DNA of 61,503 nt from Bryobacteraceae bacterium. Lineage in GTDB: Bacteria > Acidobacteriota > Terriglobia > Bryobacterales > Bryobacteraceae. Below the pieces are notes generated by a model. That model worked only from the letters and a program-made list of their open reading frames with translations, was not told where the DNA came from and did not search any database. Below are positions 1 to 61,503 of this stretch, in pieces. The first letter of the stretch is position 1; every line of letters begins with the position of its first letter. The position numbers were made by a program, and so were the translations under genes. Location of the stretch: positions 1 to 61,503 of the forward strand of contig JAICXK010000002.1 in the NCBI GenBank assembly GCA_025980435.1, read 5' to 3'.

Positions 1-321
1 GTGTTCGAGGCGGGCCGAAAGAGTTGTGCCATAGGGTAGGGCTACCAGTTAAAGTGCGAGTACCAAAGGGAGATTATAGAACGGTTGTTTCCAGAAATCT
101 TCTGTTTTCGCAATAATAACTCTCGCGAAGGTATAAAAATTGCTCCTCCGGCGCAAGAGCTCGTGCGACGAGGACTGATAGCCCTCGATCTAGAGCAATC
201 TAGTTAAGCGGTTTGCACCCGTTTTGCGTCGGCGCATATTTTCACAAATCACCCGTAGAGCAAAGCCTTGTGAACCAGATACTTGTTACATGTAACCGTG
301 CTATCATTTTGCAGTGATGGT
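1..321. other. Left-edge non-coding stretch
   Basis: No convincing gene is seen here. Short open frames on both strands lack recognisable domains. The last ~40 bases hold the likely mazE control region, listed separately. The left edge could hide the end of a gene outside the window, but no long frame runs in from position 1. Confidence 0.5.
285..307 (+). promoter_or_regulatory. Candidate mazE promoter with palindromic operator
   Basis: GTTACATGTAAC at 285-296 is a perfect 12-bp palindrome. It is followed at 299-307 by TGCTATCAT, an extended -10 element (TGn plus 5 of 6 matches to TATAAT). A palindrome in the -35 zone just upstream of the -10 is where an autorepressing antitoxin would bind. 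The -10 lies downstream of an in-frame ATG at 283, so it favours the ATG at 322 as the true start and implies a very short leader. The promoter is inferred from sequence only. Confidence 0.5.
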
Positions 322-540
322 ATGAAGGACAACGTAGCGAAGCGTGTACAAAAGCATCGAAACGCGCTGAGAAAGGCCGGACTTCGGCCGATTCAAATTT
401 GGGTGCCCGACACGCGAAAGTGCGGTTTTGCCGCAGAGTGCCGGCGTCAATCGGAAGTTGTCCGGAACAGTCCACATGAGGCGGAAACACTGACGTGGCT
501 TGAACAAGCAGCGGACCATGAGGGCTGGAAGTGGGAGTAA
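322..540 (+). CDS. MazE-family antitoxin (DUF3018-like)
   Basis: This 72-residue protein resembles the MazE/DUF3018 antitoxins, with the signature region RKAGLRPIQIWVPDTR near the N-terminus and an acidic, Trp-rich tail ending in EGWKWE. These antitoxins bind their own operator through the N-terminal part and block a MazF RNase with the C-terminal tail. The start at ATG 322 is preferred because the likely -10 box lies at 302-307. Its 3' end overlaps the GTG start of the mazF-like frame at 531, the usual coupled order. The antitoxin is intact although its toxin is frameshifted. Confidence 0.8.
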   Translation: MKDNVAKRVQKHRNALRKAGLRPIQIWVPDTRKCGFAAECRRQSEVVRNSPHEAETLTWLEQAADHEGWKWE

Positions 541-861
541 AGCGCGGCGACCTGGTTACCGTCACGCTACAGGGCGCTTATGGCAAAGCCACGACCAGGT
601 CTTGTGATCCAGTCGAACTTGTTTGCGGAACATCCATCCGTAACACTTCTGCCGTTGACGAGCGATCTCGTGGATGCCCCCTTGATTCGTATTCATCTAC
701 AGCCGTCCGCGGAAAATCGTCTGCAAAAACCCTCTCAAATCATGGTGGATAAGACTTCCACCCTTCCGCGGACCAAAATCAGTGAACCTTTCGGCCACAT
801 AGATGACGAGACGATGTTGGCCGTCACTCGATCATTGACGGTCTTTTTGGGCTTTGCCTGA
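531..861 (+). pseudogene. MazF/PemK-type RNase toxin, frameshifted
   Basis: The N-terminal part starts at GTG 531 and reads VKRGDLVTVTLQGAYGK. The rest, beginning KPRPGLVIQSNLF, lies in the +1 frame up to the stop at 861. Removing one A from the AAA at 585-587 joins them as GAYGKPRPGLVIQ and gives 109 residues, the normal MazF length. MazF toxins are ribosome-independent mRNA endoribonucleases with a PemK/SH3-like barrel. The gene overlaps the antitoxin stop. As written, the frame starting at 531 runs out of frame to 752, so no intact toxin is made unless the ribosome slips or the base is an assembly error. Confidence 0.8.
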
Positions 862-894
862 TATGCCGGACAAGACAATCCGCCCGTGACCGAG

Positions 895-1569
895 TCACTT
901 GCGTGAGCATGTGCATTCGGGACTAGATGGTAGCAGCATTTTCGCATGCGGTCCAAAAATGGAACTAAGCCTGGCACGAAGCACTCGGGATTCCTGCATT
1001 GTAAACAGCAGTTGGCCTTGAGCGATGTTCACAAGGTCCTGTTCGTCGTAGACCGATTTCATCACGCCAATCGCAGCATGAGTGTTCGATGCAAGAAGCA
1101 GATGCCCGATCTCATGCGCAGCCACGCGACCGAGAATCTGCCCTGCAGACACGCCGACAGTGGATGCGCGGGCCATCTCCTGAGCACGTTTGTATTGAAT
1201 GGTTGTCGCCCGGGAGTCGGGGATGGTCCAGGCCAGCACGTGAACCGTACCGCGGTCAAGGCGATCTACGATCCGCAACCGGACTACCGTTTGCGCCGGT
1301 CCGTTCAGTTGGGCCAAAGTACTGCATTGAGCGCAGGTGGGCCAGCAGTTCAGCCAGATTATGTCAATACCCGCGTGCCTGAAGATTTCGGCCGCGCTCC
1401 GCTGCAGATCGGTTAGGTCGCGTTCGCCTGCGGAAGCGACGCTATCAATGCGAATTGTCACGGTCGGCCTAGGGGCGGTTTCGAGCGGTGCCTGACCAGC
1501 ACAGAACGCAAGGAAGGATCCTCCGAGCACGAACCGTAGCCAAATCGCTTGCCTGGAACATAGCAACAT
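895..1569 (-). CDS. Exported HExxH metalloprotease-like protein
   Basis: The 224-residue product has an N-terminal signal peptide with a hydrophobic stretch at about 10-24. It carries a zinc-binding HEIGH motif at 152-156, a further histidine at 164 and a Met-turn-like GVM at about 168-170. The third histidine lies two residues further out than in classic metzincins (HExxHxxGxxH). This suggests a divergent gluzincin/metzincin-type protease acting outside the cytoplasm. Four cysteines between residues 75 and 83 could form disulfides or bind metal. No substrate can be inferred. It is divergent from the regulator gene at 1752, with about 180 bases between them. Confidence 0.6.
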   Translation of the reverse strand: MLLCSRQAIWLRFVLGGSFLAFCAGQAPLETAPRPTVTIRIDSVASAGERDLTDLQRSAAEIFRHAGIDIIWLNCWPTCAQCSTLAQLNGPAQTVVRLRIVDRLDRGTVHVLAWTIPDSRATTIQYKRAQEMARASTVGVSAGQILGRVAAHEIGHLLLASNTHAAIGVMKSVYDEQDLVNIAQGQLLFTMQESRVLRARLSSIFGPHAKMLLPSSPECTCSRK

Positions 1570-1751
1570 ACCGGAGATCTTGGCTGTGGTCCGGCGGTAT
1601 AGCTATGACTGAAACATGCCTTGTTGATGGAATCTGGATGGCCCGAATGTGTCCCCGGCAATCACCTGCAAAGTTCGTGTGCTCAGCACCTTCCGAGCGG
1701 TCACCTCGGCCCTCGTCTTGTGTTACCTTCATCTAAAGCCTGGAGGTTAAA

Positions 1752-4012
1752 GTGGCCGCCCGCAAACAGGAGAAGGTCGGGTTTGGTGCTTTCGAGGTCG
1801 ATCTTGGTACTGGCGAAATACAGAGGCATGGACGCAAGGTCACGCTTCAGGATCAGCCTTTCGCGGTGTTGGCGCTCCTCCTGGAGAGGCCTGGAGAACT
1901 CGTTACCCGGGAAGAGTTGAAAGCACGGATCTGGGGTACCGAGACGTATGTCGATTTCGATCAGGGGCTGAACAAAGCCATCAAGAACATTCGCGCGGCG
2001 TTGGGCGACTCAGTCAGGCAGCCGAAATACGTGGAAACCCTTCCGAAGCGGGGATACCGCTTTATCGCGCCGCTGAACTCCTCTGACCAGCTCGGGTCCG
2101 AAAGCAACCAGGCCGCACAGCGTCCCCAAGTTGGCAATCTGAGTCGGTCCGGACAGCCCGAACACCTGAACGCAGAAGTTCCGATGCGGACCAGCGTGCG
2201 TCGCAGAGCTTGGAACGTACGCGCCGCTCAAATCGCCGGAGCGCTGGCACTTGTATTAACGCTGGCGTTTTTCTTAGCCCGGCACAACTTCAAACCGGAG
2301 CGGAAACTCAGGCTCCGGGAACTCACAACGAACAGCGCTGAAAACTTCGTTGGCAGTTCTGTCGTGTCGCCGGACGGTCAGTATCTCTTATACGGAGATA
2401 AGATTGGGATCCACCTCCGGGTCGTTACGACGGGTGAGACCCACACATTTGAGAAGCCCAAAGCCGTGTCAGGCGAAGATTTCTGGTATCCCACAGCATG
2501 GTATCCGGATCAGACGCACTTCATTGCGGTGAGCGCAACCTTAACAGCACAGGGCCTGATCCCAACCAGTTGGATCGTGAGCGTCCTTGGAGATGGTGCG
2601 ATCAAGCTTCGTGAGAGAGCGATCGCTCGGTCAATCTCGCCCGATGGGTCTCTGGTGGCCTTCACAACCGGCGGCATCGATAGTAATCAGGACATTGGGA
2701 CTATGGGGGCACGCGGTGAAGACGCGAGAATCGTCACGAGGGGCGACGACGCAACTGCGTTTCCGGAGGTGCAATGGTCACCGGACGGACGCCGCCTCTT
2801 CGACCTCAGGACCCGCTGGTTAGGCGGCCCTTAACGAAAATTCGAGGGTGCAGTACATCATAGAGAGCCGCTCTCCTCGCGGCGGCGCAGCAACTCTGAC
2901 TGCTTCTTATGTGCTCGCGTCGGATTTCCCGGACTGGCAAGGAGGCGGCAGTTTCTGTCTTCTGGTGGACGGGCGGGTCATTTACACACGGAATGAGTCC
3001 GCCGAGTCGCTGGCGGGAAATGATGACACGAACCTGTGGGAAGTCAGGATCAAGCCGGAAACCGGCGAACCGGTGAGTGAATCCCGTCCGCTAACCAAAT
3101 GGTTCGGCGAGCACCTGGATCGCCTTAGTGTTTCCCGCGATGGGAAAACGCTAGTTCTGCAGAAGAGCAATTGGCAACTCCACACTTACCTCGGCGAAGT
3201 CGGTTCCCCGGGCCATCTGGAACCTTTACGCCGTATGACTCTCGAGGACAGCGACGATTTGCCGTATGCATGGACTCCAGACAGCAGAGCAGTAATCTTC
3301 ATATCGAACCGGACGGGAGCGTACCGGCTCTACAAGCAGTTCAGCGACAACAATGTCGCGGAGTCGATTGCGACCGGCCCGGACGAGATAGAGCTGGCCC
3401 GATTGAGTCCTGATGGACAGTCGATCATATACAACACTAAAGCCCGGAACGGCCACCTCCCGCGAGTGATGAGGGTCGGGATTTCGGGCGGTATACCGAA
3501 CGTCGTCATGGAAACTGGAGTTACTGCCCAAGTTGGGTGTCCTCGCACGCCTGCCACACGATGCATCACGCTTGAAAGAGGGAGAGCCTCAGATTTTCAG
3601 AAGCTTCGATCCAATGAATGGCAACCCCCGTGATCTCTTCAATCTTTCCTTTTGGCATGGCGGATGGGCAGTCTCTCCGGGCGGCAGCATCGGCATCCTC
3701 CGTCAGGATACGACCGGCGGCAGGATACAAGTACTTTCCCACTCAGGGAGTGTCGAACGCGAGATCAATCTTGCACCCTGGAGCAACTTCAGCGGCCTCG
3801 ACTGGTCCGCTGATCCCAGCGAAATGTACACGGCTTCAGTGGGACCCAGCGGAGCAACTGTTTTGCGCGTAAGCCTCTCGGGCGAAATTCAACCACTGTG
3901 GCTCATGAAGGGCAGCCGGATCACCTGGGCAGTTACTGCGCCCGACGGACGCCACATCGCTGTCCTCGGGAAATCTTCTCACAGCAACGCCTGGATGGTG
4001 GAGAACTTCTGA
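1752..4012 (+). pseudogene. Winged-helix regulator with TolB-like propeller, two frameshifts
   Basis: The N-terminal ~105 residues form an OmpR/CadC-type winged helix (FGAFEVDLGTGEI, then LVTREELKARIW, ending LPKRGYRFIAPL). A membrane segment follows at about residues 160-175, then WD40/TolB-like repeats (SPDGQYLLY, SPDGRRLF, SPDGQSIIY). The frame breaks twice. One G too many at 2823-2824 gives a stop at 2832, and one G too many at 3580-3582 shifts the end. Removing both bases gives a continuous 752-residue protein, a common acidobacterial architecture. GGAGG at 1742-1746 precedes the GTG start. Members are thought to be membrane-bound regulators like CadC, with the propeller as sensor. It is either decayed or mis-assembled. 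Confidence 0.75.
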
Positions 4013-4105
4013 GATCGCCACGTCGCGTGCGCTCACGACCTGGGCTCTGTAGGTCTGTCCGCGCACTACAGAGTTCCGCTGCATCATTTGCATATACTCA
4101 AGAGC

Positions 4106-5014
4106 ATGTTCGGCGGCATCGAAGCAGGTGGCACGAAGTTCGTCTGCGGAATTGGAACGGGTCCGGAGGACATTCAGACCGCGCAGTTCCCTACGTCATC
4201 GCCGGACATCACGCTCAGAAGCGTCCTCGATTTTTTCAAAGCTGCAGGTTCGCAGGTTCAGGCGATCGGCATCGGCTCATTCGGACCGATTGACCTTCAT
4301 CGCGCTTCGCCGGGATACGGACGGATCACTTCCACGCCGAAACCCGGGTGGGCGAATTTCGATCTGGTGGGCGCAGTGCGCAAAGAATTGCACCTGCCGG
4401 TTGCGTTCGATACCGACGGAAACGCGGCTCTGTTGGGCGAAGTGCGCTGGGGAGCGGCGCAAGGACTTTCCGATGCTGTTTACATAACCGTGGGCACCGG
4501 GATCGGCGGGGGAGCGCTGGTTCATGGCCAGCTTGTACACGGGCTGGTTCACCCTGAAATCGGTCATCTGCGGATCCCGCACGATTGGACGCGCGATCCG
4601 TTTCCAGGCGTCTGTCCGTATCACGGCGATTGCCTGGAAGGACTCGCGTCCGGCCCGGCGATGCAGGCGCGGTGGGGCGTACCGGCGGGGACACTGCCGC
4701 CCGGCCATCCCGGATGGGAACTGGAAGCGCAGTATCTTGCGCTGGGACTGGTGAATCTCGCGGTAACGCTATCCACCGGACGCATTCTGCTGGGGGGCGG
4801 AGTCATGCAGCAGCCACACTTATTTGAAATGATCAGAAAAGAATTTGCGCGTCTTCTCAATAAATACGTTCAGCACGACGAAGTAATCGATCACCTGGGC
4901 CGATTCATTCAGGCTCCGGCGCTGGGGGGCCGGGCGGGTGTGCTCGGTTCACTCGTGCTTGCAGAACAAGCTGTCTCGGCAGAAGCGCACGAGTGGGCAG
5001 GTGAGCGCGCATGA
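4106..5014 (+). CDS. ROK-family sugar kinase (fructokinase-like)
   Basis: The 302-residue product has the N-terminal phosphate-binding signature GGIEAGGTKF, a GTGIGGG motif in the middle, and a cysteine cluster CPYHGDC of the kind that binds structural zinc in ROK kinases. The glutamate in the first motif, in place of the usual aspartate, is typical of bacterial fructokinases of the GmuE/ScrK branch. It probably phosphorylates fructose or a related hexose with ATP in the cytoplasm. ATG 4106 is chosen over a TTG at 4088 because the conserved glycine-rich strand starts right after it. Its stop overlaps the next gene's ATG (ATGA), so kinase and transporter are translationally coupled. Confidence 0.8.
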   Translation: MFGGIEAGGTKFVCGIGTGPEDIQTAQFPTSSPDITLRSVLDFFKAAGSQVQAIGIGSFGPIDLHRASPGYGRITSTPKPGWANFDLVGAVRKELHLPVAFDTDGNAALLGEVRWGAAQGLSDAVYITVGTGIGGGALVHGQLVHGLVHPEIGHLRIPHDWTRDPFPGVCPYHGDCLEGLASGPAMQARWGVPAGTLPPGHPGWELEAQYLALGLVNLAVTLSTGRILLGGGVMQQPHLFEMIRKEFARLLNKYVQHDEVIDHLGRFIQAPALGGRAGVLGSLVLAEQAVSAEAHEWAGERA

Positions 5015-6339
5015 CACTTACCGGCGCGCTGATAAAGAGCACCATCGTAGCGGCCCTGGGCGGCCTTCTCTTCGGATTCGATACCGCGGTGATTGCCGGG
5101 ACGACTTCGGGGCTGACGCGAACGTTCGATCTGACACCGGGCGGGCTCGGCTTAACGGTTGCGGTCGCGCTGGTGGGGACGGTAATCGGGTCCATCCTTG
5201 CGGGCATTCCCGGAGACCGATGGGGCCGCCGCGACAGCCTGCGCGTTATGGCGGTGCTGTATCTGATATCGGCGATAGGCTGCGGGCTCGCCTGGAATTG
5301 GTACTCGCTGGTGATCTTCCGGCTGATCGGAGGTCTTGGAATCGGCGGATCGTCGGTTCTCGGGCCCATGTACATCGCCGAGATCGCACCGGCCCGATGG
5401 CGCGGCAGGCTGGTCGGGTTCTTCCAGTTCAATGTGGTGGCCGGCATCCTGCTGGCGTATTTTTCGAACTATGTGATCGGGCTCGCGGAGTTCGGTGTGC
5501 AGGACTGGCGTTGGATGCTGGGTGTTTCGGGCATTCCTGCGCTGCTGTTCTTCCTGATGCTGTTTACTATTCCCCGCAGCCCGCGCTGGCTGGTGCAGAA
5601 AGCGCGCGTCAATGAAGCGCGGAAGGTCCTGGTAACGATCGGAGAAGAGAACGTCGACGAAGAACTGCAGGACATCGTCGCCTCGATCGACGTGGAGCAT
5701 GGACACGGCAAGGAGCGGCTGTTTCAGGCGAAATACCGCCTGCCGATCTTTCTCGCGGTGTCGATCGCGATGTTCAACCAGCTTTCCGGCATCAATGCGA
5801 TCCTCTATTACCTGAACGACATCTTCGCTCGCGCCGGCTTCAGCAAGGTTTCGGGCGATTTGCAGGCAGTGCTGATCGGATTCACCAACCTGGTCTTTAC
5901 CGTGATCGCTATGTCGATCATCGATCGCGTGGGACGCAAGACGCTGCTGCTGGTGGGTTCGGTTGGCTGCGCCGCGTGTCTCGCCGGCGTGGCATCGGTG
6001 TTTCTCAGCGGAGCGCACGAGGGTTTCCTGGTGTGGCTGCTGGTCGGCTTCATCGCGTTTTTCGCGTTTTCACAAGGCGCGGTGATCTGGGTCTACATCA
6101 GCGAGGTCTTTCCGAACCGGGTGCGCGGGCACGGCCAGAGTCTGGGCAGCTTCACGCACTGGATCATGAACGCGGCTATTTCTTGGACGTTTCCCATCTT
6201 TGCTTCGCACTCGCGCGGAGCGCCGTTCGTTTTCTTTTCCTGCATGATGGTTGTGCAGTTTTTCGTGGTCCTCTTCGCGTATCCGGAAACCAAGGGCGTG
6301 ACGCTCGAACAGATGCAGCGCAAGCTGGGAATCGCTTAG
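5011..6339 (+). CDS. MFS sugar porter
   Basis: The 442-residue membrane protein has the sugar-porter hallmarks. These are GGLLFGFDTAVI in helix 1, DRWGRR after helix 2, a PRSPRWL-type motif before the central loop, QLSGINAILYY in helix 7, DRVGRKTLL after helix 8 and a PETKG motif near the C-terminus. About twelve helices are expected. It probably imports a hexose or pentose by proton symport. The four-base overlap with the upstream ROK kinase suggests uptake and phosphorylation of the same sugar. The exact substrate is not readable. Confidence 0.9.
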   Translation: MTLTGALIKSTIVAALGGLLFGFDTAVIAGTTSGLTRTFDLTPGGLGLTVAVALVGTVIGSILAGIPGDRWGRRDSLRVMAVLYLISAIGCGLAWNWYSLVIFRLIGGLGIGGSSVLGPMYIAEIAPARWRGRLVGFFQFNVVAGILLAYFSNYVIGLAEFGVQDWRWMLGVSGIPALLFFLMLFTIPRSPRWLVQKARVNEARKVLVTIGEENVDEELQDIVASIDVEHGHGKERLFQAKYRLPIFLAVSIAMFNQLSGINAILYYLNDIFARAGFSKVSGDLQAVLIGFTNLVFTVIAMSIIDRVGRKTLLLVGSVGCAACLAGVASVFLSGAHEGFLVWLLVGFIAFFAFSQGAVIWVYISEVFPNRVRGHGQSLGSFTHWIMNAAISWTFPIFASHSRGAPFVFFSCMMVVQFFVVLFAYPETKGVTLEQMQRKLGIA

Positions 6340-6345
6340 ACGCTG

Positions 6346-6915
6346 ATGCACCCGCTGCTCTGGAACGTCATGACCGACGCCTGGATTGTGGCGGGAATCA
6401 TCTGGCTGGCCATGGCATTCACCACGAAACGGGCCATGAGAAGGCAGCCGCCTGTTTCCAGGCTTTTACAAATCGGTGTGCTGGTAGCGGCTTTTTATCT
6501 GCTCAGCCGAGCCAGCCGTTCCGGAGCGCTCGCGGGGCGATTTTTACCCGTTTCGGCCGACGTTGCGTACCTGGGGTTCGCACTCACGCTCGCCGGTATC
6601 CTATTCGCGGTCTGGGCGCGTTTCTTCCTGGGCTCGAACTGGAGCGGAACCCCGATGATTAAACAGGGTCACGAACTGATCCGTTCCGGCCCGTACGCGA
6701 TCGTGCGCCATCCGATTTACACCGGCTTTCTTCTGGCGATTCTGGGTACGGTCATCTATATTGGCGAGATGCGCGGACTGGTTGCCTTTGCGCTCGCCAT
6801 CACCGGGCTGAAATGGAAATCGTTGACCGAAGAATCCTTGATGCAGGAACAGTTCGGGACACAATATGCCGACTATAAGCGCCACGTCAAAGCGCTGGTC
6901 CCGTTTGTCTGGTGA
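6346..6915 (+). CDS. Isoprenylcysteine methyltransferase-like membrane protein
   Basis: The 189-residue protein has several hydrophobic helices and the ICMT/PEMT-type C-terminal signature. That signature comprises RSGPYAIVRHPIYTGFLL (SAM-binding region), an EE pair in SLTEESLM and a Y-x-x-Y-K-like end. Bacterial members of this family are integral membrane SAM-dependent methyltransferases, mostly of unknown substrate. It begins six bases after the sugar-porter stop and is probably co-transcribed with it. Its last 45 bases (6871-6915) are repeated almost exactly at 7685-7724, where they encode the end of the permease on the other strand. Confidence 0.7.
   Translation: MHPLLWNVMTDAWIVAGIIWLAMAFTTKRAMRRQPPVSRLLQIGVLVAAFYLLSRASRSGALAGRFLPVSADVAYLGFALTLAGILFAVWARFFLGSNWSGTPMIKQGHELIRSGPYAIVRHPIYTGFLLAILGTVIYIGEMRGLVAFALAITGLKWKSLTEESLMQEQFGTQYADYKRHVKALVPFVW
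6871..6915. repeat. Direct repeat, copy 1 (end of ICMT-like gene)
   Basis: This 45-base segment encodes the last codons and stop of the ICMT-like gene. It matches 7685-7724 in 40 of 40 aligned bases, apart from a 5-base stretch (6882-6886) missing from copy 2. Together the copies bracket the Phd/VapC-type cassette. Confidence 0.9.
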
Positions 6916-6963
6916 GGGTCGAAGCTGCATGCGTAAGACTCCTTTCAAAGCAAAAGGGCCTCT

Positions 6964-7378
6964 TCAGGATGCTATTACGGTTAGTCCGGGGATCATCTGA
7001 AAGTGGCGAACGTTCGAGGTTGCCACTCCGAATCCAAGTTGCAGAGCCGTAGCGGCGATTAGGAGATCTTCGAAGGGAACGGTGATGCTTTGCCGTGCCC
7101 GGTCGCCCTCGATTCGTCCGGCAAGCCTCGCCGTCTCGATTGTGACCGGATGCACGGGAAGATCGCGAATGAGTTCATCAACGAAGGCCTGCCGGCGAAG
7201 GCGCCTGTTGCTTATCATTGGCTCGCTGAACCCCGTGGACGAGTTCGACAATGGTCACAACCGACACGCCCATTTCAATTTCACCGTGATCGGCCTGAAG
7301 CTGTTCGAGGATTTGGCGGACTGTCCGATCCCGGCGCTCTCCAGCAATGATTACGCTGGAGTCGAGCATCAATCCCAC
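6964..7378 (-). pseudogene. VapC PIN-domain toxin, frameshifted
   Basis: The N-terminal half begins at GTG 7378 and reads GLMLDSSVIIAGERR (first catalytic Asp), then VTIVELVHGVQRAND (conserved Glu). The C-terminal half, beginning RRQAFVDELIRDLPV and including FEDLLIAATA and TSNVRHF, is in another frame. One extra base near 7205-7215 explains the shift. Removing it gives 137 residues, the normal VapC size. VapC toxins are Mg-dependent RNases. All acidic PIN residues survive in the two halves, so the lesion looks recent or artefactual. The gene follows its antitoxin directly. Confidence 0.75.
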
Positions 7379-7662
7379 GAAGGTGGGTTCCAAGGCTTCC
7401 TGTTACGGACAATTTCTTCCACGTCAGCGGCAAAGTCCGCATCGAGCGTGGGGGCCTCGCCTGTTTCCTGTTCGTGGGCCTTAGCCAAGGCGATGCAATC
7501 GGAGATTGTACGACGTACCGGAGATGCGGCCCGGAGCACAGCAACCGGCTGTGCGTCGCGTTCGATAATCACTTCAGCGCCCGTTTGCACCCGCTGCAGG
7601 ATGGCATACACATCCCGAGCAAGTTCGGCTTCCGTCACGCGTACGGTCATAACTTCGATCAT
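7369..7662 (-). CDS. Phd/YefM-type antitoxin
   Basis: This 97-residue protein fits the Phd/YefM fold, with VRVTEAELARDVYAILQRV followed by GAEVIIERDAQPVAVLRAA. Phd proteins dimerise, bind operator DNA with the N-terminal part and neutralise a toxin with a flexible C-terminal helix. GGGAG five bases upstream supports the ATG at 7662; an internal ATG at 7650 is possible. The stop lies inside the beginning of the vapC-like gene, so the two are coupled. The acidic C-terminal region (DADFAADVEEIV) is the likely toxin-binding part. Confidence 0.8.
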   Translation of the reverse strand: MIEVMTVRVTEAELARDVYAILQRVQTGAEVIIERDAQPVAVLRAASPVRRTISDCIALAKAHEQETGEAPTLDADFAADVEEIVRNRKPWNPPSWD

Positions 7663-7684
7663 AGCGGCTCCCGATCATCTTCGC

Positions 7685-7724
7685 GACTATAAGCGTCAAA
7701 GCGCTGGTCCCGTTTGTCTGGTGA
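7685..7724. repeat. Direct repeat, copy 2 (end of permease gene)
   Basis: This 40-base copy of 6871-6915 lacks five bases after position 7695. Read on the minus strand it supplies the last codons and stop of the APC permease (stop at 7696-7698). The 5-base deletion falls just beyond that stop and harms neither gene. Confidence 0.9.
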
Positions 7725-9090
7725 CTTCGGCGCCGGCTTTTTCCCAAGGCCATTGCGCAATCTGGCGGGCGCGCCAGAGATAAGCCACGATCCCCAGGAG
7801 AACCACTCCGATTCCGCTGATTACATAGATCCGGCCGCTGGAGACTAGGATAAAAATCCACCCCGCGAGCGCGATCAGCACCGGCACAGGATAAAGCGGC
7901 ATCGAGAACGGCCGGCGGATATGCTTGCGAACCCGACGGATCAGAATGACCGCGATGCACTGGGCGGCGAATTGCGTCACGATCTGAATGATGATAAGCG
8001 CCTTGATCAGCGTCTCCAAGGGAAGCAGGCAGGCCGCCGCGGACATGAGGCCCATGAACACCACCGAGAATGAGGGAAAGCGGCGCTTCGGATGGACGCG
8101 GGCGAAGGCCGAAAAGAAGTGGCCTTCGGCAGCGGCGGCGTACGGCACACGCGTGTAACCGAGCAGGACGCAGAACACCGAGGCAAACGCGACCCACAAA
8201 ATGAGGCCGGTCATCAGCGCCGCGGCGTTCGCTCCATACAGGCGCTCCATGAAATCCGAGACGATTGCGGTGGAGTGAATCGCTTCCTGCCATGGCAGCA
8301 CGCCGATAATCGAAAAGCTCATCGCGAGATATAACACGGCCAGAATGCCTATTGAGAGCAGCACAACGCGCGGAATATTCACGCTCGGATTTTTAATTTC
8401 ACCGCCGATGAGGCACACATTGAAATAACCGCTGAAGTCATACATGCTGATCAGCGTCGCGCCGCCCAGCCCCATGAAGAAGGCAGGGGACAGATGAAAC
8501 GCGCCGGCCGGAAAGTTGAACGCGATGGATGCCTGGAAGTGCCCTGCGCCTCCCCAGATAATAATTCCCATTGCGGCGATCAATCCTATCCAAAGCACAG
8601 CCGATATTTTTCCGATTGAGCGGATGTCGCGATAGAGCAGGATGGTCGCGAGCAGACAAACTCCAATGGCAATTAATTTCTGTTCGACAGGAGTGAGCGA
8701 CGGCGCGAGATAGCGCGCGTAGTCCGCGAAGCCCACCGAGCCGGACGCCGCCGTCAATGGAGCGGAAATCATTACTTGCCAGAGAAACAGGAAGCCCATC
8801 AAACGGCCGAGCGAACGGGGGCCGAACGCCTGTTGAAGATAATCGTAGGAGCCGCCCGAGCCGGGCATAGCGGCTCCCAGTTCGGCCCATACCAAACCAT
8901 CCGAAGCCGCGATGATTGCCCCGAGCACCCACCCCAACAGCGCCTGCGGCCCACCCATGGCGGATAAGATAAGCGGGATGGTGATGAACGGACCGACCCC
9001 AACCATGTTCAGCATGTTGGAAGTGAGGGCCGGGAAAAGGCCCATCTCGCGACGGAGTCCCGGATTGGCTGGTTTTGCAGCCTGGTTCAC
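7696..9090 (-). CDS. APC-superfamily amino acid permease
   Basis: The 464-residue protein has about twelve hydrophobic helices. Typical APC features are VGVGPFITIPLIL in helix 1, a GWVLGAIIAASDGL segment, MPGSGGSYDYLQQAFG between helices 2 and 3, and GGEIKNPSVNIPR in the loop after helix 6. Such permeases exchange or import amino acids with protons or other amino acids; the substrate is not evident. Its C-terminal codons overlap the duplicated segment at 7685-7724. This implies it was once directly convergent with the ICMT-like gene. Confidence 0.85.
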   Translation of the reverse strand: MNQAAKPANPGLRREMGLFPALTSNMLNMVGVGPFITIPLILSAMGGPQALLGWVLGAIIAASDGLVWAELGAAMPGSGGSYDYLQQAFGPRSLGRLMGFLFLWQVMISAPLTAASGSVGFADYARYLAPSLTPVEQKLIAIGVCLLATILLYRDIRSIGKISAVLWIGLIAAMGIIIWGGAGHFQASIAFNFPAGAFHLSPAFFMGLGGATLISMYDFSGYFNVCLIGGEIKNPSVNIPRVVLLSIGILAVLYLAMSFSIIGVLPWQEAIHSTAIVSDFMERLYGANAAALMTGLILWVAFASVFCVLLGYTRVPYAAAAEGHFFSAFARVHPKRRFPSFSVVFMGLMSAAACLLPLETLIKALIIIQIVTQFAAQCIAVILIRRVRKHIRRPFSMPLYPVPVLIALAGWIFILVSSGRIYVISGIGVVLLGIVAYLWRARQIAQWPWEKAGAEVTRQTGPAL

Positions 9091-9149
9091 AAGTAAATAC
9101 CCGTATCGGCCCCGGGAATCGAGTTGTACATACTGGAAGCCTAACAGCT

Positions 9150-9764
9150 ATGAAACTGCTACCCAAAGATGAGCGCTTCTTCGATCTGTTCCAGCAGCAC
9201 ATGCGCCTTCTGTGCCAGTCCTCCGCGCTGCTGATCGCCGGCCTGAGGGGAGGATACGAGCGCATGTCCGATATCTCCAAACAGATGGAAGCTCTGGAGA
9301 GAAGCGGGGACGAGGTGATTCATAAGATCTTTCGGACGCTCCAATCGACTTTCATCACGCCGTTCGACCCCGAGGACATTCAAACACTAGCCACCACGCT
9401 CGATAACGTATTGGATTCCATCGAGGACGCCACGTTCCGGATTGTCGCGTACCGCCTGGATCCGATTCCGGAACCCGCCGTCGAACTGGGGCGCATGATC
9501 GACGATTGCTGCCAGGCGCTTTCCAGAGCGCTTGCAGCGCTGCGCGACCGCAAGCCGGTGTGGGACGACTGCATCGAAGTGAACCGGCTGGAAAACGAGG
9601 CCGATGCGGTTGAGCGCACCGTCGTCGGGAAACTGTTCGGATCGCAAATTGAACCCATCGCTCTGATCAAGCAAAAGGAAGTATTCGAGATTCTGGAGAA
9701 TACCACCGACATTTGCGAAGATGTCGCCGATGTGATTCAGAACGTGGCCGTGAAGAACAGCTAA
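9150..9764 (+). CDS. DUF47/PhoU-like phosphate transport accessory protein
   Basis: The 204-residue, mostly helical protein belongs to the DUF47 (TIGR00153) PhoU-like family. Visible pieces are FFDLFQQHMRLLCQSS at the start, ALERSGDEVIHKIF, TPFDPEDIQTLATTLDNVLD with its metal-binding acidic residues, and VNRLENEADAVER. Members assist or regulate PiT-type phosphate carriers and are nearly always encoded next to them, as here. The ATG at 9150 is chosen because conserved sequence begins there. Its TAA overlaps the ATG of the carrier gene by one base (TAATG). Confidence 0.88.
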   Translation: MKLLPKDERFFDLFQQHMRLLCQSSALLIAGLRGGYERMSDISKQMEALERSGDEVIHKIFRTLQSTFITPFDPEDIQTLATTLDNVLDSIEDATFRIVAYRLDPIPEPAVELGRMIDDCCQALSRALAALRDRKPVWDDCIEVNRLENEADAVERTVVGKLFGSQIEPIALIKQKEVFEILENTTDICEDVADVIQNVAVKNS

Positions 9765-10765
9765 TGTCGACGCTCGAACTCGTCGCCATCATTGTTTTCA
9801 TTGCACTGATCTTCGATTTCGTTAACGGATTTCATGACGCGGCAAATTCGGTGGCAACCGTTGTTGCCACGCGGGTCCTGACGCCGGTAAAAGCGGTAGC
9901 GATGGCGGGCGTGTTCAACTTCCTGGCCGCTTTCTTCCTTGGCACCGGTGTGGCAGCGACGATTGGCAAGGGCTTCGTGAACACCGATATCGTAACGCCT
10001 TACGTGGTGCTGGCCGGGCTCTGCGGCGCCATCATCTGGAACCTACTCACCTGGTATTTCGGGCTTCCGGTCAGCTCGTCACACGCGCTTATCGGCGGGT
10101 ACGCGGGCGCTGCGCTCGCCAAGGCCGGAGCGAACGGACTGACATTGGGGAAGTGGCCGAGCACGCTTGCGTTCATCGTGGTCGCTCCACTCATCGGCCT
10201 CATTCTCGGGTACGGTTTCATGGTGGCGGTTTACTGGATCTTCCATCACTTCACACCCGGCTATATGGATCGCTTTTTTCGGCACGCCCAGATATTCTCG
10301 GCGGCGCTTTTAAGCTGCGCGCACGGAACCAACGATGCGCAGAAGACCATGGGGATCATAACCGCGGTACTGGTGGCAGGGGGCTTTCAAAGCGGATTTC
10401 ACGTCCCGGACTGGGTAATTCTCGCCTCGGCGACGGCTATGGGGCTGGGAACTTTGAGCGGCGGCTGGCGGGTGGTCCGAACGGTCGGGATGCGCTTGAC
10501 CCGCTTGAAACCGCGCAGCGGATTCTGCGCGGAAACCGGCGCCGCGATATCGATTCTGCTCGCGACGCGGCTGGGACTACCGGTTTCAACGACTCACGTG
10601 GTTGCCGGAGCAATCGCAGGCGTCGGATCCATCCAACGCGTGCGAGCCGTGCGCTGGCATGTTGCCGGAAATATTGCGATCGCATGGATCCTGACAATTC
10701 CCGCCGCGGGGCTGGTAGCGGCTCTTGCGTTCTTTCTGCTTCGGATCTTAGTGCCCGATGCGTGA
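9764..10765 (+). CDS. PiT-family inorganic phosphate transporter
   Basis: The 333-residue membrane protein shows both inverted PiT signatures: DFVNGFHDAANSVATVVATRVL near the N-terminus and LSCAHGTNDAQKTMGII in the second half. It also has the repeated GLPVSSSHALIGG and GLPVSTTHVVAGA motifs. PiT proteins import phosphate, or metal-phosphate complexes, with protons or sodium. The overlapping DUF47 gene upstream is the usual partner. A bidirectional hairpin at 10772-10793 follows directly. Confidence 0.93.
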   Translation: MSTLELVAIIVFIALIFDFVNGFHDAANSVATVVATRVLTPVKAVAMAGVFNFLAAFFLGTGVAATIGKGFVNTDIVTPYVVLAGLCGAIIWNLLTWYFGLPVSSSHALIGGYAGAALAKAGANGLTLGKWPSTLAFIVVAPLIGLILGYGFMVAVYWIFHHFTPGYMDRFFRHAQIFSAALLSCAHGTNDAQKTMGIITAVLVAGGFQSGFHVPDWVILASATAMGLGTLSGGWRVVRTVGMRLTRLKPRSGFCAETGAAISILLATRLGLPVSTTHVVAGAIAGVGSIQRVRAVRWHVAGNIAIAWILTIPAAGLVAALAFFLLRILVPDA

Positions 10766-10771
10766 TGGCCG

Positions 10772-10793
10772 AAGCCGGTTCGAAAACCGGCTT
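10772..10793. terminator. Bidirectional hairpin terminator
   Basis: AAGCCGGTT at 10772-10780 pairs perfectly with AACCGGCTT at 10785-10793 around a CGAA tetraloop, with A and T runs at the stem edges. It lies seven bases after the phosphate-transporter stop and 54 bases beyond the stop of the convergent TonB receptor. It can serve both. Confidence 0.7.
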
Positions 10794-10846
10794 TCCCGGC
10801 CAGAGGTCCGCTCCACCACCTGTTAGAAATCAGGATGAGAGCGGCC

Positions 10847-13800
10847 TCAGAACGCAAACCGCAATTGCAGTTCGATGCGCCGCTGATTGCTGGCCGTCGA
10901 TTCGGCGCCGAAGCCCCCCGTGATGCCGGTCGATTCCAGGAAAAACGGAGAGATGAGTGCTCCGTTCGGCGTGTTCAGGTTCAGGTGGTTGAGAATGTTT
11001 CGCGCGCTCACCGAAAGCGTCAGGTTGTAGCGATGCTCGCTGCCTTCGCCGAAGCCACGGAAGCCGCGATGGCCGCTTGCCCTTGCGCCACCGGACGGAC
11101 CTTTGAAATGGGTGGTCCCGAAGCCCCAGGTCTTGCTGACGCGGAGGTTCAGGCCGATATAGCCCGGTCCATCGCCAGCGTTGCGCTCGATCATGTTGGA
11201 AGTCCCGGGAGCGGACACAACCGGAAGCGGGTTGAGGATCCCGTAAGGCGTATCGAAATAGCCGGGCAACGTGGTATCCACAACGCTCGGACGAGCCGTC
11301 GCGCTTCCCTGCCCCTGTAGAAAGAGATCGGTGCCTGTGGTGATGTTGAAAGGCGTTCCCGTGTGCGCCACGATGAACGGCGAAAAGCGCAGTCCCCAGC
11401 GCGCCGCAATCGAGCCGCCCAGGAACAGTGTGTCCGATACATCCAGGTGCGATCGCCCCCAGTCTTCGGCGAAGTTGTACGGGTTGGCCGGCAAGGTGGA
11501 GAGACCATCGGTATCGCTGTGCGCATTGTTGTGGCTGTAGCGTCCGAATAGAGTCAGCCAGCGGCCCGCCCGGCTATTCAGGTTCACCATAAGCTGGGTT
11601 TGCTTGTAAATACCGTCCGACTGGTAATCGTATATATCGCCGACGTTGCCAAACGGCCTGCAACATACATTGTTCGAATTTCCCAGCGCGCCAGGCGGAA
11701 GACTTCCAGGGATCGGGTACGGGGCATTAATATCCACCGTCCGCAATTCGTGTGTGCCACGCGAATTCATCAGGTTCACTGAGACGGTGGTATGTCCGAA
11801 TAATTGCCGTTCAACACCGATCGCGGTTTGCATCAGGCGGGGAATCTGCAGGTGGCTGTCGATCTGATATCGCTGCGCTGCGTTCGCTGTCGCTCCGGTG
11901 AGATCGGCAATGGGAATGGGGCTGGAAAACGTCGCGTCGAAGATGGCAGGCCTGTCCAGCGTATACGTCTGCTGGTTGCTGAGGTTATAACGATAGGCGG
12001 TCTCGACGTCTGAGATGTCGAAGCGATCGTAGAATATCCCCCAGCCACCGCGGATCACGGTCTTCGAATGCCCATTCGGACCCTTTGCGTCGGGCGACCA
12101 GGCGAATCCAAATCGCGGAGCCCAGTCGCTGTGATCGGGGACGTTTGTCTGCGATTCCCAACGCAGGCCGAAACTCAAGGTCAGGTTGGGTTTCACGCGC
12201 CAGTCATCCTGAATGAAGGGACCAAAATCCAACTGATAAAAGCTGATGCTGGGATCGCCGGTGTGGACCGTGTACTTGGACGGACCATAGCCCATTCCGG
12301 TGACCTGGGCGCTCGAATAGCCGGCGTTGAGAAGCTGCACGGTCGCGAGGTATTGCTGCACGGAGAGCAGATTCACCTGACCGTTCTTATCGGGAGTCAA
12401 ACCCGGCTGCAGCGCGGGTCCCAAATAGGGGAAATTAGAGCCGCCCAGAAATTGATACTCGCCATTGAAGCCCTTCGGGCTCAAATTGTCCAGAGCATCG
12501 GTTCGGACACGAACGCCGAATTTCGTGGTATGCGCGCCCCAGGTGAGTGTGGTGTAGTTCTGCAGTTCAAAGCCGTTTTCCACGTTGTAGCTGGACGGAT
12601 AGTTCAGAGATGTATAGCCGGCGCCGCCCGAAACGAACGATTGGGATACAAAGAGTCCGGGAGCGTTGCTCTGGCTCTTGTAGTTCGCGCTCTCCCGGTC
12701 AAACCGGAAATGCGTCTCATTAACCGCCTTCGCGCTGAGCACGGCGGTTTCGACCACGTGGGCCGATTGCTCCACGGTCGACGTGCTGTAGCCGGTGCTC
12801 GGGAAGGTGATATTTCCTATGGTTGTAGCGGGCAGGTCGAAACTGCCGATCCCGGTGACGATATGGTCGTTCTGCAGGAATTCGTATCGAAAGCTTAGGG
12901 TATTATTCGCGCCGAGTTGATAATCGACGCGAGGACTTATCGTGGTTCTCCTCTGCGGAGTCGCATAGAAACTCTGGAACGGTTGAAAGCCTAGGAAGGT
13001 ATCGGTCGGGATCGTCGCGTTGATAATACCGTTGTCGTCGATATTGCGGCGGTCGGCATCGATAAAGAAGCTGCCGTGCCGGCCGATGGGTCCGCTGACG
13101 TTTCCCCCAAAATGCTGGGTCCGAAAAGGCGGATTTACCGATAGAAATGGATTTCGGGAATTCCAGATTTGATCGCTGATGTTGTAATAGCCCTGGCCGT
13201 GAAACCGGTCCGTTCCAGGTTTGGTGAAAATCTGAATGCGTCCATAGCCAAGCTTTTCGAATTCCGCCGAGAATGGATTCGAGTTAATGCGAATTTCGCG
13301 AATCGATTCCTTCGGGGGAAGCCTGCCACCGGTAAAACCATCTACGTATATCTGATTGCCTCCGGGGCCAGCCGATGGACCGGCAAGGGCCTGGAGATCC
13401 GCTTCCAAATCATCGGGGTCATCGGGCAGGGCGTCGAGATCTTCCTTTTGCAGAACTAAGGCGGTCGCGTTATTGGCGGGTTCGGTGCTCACCGTGTTTG
13501 TGGCCGTATCGGTCACCGTGACTTCCTGCCGTTGGGTTTGTACGGCCATCACTACGTTGGCGGTCGCGCTACCGCCGGCGGTGACCGTTGCGACTATCGC
13601 GCCTTGCTGCTGCAGACCGGTATAGGCGGCCGAGATCGTGTACGCTCCAGGAGCAACGTGGCGAAATGAGTAATTGCCGTCGGCATCGGAGCTGGTCGTC
13701 TGCACCGTACCGCCCGCGTTCGAGAGAGTCACCGTAGCCCCGGGAATCACGCCGCCGGTATCATCCTTGACTGAGCCACGGACGATACCCCGCGCATTCG

Positions 13801-13921
13801 GACGCGCCGGGCTCGACTCTGACGTTTGCGCGCTGCTTCTTTGACCGGTAGATCCCTGCGCCCAAAGCGCAGCCGTAAAAGCGAACCCGATCAGGAGTAC
13901 ACGTGTTATCTTGTCGTTCAT
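10847..13921 (-). CDS. Oar-like TonB-dependent receptor
   Basis: The 1024-residue outer-membrane protein starts with a signal peptide (cleavage probably after ALWAQG). A carboxypeptidase-regulatory-like domain follows at about 45-130 (RGSVKDDTGGVIPGATVTL, DGNYSFRHVAPGAYTI). A plug domain and a long beta-barrel follow, ending in LQLRFAF with a terminal phenylalanine. The plug is unusual, with a compact LDALPDDPDDLEADLQAL stretch and the signature GGNQIYVDGFTGGRLPPKESIREIRIN. Such receptors are numerous in acidobacteria and are thought to take up oligosaccharides or peptides; the ligand is unknown. The DUF5666 gene lies 48 bases upstream on the same strand, so they may be co-transcribed. Confidence 0.88.
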   Translation of the reverse strand: MNDKITRVLLIGFAFTAALWAQGSTGQRSSAQTSESSPARPNARGIVRGSVKDDTGGVIPGATVTLSNAGGTVQTTSSDADGNYSFRHVAPGAYTISAAYTGLQQQGAIVATVTAGGSATANVVMAVQTQRQEVTVTDTATNTVSTEPANNATALVLQKEDLDALPDDPDDLEADLQALAGPSAGPGGNQIYVDGFTGGRLPPKESIREIRINSNPFSAEFEKLGYGRIQIFTKPGTDRFHGQGYYNISDQIWNSRNPFLSVNPPFRTQHFGGNVSGPIGRHGSFFIDADRRNIDDNGIINATIPTDTFLGFQPFQSFYATPQRRTTISPRVDYQLGANNTLSFRYEFLQNDHIVTGIGSFDLPATTIGNITFPSTGYSTSTVEQSAHVVETAVLSAKAVNETHFRFDRESANYKSQSNAPGLFVSQSFVSGGAGYTSLNYPSSYNVENGFELQNYTTLTWGAHTTKFGVRVRTDALDNLSPKGFNGEYQFLGGSNFPYLGPALQPGLTPDKNGQVNLLSVQQYLATVQLLNAGYSSAQVTGMGYGPSKYTVHTGDPSISFYQLDFGPFIQDDWRVKPNLTLSFGLRWESQTNVPDHSDWAPRFGFAWSPDAKGPNGHSKTVIRGGWGIFYDRFDISDVETAYRYNLSNQQTYTLDRPAIFDATFSSPIPIADLTGATANAAQRYQIDSHLQIPRLMQTAIGVERQLFGHTTVSVNLMNSRGTHELRTVDINAPYPIPGSLPPGALGNSNNVCCRPFGNVGDIYDYQSDGIYKQTQLMVNLNSRAGRWLTLFGRYSHNNAHSDTDGLSTLPANPYNFAEDWGRSHLDVSDTLFLGGSIAARWGLRFSPFIVAHTGTPFNITTGTDLFLQGQGSATARPSVVDTTLPGYFDTPYGILNPLPVVSAPGTSNMIERNAGDGPGYIGLNLRVSKTWGFGTTHFKGPSGGARASGHRGFRGFGEGSEHRYNLTLSVSARNILNHLNLNTPNGALISPFFLESTGITGGFGAESTASNQRRIELQLRFAF

Positions 13922-13969
13922 CTCACCTCTGAAATCATGTTTACCGGGAGCTTTCAGCCCGCGGATTGT

Positions 13970-15178
13970 CTACTGCGGAACCGTCATTTCTCCCAAACCC
14001 CAATCGCCACCCATGGCCTGGCTGCCCTGCCGCGCGGGAGCAGCCTGGAGAATCGGCTCGACACCGGCAATAATGTTGGTGGCAAGCAGCTGCGAGCCAC
14101 CGTCGGCCACCACACCTGTAATCACCACGGCGTCGCCGGGCTTGAGTTCGGAAAGGCTGATGGCAGGGAGGCGCTCAATCATTTGCCCGATATCGCCACG
14201 TCCCGAACCACCTCTACTGCCACGAGGCGTATTTCCGTTTCCGGCTTCGGACCCATGTGCCTCGGACCCAGGTGCGCTTTCCGAATTGCTGCCACGCTCC
14301 GCGTCCGGGGAGCCGGCTGTTCCTTGCGCGCGCCGGGAATTCGGGTTGAAGCGGTGGGCGAGCATCATCGCCTCCATCTGAGGAAGTTTCCTCACCTCGG
14401 ATTCGTTGTTCATCGCCACATCAAGGGGCCGCTTGGTTGCCAGATCTTTGACCGTAAGCGATTTGCCGTCCGGCGAAATAGAAACGATCGTACCGTTGAT
14501 GGTGCGAAAAGCCCCTGAATAGATCTTGTCCGCGGCGATAGTAGAACCATCCTGGCTTCTGGTTCCGATGATCCGAACCTGATCTCCCGGCCGGATCTGC
14601 CCGAATTCGGACACACTGGGCGTTTTCGGACTTTCGGGTGAGTAGCGCGTGAATTGCGTCGTCTTCGCCGTCTCGACTGTAACGGGCTGCTTTCCTGCCG
14701 GAGTCGCGACCGTAATCGACAGCTTTCCGGTCGCGGGATCCACCGAGTTCACAATGCCGGCTGTACTGTGCTGCCAAGCTGCGGCCTCGGCCTGATGCGC
14801 CCTCTGAAGATCGCGAGCCGTCATGAGAACGACGCTTCGAGCCGCAATCGCGTTGGGATCATCCGCCGGTTTCGACCCGCGCACATCAACGCGGTCGCCC
14901 ACCTGCAGATCATCCGCCGTAATCCGGGTTGCATTTTTCAAGTTCTTCGCCCCGGGCTCAACCTTCAGCAGGGTTCGGGTGTTTCCGACCAGCACCTTCT
15001 TCTCAGCTCCGGTTTTATCTTCCTTAACCGTAATCACATGAGGAGCGGCATCGATTGCCGTGACCGTTCCGATCAGATGCTCAGTAGGTTTGGACGCTGG
15101 CGCGGCGTTCTCCTGCGCTCCGGACACGGAGACGAGAAGAGTCAACATGGCAAAGCATGTTGCCGGGCATTTCAGCAT
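13970..15178 (-). CDS. Exported DUF5666 repeat protein
   Basis: The 402-residue product has a signal peptide (CFAMLTLLVSVSGAQ). Repeated small OB-like modules of the DUF5666 type follow: HLIGTVTAIDAAPHVITVK, STAGIVNSVDPATGKLSITV, ADKIYSGAFRTINGTIVSI and the last near GDAVVITGVV. Between residues ~290 and 340 is a low-complexity Ser/Gly/Arg linker. Function is unknown; such proteins are periplasmic and may bind ligands or metal. AGGGGG upstream favours the ATG at 15178 over one at 15196. The gene precedes the TonB receptor by 48 bases. Confidence 0.65.
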   Translation of the reverse strand: MLKCPATCFAMLTLLVSVSGAQENAAPASKPTEHLIGTVTAIDAAPHVITVKEDKTGAEKKVLVGNTRTLLKVEPGAKNLKNATRITADDLQVGDRVDVRGSKPADDPNAIAARSVVLMTARDLQRAHQAEAAAWQHSTAGIVNSVDPATGKLSITVATPAGKQPVTVETAKTTQFTRYSPESPKTPSVSEFGQIRPGDQVRIIGTRSQDGSTIAADKIYSGAFRTINGTIVSISPDGKSLTVKDLATKRPLDVAMNNESEVRKLPQMEAMMLAHRFNPNSRRAQGTAGSPDAERGSNSESAPGSEAHGSEAGNGNTPRGSRGGSGRGDIGQMIERLPAISLSELKPGDAVVITGVVADGGSQLLATNIIAGVEPILQAAPARQGSQAMGGDWGLGEMTVPQ

Positions 15179-15286
15179 AGTAGTTCCCCCTGGCATTCCG
15201 GCCCGCCTCGAGCGAGCCGCTACAGAGAGGGCGAAAACCTTCCGTCGTAAGTTACGGGTTGCGGTTGGGAAAAGGGGGAGGCTAGT

Positions 15287-15334
15287 CTCCCTCCGGGCTC
15301 AGGATCGGCGAAGGAGATAGGAGCCCGGAGGGAG
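15287..15334 (-). terminator. Long hairpin downstream of the DksA-like gene
   Basis: CTCCCTCCGGGCTC (15287-15300) and GAGCCCGGAGGGAG (15321-15334) form a perfect 14-bp inverted repeat with a 20-base loop. It begins 17 bases after the stop of the minus-strand DksA-like gene and before the DUF5666 gene. A CCCCCTTTTCCC run follows on the minus strand rather than a clean T tract, so termination is probable but not certain. Confidence 0.6.
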
Positions 15335-15351
15335 TTCGGCAGGACTGCAAA

Positions 15352-15735
15352 TCAGGCGGCATTAACGAGCAGGTCTTCTAACGAGTCGTTGCCTTCATCT
15401 TTATTGCGATCAGCCTGCTCCTGGCACTGAATGCAGAACGGCGCCCATGGCAGCGCGTCCAGCCGCTTCGGACTGATCTCCTCTTCACAATGCAGGCAGG
15501 TTCCAAATGAGCCGTCTTCCAGACGGCGAAGCGCAGACCGGACGTTACGCAGCAGGTTCGATTCACGGTCAAGGTTTCGAATAGCGAGTTCGCGCTCCGA
15601 TGCGTGCTGGACTTCGTCCAACGCGTCGGCGCTCTTTTCAATGGTGATTGCATCGCGGTTGCGCACAATCCGTTCCAACTCGTCCCGCTTGGTCTCCAGG
15701 ATCTTTTTAAATTTGTTCAGTTCGGTCTTCGTCAT
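15352..15735 (-). CDS. TraR/DksA-type zinc-finger protein
   Basis: The 127-residue protein has an N-terminal coiled coil (TELNKFKKILETKRDELERIV onwards). A C4 zinc finger follows: CLHC, then EEISPKRLDALPWAPF, then CIQC. This is the DksA/TraR layout. DksA-family proteins enter the secondary channel of RNA polymerase and modulate initiation with ppGpp; short C4 members are common in this phylum. AAGGAG just upstream of ATG 15735 favours it over the ATG at 15750. A hairpin follows the stop. Confidence 0.82.
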   Translation of the reverse strand: MTKTELNKFKKILETKRDELERIVRNRDAITIEKSADALDEVQHASERELAIRNLDRESNLLRNVRSALRRLEDGSFGTCLHCEEEISPKRLDALPWAPFCIQCQEQADRNKDEGNDSLEDLLVNAA

Positions 15736-16415
15736 TTCCTTCTCCTTCAATTACGACCAGCTTTGCTCACTCATAAAACAATTCGAAGCAGCCAAGTCTT
15801 CCTTAAAGACGCAGCTTATGCAAAAAGGGTTCATCAACGGTAACACAGCTTTTCGGACCATGGTAGAGGTCTTTTGCTAGTACCAGTTTGAGAGAACCGG
15901 GAGAGAGAAGAAGCTATGGCGCTATGCTTCCGGTCACGGGAACTCAACGGTGAATTCCGGACGTCCGGTGCTTCCATCCCGACAAGCCGGCGCTTTTCGG
16001 ATCTCCAGATCATACCACACCCCGCGAGCAATTCAAGAACCAAATTTCGCGGCTCCCGATTGACACCGACACTCCTCTGCTGCGCTCAGCATCCATCTAA
16101 ATTTTTCGACTCCCGCGGCGCAAAGAACACCTATCGGCTGGAACTCGCCAACACCTTACACTGCAACTACATTCCCGGCCAGGAGGCCCGGCGGTTGCAG
16201 CCAAATCTCCGCTCTCCGGAATTCGCGAGCAGCGGGCGATGTGATTTTGAGCACGCATAAATTCACCTCACGTGTCGATTTCCACGTCTCTGATCACAAT
16301 TAGGTAGGTCCAGGTGGAACTTTCTCTCTATCTGACCGGGAAAGAAAGTAAGCCGCCTTGTAAAGTCTGGATTCTGGGCAGTGTACGAGTACCGGTTGCC
16401 GCAAGAATCAAAGAT
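15736..16415. other. Long intergenic region, no gene recognised
   Basis: About 680 bases separate the DksA-like gene from the end of the oxidoreductase gene. Open frames here (the longest, 15916-16260 on the plus strand, would give 114 residues) have no recognisable domain and no convincing ribosome site. I see no tRNA or clear hairpin-plus-T-run. It may hold a small RNA or a decayed gene, but nothing can be supported. Confidence 0.5.
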
Positions 16416-18491
16416 TCAGGTTTGCAGTACGGGCGTTACTTCGACAAGGCAACTGTAAAACGTCGGGCCTCGTCCAATGTCGGTCAGGCGGTCCGAGGTG
16501 AGCTGATTAATCCCTCGTCCTTCCGGAGCACAGCGATTCCAGCGGACGCTTCGCGCGCGGAGCACGCCGGGCGGAACGTCCTCATCCACGCTCGCCGTAA
16601 GAACAGCTGAGCCGCGGTTATTTTCGATGCGGACTAACATGCCCTGCACGATTCCGCGCGCGCCGGCGTCTTGTGGATGAATGGATAGCTTGGCGGTCTG
16701 TTCGTCTACATCCGCACGGTGTCCGAAAGTGGAATTCATGCTGTCGTCGTTTTTCGCTGAAACAAGTTCGAGCGGGTAGCGGCGCGCGAGCGCAGCATCG
16801 CCGAAGCGGGACTCCCGGGGAGGAAGGTAACCGAGCGACTCGGCGCCGAACTCGAATTTTCCCGAAGGCGTTCGGAACCCGCCTTGGGCGAACGGCAAGA
16901 ACGGCGCATCAGGCGGCGAAATATTCAATCGAATCGAACGCTCGCGATCCAGTCTCTCCAGCGTGATTCCGTTCAGGTACGGTGAGCGGCTCGCCAAAAG
17001 ACAGCGAATCATCTCATCCTCGCTGTCGCTAAAGCAGTCATCGGTAAAACCCATTCGCCGCGCCAACGCGCGAAATATCTGGACGTTCGATCTGGCTTCA
17101 CCGGGCGATTCCAAAACGGGGCGGGCGAGTTGCAGATAATAATGCCCGTAAGCCAGGTAAGCGTCCGTGTGCTCCAGAAACGTCGTTACAGGAAGCACAA
17201 TGTCCGCGTATCCTGCCGTATCGGTGAGGAATTGCTCCAAAACCACGGTGAACAGATCCGGCCGCTGCAAGCCGGCAATCACCCGGTTCTGGTCGGGCGC
17301 GATTGCAGCGGGATTGGAATTATAGACTACAAGCGCTTTTACCGGAGGATCGTCGAGGTCGAGCAGCGCATGGCCAAGCTGAGCCATGTTGACGAGACGC
17401 GCCTCACGCCCGAGAGGGGATCGAAGCTGCAAGTCGGGCCGCTCGAGCCCCACGCGATTGAACTCGAACGCACCGGACGTAGTTAATTGCAAGCCGCCGC
17501 CGAGCTCGCGCCAAGCTCCGGTGATAACCGGAAGAGCGGCGATCGCGCGCACCGCGTTTCCACCCCGTTCGCTGCGCTGGACGCCGTAGTTGACCCGAAT
17601 GGCAGAGGCTTGCGTGCCGGCGTACTCCCGCGCGAGGAGCTCAACTTCCGCCGCGGCGATTCCCGTCAGGGCCGAAACGCGTTCGGGCGGATATTCCGCC
17701 GCAAGGGTCGCCAACTCTTCGAAGCCATTCGTGTGCCGGCTGATGTAATCCCGATCATGCAGAGATTCACGCAGAATGATATGGATCAGACCTAGCGCAA
17801 GGGCAAGATCGGAGCCGGGGTGAACAACAAAATGCTTATCCGCGGCTCGTGTGGTCCGGTTGCGAACCGGATCGATAACGTAAAACTTTGCGCCGTTGCG
17901 GCGGGCTTCGACGATCCAGGGCCAAAGGTGAACATTCGTTCCCAGAATGTTCGCGCCCCAGGCGATGATCAGCCGGGAGTGCGCAAACTGCTGGGGCTCC
18001 ATACCCAGGCGAATACCCTGAGAGAGCTGCAGAGCGGCGGTACCGGCAGCCGAGCAGATGGTTCTATCCAACCGCGAAGCTCCCGCCCTGTGAAAAAACC
18101 GGCGGTCCATTCCGGAACCGTTCAACAGGCCCATGGTTCCGGCATAGCTGTAGGGCAGAATCGCTTCCGAGCCGTGCGTCTCCGAGATGCGTTTCAGCTT
18201 TTCCGAAATCTCATCGAGAGCCTGATCCCAACCGATTCGTTCAAACCGTGCCTCGCCCTTCGCGGCTACCCGCCGCAAGGGATAAAGCAGGCGATCCGGG
18301 TGATATTCGCGCTCCAGATACTTGGTTACCTTGGCGCACAGGAAGCCGCGAGTGACGGGATGCTCCGGGTCGCCCTTTATCTTGATCGCCTTGCCGGACT
18401 GGTCGATATCTACCACCAGCGCGCAGGCGTCCGGACAGTCGAGGGCGCAAACCGAGGAGCGTTTTTCGTGCAAGCTATTATTTTCGCGCAA
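16416..18491 (-). CDS. Molybdopterin oxidoreductase (CISM family)
   Basis: The ~690-residue protein opens with a cysteine set for a [4Fe-4S] cluster (CALDCPDAC, then GFLCAKV). It continues with molybdopterin-guanine-dinucleotide-binding segments (ILPYSYAGTMGLLNGSGMDRRFF, LIIAWGANILGTNVHLWPWI) and a C-terminal dinucleotide-binding domain (HPQDAGARGIVQGMLVRI). It resembles the cytoplasmic polysulfide/formate-type oxidoreductases with no Tat signal. The substrate is unknown, and no small subunit or cofactor gene is nearby. The start is uncertain: conserved sequence begins near 18460 and no ATG is available. A TTG at 18491 is used; a CTG at 18512 or TTG at 18473 are alternatives. Confidence 0.8.
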   Translation of the reverse strand: MRENNSLHEKRSSVCALDCPDACALVVDIDQSGKAIKIKGDPEHPVTRGFLCAKVTKYLEREYHPDRLLYPLRRVAAKGEARFERIGWDQALDEISEKLKRISETHGSEAILPYSYAGTMGLLNGSGMDRRFFHRAGASRLDRTICSAAGTAALQLSQGIRLGMEPQQFAHSRLIIAWGANILGTNVHLWPWIVEARRNGAKFYVIDPVRNRTTRAADKHFVVHPGSDLALALGLIHIILRESLHDRDYISRHTNGFEELATLAAEYPPERVSALTGIAAAEVELLAREYAGTQASAIRVNYGVQRSERGGNAVRAIAALPVITGAWRELGGGLQLTTSGAFEFNRVGLERPDLQLRSPLGREARLVNMAQLGHALLDLDDPPVKALVVYNSNPAAIAPDQNRVIAGLQRPDLFTVVLEQFLTDTAGYADIVLPVTTFLEHTDAYLAYGHYYLQLARPVLESPGEARSNVQIFRALARRMGFTDDCFSDSEDEMIRCLLASRSPYLNGITLERLDRERSIRLNISPPDAPFLPFAQGGFRTPSGKFEFGAESLGYLPPRESRFGDAALARRYPLELVSAKNDDSMNSTFGHRADVDEQTAKLSIHPQDAGARGIVQGMLVRIENNRGSAVLTASVDEDVPPGVLRARSVRWNRCAPEGRGINQLTSDRLTDIGRGPTFYSCLVEVTPVLQT

Positions 18492-18508
18492 ACTGCGGGT
18501 TTCGCGCG

Positions 18509-19288
18509 TCAGACCGAAATCGTCCCCTTCAGGAACAGCGCGGCATGACCCGCAATTTCGACACGATCCCCCAAAAGCTTGCAGAACAGGTCGCCGCCGC
18601 GGGCCGAGATTTGCCTGGCATGGAGACTGGCCTCGCCGAGCCGCGCGGCCCAATACGGAACCAGCGTGCAGTGAGCCGATCCGGTTACCGGATCTTCCGG
18701 GACGCCTTTCGCCGGCGCAAAGAAGCGCGATACAAAATCGCAATCGTGCCCCGGCGCTGTCGCGATGAATGCGAAACGATCAATCTTCTTGAGCGCTTCC
18801 ATGTTCGGGGACAAAGCTTTGACTTCAGCTTCCGATGCGTAGCAAATCAAGTAATCCCTCGCGGCCAGAATTTCAACCGGTTCGCCCCCTATCGCGGAGA
18901 GCAGGCCGGGGTCGGGTTCGATCGGCCGCGGGGCACGAGCCGGGAAATTCATTACCAGTTTGTCCGCATCGAGCCTGACGGACAGTTCACCCGACTTCGT
19001 ATCGAAGCGAACTACCCCGCCCGGCTCATTTAGTTCCTGAAAAAGCACGTGCGCCGAAGCGAGCGTTGCGTGGCCGCAAAGGTCCACTTCGCAGGCAGGA
19101 GTGAACCAGCGAAGCTGAAAACTTCCGCCATTGCGGACAAAAAATGCCGTTTCGGAGAGATTGTTTTCCGCTGCAATCGCCTGCAGCGTTTCCTCCGGAA
19201 GCCAAGCCTCCAGAGGGCAGACCGCAGCCGGATTCCCTTTGAAAACAGTGCTGGTGAAAGCGTCAACCTGATAAATCGGAAGTTTCAT
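18509..19288 (-). CDS. PhzF-family isomerase-like protein
   Basis: The 259-residue protein matches the PhzF/diaminopimelate-epimerase-like fold. It begins YQVDAFTSTVFKGNPAAVCPL, has the catalytic-Glu region NNLSETAFFV (Glu about residue 46), ACEVDLCGHATLASAHVLF, and a C-terminal EDPVTGSAHCTLVPYW. PhzF homologues outside phenazine clusters are stand-alone isomerases of unknown substrate. No phenazine gene is present here. It ends just before the oxidoreductase on the same strand and may share its transcript. Confidence 0.88.
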   Translation of the reverse strand: MKLPIYQVDAFTSTVFKGNPAAVCPLEAWLPEETLQAIAAENNLSETAFFVRNGGSFQLRWFTPACEVDLCGHATLASAHVLFQELNEPGGVVRFDTKSGELSVRLDADKLVMNFPARAPRPIEPDPGLLSAIGGEPVEILAARDYLICYASEAEVKALSPNMEALKKIDRFAFIATAPGHDCDFVSRFFAPAKGVPEDPVTGSAHCTLVPYWAARLGEASLHARQISARGGDLFCKLLGDRVEIAGHAALFLKGTISV

Positions 19289-19303
19289 TCCGTTCCCGGC
19301 GCG

Positions 19304-19570
19304 TCAGTTAACGCGGGCGCGATGCTTTTCTTTCAGAACCAGTTCGTCAAAAATGGCTAAGACCGTTTTGCGGTATGTGTACATACGGCGAAGCGAGTCG
19401 CGGAAGCCCCGTTCATAACGCAGGGGTTGAAGCCATTTGTTCAGCAGCGGCCGGGGAACGTCAATATCGCGTCTCAGATCGTCAGCCGAGTGGCCGCGCA
19501 GGAACAGGCCGTAGAAGATGGCTGCTTCCCGTTGGGGAGCAAGCGGGTCCAACTCTTCGCGGCTAACCAT
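19304..19570 (-). CDS. Small conserved-looking helical protein, unknown
   Basis: I do not recognise this 88-residue protein. It is rich in Arg, Leu and charged residues and appears all-helical. REAAIFYGLFLRGHSADDL followed by DVPRPLLNKWLQPLRY is reminiscent of a helix-turn-helix in which a helix ends at a Trp/Leu core. It lies 15 bases upstream of the phzF-like gene on the same strand. A DNA- or RNA-binding role is a guess. Confidence 0.5.
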   Translation of the reverse strand: MVSREELDPLAPQREAAIFYGLFLRGHSADDLRRDIDVPRPLLNKWLQPLRYERGFRDSLRRMYTYRKTVLAIFDELVLKEKHRARVN

Positions 19571-19607
19571 TCTGCCTGTACCAAATTCGTATCGTACTAC
19601 TAAACAG

Positions 19608-19624
19608 AGGCCTTTGAAAGGCCT
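19608..19624. repeat. Short palindrome between two minus-strand genes
   Basis: AGGCCTTT at 19608-19615 and AAAGGCCT at 19617-19624 form a near-perfect palindrome. It sits between the unknown genes ending at 19694 and starting at 19570 on the minus strand. It could be a weak terminator for the upstream gene or a protein-binding site. There is no T tract after it. Confidence 0.35.
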
Positions 19625-19693
19625 TCTTAAGTCATCAGTCTAACAACGCTGTCAAGTCTCTCAAAAAAAGGAAAACAGGACAGGTTGAGCGGC

Positions 19694-20197
19694 CTAATTC
19701 TTCGGCCCAATCTGTTCTGTGCGGCCCGCCAGCGGCTTCACTGTGGGCCCGCCACACACGCCGACACCGGTATCCAGCAGCGCCCGCAACAAATTGAAGA
19801 GCACCGCGTAGATAACCTGCTCCGTTATGGGCTGCCGTCCGGGCATCCTAAAGCTTCCGGGGAGTTCTTTTGCGATCTGAACACGAACCGACTGCGGCAG
19901 AGTGCGTCCGGAGCGGTCGCGTTGATTCGCCAGCGAGAGCGGCGTTTGCAGGACGCTGCCGGTCTTGCCGTCCACATAGAATTGGCAGCGCGAGAACCAA
20001 CCCAAATTTCCGGGATCCGCGGCGTCAAACAGCAGCAGAGGCGTCTGGCGGTCTGTCACGGACAAATCGAGCGCCATCACACGCTGCTGATCATCGATTC
20101 GGAACTCGAAGCCCGCCTGTTTCGCGATATTGCCGATGAATTCCGGATCGAGTTCCAACAATAGATACTTGTTTTCTCCAGCTTCGAGAACTTGCAT
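19694..20197 (-). CDS. Hypothetical protein
   Basis: I do not recognise this 167-residue protein. Its N-terminal half looks like a compact alpha/beta domain (NKYLLLELDPEFIGNIAKQAGFEFRI, then TPLLLFDAADPGNLGWFSRCQFYVDG). A helix-rich tail follows that contains ITEQVIYAVLFNLLRALLDTGVGV. It has no signal peptide. It lies 14 bases downstream of the macro-domain gene and is probably in the same transcript. Confidence 0.55.
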   Translation of the reverse strand: MQVLEAGENKYLLLELDPEFIGNIAKQAGFEFRIDDQQRVMALDLSVTDRQTPLLLFDAADPGNLGWFSRCQFYVDGKTGSVLQTPLSLANQRDRSGRTLPQSVRVQIAKELPGSFRMPGRQPITEQVIYAVLFNLLRALLDTGVGVCGGPTVKPLAGRTEQIGPKN

Positions 20198-20211
20198 GAA
20201 CCACTCACATT

Positions 20212-20820
20212 CTAGCTGTGGGCGCCACTGGCAAATTCCCGGCGGAGGTTCTGGGCGTGCCGCCGGTAAACGTCATGGTCATGATCGCTGAACTGCACCA
20301 GCTTCACAATTCGCACCGGCTCCGTGTGGTTGCGCAACCAGTTTGCCAGGGTCTTTACAGCGATTTCCGCTGCTTCCTCCAACGGATAACCATAAATTCC
20401 GGTGCTGATGGAGGGGAAACTGATTGTCTTCACGTCGTGTTCGGCCGCGAGAGTAAGACAGGTTGTGTAGCAAGACGCGAGTTGCTCGGGCTGGCCGTGT
20501 TGACCATCGCGATACCGCGGACCGACCGCATGGAACACAAACCTGGCCGGCAATCGGCCTGCGCTGGTTACAACGGCGCTTCCGGTCTCGCATCCTCCGG
20601 TCCGGCTGCGAATCTCGTCCAGTTCGCGCATGATGTCCGGGCCGCCGGCCCGATGGATAGCACCGTCCACTCCCCCGCCTCCCGCCAATTGCGCGTTCGC
20701 AGCATTCACGATCGCATCGACAGCCACGCCGGTGATATCGCCCTTCAAGAGCTGCAGCTGGCAGGGCCCCAACTGAATGACGAAATCGGAGGACATGGAC
20801 GCGTTTCGAGGCCGGCTCAC
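20212..20820 (-). CDS. Macro-domain ADP-ribose hydrolase-like protein
   Basis: The ~200-residue protein is a macro domain of the YmdB/MacroD-like group. It has LLKGDITGVAVDAIVNAANAQLAGGGGVDGAIHRAGG, where the NAAN and GGGGVDGAI loops bind ADP-ribose, and SFPSISTGIYGYPLEEAA forming the second phosphate loop. Such enzymes remove ADP-ribose from proteins or deacetylate O-acetyl-ADP-ribose. GTG 20820, five bases after the aminotransferase stop, is used as the start; ATG 20796 is an alternative. It is probably translated from the aminotransferase mRNA. Confidence 0.88.
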   Translation of the reverse strand: MSRPRNASMSSDFVIQLGPCQLQLLKGDITGVAVDAIVNAANAQLAGGGGVDGAIHRAGGPDIMRELDEIRSRTGGCETGSAVVTSAGRLPARFVFHAVGPRYRDGQHGQPEQLASCYTTCLTLAAEHDVKTISFPSISTGIYGYPLEEAAEIAVKTLANWLRNHTEPVRIVKLVQFSDHDHDVYRRHAQNLRREFASGAHS

Positions 20821-20825
20821 CTGTT

Positions 20826-21944
20826 TTACATGCAGGCGGCCATCGATTCCAGAAGGAAATCGATATTCTCTTCCGATGCCAGCGACCCCATGGTACCGAT
20901 CCGCAGAACCTTCCCGGCCACCTGACCAAGTCCACCGCCGACTTCGATGTTATACCTGGTCAAAAGCTTCTCGCGAAAAACCGCTTCATTCACCTGCGCC
21001 GGAGGTATCGCCGTTGTAAGGTGCCATATACGGTCTTCGGGATCCTTTACAAATGGCTCAAAACCAAGCCGGGTCAATCCCGCAACCAGACGTTTGCCGC
21101 CGCGGAAGTGCCGATCCCAGCGATTGCGCAATCCTTCCTCCTCGATGGCAGCCAGGGCTTCGTGCATAGCATAGTAAAGAGGCGGAGAGGGCGTATGGTG
21201 ATACGCATGCGGCGCAGCGAAGTACTTGTCCATTAACCGCAGATCCAGGTACCAGGTGTGAGGGTCTTCGGTGCGCCGCTCCAGCCATTCCCAGGCCCTG
21301 GGTGAAACGGAGAGTGGCGACAGTCCGGCGGGACAACTCAGACCCTTCTGCGAGCAACTGTACGCAACATCGATACCGACGGAATCGAGTTCCACCGGCA
21401 TGGCGCCTAACGAAGTGACGCAATCGGCAATGACCAGCGCTCCGGACTGCTTCGCGGCCGCCGTAATCGCGCGACCGGATTGATAGGCGCCGGTGGAGGT
21501 CTCGGCCTGCACAAACCCGACCGCGTCGGGCTTCTCCCGCCCGATGAAATTTGCCGCTTCCTCCGCGGTGAACACTTCGCCCCAGGGCTTCTCAAGGCGG
21601 ACCACGTTTGCGCGCTGGCGTTTTGCCGTTATGCTCATCCGGTCCGCGAAGTGTCCGGAGGCGAAAAGCGCGAATTTTGAATCCGGCAGAACGAAGTTCG
21701 CAACCGCCGCTTCCATAGCCGCGCTTCCAGCTCCCGGAATCATAAAGGTCTTTTCGTTCGCAGTGCCGAAAACCTCACGCAAGCCCGCCTGGATCTCGCC
21801 CATGATCTCCAGAAAATACGGATCGCGAATGCCGACAATGGGCTGCGCCATGGCCTGGTACGCTCGCGGGTCCACCATGGACGGACCTGGTCCGAACATC
21901 AGCCGCTTAGGCGGCGCAATCGGCTTCGCTGCAGTCATTGGCAT
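20826..21944 (-). CDS. Class V aminotransferase (alanine-glyoxylate / serine type)
   Basis: The ~372-residue PLP enzyme begins with the typical LMFGPGPSMVDPRAYQAMAQPIVG. It continues with MIPGAGSAAMEAAVANF, DCVTSLGAMPVELDSVGIDV and the cofactor-lysine motif YSCSQKGLSCPAGLSPL. These are features of the alanine-glyoxylate/serine-pyruvate aminotransferase group. It may interconvert glyoxylate and glycine or use serine or alanine as donor. The start is taken as ATG 21944, with a GTG one codon upstream also possible. It leads a minus-strand run with the macro-domain and unknown genes. Confidence 0.87.
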   Translation of the reverse strand: MPMTAAKPIAPPKRLMFGPGPSMVDPRAYQAMAQPIVGIRDPYFLEIMGEIQAGLREVFGTANEKTFMIPGAGSAAMEAAVANFVLPDSKFALFASGHFADRMSITAKRQRANVVRLEKPWGEVFTAEEAANFIGREKPDAVGFVQAETSTGAYQSGRAITAAAKQSGALVIADCVTSLGAMPVELDSVGIDVAYSCSQKGLSCPAGLSPLSVSPRAWEWLERRTEDPHTWYLDLRLMDKYFAAPHAYHHTPSPPLYYAMHEALAAIEEEGLRNRWDRHFRGGKRLVAGLTRLGFEPFVKDPEDRIWHLTTAIPPAQVNEAVFREKLLTRYNIEVGGGLGQVAGKVLRIGTMGSLASEENIDFLLESMAACM

Positions 21945-22100
21945 CACTTTCTAAAGTTAACAAGTCCTGTTGAATACCGTGTAACGCCACGAGCCGCGAG
22001 ATCACACATTAGCAACGCAGAGATTCCTTGTTCATGACAAAGCGGGCGGAGATCGGAGGCTCCGTTCGCTTCCTCAGTCCACTGGTGATCTAATCGGAGG

Positions 22101-23720
22101 ATGCTGCCGGCTCTTTTCCTGCTCCTATGCGCGCTGGCCGCGCCGCACATCGCGTTGTCCGCAGGCGGCGACCGGCCACTAGCCGCCGTCCCGCCGATGG
22201 GCTGGAACGACTGGGCCCATTATCAGTGCCATTTCACGGCAGAAACGATTCTCTCCAATGCGCGGGCGCTGGTGGACACCGGCTTGCGCGCGAAAGGCTA
22301 CAACACCGTCACCATCGACGATTGCTGGATGAAGAAAGACCGTGATGAGCATGGAAATCTACAGGTCGATCCGGAGCGGTTTCCGCACGGAATGAAGCCG
22401 GTCGCTCAAGCTGTTCATGCCCTGGGTCTGAAGTTCGGGATCTATGAGGATGCCGGCTATGAAACCTGCGGTAGATTTGCGGGCAGCGGAGAACCCGATG
22501 GCGGCGGGAGAGATCACTTCCTTCAGGACACAAAGTTATTCGCGTCCTGGGGAGTGGATTATCTGAAGCTGGACGGCTGCAACGTATATGTGCCGAACGG
22601 CGAGAGTAAAGTCGCTGCTTATCGCAAAGCCTACAAGGCACAGAGCGCGGCGTTGAAGCGCGCCGGCCGGCCGATCGTTTTTTCGGAATCGGCGCCCGCC
22701 TATTTCCAGGGCACCCCTGACTGGTACGACGTTTTAAGTTGGGTCGGCGACTACGGCCAGCTTTGGCGCGAAGGCTCCGATGTCGCGACCTTCCATGCAA
22801 AAGAACCCGATCGTCCGCGCTTCCACAGCGTGCTATGGAATTACGCATACAATCTCCCGCTGGGGCGGTTCCAAAAGCCCGGCAACTGGAACGATGCGGA
22901 TTTCATCATCGGCGGCGACACCGGCATGAGTACCGCTGAAAGCCGCAGCCAGATGGCGTTATGGTCCATGATGTCGGCCCCGCTGATCCTTAGCTCCGAA
23001 GTCGGAAAGCTTAGCCCGGAGGCCGTCTCTGTTCTGGGCAACAAGGCCGTGATCGCGATTGATCAGGATCCGTTAGGCCGCATGGCAACGCTGGTCCGCC
23101 GCAACCCGTCCATCGACGTTCTGTTTAAGCATCTGAAGGGCGGCAGCTATGCGGTCGCCGTGCTGAATAGGGCCAATACTCCAAGCCGGATTGAATTGAG
23201 TCCGGCAGATCTTGGCTTTCGTTCCGATGCGGAATGCCGGCTGGATGCGCGCGATTTATGGAGCGGCGCCGAACAACGGGCTGCCTCTACTCTGCAGGCC
23301 GAGATTGACCCTCACGATACAGCAATCTGGTCCATCCACCCGGCCGCTTCTTGCGGCAGCCCATCCCGTACCGGCACCATCACGATGACCGCGGCCGGAA
23401 GACACCGCGATATCAATGGTTATGCGCTCTGTTTGGCTTCCGGGCAGGTTGGAGCGTGTTCCGGCAGTCCCGCGGAAACCTGGACCGTCACTTCGGAAGG
23501 CGCTTTACAATCGCAGGGAAACTGTCTGGATGTTGCGGACGGAAAGCCGGCTACCCAGCCGTGTTCTGACAGCAAGCTTCAGCATTGGCGTTACAACTTG
23601 ACCGGTGAATTGATCAACGCCTCCAACGGCGAATGCCTCACTGCAGGCGCGACACAAAATCTGACCCTGGAGTCGTGCGGACAGAATCGCTTAGATCAGA
23701 TCTGGTCGCTACCCAACTGA
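22101..23720 (+). CDS. GH27 alpha-galactosidase with C-terminal ricin-type domain
   Basis: The 539-residue protein has a signal peptide, then a GH27 catalytic domain (VPPMGWNDWAHYQC, NTVTIDDCWM, KFGIYEDAGYETC). The nucleophile is Asp158 in YLKLDGC, and the likely acid/base is Asp227 in LWREGSDV. PGNWNDADFI is also typical. A beta-sandwich follows, and the last ~120 residues resemble a ricin-type trefoil lectin (GYALCLASGQVGACSG, GNCLDVADGKPATQPCSD, NGECLTAG, QIWSLPN). It probably releases terminal alpha-galactose from plant or microbial glycans in the periplasm or outside. Confidence 0.93.
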   Translation: MLPALFLLLCALAAPHIALSAGGDRPLAAVPPMGWNDWAHYQCHFTAETILSNARALVDTGLRAKGYNTVTIDDCWMKKDRDEHGNLQVDPERFPHGMKPVAQAVHALGLKFGIYEDAGYETCGRFAGSGEPDGGGRDHFLQDTKLFASWGVDYLKLDGCNVYVPNGESKVAAYRKAYKAQSAALKRAGRPIVFSESAPAYFQGTPDWYDVLSWVGDYGQLWREGSDVATFHAKEPDRPRFHSVLWNYAYNLPLGRFQKPGNWNDADFIIGGDTGMSTAESRSQMALWSMMSAPLILSSEVGKLSPEAVSVLGNKAVIAIDQDPLGRMATLVRRNPSIDVLFKHLKGGSYAVAVLNRANTPSRIELSPADLGFRSDAECRLDARDLWSGAEQRAASTLQAEIDPHDTAIWSIHPAASCGSPSRTGTITMTAAGRHRDINGYALCLASGQVGACSGSPAETWTVTSEGALQSQGNCLDVADGKPATQPCSDSKLQHWRYNLTGELINASNGECLTAGATQNLTLESCGQNRLDQIWSLPN

Positions 23721-23742
23721 ACAGGGCCACTAGATGCGGCCG

Positions 23743-24026
23743 GCATCCGCCCAGAAGAAAGTAGCCGGAAGAATAAAAGAGGATTTTGGAAGCTTGGATG
23801 TTTTGTTCATCAATGCAGGCAGGCTGAACTGAAGCCGGTTGACCAGTGGGACGAAGCCGGGTATGGCCGTTCTTTCCAAACGAATGTGCGCGTACCATTC
23901 TTCCTGATTCAGGCCTTGTTGCCCATTTTGCAAATCCTCCTTTTAAAGACTCAGGCCTCCATTCCCGGAGGAACGGTATCGGGGCCAGATTTAACAACCA
24001 GCGGCGCGCCTCAAATATCCCATTAG
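23743..24026 (+). pseudogene. Short-chain dehydrogenase remnant
   Basis: Two short frames resemble the middle of an SDR enzyme. The first reads EDFGSLDVLFINAG (the NAG motif of strand 4). After a one-base loss near 23820 the reading continues AELKPVDQWDEAGYGRSFQTNV and VPFFLIQALLPIL up to the stop at 24024-24026. The N-terminal nucleotide-binding part and the catalytic YxxxK are missing. The tail is degenerate. It fills what would otherwise be a 315-base gap after the galactosidase gene and is a decayed fragment. Confidence 0.7.
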
Positions 24027-24035
24027 AATCTAAAT

Positions 24036-24626
24036 ATGGACCTGAGCACGCTGGCCTTTGCCATGGGCTCTGCCTGGCTCTCAGGCATTAACCTGTACGC
24101 CACAGTGCTCACGCTTGGCCTTTTGGAGCGATTTCACTTCGCGCACCTCCCAGGCGATCTCACGTATTTAGGGCATACGTGGGTGCTCGCAACTGCGGGA
24201 GCGCTTTACGTAATCGAGTTCATTGCCGATAAGATTCCCGCCCTCGATTCCGCCTGGGATGCCGTCCACACGTTTATCCGTGTACCCGCCGGCGCGATTC
24301 TGGCTGCCACGGCCTTCGCTCATTTCGATCCGAAGATCCGGCTGATTGCCATGCTCGCGGGCGGCGGTATCGCCCTTACGTCACACGGAGCCAAAGCTGC
24401 AACCAGGCTGGCCGCAAATACTTCGCCCGAACCTTTTTCAAATCTCATGCTTAGCCTCGCCGAAGACGCGCTTGCCGTGGGGGGTGCGCTGCTCATGTCT
24501 GTGCACCCGGCCGTTCTGTTCGCGATTGCACTCGCAGGGGTTGTTCTATCGATTCTGTTGTTCCGGTGGATATGGCTCGCCATGAGAAGAATTTTCAGGC
24601 CGCGCTCTACCGCACTACCGGCCTAG
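24036..24626 (+). CDS. DUF4126 membrane protein
   Basis: The 196-residue protein fits DUF4126, with GSAWLSGINLYATVLTLGLLERF at the N-terminus, YVIEFIADKIPALDSAWDAVHTFIRVPAGA, then SHGAKAATRLAANTSPEPFSN and a C-terminal pair of hydrophobic helices. Four or five membrane segments are expected. Its function is unknown. It follows the SDR remnant and converges with the oxygenase gene at 24652, leaving 25 bases between stops. Confidence 0.8.
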   Translation: MDLSTLAFAMGSAWLSGINLYATVLTLGLLERFHFAHLPGDLTYLGHTWVLATAGALYVIEFIADKIPALDSAWDAVHTFIRVPAGAILAATAFAHFDPKIRLIAMLAGGGIALTSHGAKAATRLAANTSPEPFSNLMLSLAEDALAVGGALLMSVHPAVLFAIALAGVVLSILLFRWIWLAMRRIFRPRSTALPA

Positions 24627-24651
24627 GAAGTCGCGGCAGCAGCATGTGCAG

Positions 24652-25830
24652 TCATTGACTTTGCTCCAGCAAGCCTTCACGAATGAGCCGGCGAATGAGG
24701 GTTAACTTACCCGCGTTGTCCAAATTGCCGGGAAGAACTTCGACGACAAACCTGGAATGGCTCAGCGCGAATCGGAGCGCCTCGCGAACATGCGGCGGAA
24801 ACGTGATCTTCCGGCCGAAGCAAGCTACCGAATCGGATTCGCCATTGGCTTCCAAGCGAAAGACGATGCCCTGCCGCACGCGCACGACACTGTCAATGCC
24901 CAAACAATCGAGCATTGCCAATTGAGCCATCTGTCCATCGAGCGAGGGCGGACACCCGGAGAGGAACGTTTCTGTGATGCTGTCGAGCGCCGCATCAAAG
25001 TTCGAGATGGTCCCAGCCTGGGTCAATAATTCGCGCGCAGTCTCTTGTGCCTGGGCCCTGTCAAAATCCAGGCGGGCGAACCCCGGCGGCAGGGCTTTCC
25101 GAAAAGCCGGATCACTCAAACTGGCGCGAGCGACCAGTTCAAGAAGCAAATCTGCCCACGTATAGCGCAGAATGCCTGCAGTGATGTGGAGGGAAATAGT
25201 ATCGGTGGAACGCGCCTCGTGACCGACACCGCGAGGAATATACGCCACGTCTCCGGCATGCAATTCAAACTCGAACGCCGGGTCGCCCAAATCATGGACC
25301 TGCGCATCATAATCCTGGCCCGCTAGAGGCGACTCGACGGGTGTTCCAAAGATGGTCCACTTTTTCGAGCCGCACACCTGAAGCACAAACACGTCGTGGG
25401 TGTCGTAGTGACGTTGGGCGCCTTGCGCTCCGGCCGGAGTCAGGTAAACGTTCGTCTGGAATGGAAAGCTGAATTCATTTTCGAGAGCCCGGCAAAAAAC
25501 GGTTAGAGCCGGCACTACCGTATCGAGATACGCGAGCGTTATCGTCGAACCCTCTTGGAACAGTTGATAGACCTTGGCGACGTCGAGAATGCCGCCGGCT
25601 AACGAATATTCGGCAGCCATAATCGGCCTCGACGCGTTCTTCAGGCAGATGTCCGGATAACGGCGATCCAGCGTAGTGATCACGCGATCTATTTCATCCA
25701 GTGATAAAAGCGAGCGGAAGTAGTCCGGATTATTGCGCTTGACCACCAGCGGCTGTTTTTCCCAGTAATCGTTAAAATATTGCTGCTTCGTTACCGGGCT
25801 GATCAACCAGTCGAGCGAAGGCCGGTTCAA
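24652..25830 (-). CDS. Cupin_4/JmjC-type 2-oxoglutarate oxygenase
   Basis: The 392-residue protein matches the cupin_4/ROX (MINA/NO66-like) oxygenases. Visible parts are WEKQPLVVKR, the Fe(II) triad His141-x-Asp143 (QRHYDTHDVFVLQ) with His204 (YIPRGVGHEARS), a possible 2-oxoglutarate lysine in GSKKWTIF, and a helical C-terminal half. Known relatives hydroxylate ribosomal proteins at Arg or His. The start is TTG 25830, whose bases overlap the stop of the upstream repeat-protein gene (TTGA), so the pair is translationally coupled. That coupling makes the repeat protein a candidate substrate, which is inference. Confidence 0.85.
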   Translation of the reverse strand: MNRPSLDWLISPVTKQQYFNDYWEKQPLVVKRNNPDYFRSLLSLDEIDRVITTLDRRYPDICLKNASRPIMAAEYSLAGGILDVAKVYQLFQEGSTITLAYLDTVVPALTVFCRALENEFSFPFQTNVYLTPAGAQGAQRHYDTHDVFVLQVCGSKKWTIFGTPVESPLAGQDYDAQVHDLGDPAFEFELHAGDVAYIPRGVGHEARSTDTISLHITAGILRYTWADLLLELVARASLSDPAFRKALPPGFARLDFDRAQAQETARELLTQAGTISNFDAALDSITETFLSGCPPSLDGQMAQLAMLDCLGIDSVVRVRQGIVFRLEANGESDSVACFGRKITFPPHVREALRFALSHSRFVVEVLPGNLDNAGKLTLIRRLIREGLLEQSQ

Positions 25831-26219
25831 AACTTTGTGCGGTGTGGATCGTCCGGCTTTTTATCCGGATCCGCAGGTTTCTTGTCAGGATCGGCAGGCC
25901 TCTTATCCGGATCCCCAGGTTTTTTGTCCGGATCAGCAGGTTTCTTGTCGGGATCGGCGGGCTTTTTATCCGGATCGGCGGGTTTCTTGTCAGGATCGGC
26001 AGGCTTTTTATCCGGATCGGCGGGTTTCTTGTCAGGATCGTCTTGTGCCGAATGATGGAGCCCCGAAGCTCGCAATCCCGAGACAATGCCCGTGGCGCCT
26101 CCCAAAAGAGCGCCAGTCCTGCTCAAGAACGATCGCCTTGGCAGTGTTTGTTCGGTGACGATTTGATCGTCCGTAAGAGTACGGAGCGGATCTAGTCCTT
26201 CAGTTTCCCGGTCACTCAT
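25827..26219 (-). CDS. Tat-signal protein with ten DPDKKPA heptads
   Basis: This 130-residue protein starts MSDRETEGLD at ATG 26219. It has a twin-arginine segment LPRRSFLSRTGALLGGA (Arg28-Arg29) with a hydrophobic stretch. From residue 61 it consists of nine DPDKKPA-type heptads plus a degenerate tenth (DPHRTKF). Variants are DPDKKPG, DPDKRPA and DPDKKPD. It is exceptionally rich in Asp, Pro and Lys and probably extended. Nothing marks an enzymatic domain. It appears to be exported folded or membrane-anchored. Its stop overlaps the oxygenase TTG, and NagA lies 112 bases upstream on the same strand. I cannot name a family. Confidence 0.72.
   Translation of the reverse strand: MSDRETEGLDPLRTLTDDQIVTEQTLPRRSFLSRTGALLGGATGIVSGLRASGLHHSAQDDPDKKPADPDKKPADPDKKPADPDKKPADPDKKPADPDKKPGDPDKRPADPDKKPADPDKKPDDPHRTKF
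25830..26039 (-). repeat. 21-bp coding tandem repeat, ten units
   Basis: Ten 21-base units encode the heptads. Two synonymous versions mostly alternate (plus-strand CTTTTTATCCGGATC type and TTTCTTGTCAGGATC type), giving a 42-base higher-order period. The most regular units are on the upstream side of the gene; the units nearest the stop have drifted. Confidence 0.9.
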
Positions 26220-26331
26220 TGGTGCTCCTTGTCCAAGGAGACGGCTTTCCGAACAAACCGTTTCTGCCTTCGATTCAGGCGGCGTACTGGAGCTTCCAGT
26301 ATCCACTCGTCCTTCGGCTTCGCCAAGAATC

Positions 26332-27489
26332 CTACCGTGCGCCATGCTCAAGCAGTTGGCCGCGAAGTACGGTCTGCGTTCGGTTGCCGCCTGCATCGTA
26401 AACATTGAAGTTTGCCGCGGCCCCAACAGTTAGATCGTCCGGCAAACCGAGCATTCGCGCCGGATTTCGCGACGCAAGGCGGACGGCAGCAGGCAAATCG
26501 GCTTTAGTAAACTCGCGCATTTTCGCAACAGCTTGATCCAGCGTTAGCACGCTTCCGGCGAGCACTCCTGCATCCGTGGTGCAGCGGCCGTCCTTGACGT
26601 GTACCGTCGTTTCGCCCAATTTATAGACTCCGTTCGGCATTCCCGTAGCCTCAAGCGCATCGGTAATCAGGATGGCCCGTTCAGGCCCTTTCGCTTTAAA
26701 CCACAATCGAACCATTTCCGGCGCGACATGGATTCCATCGGAAATCAGATCGGCGTAAAGGTCGTCGCGATCGAGAACGACGCCTAAAATACCTGGCTCG
26801 CGATGATCCAGTGACCGCATTGCATTATAAGTGTGAGTCGCCGAAACAGCGCCGGCCTGCAATGCCCTCAGCGCCTCGGCCGTATTGGCGTTCGAATGCC
26901 CGATAGATGACCGGATGCCGAGTTCACTCGCGCGTGCAATCGTTTCCAGGGCCCCCGGAACTTCAGGGGCAATGGTCATTAGCTTGATATGTCCTCTTGA
27001 GGCTTCCCAGAACCTGTTGAGCAGGGCGACACTCGGCGGCAGAATGAACCGTTCCGGATGCATGCCACGCTTTGCATGAGACACGAACGGTCCTTCGATG
27101 TGAATCCCGATAACTGTCGCTTCGCCGCCGGCCGGCTCTCTTTCAATGTGGCGAGCGATGCCATCCAGTGCGCGAAGCGTCAAATCCATCGAAGCCGTAA
27201 CAGTAGTGGCGAGGTATTCGGTGACACCGTGGCTCGCCAGAAACCTGGAAATGGCGCTCAGGGCTTCGGTTGTGCCTTCCATCGCGTCGTGCCCGATGGC
27301 GCCGTGCATGTGGATGTCAAACAGGCCGGCGGTTAGCGTTGCATCTTTAAAATCGCGAGTCAGGCGCGTGATCTCGCTTGCTTCTCGCGAAGAAATAGCA
27401 ACGATGTTGCCGCCATCAACCGTGATGAGCGGCTGGTCGATGATCGTGTTTGCGGTAACAAGCTGCTTTGCGGCGATAGTGATTGACAT
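26332..27489 (-). CDS. nagA: N-acetylglucosamine-6-phosphate deacetylase
   Basis: The 385-residue amidohydrolase shows the NagA set: FDIHMHGAIGHDAMEGT (metal-site region), IGIHIEGPFVSHAKRGMHP, IGHSNANTAEALRAL, ATHTYNAMRSLDHREPG and the catalytic-Asp motif ILITDALEATGMPNG. It removes the acetyl group from GlcNAc-6-phosphate in amino-sugar or cell-wall recycling. ATG 27489 is preferred to a TTG one codon upstream. No nagB or GlcNAc transporter is in the window. It may share a transcript with the heptad-repeat gene 112 bases downstream. Confidence 0.92.
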   Translation of the reverse strand: MSITIAAKQLVTANTIIDQPLITVDGGNIVAISSREASEITRLTRDFKDATLTAGLFDIHMHGAIGHDAMEGTTEALSAISRFLASHGVTEYLATTVTASMDLTLRALDGIARHIEREPAGGEATVIGIHIEGPFVSHAKRGMHPERFILPPSVALLNRFWEASRGHIKLMTIAPEVPGALETIARASELGIRSSIGHSNANTAEALRALQAGAVSATHTYNAMRSLDHREPGILGVVLDRDDLYADLISDGIHVAPEMVRLWFKAKGPERAILITDALEATGMPNGVYKLGETTVHVKDGRCTTDAGVLAGSVLTLDQAVAKMREFTKADLPAAVRLASRNPARMLGLPDDLTVGAAANFNVYDAGGNRTQTVLRGQLLEHGAR

Positions 27490-27518
27490 CAACTTCAGTG
27501 TGCTCTAAATCCCCGCTC

Positions 27519-27896
27519 TCAGCCGAAGAAGGAAATTTCCTTCATCGGATAGTGCTTCCGGTTTTGCGTCCACAGCTCTGCGTTATTTGCTATAGCGCTC
27601 GCGGCAATCAACGCATCCGCAATCTCGAGTCCGTGGCTGCGTCTGTAGCGGTGCAGATAAATTCCCGCATCGCGACCGACCTGTTCATCGATTGGGCTAC
27701 ACGTCAACGACTGAAACAGATTATTCAGAGCATCGAATTCGTTCGGCCGGGCGCCTGCCCAGAGTTCAGCGATGCTGACCGGGGAATACAGAACCGCCGC
27801 ATCGGAATCGCTTAAGCCGATCCATTTGGAAACAATCTCCGCATTTTTGCCGCGGGAAACTTCGATCAGGATATCGGAGTCGACAAGAACGGTCAT
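27519..27896 (-). CDS. VapC-type PIN toxin
   Basis: The 125-residue PIN protein begins MTVLVDSDILIEVSRG (first Asp). It has VSIAELWAGARPNEF (conserved Glu), LEIADALIAASAIANNAELWT (third Asp) and the QNRKHYPM end of the fold. VapC toxins cut RNA, often tRNA or rRNA, with Mg2+ at this acidic pocket. The four-base overlap (ATGA) with the upstream antitoxin gives coupled translation. The locus is complete and appears functional. Confidence 0.88.
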   Translation of the reverse strand: MTVLVDSDILIEVSRGKNAEIVSKWIGLSDSDAAVLYSPVSIAELWAGARPNEFDALNNLFQSLTCSPIDEQVGRDAGIYLHRYRRSHGLEIADALIAASAIANNAELWTQNRKHYPMKEISFFG

Positions 27897-28159
27897 TTCT
27901 TGTGCAGGCGGTCCAGACGATCACCCCGCCGGAGAGTTCGAACGTAGTCAACCGAGTCGAGAGCTTCGGAACGCCCCTTCCGAATCCCCACGAATTCCTG
28001 CATGGCCTTTCGCCGCTGATCGTGCCTGCCGAAGTAACGATCACGAACAGCTTCGCGAACGAGTTCCGATACGGTGGTCTTCCGGCTCCGTGCGCGAGCG
28101 TGCAGGGCATTCCAGAGATGTTCGTCGAGATAGAGCTGGGTTCGCCTCACGATGTACAT
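27893..28159 (-). CDS. Ribbon-helix-helix antitoxin (VapB type)
   Basis: The 88-residue protein has an N-terminal ribbon-helix-helix (RRTQLYLDEHLWNALHARARSRKTTVSELVREAVRDRY) and a basic/acidic C-terminal tail that would bind the PIN toxin. RHH antitoxins repress their own promoter. ATG 28159 is given. A GTG at 28150 is also possible, because a TATAAT and palindrome overlap the ATG and conserved sequence starts at that GTG. Confidence 0.82.
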   Translation of the reverse strand: MYIVRRTQLYLDEHLWNALHARARSRKTTVSELVREAVRDRYFGRHDQRRKAMQEFVGIRKGRSEALDSVDYVRTLRRGDRLDRLHKK

Positions 28160-28167
28160 TATACATC
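28151..28167 (-). promoter_or_regulatory. Palindromic operator and -10 box of VapBC
   Basis: GATGTA (28151-28156) and TACATC (28162-28167) form an inverted repeat with a 5-base spacer. Its centre contains TATAAT on the minus strand (28163-28158). The site overlaps the proposed ATG of the antitoxin gene, typical of autoregulated VapBC operators. If the -10 is real, translation may begin at GTG 28150 on an almost leaderless message. Confidence 0.55.
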
Positions 28168-28204
28168 GTTAGATACCGGGCCGGCGCTCTGGACTAGTAT
28201 GTAG

Positions 28205-28951
28205 ATGGCGGCCAAGGCAGGTAGGGCGCCGAGCTTAACGATGCGCCGCGATTATCACAACTGGCACAGCCACCGCACCGGGCGGGACATGGAACTTCTC
28301 GCCTATGGCCACGCCGGACTGCCCATCCTGGTTTTCCCAACCTCCCACGGGAGGTTCTACGAATACGAGAACGCGGGCATGATCCACGCGATTTGGGAAA
28401 AGATCGAAGCGGGAAGTCTACAGATTTTCTGTGTGGACAACATGAACGCCGAGAGCTGGTACAACCGCGGCATTCACCCTCACGACCGTGTCACTCGCCA
28501 TAACGACTACGAGAGCTACATCCTTTATGAGGTAGTGCCGCTCATGAAGGGGGTAAACGGAGCGCAGCAGATCTGCACAACCGGCTGCAGCCTCGGTGGC
28601 TATCATGCCTTTAATTTCGCCATGCGCCATCCGGACGTAACCTCCGCCTGCGTGTCCATGAGCGGGTGCTTCGACATGAAGCATTTCATGGATGGGTACT
28701 ACGATAACGACTTCTATTTCAACAATCCTGTGGATTACCTCCCCAACATGAGTGATTCCTGGTTTCTGGAACGTTACCGGACAATGCGGATCGTTTTGGG
28801 CGCCGGGGACCATGATATCTGCCTCGGCGAGAACTTCCGGATCGCGGACATTCTAGGGCGCAAAGGCATTCCGCACTGGCTGGACGTATGGACCGGCGGC
28901 GAAGTACACGACTGGCCGCTGTGGCAGCGGATGGCGGTAAAATTCTTTTGA
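28205..28951 (+). CDS. Alpha/beta-hydrolase esterase of amidoligase cluster
   Basis: The 248-residue protein is an esterase-family alpha/beta hydrolase without a signal peptide. The nucleophile elbow is GCSLGG (Ser129), the likely acid is in GAGDHD (Asp202/204), and the His is in GGEVHDWPLW (His235). This resembles the esterase D/PHB-depolymerase-type fold. It leads a five-gene plus-strand cluster. It may hydrolyse or transfer an acyl/peptidyl ester or amide in the pathway product. An ATG at 28241 is an alternative start nearer the conserved part. It diverges from the VapBC operator. Confidence 0.8.
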   Translation: MAAKAGRAPSLTMRRDYHNWHSHRTGRDMELLAYGHAGLPILVFPTSHGRFYEYENAGMIHAIWEKIEAGSLQIFCVDNMNAESWYNRGIHPHDRVTRHNDYESYILYEVVPLMKGVNGAQQICTTGCSLGGYHAFNFAMRHPDVTSACVSMSGCFDMKHFMDGYYDNDFYFNNPVDYLPNMSDSWFLERYRTMRIVLGAGDHDICLGENFRIADILGRKGIPHWLDVWTGGEVHDWPLWQRMAVKFF

Positions 28952-29003
28952 CCCAAAAGCCGCTCCCGCAGGGCTCGCGGCTCTGAAGCGGTGCGAGGTG
29001 GTA

Positions 29004-29966
29004 ATGCGGAAGATCGGAATCATCTACGGGATGGAAAACACCTTCCCGTCCGCGCTGGTAGATCGGATCAACAGCAAAGGCGTGTCTGAAGTGAGAGCGG
29101 AGCACATCCGGATCGGCGGAGTGAAAATGGCCGAGCCCAGCGGATACCGCGTCATTATCGACCGGATCTCCCACGACGTTGAGTTCTACCGCGCTTATCT
29201 GAAGAACGCGGTGCTGACCGGCACTATCGTGATCAATAACCCTTTCTGGTGGAGCGCTGATGACAAGTTCTTCAACTACGCCCTGGCGAATCAGTTGGGG
29301 GTGGCTATTCCCCACACCGTTGTCTTGCCGCACAAATCCCATCCAACCGGAACGACGGTGCAGTCGATGCGCAACCTGGTATTCCCGCTGAACTGGGATG
29401 AGATCTTCGATTACATCGGTTTTCCCGCATTTCTAAAGCCCTTCAGCGGAGGGGGCTGGAAAAACGTTTCGAAGGTAAACTCGCGCGAGGAGTTTTTCGA
29501 CGCATACGACCAGAGCGGGTCGTTGTGCATGACCCTGCAATCCGCTGTCGAGTTCGACGAATACTTCCGTTGTTATGTGGTCGGCCAGGAAAACGTGCGC
29601 GTGATGAAGTACGATCCCCGGCTGCCGCATCATTTGCGGTACGTGAAGGACGAACACAGTGGCGCGTCCCCGCTGCGGGAACGCGTAGTCAAAGATTGCC
29701 TCACGCTCTGCCGGGCTCTCGGCTATGACTTCAACACAGTCGAATTCGCCGTCCAGAACGGAATCCCGTACGCGATCGATTTCCTGAATCCTGCTCCCGA
29801 TGCGGACGTACACTCCGTTGGCGAAGCCAACTTCGATTGGGTGGTCGAGAATGTCGCTCAATTGGCCATCGCCAAGGCGTTGAGCGATGAGGAGCCTCAA
29901 ACACACTTTCACTGGAGCCGCTTTCTGGCCGGGCATCAGGGCAGGAGGGCCGCCGCCCTAACCTGA
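29004..29966 (+). CDS. ATP-grasp ligase 1 of amidoligase cluster
   Basis: The ~320-residue protein has an N-terminal Rossmann-like preATP-grasp part (RKIGIIYGMENTFPSALVDRI) and an ATP-grasp core. In the core are FPAFLKPFSGGGWKNVSKV (Lys and glycine-rich loop), a covering segment QSAVEFDEYFRCYVVG, and metal-binding residues in NTVEFAVQNGIPYAIDFLNPAPD. Such enzymes join a carboxylate to an amine through an acyl-phosphate. GAGGTG upstream supports ATG 29004. The GCS2 ligase follows after 24 bases. Confidence 0.82.
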   Translation: MRKIGIIYGMENTFPSALVDRINSKGVSEVRAEHIRIGGVKMAEPSGYRVIIDRISHDVEFYRAYLKNAVLTGTIVINNPFWWSADDKFFNYALANQLGVAIPHTVVLPHKSHPTGTTVQSMRNLVFPLNWDEIFDYIGFPAFLKPFSGGGWKNVSKVNSREEFFDAYDQSGSLCMTLQSAVEFDEYFRCYVVGQENVRVMKYDPRLPHHLRYVKDEHSGASPLRERVVKDCLTLCRALGYDFNTVEFAVQNGIPYAIDFLNPAPDADVHSVGEANFDWVVENVAQLAIAKALSDEEPQTHFHWSRFLAGHQGRRAAALT

Positions 29967-29990
29967 TTCGGCATTGCGGATCGGCGCCTC

Positions 29991-31127
29991 ATGAAACCGA
30001 GCTTTACGATAGGGATCGAAGAAGAGTATCAGACGATCGATCCTGTCACGCGTGACCTCCGGTCGCACATCGATTCCGAAATCATCTCAAAGGGCAAAAC
30101 ACTGCTGAAGGAAGCAGTGAAAGCCGAGATGCACCAATCGGTAGTCGAGGTGGGCACAGGCATCTGCAAGGATGTTCAGGCAGCTTCGCGGGAACTGAAG
30201 GGCTTACGGCTGCAGATCTGCGATCTGGCAAAACAGAACGGCCTACGGCTGGCGTCCGCCGGCACCCATCCCTTTGCCGACTGGCGCAAGCAGGATATCT
30301 ACCCGGACGAGCGATACGAGACGATCGTGCAGGATCTCAAGATGGTGGCGCGCGCGAACCTCATCTTCGGGCTGCACGTGCATATCGCCGTAGAAGACCG
30401 CGAGACCTCCATCCATCTGATGAACGCAGCCCGGTATTTTCTGCCGCATATTCTGGCTCTCTCCACCAATTCACCATTCTGGCTGGGAATGGATACGGGA
30501 TTGAAGTCCTATCGCGGCAAAGTGTTCGATAAATTTCCGCGGACCAATATCCCGGATTACTTTGGGAGCTGGGGTGAATACGAGAGCTTCGTCAATCTGC
30601 TAGTGAAGACGAATTGCATCGACAACGCGAAAAAGATCTGGTGGGACATCCGCCCGCACCCGAATTTTCCGACGCTCGAGTTTCGCATTTGCGATGTCCC
30701 TCTTCGTGCGGATGAAACGATTGCCATCGCGGCGCTGATTCAAGCCACCATCGCCAAACTTTATAAGCTCCATGCCGCAAACCAGGGCTTTCGCCTGTAC
30801 CGGCGGGCCTTTATTATGGAGAACAAGTGGCGCGCCTCGCGCTACGGCCTGGACGGTAAGCTCATCGATTTCGGTAAACAAACGGAAGTTCCCGTCCGCG
30901 ATCTTATTTATGAGTATCTGCAGTTCGTCGATGATGTGGTTGACGAACTCGGATCGCGGAACGAGATTAATTACATCCACCGCATCCTGGAAAATGGTAC
31001 AGGGGCTGATCGCCAGCTCCGTATTTATCAGGAAACGGGAGATTTGACCAAAGTAGTGGATTACATCGTCTATGAGACAGAAACCGGCCTCGCCACAGAG
31101 ATAGCGGGGGCCGGCGTCGCACCATGA
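29991..31127 (+). CDS. GCS2/YbdK-type carboxylate-amine ligase
   Basis: The 378-residue protein belongs to the glutamate-cysteine-ligase-like (GCS2, YbdK) group. It begins FTIGIEEEYQTID (metal-binding glutamates). It has EMHQSVVEVGTGICKD, GLHVHIAVEDRE, STNSPFWLGMDTGLKSYR and TLEFRICDVPL. YbdK-type enzymes make gamma-glutamyl or related amide bonds with ATP. The stop overlaps the next ATG (ATGA). Next to an ATP-grasp ligase it suggests assembly of a small peptide-like metabolite in at least two ligation steps. Confidence 0.9.
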   Translation: MKPSFTIGIEEEYQTIDPVTRDLRSHIDSEIISKGKTLLKEAVKAEMHQSVVEVGTGICKDVQAASRELKGLRLQICDLAKQNGLRLASAGTHPFADWRKQDIYPDERYETIVQDLKMVARANLIFGLHVHIAVEDRETSIHLMNAARYFLPHILALSTNSPFWLGMDTGLKSYRGKVFDKFPRTNIPDYFGSWGEYESFVNLLVKTNCIDNAKKIWWDIRPHPNFPTLEFRICDVPLRADETIAIAALIQATIAKLYKLHAANQGFRLYRRAFIMENKWRASRYGLDGKLIDFGKQTEVPVRDLIYEYLQFVDDVVDELGSRNEINYIHRILENGTGADRQLRIYQETGDLTKVVDYIVYETETGLATEIAGAGVAP

Positions 31128-32143
31128 CCACAAATCTCAGTGACATTCCGTTCGATTCGGAATTGAGTCCTGGCGCGCACAACGCCGTTTTCGTGTGCCT
31201 GAAAGTCCAGCCATCCGAAAAGGTGACGCTGATCACCGATAGCGCCTGCAAAGAGATCGCCGCCAGCATAGCATCGGAATTGAACCAAACGCGCTGCACA
31301 TATAACAGCTTTGTTCTGGAAGAACTCGCGCCCCGGCCGCTGACCGATATGCCGCCCGAGATTCTCAACGATATGCTTACGAGCCAGGTGAGCATTTTCG
31401 CCGTGCAGGCGCAGGCCAACGAGCTGAAGACACGCATGCAGATGTGCGACGTGGTGAATCGCAATCGAATCCGCCATGCCCATATGGTCAATATCGAGAA
31501 GAAGATCATGCTGGAGGGCATGCGGGCGGATTTTCGAGAGGTGGATGATTTAACCCTCCGAGTTATGAACTTGGTACAGAATGCGGCAAGAATTCGCGCC
31601 ACAACTCCGGCGGGGACCGAGATTCAGGCAAACCTGACGCCCGCCTACAAATGGATCAAAACCAGCGGAATCATCAGCCGCGATAAGTGGGGCAATCTAC
31701 CCGGCGGTGAAACCTTCACGTCGCCGCTGGAAGTGAACGGAACGTTCGTGGTGGATGGCGTCGTCGGCGATTACCTCTGTGGAAAATTTGGCGATTTGCG
31801 TAAGACTCCTCTCACCCTGGTAGTTTCCGGCAACCGGCTGGTGGAAGCTCATTCCGAGAACAAACAACTCCAGGACGAGTTCTGGAGTTACACGCATCGC
31901 GATCCGAATAGCGACCGGGTTGGCGAATTCGCAATCGGCACAAATCTTGCGTGCACGCGCATCGTCGGGAACATTCTTCAGGATGAAAAAATTCCCGGCG
32001 TTCACATGGCCTTCGGCGACCCATACGGCGCGCATACCGGCGCGAAATGGACTTCCACCACGCATATCGATGTTGTCGGGCGCGACTTCGACATCTGGGC
32101 CGATGACCGGCCGATCATGCGCGATGGCCAATTCCTGGTGTAA
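31124..32143 (+). CDS. M29-type (AmpS/AmpT-like) aminopeptidase
   Basis: The 339-residue protein resembles family M29 metallo-aminopeptidases. All metal ligands appear present: Glu196 (LPGGETFTSP), Glu268 (VGEFAIGTN), His294 with Tyr301 (HMAFGDPYG), and His314/Asp316 (TTHIDVV). It should bind two metal ions and remove N-terminal residues. Its gene overlaps the GCS2 gene, so it is part of the pathway. It may trim or recycle the product made by the ligases. It has no signal peptide, consistent with a cytosolic role. Confidence 0.82.
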   Translation: MTTNLSDIPFDSELSPGAHNAVFVCLKVQPSEKVTLITDSACKEIAASIASELNQTRCTYNSFVLEELAPRPLTDMPPEILNDMLTSQVSIFAVQAQANELKTRMQMCDVVNRNRIRHAHMVNIEKKIMLEGMRADFREVDDLTLRVMNLVQNAARIRATTPAGTEIQANLTPAYKWIKTSGIISRDKWGNLPGGETFTSPLEVNGTFVVDGVVGDYLCGKFGDLRKTPLTLVVSGNRLVEAHSENKQLQDEFWSYTHRDPNSDRVGEFAIGTNLACTRIVGNILQDEKIPGVHMAFGDPYGAHTGAKWTSTTHIDVVGRDFDIWADDRPIMRDGQFLV

Positions 32144-32155
32144 ACGCAGGAACGC

Positions 32156-33340
32156 GTGATACCCGAGTTACGCAAGCAATTCAACGAGCGTTGGACTCCC
32201 GAACTTTACGCTGACTTCCTTCACCGGCTGGATGCAGCGGCCGGAGCCCATGTTGCGTTTCGCTGCAGCGAGACTCCCATTTTCCTGCCAAACGCGCTTA
32301 TGGACAAGATGGTTCGCTACGGCCAGGAACTCTACTCTCAGCTCGCGGATAACGCCGCCTATGTGCAAGCATCCCAGGCGACGATTCCAGAAAAATTTCG
32401 CGTTCGCAATGAGACCGGACACCCACTGTTTCTGCAGGCCGATTTCGGACTCGTCCGCAGCCCCAAAGGGGAACTGGAACCTAAATTAGTCGAAATCCAG
32501 GGCTTTCCTTCCATTTATGGCTTTCAGGCCGAGTTGGCGAAACAGTATCGGAATGTGTATCGACTCGAAGAACTCCATGCGCGGTTGACACCATTTCTCG
32601 GCGGACTGGATGAGGCCGGTTACTGGGATCTGCTTCGCCGGGCAATCCTGCACGGACACTCGCCTGAGAACGTTGTGCTATTGGAGATCGAGCCGCGCGA
32701 GCAGAAAACACTGCCGGATTTCCTGGTTACGCAAGAACGGCTCGGTATCAAGATCGCTTGCATAACTGAAGTGAAGCAGCAGGGCCGCAAACTGTACTTC
32801 GAAGGCATCCCGATTGAGCGGATTTACAATCGCGTCATCGTCGATGAACTGGCGCGCAAAAATATTCAACCGGGGTTTCGATGGACGGACGATCTGGACG
32901 TCGAATGGGCCGGCCATCCGAACTGGTTCTTTCGCATCAGCAAATTCTCCTTACCGTGGTTCCGGCACGCCAGCGTTCCCGAAACCTGGTTTCTGAGTGA
33001 AGTGAAGCGGCTGCCCGACGATTTAGAGAATTACGTACTGAAGCCGCTTTATTCGTTCGCCGGGCTGGGCGTGAAGATAGGGCCGTCCAGAGAAGAGATC
33101 CTGGCAATCCCTGAGGGCCAGTGGTCCGAATACATTTTGCAGCGCAAGATGGATTTCGCGCCGGTCATAGAGACTCCACGCGGAATGACCAAGGTCGAAA
33201 TCCGCATCATGTACGTCTGGGAAAACGGACTCACCCCTGTTATGGCGGTCGTGCGAACGGGCCGCGGCAAGATGATGGGCGTAGATTTCAACAAGAATCT
33301 GGATTGGGTGGGCGCATCGGCGGGATTTTCACCGGGCTGA
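32156..33340 (+). CDS. ATP-grasp-like ligase 2 of amidoligase cluster
   Basis: The 394-residue protein has a helical N-terminal part and an ATP-grasp-like C-terminal half. Features are YVLKPLYSFAGLGVKIGPSREEI (Lys and glycine-rich loop), SEYILQRKMDFAPVI (lid), TKVEIRIMYVW and a C-terminal NKNLDWVGASAGF. It resembles uncharacterised ATP-grasp proteins more than any named ligase. AGGA before GTG 32156 supports the start. Twelve bases separate it from the aminopeptidase, and it ends the cluster, ten bases from a convergent gene. Confidence 0.68.
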   Translation: MIPELRKQFNERWTPELYADFLHRLDAAAGAHVAFRCSETPIFLPNALMDKMVRYGQELYSQLADNAAYVQASQATIPEKFRVRNETGHPLFLQADFGLVRSPKGELEPKLVEIQGFPSIYGFQAELAKQYRNVYRLEELHARLTPFLGGLDEAGYWDLLRRAILHGHSPENVVLLEIEPREQKTLPDFLVTQERLGIKIACITEVKQQGRKLYFEGIPIERIYNRVIVDELARKNIQPGFRWTDDLDVEWAGHPNWFFRISKFSLPWFRHASVPETWFLSEVKRLPDDLENYVLKPLYSFAGLGVKIGPSREEILAIPEGQWSEYILQRKMDFAPVIETPRGMTKVEIRIMYVWENGLTPVMAVVRTGRGKMMGVDFNKNLDWVGASAGFSPG

Positions 33341-33350
33341 CCGACTCCAT

Positions 33351-34391
33351 TCAAAACCCTGTCGGGCGTACCCAGAAACTCTCCTGCCATGTGTCGCCGG
33401 GAGCCACAGTCTCTAACGCGGGATATTTACCTTCGTGCGCAAGATTCGCTCCATTCGTGATTGCGGCCATAGGCTCAAAGCAGATGTAGGGTTGGCGGGG
33501 CGGCGCGTAGATCACGGCAACCTGATATCGAGGCCCATACAATACTTCAATCTCCTTGGGTCCTGCCTTTACGGCAAAACGTGCGCGCCCGTCGCCCTCT
33601 CGCGCGAGATCCGTGTAGCCGTCATCAAACGTGTGATCTTTCAGGGAAACCCAATCCGGCAAGTTAACCGGCTTCAACTCGCCAGTGGCCACCAGGCGCG
33701 CATCCGTTTCCACGTGTTCGCGAGCCGGGATGTGTACGCTCGCCTCGGAACGCGGCACGTCGCCGAGCTTGAAATACGGATGAAATCCCAGCACAACCGG
33801 CATTGCCTTTGCGCTCAGATTTGTGATCTTAGTGGTCACTTCCAGAACACCGTTCGCCACGGTATAAGTCATCTCGTATTCATGAGCGAAAGGCCAGTTG
33901 GCCATCAAATCGGGATATTTCCAGAATTGCAGCCTGCTGGTCACATGCGCGGAATGTTCATCCGCTCCCACATCGATGACTTGCCAAAGGGATGATGCGG
34001 TCAACATGCCATGTATAGCGATGTCATTGGGGTCTAGACGCAGCGTACCGAGATCCGGGTTGAATCGATACTTCTTGCCATTGGCCCAAAAACCTCCTTC
34101 CGCCATCCGGTTCGCCCAGGGCGCAAGAAACGGAATCCCGTTGAGCTGCCTGGCGCCACTGTCGCGAAAAGCCGCTATATCCGAAGGAGGGAAGTAGAGG
34201 ATATCCTTACCGTGTACTTTGAATTCAAAAGCCCGGTTTCCAATTGATGGAACGATCGAGACGCTAACGTCATCCGCCGCATCCGTCAAGCGAATTACCT
34301 CGACGCCGTGATCTGTCGCTTTCTCGGCGGTATAGCTGCTCGCAGCGTAGACCGCAACAGGCAAAATGAACAGAGTTAACCAGCGCCTCAT
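33351..34391 (-). CDS. Aldose 1-epimerase (mutarotase)-like, exported
   Basis: The ~346-residue protein has a signal peptide (LFILPVAVYAASS). The galactose-mutarotase fold is marked by LNGIPFLAPWANRM, AIHGMLTASSLW (conserved His), VVLGFHPYFKL (catalytic His) and a C-terminal FEPMAAITNGAN with an acidic residue before it. It interconverts anomers of aldoses, here probably in the periplasm. ATG 34391 is preferred to a TTG at 34400. It converges with the amidoligase cluster and diverges from the flavoprotein gene. Confidence 0.87.
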   Translation of the reverse strand: MRRWLTLFILPVAVYAASSYTAEKATDHGVEVIRLTDAADDVSVSIVPSIGNRAFEFKVHGKDILYFPPSDIAAFRDSGARQLNGIPFLAPWANRMAEGGFWANGKKYRFNPDLGTLRLDPNDIAIHGMLTASSLWQVIDVGADEHSAHVTSRLQFWKYPDLMANWPFAHEYEMTYTVANGVLEVTTKITNLSAKAMPVVLGFHPYFKLGDVPRSEASVHIPAREHVETDARLVATGELKPVNLPDWVSLKDHTFDDGYTDLAREGDGRARFAVKAGPKEIEVLYGPRYQVAVIYAPPRQPYICFEPMAAITNGANLAHEGKYPALETVAPGDTWQESFWVRPTGF

Positions 34392-34452
34392 CAGATTCAA
34401 TCTATACCGGACGGTTACGGCTACTCAATTCTGATACGATCTGTGAGCGACA

Positions 34453-35793
34453 GTGACGAAACGAACGTTCCTCCAAGTGCTCTCCTCTGCGATCGCAGGC
34501 TCGTTCTTCGGGCGGCTCTCGACACTGCAAGCTCGCGAGCGCCTCACGAACTGGTCCGGAAATATCACGTACAGCACGGACCATATATCGGAAGCCTCGA
34601 ATATTGATGAGATCCGGTCTCACCTGCGCTCTGAACAGAAGTTGAAAGTGCTTGGCACGCGGCACTGCTTCAACTCCATCGCAGACAGCCGTTACAACCT
34701 GCTGTCTTTGAAACCCATGCAGGAGATGTCGCTCGACTCTGCATCCCGCACGGTTACGGCCGGCCCCGGAGTTACGTACGGACAGCTCGGCCCTTACATC
34801 GACGCGAAGGGCTTTGCGCTTCACAACCTCGCTTCCCTACCACACATATCAGTTGCGGGGGCTTGCAGCACCGCAACGCATGGATCGGGCGAAGAAAACG
34901 GGAATCTGGCGAGCGCCGTGTCAGGTTTGGAGTTGATAACCGCTGCAGGCGATCTCGTGAAACTCAGCCGCGAATCGAATCCTACGGAGTTTCAGGCCGC
35001 CGCGGTTGGGCTCGGCGCCCTGGGGGTGATCACGCGAGTAACGCTCAAGGTTCAACCCACCTATCAAGTGCGGCAGTACGTCTATCAGGATCTTCCGCTT
35101 CGCCAGATGCAAGATCACTTCGAGGAAATTCAGGCGAGCGGCTATAGCGTCAGTCTATTCACCGACTGGCGGGCGAAAAAGATCAGCGAACTCTGGATCA
35201 AGAGCCGCGTCGGAGAGGCTCGGGCGTTCTCCGCGCCTCAGGAGTTGTTCGGCGCGAAGTTGGCTCATCGGAATCTACATCCCATTGCCGGCCTATCTGC
35301 CGAGAACTGCACCGAGCAGATGGGCGTTGCCGGCCCCTGGTATGACCGCCTGCCGCATTTCCGGATGGGCTTTAGGCCAAGCGCCGGAAAGGAATTGCAG
35401 ACCGAATACCTGCTGCCGCGGCGGCACGCCGTCGAGGCGATCCTGGCGGTTGAGCGGCTACAAGATCAGGTAAGCCCGCACCTACTGATTTCAGAGATCC
35501 GCACGATCGCCGCGGACGATCTCTGGATGAGCACGGCGTATAAACGTCCGAGCGTCGCGATCCACTTCACCTGGAAACCGGACTGGCCAGCGGTGAGGAA
35601 CCTTCTTCCGGTTATCGAAAGGGAACTGTCTCCGTTCCATCCGCGGCCGCACTGGGGCAAGCTGTTTACGATGGCGCCGGCGGAACTCCGGTCGCGCTAT
35701 GAAAAGCTGGATGATTTTTTGAAGTTGGCAACCAAGTATGATCCGAAGGGCAAGTTCCGAAACGATTTTTTGAACAAGAATCTGTTCGCGTGA
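34453..35793 (+). CDS. FAD-linked alditol-oxidase-like protein
   Basis: The 446-residue protein has a signal-like N-terminus (KRTFLQVLSSAIAGSFFGRL) and a VAO-type FAD domain. Its GTRHCFN motif probably carries a covalently bound flavin on His, with GPGVTYGQLGPYID and VGLGALGVITRVTLKV following. The C-terminal domain is of the alditol/L-gulonolactone-oxidase type with HWGKLF. Relatives oxidise xylitol, sorbitol or aldonolactones with oxygen. It may work with the neighbouring mutarotase on sugars or polyols. GTG 34453 is the start used. Confidence 0.85.
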   Translation: MTKRTFLQVLSSAIAGSFFGRLSTLQARERLTNWSGNITYSTDHISEASNIDEIRSHLRSEQKLKVLGTRHCFNSIADSRYNLLSLKPMQEMSLDSASRTVTAGPGVTYGQLGPYIDAKGFALHNLASLPHISVAGACSTATHGSGEENGNLASAVSGLELITAAGDLVKLSRESNPTEFQAAAVGLGALGVITRVTLKVQPTYQVRQYVYQDLPLRQMQDHFEEIQASGYSVSLFTDWRAKKISELWIKSRVGEARAFSAPQELFGAKLAHRNLHPIAGLSAENCTEQMGVAGPWYDRLPHFRMGFRPSAGKELQTEYLLPRRHAVEAILAVERLQDQVSPHLLISEIRTIAADDLWMSTAYKRPSVAIHFTWKPDWPAVRNLLPVIERELSPFHPRPHWGKLFTMAPAELRSRYEKLDDFLKLATKYDPKGKFRNDFLNKNLFA

Positions 35794-35797
35794 GAAA

Positions 35798-36196
35798 TCA
35801 GGCCGCCCGCAATGTGTTGGAAAGGTCTTCTGCAGTCTGTTCTGGCGTATCGCGAATCAGATAGCGACGTAATCGAACATCTAACGGAAGAACGCCTGGA
35901 TCCGTACCTTTCGGCACTATCGGAACAACTCGCTTACCCATGCCTATAGCTGCACCGAGTTCAAAGAAGAGATTCGGTCTAGAGGAAGATTCTCTGTCGA
36001 GTAACGATACGAGCACATCGCTACTGCGCAGGCCAGCTTCAAGTGCATCACGCCACGACTCACCGGGCTGTACTTCAAATTCGTCAAACCAGACAGCTAC
36101 TCCACGGTCCTTGAGAGCTTTAGCAAAGGACCGTGCCCAGTCGGCGTCTGCCGCGGAATGTGAAATGAAAACTTTTCGGCTTCCCAAATCTCTCAT
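35798..36196 (-). CDS. TIR-domain protein 2
   Basis: This 132-residue protein is essentially one TIR domain: KVFISHSAADADWARSFAKAL, GVAVWFDEFEVQPGESW, SSDVLVSLLDRESSSRPNLFFELGAAIGMGKRVVPIV. Glu79 in FFELG is the expected NADase glutamate. Bacterial TIR proteins often sense phage or stress and degrade NAD or make signalling nucleotides. It begins inside the stop of another TIR gene (ATGA overlap), so the two are coupled. No other effector or sensor gene flanks them. Confidence 0.8.
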   Translation of the reverse strand: MRDLGSRKVFISHSAADADWARSFAKALKDRGVAVWFDEFEVQPGESWRDALEAGLRSSDVLVSLLDRESSSRPNLFFELGAAIGMGKRVVPIVPKGTDPGVLPLDVRLRRYLIRDTPEQTAEDLSNTLRAA

Positions 36197-36659
36197 CCTC
36201 GATTTTGTCCTATACGCTCGGTCAACTGCTCAAGGTAGACATCGATCTCATTTAATTGTAGGAGATCTCGCTTTTTCAGGAGTACTGGTATGCCTGCAGT
36301 TCGCTTGGCGTGATCCCGAGCAGTAAAGCCACGATCGGGATTCGCCGCCCCCATGCTGCTCCAATTTCAGCCCATACATACGGTCTATCAAGGGCCCATG
36401 GCGTAAGCAGAACGACAAGTTCATGCGCCCGCTCCAGGAACCTTAAGATGTCCTCCTCAAAATCAGCTCCGGCATCTACCTGAGCCTCGTCCAGAAAGGG
36501 CGTGCCGCCGCGAGCTTTGATCTCGCGAGCAATTTGTTTAGCGACCCAAGTATCCGCGCTACTGTGGCTAACGAAGATCAGTCGTTCGTTCGGAGTTGAA
36601 TTCTGCTCCACTGAAGAAGTGTACGCTGATGGCCGGGGCCGGGGCCAACTCACCTTCAT
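36193..36659 (-). pseudogene. TIR-domain protein 1, frameshifted near its end
   Basis: The first ~125 residues hold a TIR domain (LIFVSHSSADTWVAKQIAREIKARG, FLDEAQVDAG, WAEIGAAWGRRIPIVALLLG). The frame then stops at 36276. In another frame the expected end follows: IPVLLKKRDLLQLNEIDVYL, then EQLTERIGQNRG and a stop overlapping the next TIR gene. Restoring one lost base near 36290 gives 155 residues and a four-base ATGA overlap, so the intact ancestor was coupled to TIR 2. ATG 36659 is the likely start; upstream starts are possible. As written, a truncated protein with the putative NADase glutamate is still made. Confidence 0.75.
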
Positions 36660-36738
36660 AGACGCTCTCTCGCCCGCTGTAAAGTTTAATTGAGCCGTTA
36701 CCGTGTAGCACACAACCCTATCGAACGAAGGAGTCAAC

Positions 36739-38400
36739 ATGCCGACTGACCCTCGAGCGGGCCAACCCGCCGATCCTGCACAACTAGTGAACGTTCCCCG
36801 CCTGATTGCAAGTTACTACACGATTAAGCCGGACCCGGCCGAGAAGACCCAGCGGGTCGCTTTCGGAACGTCCGGGCACCGCGGGTCGTCCTTTTTAGGC
36901 AGCTTTAATGAGAGCCATATTCTGGCGATCGCCCAGGCGATCTGCGATTACCGGAAGCAGGAACACACGACCGGTCCGCTTTTCCTCGCTATGGACACGC
37001 ACGCTCTTTCTGAGTGTGCGTTCATGAGCGCGCTGGAAGTGCTTGCCGGGAATGGCATCATTACCATGATCGATCAGGACGGCGGCTACACGCCAACCCC
37101 TGCGCTCTCGCACGCCATCCTAACCTACAATCACGGCCGCACTAGCGGGTTCGCGGATGGTATCGTGATCACGCCTTCACACAACCCCCCGGAAGACGGC
37201 GGATTCAAGTACAACCCGCCCAGCGGCGGCCCCGCCGATACGAACGCTACGAAATGGATTGAGAATCATGCGAACGGCCTGCTAGGCGCCGGGTTGAAGC
37301 CAGTATTGCGCATCCCGTTCGAGCGCGCCCTGCGCGCGGATACAGCGCGCCGCTACGACTACGTATCTACATACGTTGACGACCTGGGCGCAGTGATCGA
37401 CTTCAAGGCGATCACTTCCGCGGATCTGAACCTGGCTGTCGATCCGCTCGGCGGCGCGGGTGTCGCATATTGGCCGCGCATTGCGGAGCGTTATAACCTC
37501 ACGCTGACTGTAGTGAACAAGCTGGTGGATCCCACCTTCCGCTTCATGAGTCTCGATTGGGATGGAAAGATTCGCATGGACTGTTCATCGCCCTACGCCA
37601 TGGCCGCCCTGATCGCGCTAAAAGATCGCTACGATGTGGCCTTCGCCTGCGATACCGATCATGACCGGCATGGCGTCGTGACACGCAGCGCGGGTCTTCT
37701 CAACCCGAATCACTACCTGGCTGTCGCGATCGACTATCTGTTCAACCACAGGCCGGAATGGAGACGGGATGCCACTATCGGCAAGACCCTGGTCAGCAGC
37801 AGCATCATTGATCGTGTCGCGGCCGACCTGGGCAGGCGGCTTGTTGAAGTCCCCGTCGGGTTCAAATGGTTCGTCGGCGGTTTGCTGGATGGCTCGCTTG
37901 GATTCGGTGGAGAAGAGAGCGCCGGCGCGTCGTTCCTGCGCAGAAACGGCGGCCCTTGGAGCACCGATAAAGACGGCTTAATCATGGGGCTGCTCTCGGC
38001 CGAAATCACAGCGAAACTCGGCAAAGATCCAGGTGAGCGGTACCGTGAATTAACTCGACGATTCGGAGACCCGGTATACGAACGAATTGACGCGCCCGCA
38101 TCGCCGGAAGAGAAGGCGATTCTCGCCAAACTTTCGCCTGAACAGGTTTCGGCAAGTGAACTGGCCGGCGAGCAAATTGAAGCCATGCTCACCACCGCGC
38201 CTTCGAACGGGGCGCCGATCGGCGGATTGAAAGTTGTAACAAAGAACGGCTGGTTCGCAGCCCGGCCATCGGGCACGGAGAATGTCTATAAAATCTATGC
38301 CGAGAGCTTTCTCGGCACACAGCATCTAAAGCGCATTCAGGAAGAAGCCCGAACTCTCATCTCGCGGACATTCGAGTCGGCCGGCGCGGCCAGCGTATAA
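36739..38400 (+). CDS. pgm: Phosphoglucomutase (alpha-D-glucose specific)
   Basis: The 553-residue enzyme has the expected motifs. These are [12 protein letters not shown], the catalytic-serine loop [21 protein letters not shown], the metal-binding [10 protein letters not shown], the sugar-binding [12 protein letters not shown] and the phosphate-binding loop [16 protein letters not shown]. It interconverts glucose 1- and 6-phosphate for glycogen, trehalose or cell-wall sugar synthesis. GAAGGAG lies five bases before ATG 36739. It diverges from the TIR genes, with about 80 bases between starts. Confidence 0.95.
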
Positions 38401-38428
38401 CCCGAATGATCATTGTTAAACTTCTGGT

Positions 38429-40204
38429 TTGAAGCGCAGCAGCATCACCAGGCGGACCGCGATCGGGCTCCTCGGCCTGCCGGTTATTCACGCATTCGGG
38501 CAGGGAGTGTCGTCGCGAGGAGTGAAGCCGCAGCCGCGCGGCAAACCTTCGGGCCTGCCGTTCAATGCCTGTTTCACTGATGTCGGAGCGCAGGCCGGAT
38601 TGCACGCTCCGCTAATCTACGGACCGGCCGATCACAAAACCTACATTATCGAAACCGTCGGCTGCGGGTGCGCATTCTTCGACTACGATAACGATGGCTG
38701 GCTGGATATTTTTCTGCTTTGCGGAACTCGCGAAGAGGGCGCGCCCGAAGGCGCCATGAACCGGCTCTACAAGAATAACCGCGATGGCACGTTCACGGAT
38801 GTTACGGCCAAATCGGGTTTGGGCCGGACCGGTTGGGCATCCTCTGTCGCGGTCGGCGATTTCAACAATGACGGTTTTGAAGACCTGCTGATCACTTACT
38901 ACGGGCAAAACGTCCTCTACCGCAACAACGGCGACGGCACCTTCACCGATGTAACTAAGGAAGCGGGCCTGTTGCATGAGGGTACGAAGTGGGGAGCGGG
39001 CTGCACATTTGTGGATTATGACCGCGACGGCCGCCTCGATCTGCTGATTTCCTATTACTGCATCTTCGATAAGAACCGCGTTCCGAAACCGGGCGAAAGC
39101 TCCTTTTGTAACTGGAAAGGCATCCCGGTAAATTGCGGGCCGCGCGGATTACCTCCCGGCAGCCTTGCGCTTTATCACAATAATGGCGACGGAACATTTA
39201 CCGACGTCAGCGTCAAATCAGGGATTGCGAAGGGCACTGGAAGCTACTGCATGACAACCGTAGCCGCCGATTTCGACGACGACGGCTGGCCGGATATCTA
39301 TATCGCCTGTGACTCGACCCCTAGTTTTCTGTTCAAGAACAATCATGACGGAACCTTCACCGACATCGGACTCGAGAGCGGCGTCGCCCTCAACGAAGAC
39401 GGTATGGAGCAAGCCGGCATGGGCCTGGGAATTGGCGATTACAATCTCGATGGGAAGCTGGATATTTTGAAGACCCACTTCGCCGACGATACCGCCGTGC
39501 TGTATCGAAACGATGGCAAAGGCAGCTTCGAAGATGTGACTAATTCTTCCGGGTTGGGCGTCGAAACGCGCTATATCAGTTGGGGCGCCGGCATGTTCGA
39601 CCTGGACAATGACGGCTACCCGGACCTGTTCTGGGTAACAGGGAGCGTCTACCCTGAGATTGAAAAGGTCCTTCCGAATTACCCTTTCAAGAGTCCTCGA
39701 ATTTTGTTCCGGAATCTGCGAAACGGGAAATTCGAAGAACTCCTGGATCAGGCCGGGCCCGGCGTGGCCGCTCCCCACGCCAGCCGCGGCGCGGCATTCG
39801 GCGATTTCGATAATGATGGCGATCTGGATATCCTCATCATGAATCTGAACGAGCCGCCCTCGCTGCTGCGAAACGACGTTCGCGGAAGCGATCATTCCAT
39901 CAAGGTCAAACTGATCGGGACAAAATCAAATCGGAGCGCCATTGGAGCGCGAGTCACCGCGCATTACGGCGGAAAAATACAAGTGCAGGAAGTGCTGAGC
40001 CAAGCCAGCTTCTATTCGGCAAATGATCCGCGGCTGCACTTTGGCTTGGGAGCTATCGACAAAGTCGATCTCGATGTCCGCTGGCCAAATGGCGGCACAG
40101 AGCATTTCAGCAAGGTGCCGGCGGATCGCATCGTGACGATTCGCGAAGGCACGGGGATCGTGAAGGCGGAACCGTTTCAGAAGCCTTCGAAGACAAGCGC
40201 CTAA
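38429..40204 (+). CDS. CRTAC1-like FG-GAP/VCBS protein with ASPIC/UnbV end
   Basis: The 591-residue exported protein has a signal with a twin-arginine-like SITRRTAIGLLGL. It carries a series of FG-GAP/VCBS blades of the type CAFFDYDNDGWLDIFLL, ADFDDDGWPDIYIACD and AFGDFDNDGDLDIL, each with Asp-rich calcium loops. NNRDGTFTDVT-type linkers connect them, and the last 60 residues are an ASPIC/UnbV domain (SNRSAIGARVTAHYGGK, LDVRWPNGGTEHF). It is likely a beta-propeller surface or periplasmic protein, perhaps for binding or carbohydrate contact. The start TTG 38429 is uncertain. It resembles the protein at 57778. Confidence 0.85.
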   Translation: MKRSSITRRTAIGLLGLPVIHAFGQGVSSRGVKPQPRGKPSGLPFNACFTDVGAQAGLHAPLIYGPADHKTYIIETVGCGCAFFDYDNDGWLDIFLLCGTREEGAPEGAMNRLYKNNRDGTFTDVTAKSGLGRTGWASSVAVGDFNNDGFEDLLITYYGQNVLYRNNGDGTFTDVTKEAGLLHEGTKWGAGCTFVDYDRDGRLDLLISYYCIFDKNRVPKPGESSFCNWKGIPVNCGPRGLPPGSLALYHNNGDGTFTDVSVKSGIAKGTGSYCMTTVAADFDDDGWPDIYIACDSTPSFLFKNNHDGTFTDIGLESGVALNEDGMEQAGMGLGIGDYNLDGKLDILKTHFADDTAVLYRNDGKGSFEDVTNSSGLGVETRYISWGAGMFDLDNDGYPDLFWVTGSVYPEIEKVLPNYPFKSPRILFRNLRNGKFEELLDQAGPGVAAPHASRGAAFGDFDNDGDLDILIMNLNEPPSLLRNDVRGSDHSIKVKLIGTKSNRSAIGARVTAHYGGKIQVQEVLSQASFYSANDPRLHFGLGAIDKVDLDVRWPNGGTEHFSKVPADRIVTIREGTGIVKAEPFQKPSKTSA

Positions 40205-40217
40205 GACATTTTGCTAA

Positions 40218-40246
40218 TTGAATCGTTCCCCAGCATGAGTTACTAT
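40218..40246 (+). promoter_or_regulatory. Candidate sigma-70 promoter for the TonB receptor gene
   Basis: TTGAAT (40218-40223) and TACTAT (40241-40246) lie 17 bases apart and match the -35 and -10 hexamers in 4 of 6 positions each. Transcription would start near 40253, leaving a leader of about 120 bases before the ATG at 40372. Confidence 0.45.
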
Positions 40247-40269
40247 TCTCTCAGTGTTGTTCAGGGGAC

Positions 40270-40327
40270 GGGCATTTCTATGCCCTGGTAAGTTTGCTGT
40301 GTATCTTGACCGGCTAAGGACTTAGCC
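40270..40327 (+). promoter_or_regulatory. Two hairpins in the leader of the TonB receptor gene
   Basis: GGGCAT-TTCT-ATGCCC (40270-40285) and GGCTAA-GGAC-TTAGCC (40312-40327) are perfect 6-bp stems with tetraloops in the leader. The leader continues past a CAGCCACCCCTCTACC stretch and a GGGAGG ribosome site. The structure suggests post-transcriptional control. It does not match any riboswitch I can name. Confidence 0.5.
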
Positions 40328-40371
40328 ATTGAGCCAGCCACCCCTCTACCGACCAGGGAGGTTGTATTTCA

Positions 40372-43300
40372 ATGAGAACGCGAATATTCAAACTCGCGGC
40401 TTTAGTATTATTTGCGCTGCTGGCGGCAGGGCTTTCGGTTGCACAGGAAGTTAATGCAACCCTGATTGGCACTGTCACAGATCCGACCGGGGCCGTTATA
40501 CCCAACGCAAGTGTTACGGTTCACAACAACGAAACCAATTCCGATGTGAGAACCGTGACTACCGATGGAAGCGGAAACTTCACTGTTACGAATCTTCCGG
40601 CGGGGACTTATACCGTTACTGTCAAGAGTACTGGTTTCCGAGCGTATACGGCCAACAATGTCGTACTTAACGTGGCACAGAAGCGCCCGCTGAACGTGCA
40701 GTTGCAGCCCGGCCAGGTTACCGAAAATATCACGGTTACCGAAACCACCACGCCGGTGCAAACCACTACCGCCGCTCAAATGGGAACGCTAACGGGCACG
40801 CAGGTTCGCGAGTTGCAGCTAAACAACCGGAATTTCGAGCAGCTCGTTACGCTTCAGCCCGGGGTGGTAAGCGGCCTTCCCGATGTAGTGGGTTTCGGCC
40901 TTGCCAATACCACCAGTTTATCCGTGAACGGCGCGCGAACCGGCGCCAACAACTGGACCGTCGATGGAGCCGACATTAATGACAGCGGATCGAACAGCAC
41001 GCTGCTGAATGTGCCAAGCGTTGATGCCATCCAGGAGTTCACTCTCGGCAGGAGCAACTACGACGCGCAGTACGGGCGCAGCGGCGGGGGCCAGATTCTT
41101 GTAGCCACCAAATCCGGAACCAGCCAGTTTCACGGGGGCGCCTACGAGTTCGTTCGCAACGACTATTTCAATGCGAATTCATTTTTCGGCAACCTGGTCG
41201 GCGCAAAGCAGCCGCCGCTCCGCTATAACGATTTCGGATTCACTATTGGCGGACCTTTATTTGTGCCGAAACTATACAAGAAGAATACTTCAAAGACATT
41301 CTTCTTCTGGTCCGAAGAGTGGCGCAAAACCGGCAATCCGAGCACAAATACGGCCACGGTGCCGACCGCCGAACAGCTCTCGGGAACCTTCAGCGGCCAG
41401 TTGAATCCGGCTTCCGCGCCGGCCGGCTGCATCACAAATAATGCCGCGGCGAACACATCGCAGATCAATCCATCCTGCTTTAGCCGGAACGCGAAGGTTT
41501 ACATCCAGAATGTATATTCCAAATTCCCCGGCAATGCGGCAAATGGAACCGAGTACATCAGCAACTTCGTCGCAAAGCAAAACTACCGCCAGGATTTAGT
41601 GCGGCTCGATCAAAACATCACGGACAAAGTGCATCTGTTTGGAAGGTTCATGCAAGATGTAGTCCCGACTACCGAGCCGGGGGGCTTATTCGCAGGCAGC
41701 CCGCTTCCGGGAATCTCATCGACCGCCACAAATGCTCCCGGGAAAAATGTAGTGGCGAACATGAGCTGGACCATCTCGCCGACGGTTGTCAATGAGGCAG
41801 CATTCAATTACTCCTGGGGCGCGATCAACAGCAACTTGACCGGTATCATCAATTCCCCGGCATTTCTCGGGGCGCTCAGCGGCGGCTTGCCATACAGCGA
41901 TCCCTATGGCCGCATTCCGGGCGTCACGATTTCGAACTACTCGGGCGTCGCGATTCCCAGCGCACCCTATTTCGAACGGAACATCGATAAGAACTTCTAC
42001 GACAACCTATCGAAGGTCATTGGAAATCACACCATCCGGACCGGCGTGACCGTCCAGTGGATGACCAAGACTGAGAACGGGCCGAATCCGACCAATGGAA
42101 CCTTTACATTTCGAAACGCGTTTGGGAATCCTTCGTTCGCGAACTTTCTGCTCGGGAATGCCTCGCTGTTCAGCCAATCGAGCCGCGACATCATCCCACA
42201 TCTGAATTACGAAAATATAGAAGCCTACCTGCAGGACGATTGGAAAGTCACTCCGCGCTTCACGTTGAACCTGGGGCTTCGCTACAGCTTCTTTCCCGCT
42301 CCCTCCGACAGTAATAACGTGTTGAACAACTTCGATCCGTCGGTATTTGATCCGGCATCCGCCGCCATGATTGATCCGGCTACCGGCTTGTTTGTAGCGG
42401 GCCAAGGCGTCGTCCCCGCAACCTATGTGAACGGAATCATATTCCCCGCGGGCGGAGCCTGTGCCAATGCCCAAAAGGTCGCTTCGGTCACGTGTTCGCC
42501 ATACGGTTCGATCGTCAATCCGAACTCGAACAATAATTTCGGGCCGCGGTTCGGCTTCGCCTGGGATGTAAGGGGAAACGGCAAGACCGCCATACGGGGC
42601 GGCTATGGCGTCTACTTCGATCGGACACTCAATGGAATCTGGGAACAGAATGCTTTCGGCGACCCGCCGCTGGTCCAGCAGGTGCAGATCTCAAATCCCA
42701 GTTTCGATAATCCGGCAACGGGCAGCGTGGGCACAGGACTTGGCCCGGTGAACGTGACCGCAACCGGCACTCCGGTATTCAAGGTGCCTTCCTATCAGAA
42801 TTTCAATTTCTCAGTGGAGCAGCAAGTCGCTTCGAACACCGTTTTTCAGATCGCCTATGTCGGAACCCTTGGAAGACATCTGCTCGGCGACGTGGACATA
42901 AACCAGGTACCGTTATCTCTCCGTACAGCGAATCCCGCCGTGGACGCAAATGCCATTCGTCCGTATCCGGGATACGCCGAAATTACGACCAGGGCGCCTC
43001 TGTTCAGCAGCAACTACAATTCCCTTCAGGTCTCTTTGAATCGAAGAGTATCGAACGGATTAACGCTGGGAATCTCGTATACGTGGTCGAAGAACCTGGC
43101 GAACAATCCCGCCGACCGTGGTTCGGGCATTTACAACACCTACGATTACGGACTGGACTATGGGCCGCCCTCCATCAATACTCCGCACGTTTTTGTCGCC
43201 AATTATGTTTATGATTTGCCTTTCTTCAAAGACCAGCGAGGCGTAATCGGTCACATCCTTGGAGGATGGGAGATCTCGGGTATTACGCGGCTGCAATCCG

Positions 43301-43752
43301 GCTCGTCTGTAACCATGACCCAATCGAACGATCCGTTCAGCTCGGATGATTTCCCGGGAAGCCCTGGCACGTTCCCGGGTGGCATCGGAATTGATCCCGC
43401 ACCGTCAGTCGCGCCGCGCCCCGACACTGTCCCTGGCGCATCGCTCAGCGGCGCTGGAGACCGGCTCCAATGGTTCAACACAGCGGCGTTCACGGATGCA
43501 ATCGGGCATTTCGGAAACGCCGGGCGCGGGCTCGTGCTAGGTCCCGGCTTGGAAAACTGGGATCTCGCGGGAATCCGGAACTTCAAAATCGGTGAACGGG
43601 TCAGCCTGCAATTCCGGGGCGAATTCTTCAACGCTTTCAACCATGTGAATTTCACAAATCTCTCGACCAACGTAGATTCATCGAATTTCGGCAAACTGCT
43701 GGGAGCTCATAACCCGCGGACTATTCAGCTCGGCCTGAAGTTGTACTTTTAG
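40372..43752 (+). CDS. Oar-like TonB-dependent receptor
   Basis: The 1126-residue outer-membrane protein has a signal peptide (ALLAAGLSVAQE). A carboxypeptidase-regulatory domain follows (GTVTDPTGAVIPNASVTVHN, FTVTNLPAGTYTVTVKSTGF), then a plug with SVNGARTGANNWTVDGADIN and GRSGGGQILVATKSGTSQFHGGAYEF. The large barrel ends in IQLGLKLYF with a terminal Phe. GGGAGG precedes the ATG. The substrate is unknown. It differs clearly in the plug from the other receptor in this window. The TPR gene 3 bases downstream may be co-transcribed. Confidence 0.9.
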   Translation: MRTRIFKLAALVLFALLAAGLSVAQEVNATLIGTVTDPTGAVIPNASVTVHNNETNSDVRTVTTDGSGNFTVTNLPAGTYTVTVKSTGFRAYTANNVVLNVAQKRPLNVQLQPGQVTENITVTETTTPVQTTTAAQMGTLTGTQVRELQLNNRNFEQLVTLQPGVVSGLPDVVGFGLANTTSLSVNGARTGANNWTVDGADINDSGSNSTLLNVPSVDAIQEFTLGRSNYDAQYGRSGGGQILVATKSGTSQFHGGAYEFVRNDYFNANSFFGNLVGAKQPPLRYNDFGFTIGGPLFVPKLYKKNTSKTFFFWSEEWRKTGNPSTNTATVPTAEQLSGTFSGQLNPASAPAGCITNNAAANTSQINPSCFSRNAKVYIQNVYSKFPGNAANGTEYISNFVAKQNYRQDLVRLDQNITDKVHLFGRFMQDVVPTTEPGGLFAGSPLPGISSTATNAPGKNVVANMSWTISPTVVNEAAFNYSWGAINSNLTGIINSPAFLGALSGGLPYSDPYGRIPGVTISNYSGVAIPSAPYFERNIDKNFYDNLSKVIGNHTIRTGVTVQWMTKTENGPNPTNGTFTFRNAFGNPSFANFLLGNASLFSQSSRDIIPHLNYENIEAYLQDDWKVTPRFTLNLGLRYSFFPAPSDSNNVLNNFDPSVFDPASAAMIDPATGLFVAGQGVVPATYVNGIIFPAGGACANAQKVASVTCSPYGSIVNPNSNNNFGPRFGFAWDVRGNGKTAIRGGYGVYFDRTLNGIWEQNAFGDPPLVQQVQISNPSFDNPATGSVGTGLGPVNVTATGTPVFKVPSYQNFNFSVEQQVASNTVFQIAYVGTLGRHLLGDVDINQVPLSLRTANPAVDANAIRPYPGYAEITTRAPLFSSNYNSLQVSLNRRVSNGLTLGISYTWSKNLANNPADRGSGIYNTYDYGLDYGPPSINTPHVFVANYVYDLPFFKDQRGVIGHILGGWEISGITRLQSGSSVTMTQSNDPFSSDDFPGSPGTFPGGIGIDPAPSVAPRPDTVPGASLSGAGDRLQWFNTAAFTDAIGHFGNAGRGLVLGPGLENWDLAGIRNFKIGERVSLQFRGEFFNAFNHVNFTNLSTNVDSSNFGKLLGAHNPRTIQLGLKLYF

Positions 43753-43755
43753 TAT

Positions 43756-44901
43756 TTGGTGAGGCAGTTTCCTTTCCGGGGCACGGCGCAGTTCGCGGCG
43801 TGCCTCCTTTGCTTTACGTTCCTCTCTAGCGGGCAGGATTTACAAAGCTGGCTGGTCCAGGGATCGCGGGCGCTGCAGGCAGGAGACAACGCTGGCGCGG
43901 AGGCTGCCTTCCGCCGCGCCTTAGCAGTCGATCCGGGGTCGATTGAAGTTCTGAACGATCTCGCAATCGCACTCGCGCGGCAGAACAAACAACCTGAGGC
44001 GATTGACCTTTATCGCCGAGCCCTGCGGATCCAGCCTGCCGATCCGACCACGCGCAAGAATCTGGCAATTGCCTATTTCCGGTCTCAAAATTACGCGGAC
44101 GCCTGGCCGCTTCTCCAGGAGTTGAGCGCGGAATTCGGTGATTTCCAGAGCTTCGATCTGGCCGGCTTGACGCTCTTCGCACTGGACCGCTATCGGGAGG
44201 CCGCCACGTATCTGGAACGCGCGAACAAATTGAATCCCGCCGATCTCGCCACACTCGACATGCTGGGGAAAGCGTATATGCGTGCGGGAAACTACAAGGG
44301 CGCGACAAGCGCCTTTGCCCGCATCATGTCCGTGAATCCGAATTCGCCGGAGGCGCACGTCATGATGGGCATGGCATACGACAAGATGTCGCGTGACAGC
44401 GAAGCCCGTATAGAGTTTGAAGCTGCCCGAAAAGCGGACCCCAGGTTTCCAGGCGTCCATTCCGGCCTTGGCCAGGTGTATTGGAAGGAGGGCAAAGTGG
44501 AGCTCGCCGCAAGCGAGTTTCGGGCCGAACTGAAGAGCTATCCAAATGATCCCGTTTCGAATTGCCTTCTGGGTGAGGTCTTGCTGAAGCAGAACGATCC
44601 GGCTTCGGCGGCATCGCACTTCCGCGCGGCGGCCGCGGCAAATCCAGACTACAAGGAAGCGCAGTTTGGGTGGGGGAAGGCCGAGCTCGCGTTGAATCGT
44701 CCACAACAGGCAATCACGCCGTTCCAACATGCCATTGCGCTCGATCCGAACTATGTGCAGGCCCACTATGCGCTGGGAACAGCGCTCAAAAAGCTGGGCC
44801 GAGCGAAGGACGCCAGCCGCGAATTTGTCGCTGCGGAGCAGATACAGGCGAAGCAGCGTGCCGCCTATACAAAAAAGCTGGATTCCGGAGAGCGTCCATA
44901 G
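43756..44901 (+). CDS. Exported TPR-repeat protein
   Basis: The 381-residue product has a short signal peptide (FAACLLCFTFLSSGQ). About ten tetratricopeptide repeats follow, such as GDNAGAEAAFRRALAVDPGS, KQPEAIDLYRRALRIQPAD, GNYKGATSAFARIMSVNPNS and NRPQQAITPFQHAIALDPN. Such proteins scaffold other proteins. It begins right after the TonB receptor (TTG 43756 or GTG 43759), and this receptor/TPR arrangement is frequent in the phylum. It probably acts in the periplasm with the receptor system, which is inference. Confidence 0.82.
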   Translation: MVRQFPFRGTAQFAACLLCFTFLSSGQDLQSWLVQGSRALQAGDNAGAEAAFRRALAVDPGSIEVLNDLAIALARQNKQPEAIDLYRRALRIQPADPTTRKNLAIAYFRSQNYADAWPLLQELSAEFGDFQSFDLAGLTLFALDRYREAATYLERANKLNPADLATLDMLGKAYMRAGNYKGATSAFARIMSVNPNSPEAHVMMGMAYDKMSRDSEARIEFEAARKADPRFPGVHSGLGQVYWKEGKVELAASEFRAELKSYPNDPVSNCLLGEVLLKQNDPASAASHFRAAAAANPDYKEAQFGWGKAELALNRPQQAITPFQHAIALDPNYVQAHYALGTALKKLGRAKDASREFVAAEQIQAKQRAAYTKKLDSGERP

Positions 44902-45003
44902 CGTATTTCCGAGCCGCGACCGGCGCAAGCGGACTTCAACTACGCGGAACCCGCACTCGTTCCGGCGCCCGATATGGAAGAATAAGAGTGCCCGGAGAAA
45001 GGC

Positions 45004-45729
45004 TTGCGCGGAATCGCTTCTTTCATTTTTGTTGTCGCCGCGGCCGGTTGCGCACAGTGCCAGAGCGAACATATTGATCGGCCCGCTGTCGATTCCGGCG
45101 CAGCTCAACCGAACGAAGCGCAGATTACCGCCGCGACCGGTCAGGTTTCTCGTCTGCGAGACGCCCAGACCTGGGCTCTCAGCGCCGGCGAAAGCGTTCC
45201 CGTCAGGCAGGTGATCACAACCGGCGCGGACGGGTACGCCCGCTTTGTTGTGGCGGGCGGAAGCAGCTTCGAATTATTCGCTAACTCAAGCGTAATCTTC
45301 CGGCGGAATACCGCGGCCGTGGGCGACCTGCTGGATATCACGTCCGGACGGGTCCGTGTGCATCTGCAAACCGCATTCGGGCAGGCCCGACAGCGGATTT
45401 TTACGCCCGTTGCCGTCATCAGCACCCACCAGCCTGCTACTCTGGCAATTGCCATCGATGAAGACGACACAGTTCGGATCGATGTGATAGAAGGGGAGGT
45501 TCGGGTGCAGCACACGCGCCTTCCGCGGAACGAACCAACCATCGTGCGTGCAGCCGATGCGATTCTCGTCCGCCCGGACGAACAGATTTCGAGGCAGGTA
45601 GATCGCGGCTCGTTGTATCGATATACCGTAAAATCGCTGCACGATATCTGGTCATCTATCTGGCCTGGCCATGCTCCGGCACATGATGACGGCCCGATCG
45701 AACAGAACAAGCTCTTAGCCGAACGATGA
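45004..45729 (+). CDS. FecR-domain exported protein
   Basis: The 241-residue protein has an N-terminal hydrophobic segment with a possible lipobox (VVAAAGC). A FecR-like beta domain follows: VSRLRDAQTWALSAGESVPVRQVITTGADGYARFVV, FELFANSSVIFRR, TPVAVISTHQPATLAIAID, VIEGEVRVQ. The rest is low in structure. In this phylum FecR domains often occur outside sigma/anti-sigma pairs. GGAGAAAGG precedes the TTG start at 45004. The stop overlaps the next gene's ATG by four bases, so these form an operon. Confidence 0.75.
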   Translation: MRGIASFIFVVAAAGCAQCQSEHIDRPAVDSGAAQPNEAQITAATGQVSRLRDAQTWALSAGESVPVRQVITTGADGYARFVVAGGSSFELFANSSVIFRRNTAAVGDLLDITSGRVRVHLQTAFGQARQRIFTPVAVISTHQPATLAIAIDEDDTVRIDVIEGEVRVQHTRLPRNEPTIVRAADAILVRPDEQISRQVDRGSLYRYTVKSLHDIWSSIWPGHAPAHDDGPIEQNKLLAER

Positions 45730-46328
45730 TTCGCGTATTCACGTTATTTCTGATCTGCGTGCCGGCATGGATGTGTCTGGCGCAGCAGCCGCCCTCCGGT
45801 GCTAACAAGCAGCAGGCTCAGGCAGAAACCGGCCTGGAAACCCCCTGGGATGTTCGCAGCATCATCGCGGCAATCGACAAGGACGCGCAGAAACTCCGGC
45901 CTTTGCTCGGCAGCATGAAGCCCCAGCAGTGGTATGACCAGAAAGGCGCCCCGAGCACTTATATCCTGCAGTTACAAATGGCGCAACGGCAGGTCAACGA
46001 TGTTGACGTGACCACAAAGATGCTTGCACAAAAAACGGAAGACCTCTCGCTGGCTATGGACGAGTACTTCCGGCTTGAAGCATTAGATATTACTGCTCGC
46101 TCGCTCGCCGAGGGCGCCCGCAAGTATGGGCCCGCCGCTCAGGCGGATCAGCTCGATGCGCTGGTCGCCAGCAACTTTGCTAACCGCGAACGCTTTCGCG
46201 ATTATCTGAAGGATCTCGCCGTCAGCACCGAACAGAACTTCAAGATCGCTGACGAGGAAGCACAGCGCTGCCGCGCTATCATCAGCAAGGAACCTTCGCC
46301 TTCTTCGAAACGGGCGCGGAAATATTGA
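45726..46328 (+). CDS. Exported helical protein, unknown
   Basis: I do not recognise this 200-residue protein. It has a signal peptide (FLICVPAWMCLAQ). The rest is largely helical with heptad-like stretches (LQMAQRQVNDVDVTTKMLAQKTEDLSLAMDEYFRLEAL). It overlaps the FecR gene (ATGA) and shares one base of its stop with the next ATG. It probably forms a coiled coil in the periplasm. Confidence 0.65.
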   Translation: MIRVFTLFLICVPAWMCLAQQPPSGANKQQAQAETGLETPWDVRSIIAAIDKDAQKLRPLLGSMKPQQWYDQKGAPSTYILQLQMAQRQVNDVDVTTKMLAQKTEDLSLAMDEYFRLEALDITARSLAEGARKYGPAAQADQLDALVASNFANRERFRDYLKDLAVSTEQNFKIADEEAQRCRAIISKEPSPSSKRARKY

Positions 46329-46555
46329 TGGAAGCGACTACCTTTACCTGCTCAATCTGCGGCGAACCATCGCACCGGATCTGTGTGTATTGCACCAAGG
46401 ACGCGTGCGGCAATCATCTCTGTGACCGCTGCCAGCGGTGTAGCGATTGCTGCGAGTGCGACCAGCCGCGGATGGCTCACGAAGAGAATGGGGCAGACGA
46501 AAACGCGCAGCCGGCAAGCGTACAATCGGCGGAAATCACTGCCCCGCAATCGTAA
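46328..46555 (+). CDS. Small Cys-rich zinc-binding-like protein
   Basis: The 75-residue protein has twelve cysteines and two histidines within its first ~50 residues (CSICGEPSHRICVYC, then CGNHLCDRCQRCSDCCEC). This pattern resembles RING/B-box-like or zinc-ribbon cross-braced domains. The rest is acidic. It is the last of a three-gene overlapping run with the FecR and coiled-coil genes. Its end overlaps the tail of the convergent gene at 46536 by 20 bases. Function is unknown. Confidence 0.7.
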   Translation: MEATTFTCSICGEPSHRICVYCTKDACGNHLCDRCQRCSDCCECDQPRMAHEENGADENAQPASVQSAEITAPQS

Positions 46556-47597
46556 GCGCTTGAGATTTGCCTTTCGATTTGAGGGCTTTCTTTAAGACCA
46601 CTTCGCGATTTCCATTGATCCAGTCCTGCTCGATCGTCTTTTCATCTAAGCCGGCCAGCCGTCCCGCCAAAATGAAAGCCGGCAGAGCATGTTGCAGATC
46701 ATGCCATCGGGCCATTTCAATGATGGACGGCAAAGCCCGTTCACCGAGCACAGCCAGGGTATCCGGGTCGCGCTGTTCGGTCAGGTTCACCAGGGCGAGG
46801 CTGGCGTTTCGACGGTCCGTCCATACCACCGAATTCAATAATTCGATAAACCACGTCGGCTCGATTCGAATCCCCTGTTCCGGATGGAGCTTCGCCCCAA
46901 CTGCAACCGCCTTCATTGCCCGGGCCGCATTATCGCGCACATTCTGATCGCCATCGCGAAGAGCCCATTGGAGCGCATTCGTGATTGTTTTTGAAGTGCC
47001 CGACCCGCGCGGCCCGTACTGAAGAAGGTAGGCCGCCATCGCCCGCTGCTCAGGATCGAAGGAGTCGCGGATTACACGGTCGATCAGGGCGAGATTGCGC
47101 TCTACCATGGGGATAAAGCTTTGCTGCAATTCCCGGCACTCCGGATCGGCCATCAGCGAATATCCGTTGGTCAGATCCTCATCCGCATTCCGGGCGCGTA
47201 TGCTGCCGGCCACGGAATCCAGGAACTTGTGATACTGATCGGCTAATTCAGGGGGAAGGACCACATCGCCGGCCGGCGCCGGATGAAACTCCATATGCGG
47301 CGCATTCCGCTCTTCAATCCCTACGTAGAGAATGGGTTTTCGATCCTCACAGCATGCCGCTTCGACGCGCGACGTGACCACTCCCGGGATCTTGTCGATG
47401 CGCTCCTCCGCATCCTCACGCGAAGGAAAAAGATCGCCTGGACCTGCGCCGAGCGCCGCCCTGATCTTCTGCAGAGAAACTTTATGAACTCCGTAAATTT
47501 CAATCGAGCCGATTCGCGGAGTGATGTCGCCGCTGGGTGCGGCCCCGCTCGCGGCGAAAGAGGCCGCGAGCGCGAAAACACAACTGTACTTCAGCAC
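46536..47597 (-). CDS. Exported POTRA-like and HEAT-like protein
   Basis: The 353-residue product has a signal peptide (FALAASFAASGAAPSGD). A POTRA-like domain follows (RIGSIEIYGVHKVSLQKIRAAL, GDLFPSREDAEERIDKIPGVVTSRVE, KPILYVGIEER), then helical repeats resembling HEAT/armadillo units (ALQWALRDGDQNVRDNAARAMKAVA, NASLALVNLTEQRDPDTLAVLGERALPSI). A POTRA with HEAT is not a combination I know as a named family. A role in outer-membrane assembly or transport is possible. Confidence 0.6.
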   Translation of the reverse strand: MLKYSCVFALAASFAASGAAPSGDITPRIGSIEIYGVHKVSLQKIRAALGAGPGDLFPSREDAEERIDKIPGVVTSRVEAACCEDRKPILYVGIEERNAPHMEFHPAPAGDVVLPPELADQYHKFLDSVAGSIRARNADEDLTNGYSLMADPECRELQQSFIPMVERNLALIDRVIRDSFDPEQRAMAAYLLQYGPRGSGTSKTITNALQWALRDGDQNVRDNAARAMKAVAVGAKLHPEQGIRIEPTWFIELLNSVVWTDRRNASLALVNLTEQRDPDTLAVLGERALPSIIEMARWHDLQHALPAFILAGRLAGLDEKTIEQDWINGNREVVLKKALKSKGKSQALTIAGQ

Positions 47598-47630
47598 TTC
47601 AATATCGGACGCATGCCGTCCGCTCTGCGT

Positions 47631-48095
47631 TTATGCCTGCTTTTCAGCCAGATCGCCTACGATCGGCAGCTTGACTTTCTTATTGTTATAGGCCGAAAAC
47701 ATCATATACAGCCACAACGCGATTACCAGCAGGCTGAACAACGGGAACAGCAGAAAACCGATACCGTGCGTCAGGAAGCTGGTCATCGTGTAGAGAATCC
47801 AGAGGATGATGATTCCCACGTGCATAAAAATCGACTGAAACGCATGGAAACGAACGGTTTTGTTCTGATTGTAGGGCGCGATAAGCAGGAAAATGATTCC
47901 CGTGACCAGCCCAAATAAGTAGCAAAGTGCGCTTGCCACGTTGTCGGTCAGACCCGAGGCAGTCACCGGAGTGGCCGGAGGAACGTAAGTCGCGCCCGCG
48001 CCTGCCGGGGCAGTTCCACCAGCCACCGGCGTTCCACAGTTCTGGCAAAAACTGCCAGCCGTGACCTGAGCTCCACAGTTCGGACAAAAAGCCAT
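47631..48095 (-). CDS. Zinc-ribbon plus DUF4870 membrane protein
   Basis: The 154-residue protein starts with a zinc ribbon (CPNCGAQVTAGSFCQNCG). A linker rich in Ala and Pro follows, then a DUF4870/Tic20-like membrane part with VASALCYLFGLVTGIIFLL, FHAFQSIFMHVGIIILW and a last hydrophobic segment. The family is of unknown function and commonly found near stress and lipid genes. Confidence 0.8.
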   Translation of the reverse strand: MAFCPNCGAQVTAGSFCQNCGTPVAGGTAPAGAGATYVPPATPVTASGLTDNVASALCYLFGLVTGIIFLLIAPYNQNKTVRFHAFQSIFMHVGIIILWILYTMTSFLTHGIGFLLFPLFSLLVIALWLYMMFSAYNNKKVKLPIVGDLAEKQA

Positions 48096-48151
48096 TACAA
48101 ATCTCCTAAAACAGTGTTCTTCTGAGTCTAGTGCAATTCGGATGAAAAACG

Positions 48152-49285
48152 CTACACCACCGGAACCGGAACCGGACGGTGCAAGACAGGCCGCAGTACC
48201 AAATTAACCAGTACCATGATGAGGGCAAAGATGGGGATCAGCATCAGGCCGCGGCGATAATCGCCGCCCTCGGCCAACTTTCCGATAATCGGCGAACTGA
48301 CCGCCAGGCCGATCCAACCGAAGGTAATCACAATGCCCATCGCAGTCGCTGTACCCCGTTGGAACGTGTCCCCTGTGATGGCCAGCGTAGTCGGGAATAC
48401 CGGGGCCATACTCAGGCCCGCGCAAAAGACAGCGATCATAATGGCCGTGGGAGAGGACAACTGCAGCATCACAAACGTGCTAATTGCGATGCAAGCGGAA
48501 GCGATTAATGTCACTTTCAGCGCGGGCGTCTTAAGCAGAATTTTCGACACCACAACTCGGCCGACCAGGATGCCGAAGGCGAAACCGTAGCTGACCACAT
48601 GCCCGGCAGTCCTCGCGTCGAAATGAACCCCGACCAGGTACACCTTAAGCCAGTTCCAAACGCCAACCTCGCACGAGACGTAGAGAAACAGGAAGAAGCA
48701 CAGCAAGAGCAGAGCGGGTCTCGAGATCAGTCCCGGAACCTCGTTCATGCGGAAGCTCGATTCGCCGGAAGGCCCCGGCATGCGCGTCGAGGCGTTTGCC
48801 AGAAACGCGAGCGCCGTCAGCCCCGCTATGCCATAGCACACGGTAGCCGGGTTGAGGCCTTCGGAGGCGACGTACGTGGTCACGATTCCGCCTAGCCCGA
48901 AAAACAGATTCAAAAAGTTCAGTGCCGACCCGCGCCGGGTAGGTTCTATCGCGCCCACCAGCGCATTCGCCCCCGTCACAACCACCCCGCCACCCAAGCC
49001 GAGTACCAGGTAGACGCCGCACAAACCGCTGTAACCACCCGCATTCGGAGCCGCCACGAGCGATGCGATGATCAAAATGAGGCCGACCAGCAGCGCAACT
49101 TTGTTACCCTTCAAATCGATAACGGGGCCGGCCGAAAGCGACGCGATGATGAGCCCGATGGCGTATAGCATCGCCAGCACGCCCTGCTGCCCGGCGGTGA
49201 GCCCATAGGTGGGAAGGAGCGCCCCGAGAATGGGAGCAATTAAGCCATAGACGAAAATGGCCAACGTGGCCGCGAGAATGAGCAC
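48152..49285 (-). CDS. MFS transporter
   Basis: The 377-residue protein has about twelve hydrophobic helices. Its N-terminal half starts YGLIAPILGALLPTYGLTAGQQG and includes DLKGNKVALLVG after helix 2, a loop that replaces the usual DRxGRR. The C-terminal half has a loop at PTTLAITGDTFQRGTATAMG. It resembles the fucose/glucose-permease (FucP/GlcP)-like group. The substrate is unknown. Confidence 0.78.
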   Translation of the reverse strand: MLILAATLAIFVYGLIAPILGALLPTYGLTAGQQGVLAMLYAIGLIIASLSAGPVIDLKGNKVALLVGLILIIASLVAAPNAGGYSGLCGVYLVLGLGGGVVVTGANALVGAIEPTRRGSALNFLNLFFGLGGIVTTYVASEGLNPATVCYGIAGLTALAFLANASTRMPGPSGESSFRMNEVPGLISRPALLLLCFFLFLYVSCEVGVWNWLKVYLVGVHFDARTAGHVVSYGFAFGILVGRVVVSKILLKTPALKVTLIASACIAISTFVMLQLSSPTAIMIAVFCAGLSMAPVFPTTLAITGDTFQRGTATAMGIVITFGWIGLAVSSPIIGKLAEGGDYRRGLMLIPIFALIMVLVNLVLRPVLHRPVPVPVV

Positions 49286-49310
49286 CGAAGAATGGTATCA
49301 CGGGCACGCT

Positions 49311-49370
49311 GGCCACGAATGGACTTATCCTCCGGCTTGCATTCGTGTGTAGTCGTGTTCATTCGTGGCC
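49311..49370. repeat. 11-bp inverted repeat around CACGAAT motifs
   Basis: GGCCACGAATG (49311-49321) and CATTCGTGGCC (49360-49370) form a perfect 11-bp inverted repeat with 38 bases between. The interior holds further ATTCGTG and GTCGTGTTC variants. This looks like a dispersed extragenic repeat of the type made of CACGAAT(GAA)-like units. It covers the stop of the threonine aldolase gene and encodes its last residues. Confidence 0.7.
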
Positions 49371-50416
49371 CTGGACTTTTGTCGGCTGACATTTTCAGAA
49401 ATCTCACTCAGAACCCCGACCACTCGCTCGCAGTCCGCTCGCGTAACATCCACGTGCGTAACCATACGCATGTGGCTCGCATTGATGCCGTTCGCCAGCA
49501 CCCCTCGAGCTTTCAGCCGCTTGCTAAACTCCGCCGTGGTTATACCAAGACCCGTGATATCGAAAATCACGATGTTGGTCTGGACCAGAGCGGCGTCGAC
49601 TGCAATCCCGGGCAGTTCCGCTAACCCTTCGGCCAGGAGGCGCGCGTTGCGATGATCCTCGGCCAGCCGCGCCGGCGAGTCCTCGAGCCCCACCAGGCCA
49701 GCGGCTGCCAGCACTCCGGCTTGGCGCATGCCGCCGCCGAGACGTTTTCGATAAAGCCGGGCATCTGCAATCGCTTCCGCGGAGCCGGCCAGCATTGAGC
49801 CAACCGGCGCGCCGAGGGCCTTTGACAGGCAGAACATAACCGTATCGGCATCGCGCACGATGCGTGCTACCGGCGTGCCGGAAGCAACGGACGCATTGAA
49901 CACTCGCGCGCCGTCAACGTGCACCCGTAAACCGCGCGTGTGCGCTTCCGCGCAGATCTCGTCCATGTCGTGCTGCGGATAAACCGTCCCACCGCCCATG
50001 TTATGCGTGTCTTCCAGCGATATCAGCGTCGTGGGAGCATTGTGCGGGCCCTTGGGCCGCAGCGCGGGCTCAATCTGCTTCCAGGTCAGGATGCCATTCA
50101 GCGTGGGAACCGGCCGCGCCAGGCAGCCGGAAAACCAGGCCATCATCGCCAATTCCCAATCCATGACGTGCGCGCGCGCATCGCAGATCACTTCTTCACC
50201 GTGTTTCGTGTGCAGCTTAATTGCAATGGTGTTGCCCATCGTACCCGTCGGGACAAACAACGCTGCTTGTTTTCCGCACACCTCCGCCGCGCGCTCTTCC
50301 AGGCGATTAACAGTCGGATCTTCGCCGTAAACGTCATCGCCCACTTCGGCGGCGGCCATGGCGGCGCGCATTTTCTGATTGGGCTTAGTAACGGTATCGC
50401 TGCGAAGGTCAATCAC
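49325..50416 (-). CDS. L-threonine aldolase-like PLP enzyme
   Basis: The 363-residue protein has the threonine-aldolase hallmarks: [83 protein letters not shown] and the PLP lysine in [14 protein letters not shown]. It cleaves threonine or allo-threonine to glycine and acetaldehyde. GTG 50416 overlaps the stop of the HemW-like gene by four bases (GTGA). The last ~15 residues ([10 protein letters not shown] and after) are encoded by the extragenic repeat and are probably a late addition. Confidence 0.9.
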
Positions 50417-51489
50417 TGTATAAAGTCTTGCAAAATGTCGTTCGAGACGAGTACCGCCTGGGAAGAGAGGCGCAGCCGCGAACCGTCCTGCTCCAACATC
50501 CCGCCGTGGACCCATTTCTGAATCGGCTGCGCGAATCGCGCCCACTCCTCCGGGGTCGGCTCAATTCCATTCATCAACCGCAATCCGATAAAAAAATGTT
50601 CTTCACCTGTGTCGATCCGCGTACGCCCAATTCCCGTCATGCCAAGGTACGCCTCAAGCGTGTCCGGACTGTTCCATCTGTGAACGCCGTCGAACGAATG
50701 AGCGTCCAGACCGAAGCCTGCATAGGGTTCCAGCTTCCAATACTTCAGGTTATGCCTGGATTCCCATCCGGGCCGTGCAAAATTGGAAATCTCGTATCGC
50801 CGGATGCCAAGCGCCTCCAACCGCGTTACGGCGCGCTCATATAATTCGGCCACCAGCTCGTCCTCCGGTACGCGATTTGCCCCGTAACGCGCACCGCCCC
50901 GGATGACTTCATTTCCGAGCCGGCTGTCTTCATCAATTTCAAAGATGTACACGGATACGTGCGGGGGCGCCAGGCGCTCAATCCAATCGAGAGATTCTTC
51001 CCAGGATTGCCGCGTCTGCCCGGGCAACCCAGCGATCAGGTCAAGGCTGACATTGGGAAGCCCGAAATCGCGCAAGAGTCGAACCTCGGCTTCGACGACC
51101 GCCGCCGTGTGCCGCCGGCCCACTTGGCGCAGTTCTTTCGTCACGAATGACTGGACGCCCAGGCTCGCGCGATTGATACCGCAGCCAACCCAGGTACGAA
51201 TCGAATCGCGAGTGATGGTACCCGGAGCGCATTCCAAAGTCACTTCTCGCAAACCGTCTCCAGGGATCGCGTCCATCAGTTTGCAAAGCAAATCGGCTGG
51301 CATCAAACTGGGAGTACCGCCGCCGAAATAGGCCGTCTCCGGCCGCCAGAGCCATTCGTGCCCTTTCATCTCCTCGAACAGGGCGGCCTCGTATCGCTCC
51401 CGCTTGTCGCGCGAATATACGCCCGATGCAAAATTGCAGAAGCTACACTTCTGGGCGCAGAACGGATACGAAATGTAAACTCCAGCCAT
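50413..51489 (-). CDS. hemW: HemW-like radical SAM protein
   Basis: The 358-residue protein begins [20 protein letters not shown], with the CxxxCxxC iron-sulfur motif of radical SAM enzymes. It shows [16 protein letters not shown] and [19 protein letters not shown], and a HemN-like C-terminal domain with [22 protein letters not shown]. HemW proteins resemble the oxygen-independent coproporphyrinogen oxidase but act in heme delivery or are of unknown role. It is coupled to the threonine aldolase gene downstream (GTGA). Confidence 0.88.
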
Positions 51490-51595
51490 GGAACTCTACC
51501 GAACCTTTTCGCCCATATCCACATTGTCAACTCTGCCCGGGCAAATTTGGTAACTTTGGCCGACGGGTGCTCATCTGCTAACTGCGCAACGCTTT

Positions 51596-53173
51596 ATGGA
51601 GTCTTCGTGTGTCCGCCAAAACCTCATCCCCGGCACGAGCAATCTCTTCCTCGACTTTCTCTATCATTTCGATAGAGTAAGTAGGTTTTATTCGCATTCC
51701 CCGGCGATCCTCGGAACTCCGGATGAGTTCGTTCGGCAAATCGATTATCCGCACTCGCGAAGGACAACCTTAGTGGCCGCGCTGCGCGAACAGAACGGCG
51801 ATTCCGAAGCGCTGAAGACGCTGGCTCAGCCGGGAACAGTAGCGGTCGTTACGGGCCAGCAGGTCGGCCTTTTTTCGGGACCGGCCTACACCGTATTCAA
51901 AGCACTCACCGCAGTCAGATTGGCGCGAGAACTGTCGGACCGGGGGACTCCCGCAGTTCCGGTGTTCTGGCTTGCGACCGAAGACCACGATCTCGCCGAA
52001 GTGGACCACGCCTGGGTGTTCAACCAGGACGCCAAACCTGGAAGAGTGGCAGTGACCAGCAGCGTCGTAAACGGCGGACCGGTTGGCGACGTGAAATTGA
52101 ACGAGCTGCCGTGGGCCGAATTGCGAGCCGCTTTGGGCGATCTGCCATTCGCTGGAGAAGTAATCGCGTGGTTGCAGGATGCCTACCAACCGGGCGCAAC
52201 ACTCGGGTTGGCGTTCCGGCGCTTTCTGCAGGACATTCTTCGCGGCTGTGGCCTGCTTTACCTGGACCCGCTGGCGCCTGCCATCCGTGAAATCGCGGCG
52301 CCGTTTCTCGGCGATGCAGTCGCTCGCGTGCCGGAGTTGCTCGATGCGCTGCGGCGGCGAAATTCCGAGCTGGCCGCCGCCGGATATCATGCACAGGTAC
52401 AGGTTGAAGACAATAGCTCGCTCTTGTTCCTGTTGAACGAAGGAAAGCGGATACCAATTCGCTGGAACGAAGGCCGCTTTGCCGCACGCGATCGCTCCTA
52501 TTCCACGGCGGACCTGCAATCGCTGGCGGACCGGCTTTCACCAAACGCGCTGCTGCGGCCTGTGATGCAGGATTTCCTTTTGCCAACCGCCAGCTATATT
52601 GGCGGGCCGTCCGAAATCGCCTACATGGCGCAGGCGCAGGTGCTCTATCAACGGCTTCTGGGGCGCATGCCGGTGATCTTTCCCAGAAACAGCTTCACTC
52701 TGCTGGATACAAGAGCCACGAAACTGCTGGATCGGTACGGGCTGCAGTTGCCGGACGTGCTCGATCATGAGGCGAGCGTGAAGAGCCGGATCGCCCGCCA
52801 GCTTGTGCCCGACGGTCTTGCGCAGCAGCTTCAGTCTTTACGGTCTGAAACAGAACGGAGCCTCGCGAGCCTGCGGAATCAGCTCAAACAATTCGACCCG
52901 ACGCTTGAATCCGCCTCGAAGAAGAGCTCTGCCAAGATCCTGTATCAACTGCAAAAGTTGGCCCAAAAAACCGCTCGTGAGGCTCTGCGCCGCGATGAAA
53001 GAGCCACGCGCGATGCCGGTTACCTGATCGACTTCGTTTATCCGCACCGGCGCCTGCAGGAGCGGTTCTACTCGATCGTCCCCTTCCTCGCCAAGCATGG
53101 CCTCGATCTCCCGCAGCGCTTGTTCGACTTGACCCAAACGGCCTGCCCGGATCACATGGTGCGGACGATTTAG
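51596..53173 (+). CDS. bshC: Bacillithiol synthesis cysteine-adding enzyme
   Basis: The 525-residue protein matches BshC. It has an N-terminal LIPGTSNLFLDFLYHFDRVSRFY and the Rossmann core VVTGQQVGLFSGPAYTVFKALTAVRLA, followed by VPVFWLATEDHDLAEVDHAWVF. MQDFLLPTASYIGGPSEIAYMAQAQVLYQ and FPRNSFTLLD come next, then a long coiled coil near residues 415-465. BshC joins cysteine to glucosaminyl-malate to give bacillithiol. bshA and bshB are not in the window. It diverges from the HemW-like gene. Confidence 0.93.
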   Translation: MESSCVRQNLIPGTSNLFLDFLYHFDRVSRFYSHSPAILGTPDEFVRQIDYPHSRRTTLVAALREQNGDSEALKTLAQPGTVAVVTGQQVGLFSGPAYTVFKALTAVRLARELSDRGTPAVPVFWLATEDHDLAEVDHAWVFNQDAKPGRVAVTSSVVNGGPVGDVKLNELPWAELRAALGDLPFAGEVIAWLQDAYQPGATLGLAFRRFLQDILRGCGLLYLDPLAPAIREIAAPFLGDAVARVPELLDALRRRNSELAAAGYHAQVQVEDNSSLLFLLNEGKRIPIRWNEGRFAARDRSYSTADLQSLADRLSPNALLRPVMQDFLLPTASYIGGPSEIAYMAQAQVLYQRLLGRMPVIFPRNSFTLLDTRATKLLDRYGLQLPDVLDHEASVKSRIARQLVPDGLAQQLQSLRSETERSLASLRNQLKQFDPTLESASKKSSAKILYQLQKLAQKTAREALRRDERATRDAGYLIDFVYPHRRLQERFYSIVPFLAKHGLDLPQRLFDLTQTACPDHMVRTI

Positions 53174-53277
53174 GGCGCAGGTGGGCAGGCCATCGTTTCG
53201 CGTGGCCCGCTGGCCAGAACCGGAACATTCCACTCTCGTTTGCGTCTCTCTCCCCAGTACTCAAAAGGAGCGCATTC

Positions 53278-54132
53278 ATGAAAGCTTTCACCTTCAGCCT
53301 TGTCGCACTCCTCCTGGCCGGCGGAATCGTGGCGGGAGCGGAGCAAGAAGGATCGTTCGACAAGTCTCTTGCCGTTTCCGGTCCGGTTGATTTAGATGTT
53401 AAGACCGATTCGGGAGGGATCACTGTCACGTCCGGTTCGTCCGGAACCGTGCGCGTGCATGCGATTCTCAAAGGGCAGCGCGGCTGGTTCGATTCGGGCG
53501 ATGTGGGCGCGCGTATTCGTGAACTGGAGCGCAACCCGCCCGTAGAGCAGACCGGAAATCACATCCGAATCGGCTACGTGCACGATCGCGATCTGCTCAA
53601 GGGCGTCTCCATGCATCTGGAGATTCAGACGCCCTCCGATAGTCAGGTCCGGGCCCGGGCCGATTCCGGCGGTATTCACGTCCAAGGTATCCGTGGACCT
53701 GCCGATTGCCGCACAGATTCGGGAGGAATTGATCTTCGCGATATCGGTTCCGAAGTTCGCGCTGCGGCCGATTCCGGCGGTATTCACCTCGGCAATATCA
53801 AAGGCCCGGTATTCGCCCACGCCGATTCCGGCGGAATCGATGCCTTGGACGTATCGGGTAGCATCGATGCGCAAACGGATTCGGGCGGAATTCGACTGAT
53901 GCAGACGCGCCCCGGGTCTATTCAGGCAAAGGCCGATTCGGGAGGTGTCACCGTGAAGCTTGCGCCCGGAGCGGGATACAACGTGAGTGCCGAATCGGAC
54001 AGCGGCCGCATTTCGGTTCCGGAAATGACCGTGAAGGGCAGTTTCTCGAAGCACCACGTCGAAGGAAAGGTCGGCGGCGGCGGACCGCTAGTTTCGGTTC
54101 GCGCGTCATCGGGAAATATCACAATCGAATAA
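53278..54132 (+). CDS. Exported DUF4097 beta-solenoid protein
   Basis: The 284-residue protein has a signal peptide (SLVALLLAGGIVAGA). It carries about nine beta-repeat units with a DSGGI turn (TDSGGITV, ADSGGIHV, TDSGGIDL, ADSGGIHL, ADSGGIDA, TDSGGIRL, ADSGGVTV, SDSGRISV), typical of DUF4097. The repeats alternate A/T before DSGG and should stack into a solenoid. AGGAG precedes the ATG. Function is unknown. Confidence 0.85.
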   Translation: MKAFTFSLVALLLAGGIVAGAEQEGSFDKSLAVSGPVDLDVKTDSGGITVTSGSSGTVRVHAILKGQRGWFDSGDVGARIRELERNPPVEQTGNHIRIGYVHDRDLLKGVSMHLEIQTPSDSQVRARADSGGIHVQGIRGPADCRTDSGGIDLRDIGSEVRAAADSGGIHLGNIKGPVFAHADSGGIDALDVSGSIDAQTDSGGIRLMQTRPGSIQAKADSGGVTVKLAPGAGYNVSAESDSGRISVPEMTVKGSFSKHHVEGKVGGGGPLVSVRASSGNITIE

Positions 54133-54181
54133 TCCGGCGAATTCGTGCTCGGTACAATGGCCCTTTCGTCTCGCGGTACGA

Positions 54182-56077
54182 ATGAAGCCTGTAGGTCTGC
54201 TGCTTTTGCTGTGCGCCTGGTCCTTCGGCGCCGAGATGGGCTATCTGGGCCGCGATGTATGCGCAGGCTGCCACAAGGATATTGCCGCAACACAGGCGCA
54301 GACGAGGATGGCGCGCACCTGGCAGGGCCTTACCGCGAAACAGCTTCCCGCTAAGTATCAAAAGAGTCACCTTGAAGGACCGGATCCGGCCATCGATTAC
54401 CTGATCCGAAGGACGGCGGCCGGTTTCAATTTTGACGTACATCTGCCCGGCCGCGCTGCCGTGAACTATCCCGTCGAGGTCGTGATGGGTGGCACGCGCC
54501 ACGGGCTGAGCTTTCTCGCGCGGATCCACGATATCGAAGGCTTGCCGCTCGATCGAGCGCCGCTGGTAGAGACCCGGTTTCTGCATTACGCTCCCGAGAA
54601 CAAGCTGGCCCTTTCACCCGGATTTCCGCCCGAGAAACCGGCCAACTACGAGACTGCGCTGGGGCGCGTATTGTCGCCGGGTTTCGAGAAAAAATGCCTC
54701 ACCTGCCATGGAGAGCCGCGGCGAATCGGAACACATATCGAAGCGGGTGTAAGTTGTGAAAGCTGTCATGGACCGGGACAGCCTCACTTAGCGGCGCTCG
54801 CAAAGAAGAGTGCGGATAAAGGCATTTTGAATCCAGCCAAACTCGCGCCGGCCGAGCAGATGCGCCCGTGCTCGCAGTGCCACGCCGGCTTCAGCGTCGT
54901 GCAAGATCCGCTGCCGGACGATTTACTGATTTCCGACCAGGTCACGGCCTTGAGCAACAGCGAATGCTGGCGTCAAACGGCGGGTCAGATTACCTGCGTG
55001 AACTGTCACAACCCGCACCAGGACGCTCCGCGCGAAGTTTTGGAAGAACGTTCCGTGAAGATATGCCTGGGATGCCACAGCGCCGACATGAAGCAACATG
55101 CCGGACTGTGCCCGGTGAATCGAGCAACGGGGTGCGTGGGCTGCCATATGCCCGACGTGAAGGATCGGCCCCCTTTTGTGATCGCCGATCACTGGATCCG
55201 GGTGCACCCCGAGCAGAACGTCGCGGCGCCGAAGCAGCTTGCAGAGTGGAGAAGTGAGATAACGCCGAAGCACCTTTTCCTGCGGATGATCGTGCTGGAC
55301 GATCCGGCGAAGGCGGCGACCCTGCGCGAGCAAGTCGTAAGCGGAGGCTCCTTTTTCGACCTGGCGCGAGCCAATTCGCTCGACAAAGCTTCGGCTATGA
55401 ACGGCGGTTTCCTGGGAGATCTGGAAGTATCGCAGCTCAATCCGGCATGGTCCGGTCCTGCTCTGCGGCTTCAGCCGGGTGAAATTTCCGATGTGGCCAG
55501 CGGTCAGGGGAAATATTTCATCGTGCAACGCATGCCGCGCAATTTCCGCGAAGAGGCGGACGCCCATTTCAACAAAGCCATGGATCTTCGCAGGCAAGGG
55601 GACCGGCAGCAGGCGTCGGCGGAACTATTGGAGGCTCTGAAGATATATCCGCGATTTCTTCGCGCGCTCACTTATCTGGGGATGACATACGCCGAGGCGG
55701 GGAATCCCCAAACGGGGGCCGGCATTCTCAGCGTCGCCACGCGGTTGTATCCGAACGATGCCGGCGCGCATTTCAATCTCGGCATCGCGGACGGCGCAAT
55801 GGGGAACGCGGACGAAATTGCGCAATACAGGAAAGCGCTCGAGATTGATCCGGATCTGGTGCTTGGGTACTTGAACCTGGGCGCTGCGCTTTACGCCAAG
55901 GGCGAATATGACGAAGCGATTCAGACATACCGCCAGGGAATCAATGTGAATCCGCTCATCGCTTCCCTGCACTACAGCTTGAGTCTTGCCTTAGAGCACC
56001 AAAATAAGGCGCAAGAGGCGCAAGCCGAGATGGCCCTGGCATTGAAGATTGACCCGAAAGTGGCGAGCCACCCGTGA
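54182..56077 (+). CDS. Seven-heme cytochrome fused to parvulin-like and TPR domains
   Basis: The 631-residue protein has a short signal peptide. Seven CxxCH heme motifs follow (residues 27, 172, 192, 230, 272, 295, 318). Residues ~364-452 look like a parvulin (rotamase) domain: HLFLRMIVLDDPAKAATLREQVVSGGSFFDLARANSL, NGGFLGDLEVSQLNP, QPGEISDVASGQGKYFIVQRM. From ~458 to the end are TPR repeats (QQASAELLEALKIYPRFLRAL, ADEIAQYRKALEIDPDLV, YDEAIQTYRQGINVNPL). It should be periplasmic and may carry electrons while helping fold or hold partners. I do not know this three-part fusion as a named family. Confidence 0.82.
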   Translation: MKPVGLLLLLCAWSFGAEMGYLGRDVCAGCHKDIAATQAQTRMARTWQGLTAKQLPAKYQKSHLEGPDPAIDYLIRRTAAGFNFDVHLPGRAAVNYPVEVVMGGTRHGLSFLARIHDIEGLPLDRAPLVETRFLHYAPENKLALSPGFPPEKPANYETALGRVLSPGFEKKCLTCHGEPRRIGTHIEAGVSCESCHGPGQPHLAALAKKSADKGILNPAKLAPAEQMRPCSQCHAGFSVVQDPLPDDLLISDQVTALSNSECWRQTAGQITCVNCHNPHQDAPREVLEERSVKICLGCHSADMKQHAGLCPVNRATGCVGCHMPDVKDRPPFVIADHWIRVHPEQNVAAPKQLAEWRSEITPKHLFLRMIVLDDPAKAATLREQVVSGGSFFDLARANSLDKASAMNGGFLGDLEVSQLNPAWSGPALRLQPGEISDVASGQGKYFIVQRMPRNFREEADAHFNKAMDLRRQGDRQQASAELLEALKIYPRFLRALTYLGMTYAEAGNPQTGAGILSVATRLYPNDAGAHFNLGIADGAMGNADEIAQYRKALEIDPDLVLGYLNLGAALYAKGEYDEAIQTYRQGINVNPLIASLHYSLSLALEHQNKAQEAQAEMALALKIDPKVASHP

Positions 56078-56102
56078 CGTGAACGACGAGGATCAACCGC
56101 GC

Positions 56103-56342
56103 CTATAAACTAGCGAGGATCTCGTCACGCGATACCCCCTTATGTTGTGCCACAGTTCGAAGAATCGAACTGAATGTACCCAGGCGAAGAGGCTTGTGGG
56201 CCGGAATCGCTAAACGCTGATGGCCCGGCTCGGACGTTTCAAGGATAATATGGCTTCCGGCTTGGTGTACCTTCCTGTACTGCCACCGCCGGCAGAGTCC
56301 ATCGGCCAGGTGCTGTCCCGATACATTGCGAGGAATCTTCAC
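56103..56342 (-). CDS. HicA-type mRNA interferase toxin
   Basis: The 79-residue protein resembles HicA/YcfA, with MKIPRNVSGQHLADGLCRRWQYRKVHQAGSHIILETSEP. The catalytic His is in GSHIIL. PAHKPLRLGTFSSILRTVAQHKGVSRDEIL follows. HicA binds double-stranded-RNA-like surfaces and cleaves mRNA. It overlaps the upstream hicB-like gene by four bases, the antitoxin-first order of many HicBA loci in this phylum. Confidence 0.87.
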   Translation of the reverse strand: MKIPRNVSGQHLADGLCRRWQYRKVHQAGSHIILETSEPGHQRLAIPAHKPLRLGTFSSILRTVAQHKGVSRDEILASL

Positions 56343-56548
56343 GCAACCGATAATGTTTCATCACGCACGAGATGTAAGCGGATACGTGCCGGAATCGGCC
56401 GATCGAAAAAAAAGGCGGCTACAGCCTTACGAACGTTTTTTCGAAGCTCATCCCAAGAATCGCCTTGCGTGAATATATTTTCAGTAAGGCATTCGGCAGC
56501 GTAGCCACCATCTGCTTCCTGCACGATCTCGAAGACAAGTTCATCCAT
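56339..56548 (-). CDS. HicB-type antitoxin
   Basis: The 69-residue protein matches the short HicB fold: FEIVQEADGGYAAECLTENIFTQGDSWDELRKNVRKAVAAFF. It has no HTH/RHH extension, so autoregulation would need the pair or another factor. GGAGGGGT lies just before ATG 56548. It neutralises the HicA-like toxin encoded with a four-base overlap. Confidence 0.85.
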   Translation of the reverse strand: MDELVFEIVQEADGGYAAECLTENIFTQGDSWDELRKNVRKAVAAFFFDRPIPARIRLHLVRDETLSVA

Positions 56549-56558
56549 ACCCCTCCAT

Positions 56559-56578
56559 GATACGCGCGGATACGCGCG
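56559..56578. repeat. Tandem 10-bp repeat upstream of HicBA
   Basis: GATACGCGCG occurs twice in tandem at 56559-56568 and 56569-56578, just upstream of the hicB-like ribosome site and facing the TPR gene promoter. It could be an operator or a small replication-slippage repeat. Confidence 0.5.
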
Positions 56579-56610
56579 GCCGGAGTGTCCTTCCGTATAA
56601 TGGCGAATGA

Positions 56611-57774
56611 TTGAGGGCAGTTTCTATTGGTATCGCAGCGCTTGTACTATGCGCATTTGGCCGAAGCGATACCCCGGCAGCTTTAGCCGATCAAGCCGAA
56701 CAACTCATCAAGCAGCACGACATCAAGGGAGCACTGGATGCCCTCGCGAAAGCCGCCGCTGCCGACCCGCAATCCGCAGAATCGGAAGACCGCATTGGAT
56801 TTCTCTACGCAGTCATGCAATACCCCAGTGATGCCATCGAGCATTTCCAGAAAAGCATTGCGCTCGATGCAGGTTATGCTCCGGCTCATTTTCACCTGGG
56901 AATCGCTCTGTGGAATATGAATGACAGCGATCGGGGGACCGCCGAACTCAAGGAAGCCGTGAAACTGGCGCCGGCGGTTTTTGAGTATCAGTACCGGCTT
57001 GGTTCCGCTTACGAGAAACTAGGCGATCTCGCGAACGCCGCCGTAGCCTTCCAGCACGCCTCGGAAGCGGCTCCCGCAAACGATAGCATTCGAAATAAGT
57101 ACGCTTTCCTGCTGATCCAGACCCGGCAGCCGGAACGCGGCATCGAGGAATCACGCCAGGTGTTAGCGCACAAGCCGAACGACACGTCGGCTCTGATGAA
57201 CATCGGGTACGCCTATCTGAAGACCGGCGATTTCGATACCGCCGAGAAGACTTACCGGCAGATACTGGCCATTGACCCGAACCTTCCGGCGGCGCACTAC
57301 GATCTGGCGCTCGCTCTGAAGATGAAGGATCAGATCGAGCCGGCGCAAAAGGAATTTCAGGAGGCGATCCGGCTGGATCCCAAGCTGGCCCAGGCTCATT
57401 ACTCGCTAGGCATCACCTATTGGCAGTTGGGCGATTTTCCGTCAACCATCAAAGAAATGCGCGCAGCGATCGCCGTCACGCCTGACTACGCCGAGGCGCA
57501 TTACATGTTGGGAATTGTTCTGAAGCAGAGCGGCGACATGGATGGAGCGATTCCCGAGTTAAAGGAAGCCATCCGCCTGGATCCCAGCACGCCGGGTCCA
57601 TACAACACGCTCGGGCAAATTTATCGGATCAAAGGCGATAAGCAGGACAGCGAAGAGGCGTTTGCCACTGGCAGCAGGCTGAAGCGCGAGAAGGAGTCGC
57701 AACTGGCGAACACGCTGGAGCAAGGGATGCGCGGCGGAGAGGCGATAAAGCCGCTGAGCGGTGAACAGCGTTAG
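56611..57774 (+). CDS. Exported TPR-repeat protein
   Basis: The 387-residue product has a signal peptide (SIGIAALVLCAFG). About nine TPR units follow (DIKGALDALAKAAAADPQS, PSDAIEHFQKSIALDAGYAP, DFDTAEKTYRQILAIDPNLP, DFPSTIKEMRAAIAVTPDYAE, DMDGAIPELKEAIRLDPST). A TATAAT at 56596-56601 would start transcription near 56608, so the message is nearly leaderless at TTG 56611. It directly precedes the CRTAC1-like gene (3-base gap), suggesting that both products work together outside the cytoplasm. Confidence 0.82.
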   Translation: MRAVSIGIAALVLCAFGRSDTPAALADQAEQLIKQHDIKGALDALAKAAAADPQSAESEDRIGFLYAVMQYPSDAIEHFQKSIALDAGYAPAHFHLGIALWNMNDSDRGTAELKEAVKLAPAVFEYQYRLGSAYEKLGDLANAAVAFQHASEAAPANDSIRNKYAFLLIQTRQPERGIEESRQVLAHKPNDTSALMNIGYAYLKTGDFDTAEKTYRQILAIDPNLPAAHYDLALALKMKDQIEPAQKEFQEAIRLDPKLAQAHYSLGITYWQLGDFPSTIKEMRAAIAVTPDYAEAHYMLGIVLKQSGDMDGAIPELKEAIRLDPSTPGPYNTLGQIYRIKGDKQDSEEAFATGSRLKREKESQLANTLEQGMRGGEAIKPLSGEQR

Positions 57775-57777
57775 CTT

Positions 57778-59487
57778 ATGTCTTCGCGCAGGTCTTTTGT
57801 CAAATCGTTGTGCGCAGCTATCCCGGTCTTTTCGCTGGACCAGTTGCTGGCAGGGACGCCGCTCGGGGTTCAGTTCATCGATGTGGCCAAAGCCGCCGGC
57901 CTGAACAAGAAGACCATCTTCGGCGCGGAGAATCGCAACAAATATCTGCTGGAGACGACCGGCTGCGGCGTGGCCTTCATCGACTACGATGACGACGGCT
58001 GGCTCGACATCTTCTTCGTCAACGGAACGCGCTTCGAGACTACATTTCGCAAAGGGTCGGAGCCGACCAGCAGACTCTACAAAAATAACCGCGACGGCAC
58101 GTTTACCGATGTAACCGTGAAGGCCGGCGTCGCCCGCACCGGCTGGGGCCAGGGCGTCTGCGCAGGCGACTACAACAATGACGGGCGCGAAGATCTGTTC
58201 GTCAGCTATTGGGGCGATTGCGCTTTGTGGCGGAATAACGGCGACGGCACATTTAGCGATGTGGCCGAAAAGGCGGGCGTGACGACGCGCACGACTACGG
58301 GCCTCAAGCGCTGGAACACCGGCTGCGCCTTTTTGGATTACGACCGCGACGGGCACCTCGACCTGTTTGTCGCCAATTACATCGATTTCGATCCGAAAAC
58401 GGCGCCGCTTCCCGAGAGCGGCCCCTGCCTCTACGAAGGACTGGTGGTGGCGTGCGGGCCGCCCGGGCTGAAGGGCGGGAAGGATATTCTGTTCCGCAAC
58501 AATGGGGACGGCACCTTTACGGACGTTTCAGAGAAGGCCGGCATCTGGAAAAAGCAGGGAACCTACGGGCTTGGCGTACTGATCGGCGACTTTGATAACG
58601 ACGGCTGGCCCGATATTTACGTAGCCGATGATTCGGCTCCCTCCGCGCTGTTCAAGAACAACCACGACGGAACGTTTACCGATATCGGACTCGAAGCCGG
58701 CGTAGCCTTCGGCGCCGATGGCAAGACACAGGCGGGCATGGGTGTATCGGCGGCCGACGTGTGGGGCAACGGCAAGCTGGATATCGTCAAGACGAATTTC
58801 GCGGGCGATACCTCCAGCCTCTACCGCAACCTTGGCAATGACAACTTTGAAGATGTCACGTTTCAGGCGGGCCTCGGCCGCAATACGCGTTTTCTCGGGT
58901 GGGGAGCGTGCTTCCTCGATTTCGATAACGACGGCTGGCCGGACATTCTGACCTGCAATGGCCACGTGTATCCGGAGGTTCGCGAGAAGGCAAGCGAATC
59001 AGGCTACCGCGAGCGCAAAGTGCTTTATCATAACCTCGGAAATGGCAAGTTCGAAGATGTATCGCTGGATGCCGGACCCGGCATTCTGGAACCGGTTGCC
59101 GGCCGCGGCTGCGCCATCGGCGATTTCGACAATGACGGCGATCTCGACGTTGTCGTGAATTGCGTCAACGATGTCCCGCAGCTTTTGCGGTGCGACAGCA
59201 CGCTCAAAAATAACTGGCTGAAAGTGAAAACGATCGGAACGAAGTCGAACCGGTCCGGCATCGGCGCGCGCGTGTTTTGCAAGCCGGAAGGCGAGCACCA
59301 GCAAATGGACGAAGTCCGGAGCGGCGGTAGCTACATTTCACAGTGCGACATGCGGGTGCACTTTGGGCTGGGCAAAGCCGCAAAGGCGGATGTTGAGGTC
59401 CACTGGCCGAGCGGGCAGGTGGATAAAGTCGCAGGCGTGAAGGCGAATCAGGTGGTCACGGTAGTGGAAGGGAAGAGCACGGCGTAA
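57778..59487 (+). CDS. CRTAC1-like FG-GAP/VCBS protein with ASPIC/UnbV end
   Basis: The 569-residue exported protein has a signal with FVKSLCAAIPVFSL. It has FG-GAP/VCBS blades with calcium-type Asp loops (FIDYDDDGWLDIFFVNGT, FLDYDRDGHLDLFVANY, IGDFDNDGWPDIYVADD, IGDFDNDGDLDVVV) and NGDGTFTDVSEKAG spacers. The C-terminus is an ASPIC/UnbV domain (SNRSGIGARVFCKPEGE, VEVHWPSGQVDKVAG). The layout mirrors the protein at 38429, so they are paralogues. It is co-encoded with the TPR gene 3 bases upstream. Function is unknown; surface binding is likely. Confidence 0.87.
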   Translation: MSSRRSFVKSLCAAIPVFSLDQLLAGTPLGVQFIDVAKAAGLNKKTIFGAENRNKYLLETTGCGVAFIDYDDDGWLDIFFVNGTRFETTFRKGSEPTSRLYKNNRDGTFTDVTVKAGVARTGWGQGVCAGDYNNDGREDLFVSYWGDCALWRNNGDGTFSDVAEKAGVTTRTTTGLKRWNTGCAFLDYDRDGHLDLFVANYIDFDPKTAPLPESGPCLYEGLVVACGPPGLKGGKDILFRNNGDGTFTDVSEKAGIWKKQGTYGLGVLIGDFDNDGWPDIYVADDSAPSALFKNNHDGTFTDIGLEAGVAFGADGKTQAGMGVSAADVWGNGKLDIVKTNFAGDTSSLYRNLGNDNFEDVTFQAGLGRNTRFLGWGACFLDFDNDGWPDILTCNGHVYPEVREKASESGYRERKVLYHNLGNGKFEDVSLDAGPGILEPVAGRGCAIGDFDNDGDLDVVVNCVNDVPQLLRCDSTLKNNWLKVKTIGTKSNRSGIGARVFCKPEGEHQQMDEVRSGGSYISQCDMRVHFGLGKAAKADVEVHWPSGQVDKVAGVKANQVVTVVEGKSTA

Positions 59488-59521
59488 CATCCCCGCGCGC
59501 GAAATTAGCGACAATATCTTC

Positions 59522-60046
59522 ATGGCCGCCGTTGCAGAGAAGCTGACCTTTGCGGAATTCCAGTTGAAGTACGGCCATGGTGACCGATCATACGAGTACT
59601 GGTATGGAGAAGCTGTTCCCAAAGCGATGCCGACGTGGATTCATGGTCTCTTGCAAGCTATTCTCGCGCGTTTACTCAACGAGGCTGGTTACAGCGCCGG
59701 TTCCGAGGTAGAACTCAGAATCGATGCCGACGCGTATCCAAAGCCGGACGTCATTGCGACCAGCCGCGAGGTGGAAGAGCCGTATCCCACGAAAGCAGTC
59801 GATGTGGTGATTGAAATTCTGTCGAAGGACGACCCCATGCCTCACTTACTGGAGAAATGCCAGGCTTACGAAAAGTGGGGATTTGAGTATATCTACGTCG
59901 TGAACCCGGAAAGCAAGCAGCTTTTTCGTTGGACCGGATCCGCGCTCCAACTGACTCATAACTTGATTGCCATTCCGGAAGTGAGAATTTGGCAAGAGCT
60001 GGAAAAGGACTTGCGGCGGCCGCGAACAGATATCGAAGCAAAGTAG
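59522..60046 (+). CDS. Uma2-family (DUF820) putative nuclease
   Basis: The 174-residue protein matches Uma2/DUF820, a PD-(D/E)xK-like fold. It begins KLTFAEFQLKYGHGDRSYEYWYGEAVPKAMPTWIH and continues with YPKPDVIATSREVE, VDVVIEILSKDDPMPHLLEKCQAYEKWGFEYIYVVNP. The catalytic residues would be in KPDVI and VIEILS-K. These proteins are often stand-alone and of unknown role. Confidence 0.87.
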   Translation: MAAVAEKLTFAEFQLKYGHGDRSYEYWYGEAVPKAMPTWIHGLLQAILARLLNEAGYSAGSEVELRIDADAYPKPDVIATSREVEEPYPTKAVDVVIEILSKDDPMPHLLEKCQAYEKWGFEYIYVVNPESKQLFRWTGSALQLTHNLIAIPEVRIWQELEKDLRRPRTDIEAK

Positions 60047-60081
60047 CCGGAGGTAAACACGAAGAAAGCGCTGGGATATTG

Positions 60082-60489
60082 TCAAGCGCCGATCCAGTGC
60101 AGCTTTAAGTTCTGCTCAGCGGCTGCGACCGCGCGTAATTCCGCATCGCCCGTTACAAGCGGCGCTTCGCGCCTGATGGCTGTGGCTGCGGCGAAAGCGT
60201 CCGCGTAAGAAATCGCGTGCCGCGCTTTGAGAGTCGCCGCAAACATTACGAGTTCGTCGGCCGCAGATTCGATCGCTAATAGTGGGCGGAGGCTGTCCAG
60301 CACGCGTTGACCATATGCAAGATCTTTCGCCTTCACCGAAAGGTAGAAGACCTCACCCAGGTTGACGATGTTCATGACGGGCTTGCGCTCGCCGGGCCCG
60401 GCTGCCTTGAGAAGGTTCCGAACGCGACCTGCGGCCGGATCTTGACCTTTCAGCCAAGCCATAACGGCCCAAGCATCCAGAACAACCAT
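60082..60489 (-). CDS. VapC-type PIN toxin
   Basis: The 135-residue PIN protein begins MVVLDAWAVMAWLKGQDPAAGRV (first Asp). It has MNIVNLGEVFYLSV (conserved Glu) and SYADAFAAATAIRREAPLVTGDAELRA (two acidic residues). The catalytic set is complete. It starts immediately after the antitoxin stop. The product should be a Mg-dependent RNase. Confidence 0.88.
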   Translation of the reverse strand: MVVLDAWAVMAWLKGQDPAAGRVRNLLKAAGPGERKPVMNIVNLGEVFYLSVKAKDLAYGQRVLDSLRPLLAIESAADELVMFAATLKARHAISYADAFAAATAIRREAPLVTGDAELRAVAAAEQNLKLHWIGA

Positions 60490-60753
60490 TTAGAGGCCGC
60501 TCCGGTCTTTGGCGAGTTCCGATTCTCTCTCCGTGCGCAGCAACTTGTCGGTGTCCACATCAGCCAGGGAGCCTTCCAGAGCATTCCAGGGCTCTAGTTG
60601 CGCATCCCGAGGCATCGTCGACCAAGCCTCAATCGCCTCATGAACAGCTTCCTGTAGGCTCACTCCGCGGCTGCTCGCCAAACTCTTGAACCGCCGCAGT
60701 TCCGATTCGGGTAGCCGAACCGAGAGAACTTTTGAATGCTGACTTGCTGACAT
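60490..60753 (-). CDS. Ribbon-helix-helix antitoxin
   Basis: The 87-residue protein has an N-terminal ribbon-helix-helix (KVLSVRLPESELRRFKSLASSRGVSLQEAVHEAIEAW) and a long polar tail for toxin binding. It directly precedes the PIN gene at 60082. The next locus (60812) is divergent, with 58 bases between starts, so the two loci share a control region. Confidence 0.82.
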   Translation of the reverse strand: MSASQHSKVLSVRLPESELRRFKSLASSRGVSLQEAVHEAIEAWSTMPRDAQLEPWNALEGSLADVDTDKLLRTERESELAKDRSGL

Positions 60754-60776
60754 GCTTGCATTCTAGCAGTTCTCCC

Positions 60777-60812
60777 TTGACTGATGTGTCTGATGCTATA
60801 TTAGTGGCATCA
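60777..60812 (+). promoter_or_regulatory. Promoter and palindromic operator of the rightmost VapBC
   Basis: TTGACT (60777-60782) and TATTAG (60799-60804) are 16 bases apart and resemble -35 and -10 boxes. TGATGC (60791-60796) and GCATCA (60807-60812) form a perfect inverted repeat around the -10, ending on the first base of the start codon. This is a good operator for a ribbon-helix-helix antitoxin. Confidence 0.6.
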
Positions 60813-61063
60813 TGAGCATCAGAACCACCGTCACGCTGGACGATGATGTAATAGACCGTGTCAAGCAACAGAGCCGGTCTCGAGGAGAGTCCTTTCGCGA
60901 AACTCTCAATCAGCTCTTGCGTTCAGCGCTCGTGGCCTCTGAAACGCAGCCGAGGCGTAGAGAATTTCGGGTGAAGCCACACCATGGCGGTTACTATCCG
61001 GGCTTGAATTATGACTGTACGGAGTCGCTGCTTGAGTATCTTGAAGGCCCGCAGCATCGATGA
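60812..61063 (+). CDS. Ribbon-helix-helix antitoxin (VapB type)
   Basis: The 83-residue protein starts MSIRTTVTLDDDVIDRVKQQSRSRGESFRETLNQLLRSAL, a ribbon-helix-helix. The C-terminal tail with HHGGYYPGLNYDCTESLLEYLEG is typical of VapB partners of short PIN toxins. It overlaps the toxin gene by four bases (ATGA). Confidence 0.87.
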   Translation: MSIRTTVTLDDDVIDRVKQQSRSRGESFRETLNQLLRSALVASETQPRRREFRVKPHHGGYYPGLNYDCTESLLEYLEGPQHR

Positions 61064-61488
61064 CCATCGTCGATGTGAACGTTCTTCTTTACGCCTATCA
61101 GGCCGATTCTCCGCAGCATCGGCCCGCCAAGGAATGGCTAGATGCGCTGTTTGCCGGAGAAGAGGTTATCGGTTTGCCATGGATTACGTTATGGGCGTTT
61201 CTCCGCATCAGCACGAATTCCCGCGCTTGGCCTTCTCCCATGCCGGCGGCGACAGCTTTACAGCACGTCCGCGACTGGTTGGCCCAACCGGGTGTGGTGA
61301 TCGTGCAACCCGGGCCCCGTCATTTGGAACTGTTGGAACGGTTCGTCATTCAGGATCGTGCCACCGGCCCGCTGGTGAGCGATGCTTCCCTGGCCGCACT
61401 GGCCGTCGAAAACGGGGCGGAACTTGCCTCAACTGATCGGGATTTCGCCCGATTCCCGCAGCTTCGCTGGGTGAATCCGGCGCCCTAA
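61060..61488 (+). CDS. VapC-type PIN toxin
   Basis: The 142-residue PIN protein begins MTIVDVNVLLYAYQADSPQH (first Asp). It has GLPWITLWAFLRISTNSRAW (a hydrophobic stretch where the usual Glu is not obvious), then LVSDASLAALAVENGAELASTDRDFARFP with the later acidic residues. This branch often starts DVNVLLYA. The missing central Glu is compatible with the family but not checked. It is the last gene in the window. Confidence 0.86.
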   Translation: MTIVDVNVLLYAYQADSPQHRPAKEWLDALFAGEEVIGLPWITLWAFLRISTNSRAWPSPMPAATALQHVRDWLAQPGVVIVQPGPRHLELLERFVIQDRATGPLVSDASLAALAVENGAELASTDRDFARFPQLRWVNPAP

Positions 61489-61503
61489 AGTTCTAGTGAT
61501 CAA

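Follow-up and report, generated by a model that had tools for sequence, protein, structure and literature searches.

Gene content and layout of the locus

The window, the whole 61,503-nucleotide stretch of Bryobacteraceae DNA analyzed here, contains a cluster of five plus-strand open reading frames (ORFs) in its ORF listing, which we refer to as EST, GRASP1, GCS2, M29, and G5 (Table 1). The ORF coordinates give the same intergenic gaps of 52, 24, -4, and 12 bases that an earlier note on this DNA had described, and the ATGA overlap it reported between GCS2 and M29 is seen in the sequence at position 31124. Across loci, the median gaps between successive gene pairs are 40, 24, -1, and 17.5 bases, with gaps below 60 bases in 39 of 60, 50 of 71, 43 of 50, and 31 of 54 pairs, respectively. 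We infer that the five genes are co-transcribed as one operon; a sigma-70 scan of positions 27700-33700, which is uninformative here, returned no promoter-like sites against a shuffled mean of 3.3.

The GRASP1 frame has an alternative GTG opening at 28998. For EST, 49 of 78 uncut esterase ORFs open exactly at the Met matching residue 13 here, and a further 18 carry a Met at that position, and therefore the true start, as judged from homologues, is probably 28241 rather than 28205.

Table 1. Genes of the cluster, with positions in the window and the basis of each assignment.
Gene	Predicted product	Position	Strand	Basis
EST	PF00756-type serine alpha/beta hydrolase	28241..28951	+	PF00756 2.3e-7; ORF opens at 28205
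GRASP1	ATP-grasp ligase, RimK/LysX/D-Ala-D-Ala-ligase-like	29004..29966	+	Residues, AlphaFold2 model, Foldseek
GCS2	Carboxylate-amine ligase, YbdK / PRK13515 type	29991..31127	+	PF04107 2.9e-62; NF010039
M29	M29-family metallopeptidase	31124..32143	+	PF02073; metal-ligand residues
G5	Circularly permuted ATP-grasp ligase	32156..33340	+	AlphaFold2 model, Foldseek, conserved residues

Three ligases of different design

The active sites of all five genes are intact in the window, and the three ligases retain their ATP/Mg residues in homologues. GCS2, which we take to correspond to COG2170, scores 548.4 bits against the NF010039 equivalog (cut-off 371), and its nearest solved GCS2 structure is Escherichia coli YbdK (1r8g, 9e-54). 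The Glu cluster noted previously is kept in 103-105 of 107 homologues, the remainder being gaps; specifically, E10, E11, E12, E46, E53, H129, and H131 are kept in 103 and E230 and R232 in 105. By model score and active site, GCS2 is thus a predicted member of the YbdK/PRK13515 carboxylate-amine ligases.

The fifth gene, previously described only as ATP-grasp-like, can be assigned more sharply. No Pfam or NCBIfam family matched G5 above threshold, and a scan of 21 G5 homologues gave only weak Pfam matches below threshold, the best being TTL (0.004). Its AlphaFold2 model (pLDDT 91) has the circularly permuted ATP-grasp fold of glutathione synthetase and glutathionylspermidine synthase, with eukaryotic glutathione synthetase (GSS) as the closest fold. 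The best Foldseek matches are human and yeast glutathione synthetase (top 6.5e-16, human GSS), and others include the GSP-synthase-like 3n6x (5.5e-13), YgiC (1.3e-12), and Cp1B (9e-11). All 26 chains matched at E <= 0.001 belong to the GSS/GspS/YgiC-type group, comprising glutathione and homoglutathione synthetases, nematode GSS-like proteins, GspS and a GspS-like protein, YgiC/YjfC, trypanothione synthetase, and Cp1B.

The predicted Mg ligands of G5 are D96 (141/141 homologues), E113 (140/141), and Q115 (141/141), and the predicted ATP lysine is K296 (141/141). The third predicted Mg ligand, matched by motif spacing rather than superposition, is thus invariably Gln and not Asn; for Cp1B, the available part of PMC12568646 names D141, E163, and N165. 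An equivalence of G5 Gln94 with Cp1B Arg139 was rejected, as Gln94 occurs in only 89 of 141 homologues.

GRASP1 carries K145, the GGGW loop, E247, D259, and N262 in all 113 homologues, and its family search returned RimK/Ddl matches below threshold only. Structural modeling, which the earlier note had proposed for each ligase, gave a predicted fold for G5, but for GRASP1 (pLDDT 82) the Foldseek matches to Ddl/ArgX/LysX are generic, to general ATP-grasp relatives that leave the substrate as broad as before.

Two hydrolases, one of them exchangeable

M29 matches PF02073 with 41.3 bits (cut-off 27) over profile positions 203-405 of 406 only. All six ligands mentioned in the earlier note, here E196, E268, H294, Y301, H314, and D316 (predicted metal/catalytic residues of the family), are present and kept in 75-77 of 78 homologues, the remainder being gaps. 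M29 and the NicX-type dioxygenases are related families; among PDB profile matches AmpS (1zjc, 4e-5) ranks above NicX (7cn3, 1e-3), and both Glu ligands are present. The metal-ligand pattern suggests an aminopeptidase rather than a NicX-like dioxygenase.

M29 is found at 55 of 122 loci and a GATase-like hydrolase at 24 of 122, with both at none, such that the two are mutually exclusive, and neither adjoins the ligases at 11 of 84 linked loci. The M29 step is therefore not obligatory, with a GATase-like hydrolase or nothing in its place in other lineages.

The EST catalytic triad is Ser129, Asp204, and His235 (numbering of the longer ORF). The active site proposed earlier is largely conserved, with Ser129 kept in 80 and His235 in 81 of the 85 homologues examined; the Ser is lost at four loci (L076, L089, L155, and L160), and esterase chemistry is therefore not universal.

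Conservation and co-occurrence of the cluster

Among 23 regions taken from 21 relatives, 15 show the complete order EST-GRASP1-GCS2-M29-G5 and the remaining eight are cut by contig ends; two more distant relatives have variant arrangements. Five-gene order is also found at 34 of the 80 loci retained from named genomes. The earlier note had held that its reading would fail if the genes did not occur together elsewhere or if GCS2 and the peptidase lay in separate operons; instead, the two are adjacent in relatives, and the genes occur together across phyla. The module is also present in Bacteroidota/Ignavibacteria and Verrucomicrobia, and G5 was detected in 40 of 297 sampled genomes of its own phylum (Acidobacteriota), 94 of 296 Bacteroidota, and 5 of 145 Verrucomicrobia. 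Mean GCS2 identity between Acidobacteriota and Bacteroidota loci is 62%. Relatives from the same taxonomic order whose GCS2 is only 32-43% identical have no G5. G5 had no match on plasmids in PLSDB.

In a phylogenetic profile of 60 genomes, GCS2 at >= 60% identity occurs in 22/22 G5-positive vs 2/38 G5-negative genomes (Fisher 2e-14) and M29 in 21/22 vs 2/38 (Fisher 7e-13), values that ignore kinship among genomes that are related and so not independent. The three exceptions to the profile involve a contig break (G015), a GATase-like gene (G057), and a different permuted ATP-grasp (G056). Distances for GRASP1, GCS2, M29, and EST are also correlated with the G5 distances (r 0.79-0.89, 43-70 loci).

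The genes co-occur even where they are unlinked. Some Bacteroidota and Terriglobia carry G5 away from the other genes, and in 13 of 40 Bacteroidota regions it is solitary among genes of unrelated families. GRASP1 is not beside G5 at 17 of 40 Bacteroidota loci, and these genomes still hold GCS2 (17/17) and GRASP1 (16/17). By comparison, among 20 G5-negative controls only G397 has both GCS2 and GRASP1, each above 400 bits, and there a permuted ATP-grasp that is 34% identical to that of G056 lies between GRASP1 and a GATase-like gene and fills the place of G5; weaker partners occur in G379 (GCS2, 293 bits) and G382 (GRASP1, 225 bits). Among 12 G5-positive genomes that lack GCS2 at the locus, two (G070 and G071) lack it anywhere, and a further locus (L190) has no GCS2 beside G5, so either GCS2 is not always needed or these assemblies are incomplete. 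Given the conserved order and the co-occurrence relative to controls, the grouping of the five genes is far beyond chance.

Genomic neighbors and searches for a precursor

The absence of a short precursor gene, stated previously, holds in the cluster flanks of the window, where we found no conserved small ORF: in a comparison of small ORFs (20-90 aa) covering the 1-kb flanks at 18 loci, those of the window matched none of the 17 other loci (E 1e-4). Repeated small-ORF matches within the same genus were rejected as precursors: they fall downstream of G5 on the opposite (minus) strand, at a spot where these loci have a plus-strand phosphoglucomutase gene. In line with the earlier note, carrier-protein families are also absent from the matches of the five proteins. 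Membership in the graspetides or other RiPPs was rejected, as no conserved precursor peptide gene lies within 1 kb of the cluster, and a defense role was rejected because the five proteins have no PADLOC match. For three of the five, there was likewise no phage-family match. Outside the five genes, some neighbors recur within particular lineages, namely phosphoglucomutase, PilZ/regulator genes, and a second esterase.

A proposed pathway and its alternatives

We consider it probable, with moderate confidence, that the cluster is one operon encoding a cytosolic, template-free pathway in which small carboxylates and amines are joined by successive ATP-dependent ligations. GCS2 would most likely form a gamma-glutamyl-type amide bond, GRASP1 would add or join a second building block, and G5, which is built like eukaryotic glutathione synthetase and the peptide-spermidine ligases, would add a C-terminal amine or amino acid. 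A single amide bond, in either the product or an intermediate, may be cut by M29, or elsewhere by the GATase-type cysteine hydrolase, which would serve turnover or deprotection. EST may act on that molecule too, hydrolyzing an ester or acyl bond. That the ligases act one after another on a common small molecule is putative here, as are the order of steps, the identity of the building blocks, and what each hydrolase does. The earlier proposal is supported in part: co-occurrence across phyla and GCS2/M29 adjacency argue for its core, one pathway with several amide ligations on small building blocks, the M29 step proved not to be obligatory, and its free amino-acid building blocks and its trimming or recycling steps are putative.

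The NAGGN osmolyte genes and PuuA/PuuD gamma-glutamylation are models for an amide that is made and then broken down, and the small amide may similarly be an osmolyte or a detoxified conjugate later cleaved by a dedicated peptidase, although we regard this as unlikely. The NAGGN operon contains asparagine-synthetase-like and GNAT-ATP-grasp proteins; neither type is among the Pfam matches of the five proteins, and membership in that system was rejected. An exchangeable hydrolase (M29 or GATase) suits a cleavage function, and other GCS2-like genes adjoin a GATase-like thiol peptidase, according to the accessible part of PMC2588565. However, among the identified shared neighbor clusters no transporter or osmotic regulator is found repeatedly in different phyla, the PilZ and LuxR-type regulators beside G5 occur at just 16-17 of 80 loci, and both hydrolases are missing at 11 of the 84 linked loci.

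Less probable is a glutathione-like thiol, with GCS2 making gamma-glutamylcysteine, G5 adding the third residue, and GRASP1 forming a further conjugate. Both the glutathione synthetase matches of G5 and a report of YbdK as a gamma-glutamyl:cysteine ligase (a title cited in the part of PMC2588565 available) are consistent with such a product, but 57 of the 60 genomes, that of the window included, carry the bacillithiol gene bshC, whether they are G5-positive (21/22) or G5-negative (36/38), leaving no thiol gap to fill. Its presence regardless of the cluster makes a mere glutathione substitute unlikely, and replacement of glutathione or bacillithiol was rejected. Moreover, bacillithiol is predicted in Acidobacteria and Bacteroidetes (PMC6282198, in part), the third predicted Mg ligand of G5 is Gln instead of Asn, and the third ligase is left unexplained.

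Slightly more doubtful still is protein or peptide modification, in which amino acids or amines would be added by the ligases to a protein or ribosomal peptide, in the manner of RimK, pupylation, or graspetides, and taken off again by the peptidase. The fold neighbors of GRASP1 include the graspetide ligases PsnB and MdnC as well as LysX/ArgX, enzymes acting on LysW, GCS2 has the Pup ligase PafA as a relative (PMC2588565, in part), and the sequences of the ligases by themselves would suit small-molecule and protein substrates alike. Against this, small ORFs of the window are unmatched at the other loci, the gaps between cluster genes are mostly short, and no carrier-protein family is represented, although a substrate protein could be encoded elsewhere. 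That the five are unrelated housekeeping genes and neighbors by chance, as the unlinked G5 genes might suggest, is very improbable, since the partners are still encoded elsewhere in most genomes with unlinked G5 but are missing from most controls.

Under the favored pathway of successive ligations, the product could, as a more tentative suggestion, be an intracellular metabolite, cofactor, or solute that is strongly conserved yet undescribed, comes close to primary metabolism in many Bacteroidota, Ignavibacteria, and Acidobacteriota, and is made by three differently designed ligases, including a new eukaryotic-GSS-like bacterial family with a Gln Mg ligand. With the same gene set in several phyla, many bacteria may share one yet unnamed metabolite, and because carriers include cultured hosts, with Pedobacter caeni, Edaphobacter lichenicola, and Terriglobus albidus among the loci, it should be findable by deletion and metabolomics.

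Comparison with known systems

Amidoligase pathways are a known kind, predicted systems of which were reportedly treated by Iyer et al. in 2009, and this cluster stands out by its wide sharing and high conservation. The literature searched, outside which Iyer et al. 2009 falls, yielded neither a description of the five-gene set nor a named product for it, and the available parts of PMC12568646, PMC4431377, PMC8939145, PMC2588565, and PMC6282198 make no mention of the set.

As in this cluster, GCS2-type and ATP-grasp ligases adjoin peptidases or GATase-like thiol peptidases in the predicted amidoligase systems described in the available part of PMC2588565, but these involve another GCS2-like family. 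Relative to other YbdK/PRK13515 GCS2 proteins, with which it shares the NF010039 score above cut-off and the match to YbdK, the cluster enzyme differs in having GRASP1 as a neighbor together with G5 or a different permuted ATP-grasp. Biosynthesis of E-64 similarly uses a glutathione-synthetase-fold ligase (Cp1B) in a precursor-free short amide pathway, but is fungal, and the accessible portion of PMC12568646 mentions no GCS2, M29, or GATase partners. G5 shares its fold and its D, E-x-N/Q, and KP-loop pattern with GSS, glutathionylspermidine synthase, YgiC/YjfC, and Cp1B, but at 11-16% identity, with an invariant Gln for Asn and with other operon partners, and would represent a new family of bacterial enzymes with this fold.

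Cluster layout and conservation among relatives

The earlier note described five plus-strand genes at 28205-33340, and these ORFs, with gaps of 52, 24, -4 and 12 bases and the overlap, are confirmed in the sequence, which belongs to a 5.14 Mb draft genome (416 contigs, 93.5% complete). Because the RHH/PIN pair 5' of the cluster and the aldose-epimerase gene 3' of it, on the opposite strand (both Pfam), each read in the opposite direction, the unit in the window comprises five genes. An 11-nt inverted repeat (28146-28156 and 28162-28172) covers the antitoxin start, immediately 5' of the operon. In each of the 11 same-genus regions that extend past G5, the fifth gene, a phosphoglucomutase gene follows it by 10-67 bases; in the window the phosphoglucomutase gene lies at 36739, and within 33351-38400 four genes separate it from G5 (aldose epimerase, an ALO-type oxidase and two TIR genes).

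The first gene, EST, encodes a PF00756 serine hydrolase (Pfam), and its start is probably 28241, because residue 13 is exactly where 49 of 78 uncut homologous ORFs start. The catalytic Ser of the esterase is replaced at four loci (L076, L089, L155 and L160), all four of which have neither M29 nor a GATase-like gene adjoining the ligases. The second gene, GRASP1, encodes an ATP-grasp enzyme that exceeds no family threshold in Pfam or NCBIfam; a structure search with the enzyme's model (pLDDT 82) retrieves D-Ala-D-Ala ligases, ArgX/LysX and graspetide ligases. The third gene encodes a YbdK/PRK13515-type GCS2 ligase and the fourth an M29 metallopeptidase (Pfam), whose family profile ranks AmpS (4e-5) above NicX (1e-3).

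Co-occurrence and conserved order, which the earlier note had proposed as checks on its reading, both hold among relatives. In a phylogenetic profile of 60 genomes (the source genome and 59 relatives), G5 occurs in 22, GCS2 (≥60% identity) in 24 and M29 in 23; GCS2 is present in 22/22 G5-positive versus 2/38 G5-negative genomes, and M29 in 21/22 versus 2/38. The five genes keep the same order and direction in 15 of 23 regions from 21 relatives, the remaining eight ending at contig ends; in one relative (G028) about 1.3 kb lies between M29 and G5.

Coordinates of features in the window and at related loci (L056, L104)
Feature	Location	Strand	Basis or remark
PIN-domain toxin-like gene (PF01850) and RHH antitoxin-like gene (PF01402)	27519-28159	-	Pfam; directed away from operon
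Tandem 21-nt repeat, DPDKKPA-type coding units	25846-26060		Near end of 199-aa minus-strand ORF; no Pfam match for this ORF
Two small TIR-domain genes (PF13676)	35798-36740	-	3' of cluster
bshC (bacillithiol synthase)	51635-53155	+	TIGR03998, 402 bits
Second PF00756 esterase	L056:5011-5940	-	12 further loci of 80
Second PF00756 esterase	L104:3311-4066	-
PilZ / LuxR-type response-regulator genes after G5	L056:11306-12402

Family and fold of G5

G5 has no match in Pfam, NCBIfam, PADLOC or PHROGs, nor in PDB by sequence, and in PDB a profile built from 21 homologues gave just a chance-level primase match (0.026); TTL, GSP_synth, GSH-S_ATP and ATPgrasp_ST were weakly matched by one or two of these homologues in Pfam. 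Its model (pLDDT 91, pTM 0.90) best matches human (6.5e-16) and yeast (1.3e-15) glutathione synthetase in a structure search, followed by the GspS-like 3n6x, YgiC, trypanothione synthetase and Cp1B. The available portion of one report names D141, E163 and N165 in the Cp1B active site (PMC12568646); on motif spacing, their counterparts in G5 are D96, E113 and Q115. Among 141 homologues, D96, Q115 and K296 are found in all and E113 in 140, and judged from these sequences the Gln at the third position is a mark of the G5 family.

Distribution across phyla

Among the best 80 of at least 582 confirmed G5 relatives, retained from a scan of named genomes, Acidobacteriota predominate, alongside Ignavibacteria, Pedobacter and other Bacteroidota, Verrucomicrobia and one Chthonomonadaceae-labelled MAG; the full five-gene order is present in 34 of these 80 loci, and G5 stands alone in 18, some at contig ends or on short contigs. 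By phylum sample, G5 occurs in 40/297 genomes of the phylum of the window (G213, G292 and G346 weak or partial), 94/296 of that of Pedobacter, which in this collection includes Ignavibacteria (G388 and G422 weak), and 5/145 of Verrucomicrobia. Forty of the 94 loci were retrieved: 24 have GRASP1 or GCS2 adjoining G5, three a GATase-like gene only, and 13 G5 alone. Mean identity between Acidobacteriota (25 loci) and Bacteroidota (22 loci) is 62% for GCS2, 56% for GRASP1 and 42% for G5, which suggests a basic role for the product, as opposed to that of a fast-changing natural product.

Other neighbors are restricted to particular lineages. PilZ immediately follows G5 in 16 of the best 80 loci and a LuxR-type response regulator in 12, many of Acidobacteriaceae type, and these genes stay next to G5 even where it is unlinked from the cluster. 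A second PF00756 esterase, absent from the window, occurs in 14 of the 80 loci, including Acidobacteriota and Verrucomicrobia (in 13 of them just 5' of EST or GRASP1 and divergent), in 3/23 relatives' regions and in 9/40 Bacteroidota loci (23-32% identity); the L056 and L104 copies are 46% identical, with marginal similarity to EST.

Co-occurrence without linkage

Twelve G5-positive genomes (Edaphobacter, Terriglobus and others) lack GCS2 at the locus, and in ten of them it is encoded elsewhere, with GRASP1 (9/10) or M29 (3/10) within 1.5 kb; GCS2 is absent from G070 and G071. Seventeen Bacteroidota genomes in which GRASP1 does not adjoin G5 all encode GCS2 (≥586 bits; linked in G623), and 16 encode GRASP1 (in two pieces in G646, none in G594). 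Among 20 G5-negative controls, one (G397) has both above 400 bits; weaker matches are GCS2 in G379 (293 bits) and GRASP1 in G382 (225 bits) and, marginally, G380 (19 bits). Fisher values for this unlinked co-occurrence are 1e-9 and 2e-8, with G379 and G382 entered as lacking and genomes treated as independent, though related. The neighbors of solitary G5 genes are unrelated.

Exchange of single enzymes

In Bacteroidota and Ignavibacteria, the place of M29 is often filled by a class-I GATase-like protein, whose Cys-His-Glu triad is intact in 24/24 matches and whose profile has a sole PDB match, 3l7n (6.5e-4). No locus among 122 carries both hydrolases: 55 have M29 and 24 the GATase-like gene. 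Where the ligases are linked (84 loci), 52 have M29, 21 the GATase-like gene and 11 neither of them. Uncut loci with a variant gene set come from two more distant relatives: G057 carries GRASP1-GCS2-GATase-G5 with a divergent esterase, and G056 carries GCS2-GRASP1-another permuted ATP-grasp-M29. This other permuted ATP-grasp, of ~450 aa with an E-x-N motif, adjoins GRASP1 and the hydrolase in both G056 and G397, which lack G5, the two copies being 34% identical. With both the hydrolase and the permuted ATP-grasp replaceable, the set of functions is therefore kept while single enzymes are exchanged. In a Saprospiraceae MAG in which a search did not find GCS2, the GATase-like gene and G5 are separated by a nucleotidyltransferase/HepT pair (L102:8498-11194).

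Proposed pathway and comparison with known systems

A small intracellular amide would be assembled stepwise by three carboxylate-amine ligases, each ATP-dependent and of a different design. This reading is favored because an amide hydrolase accompanies the ligases, the five proteins include neither a transporter nor a carrier, and the flanks of the window's cluster hold no conserved small ORF. By analogy with the nearest characterized relatives, GCS2 may perform gamma-glutamylation and G5 a C-terminal addition. The fold matches of G5 could recall a simple glutathione substitute; the presence of bshC in 57/60 genomes, irrespective of the cluster, argues against that role.

The accessible part of one study describes GATase-like thiol peptidases next to other GCS2-like genes (PMC2588565). 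A partial literature search, with Iyer et al. (2009), the likeliest prior source, outside its scope, found no paper on the five-gene set. Amidoligase pathways as a kind have been predicted before, and this five-gene set may be a new variation on them.
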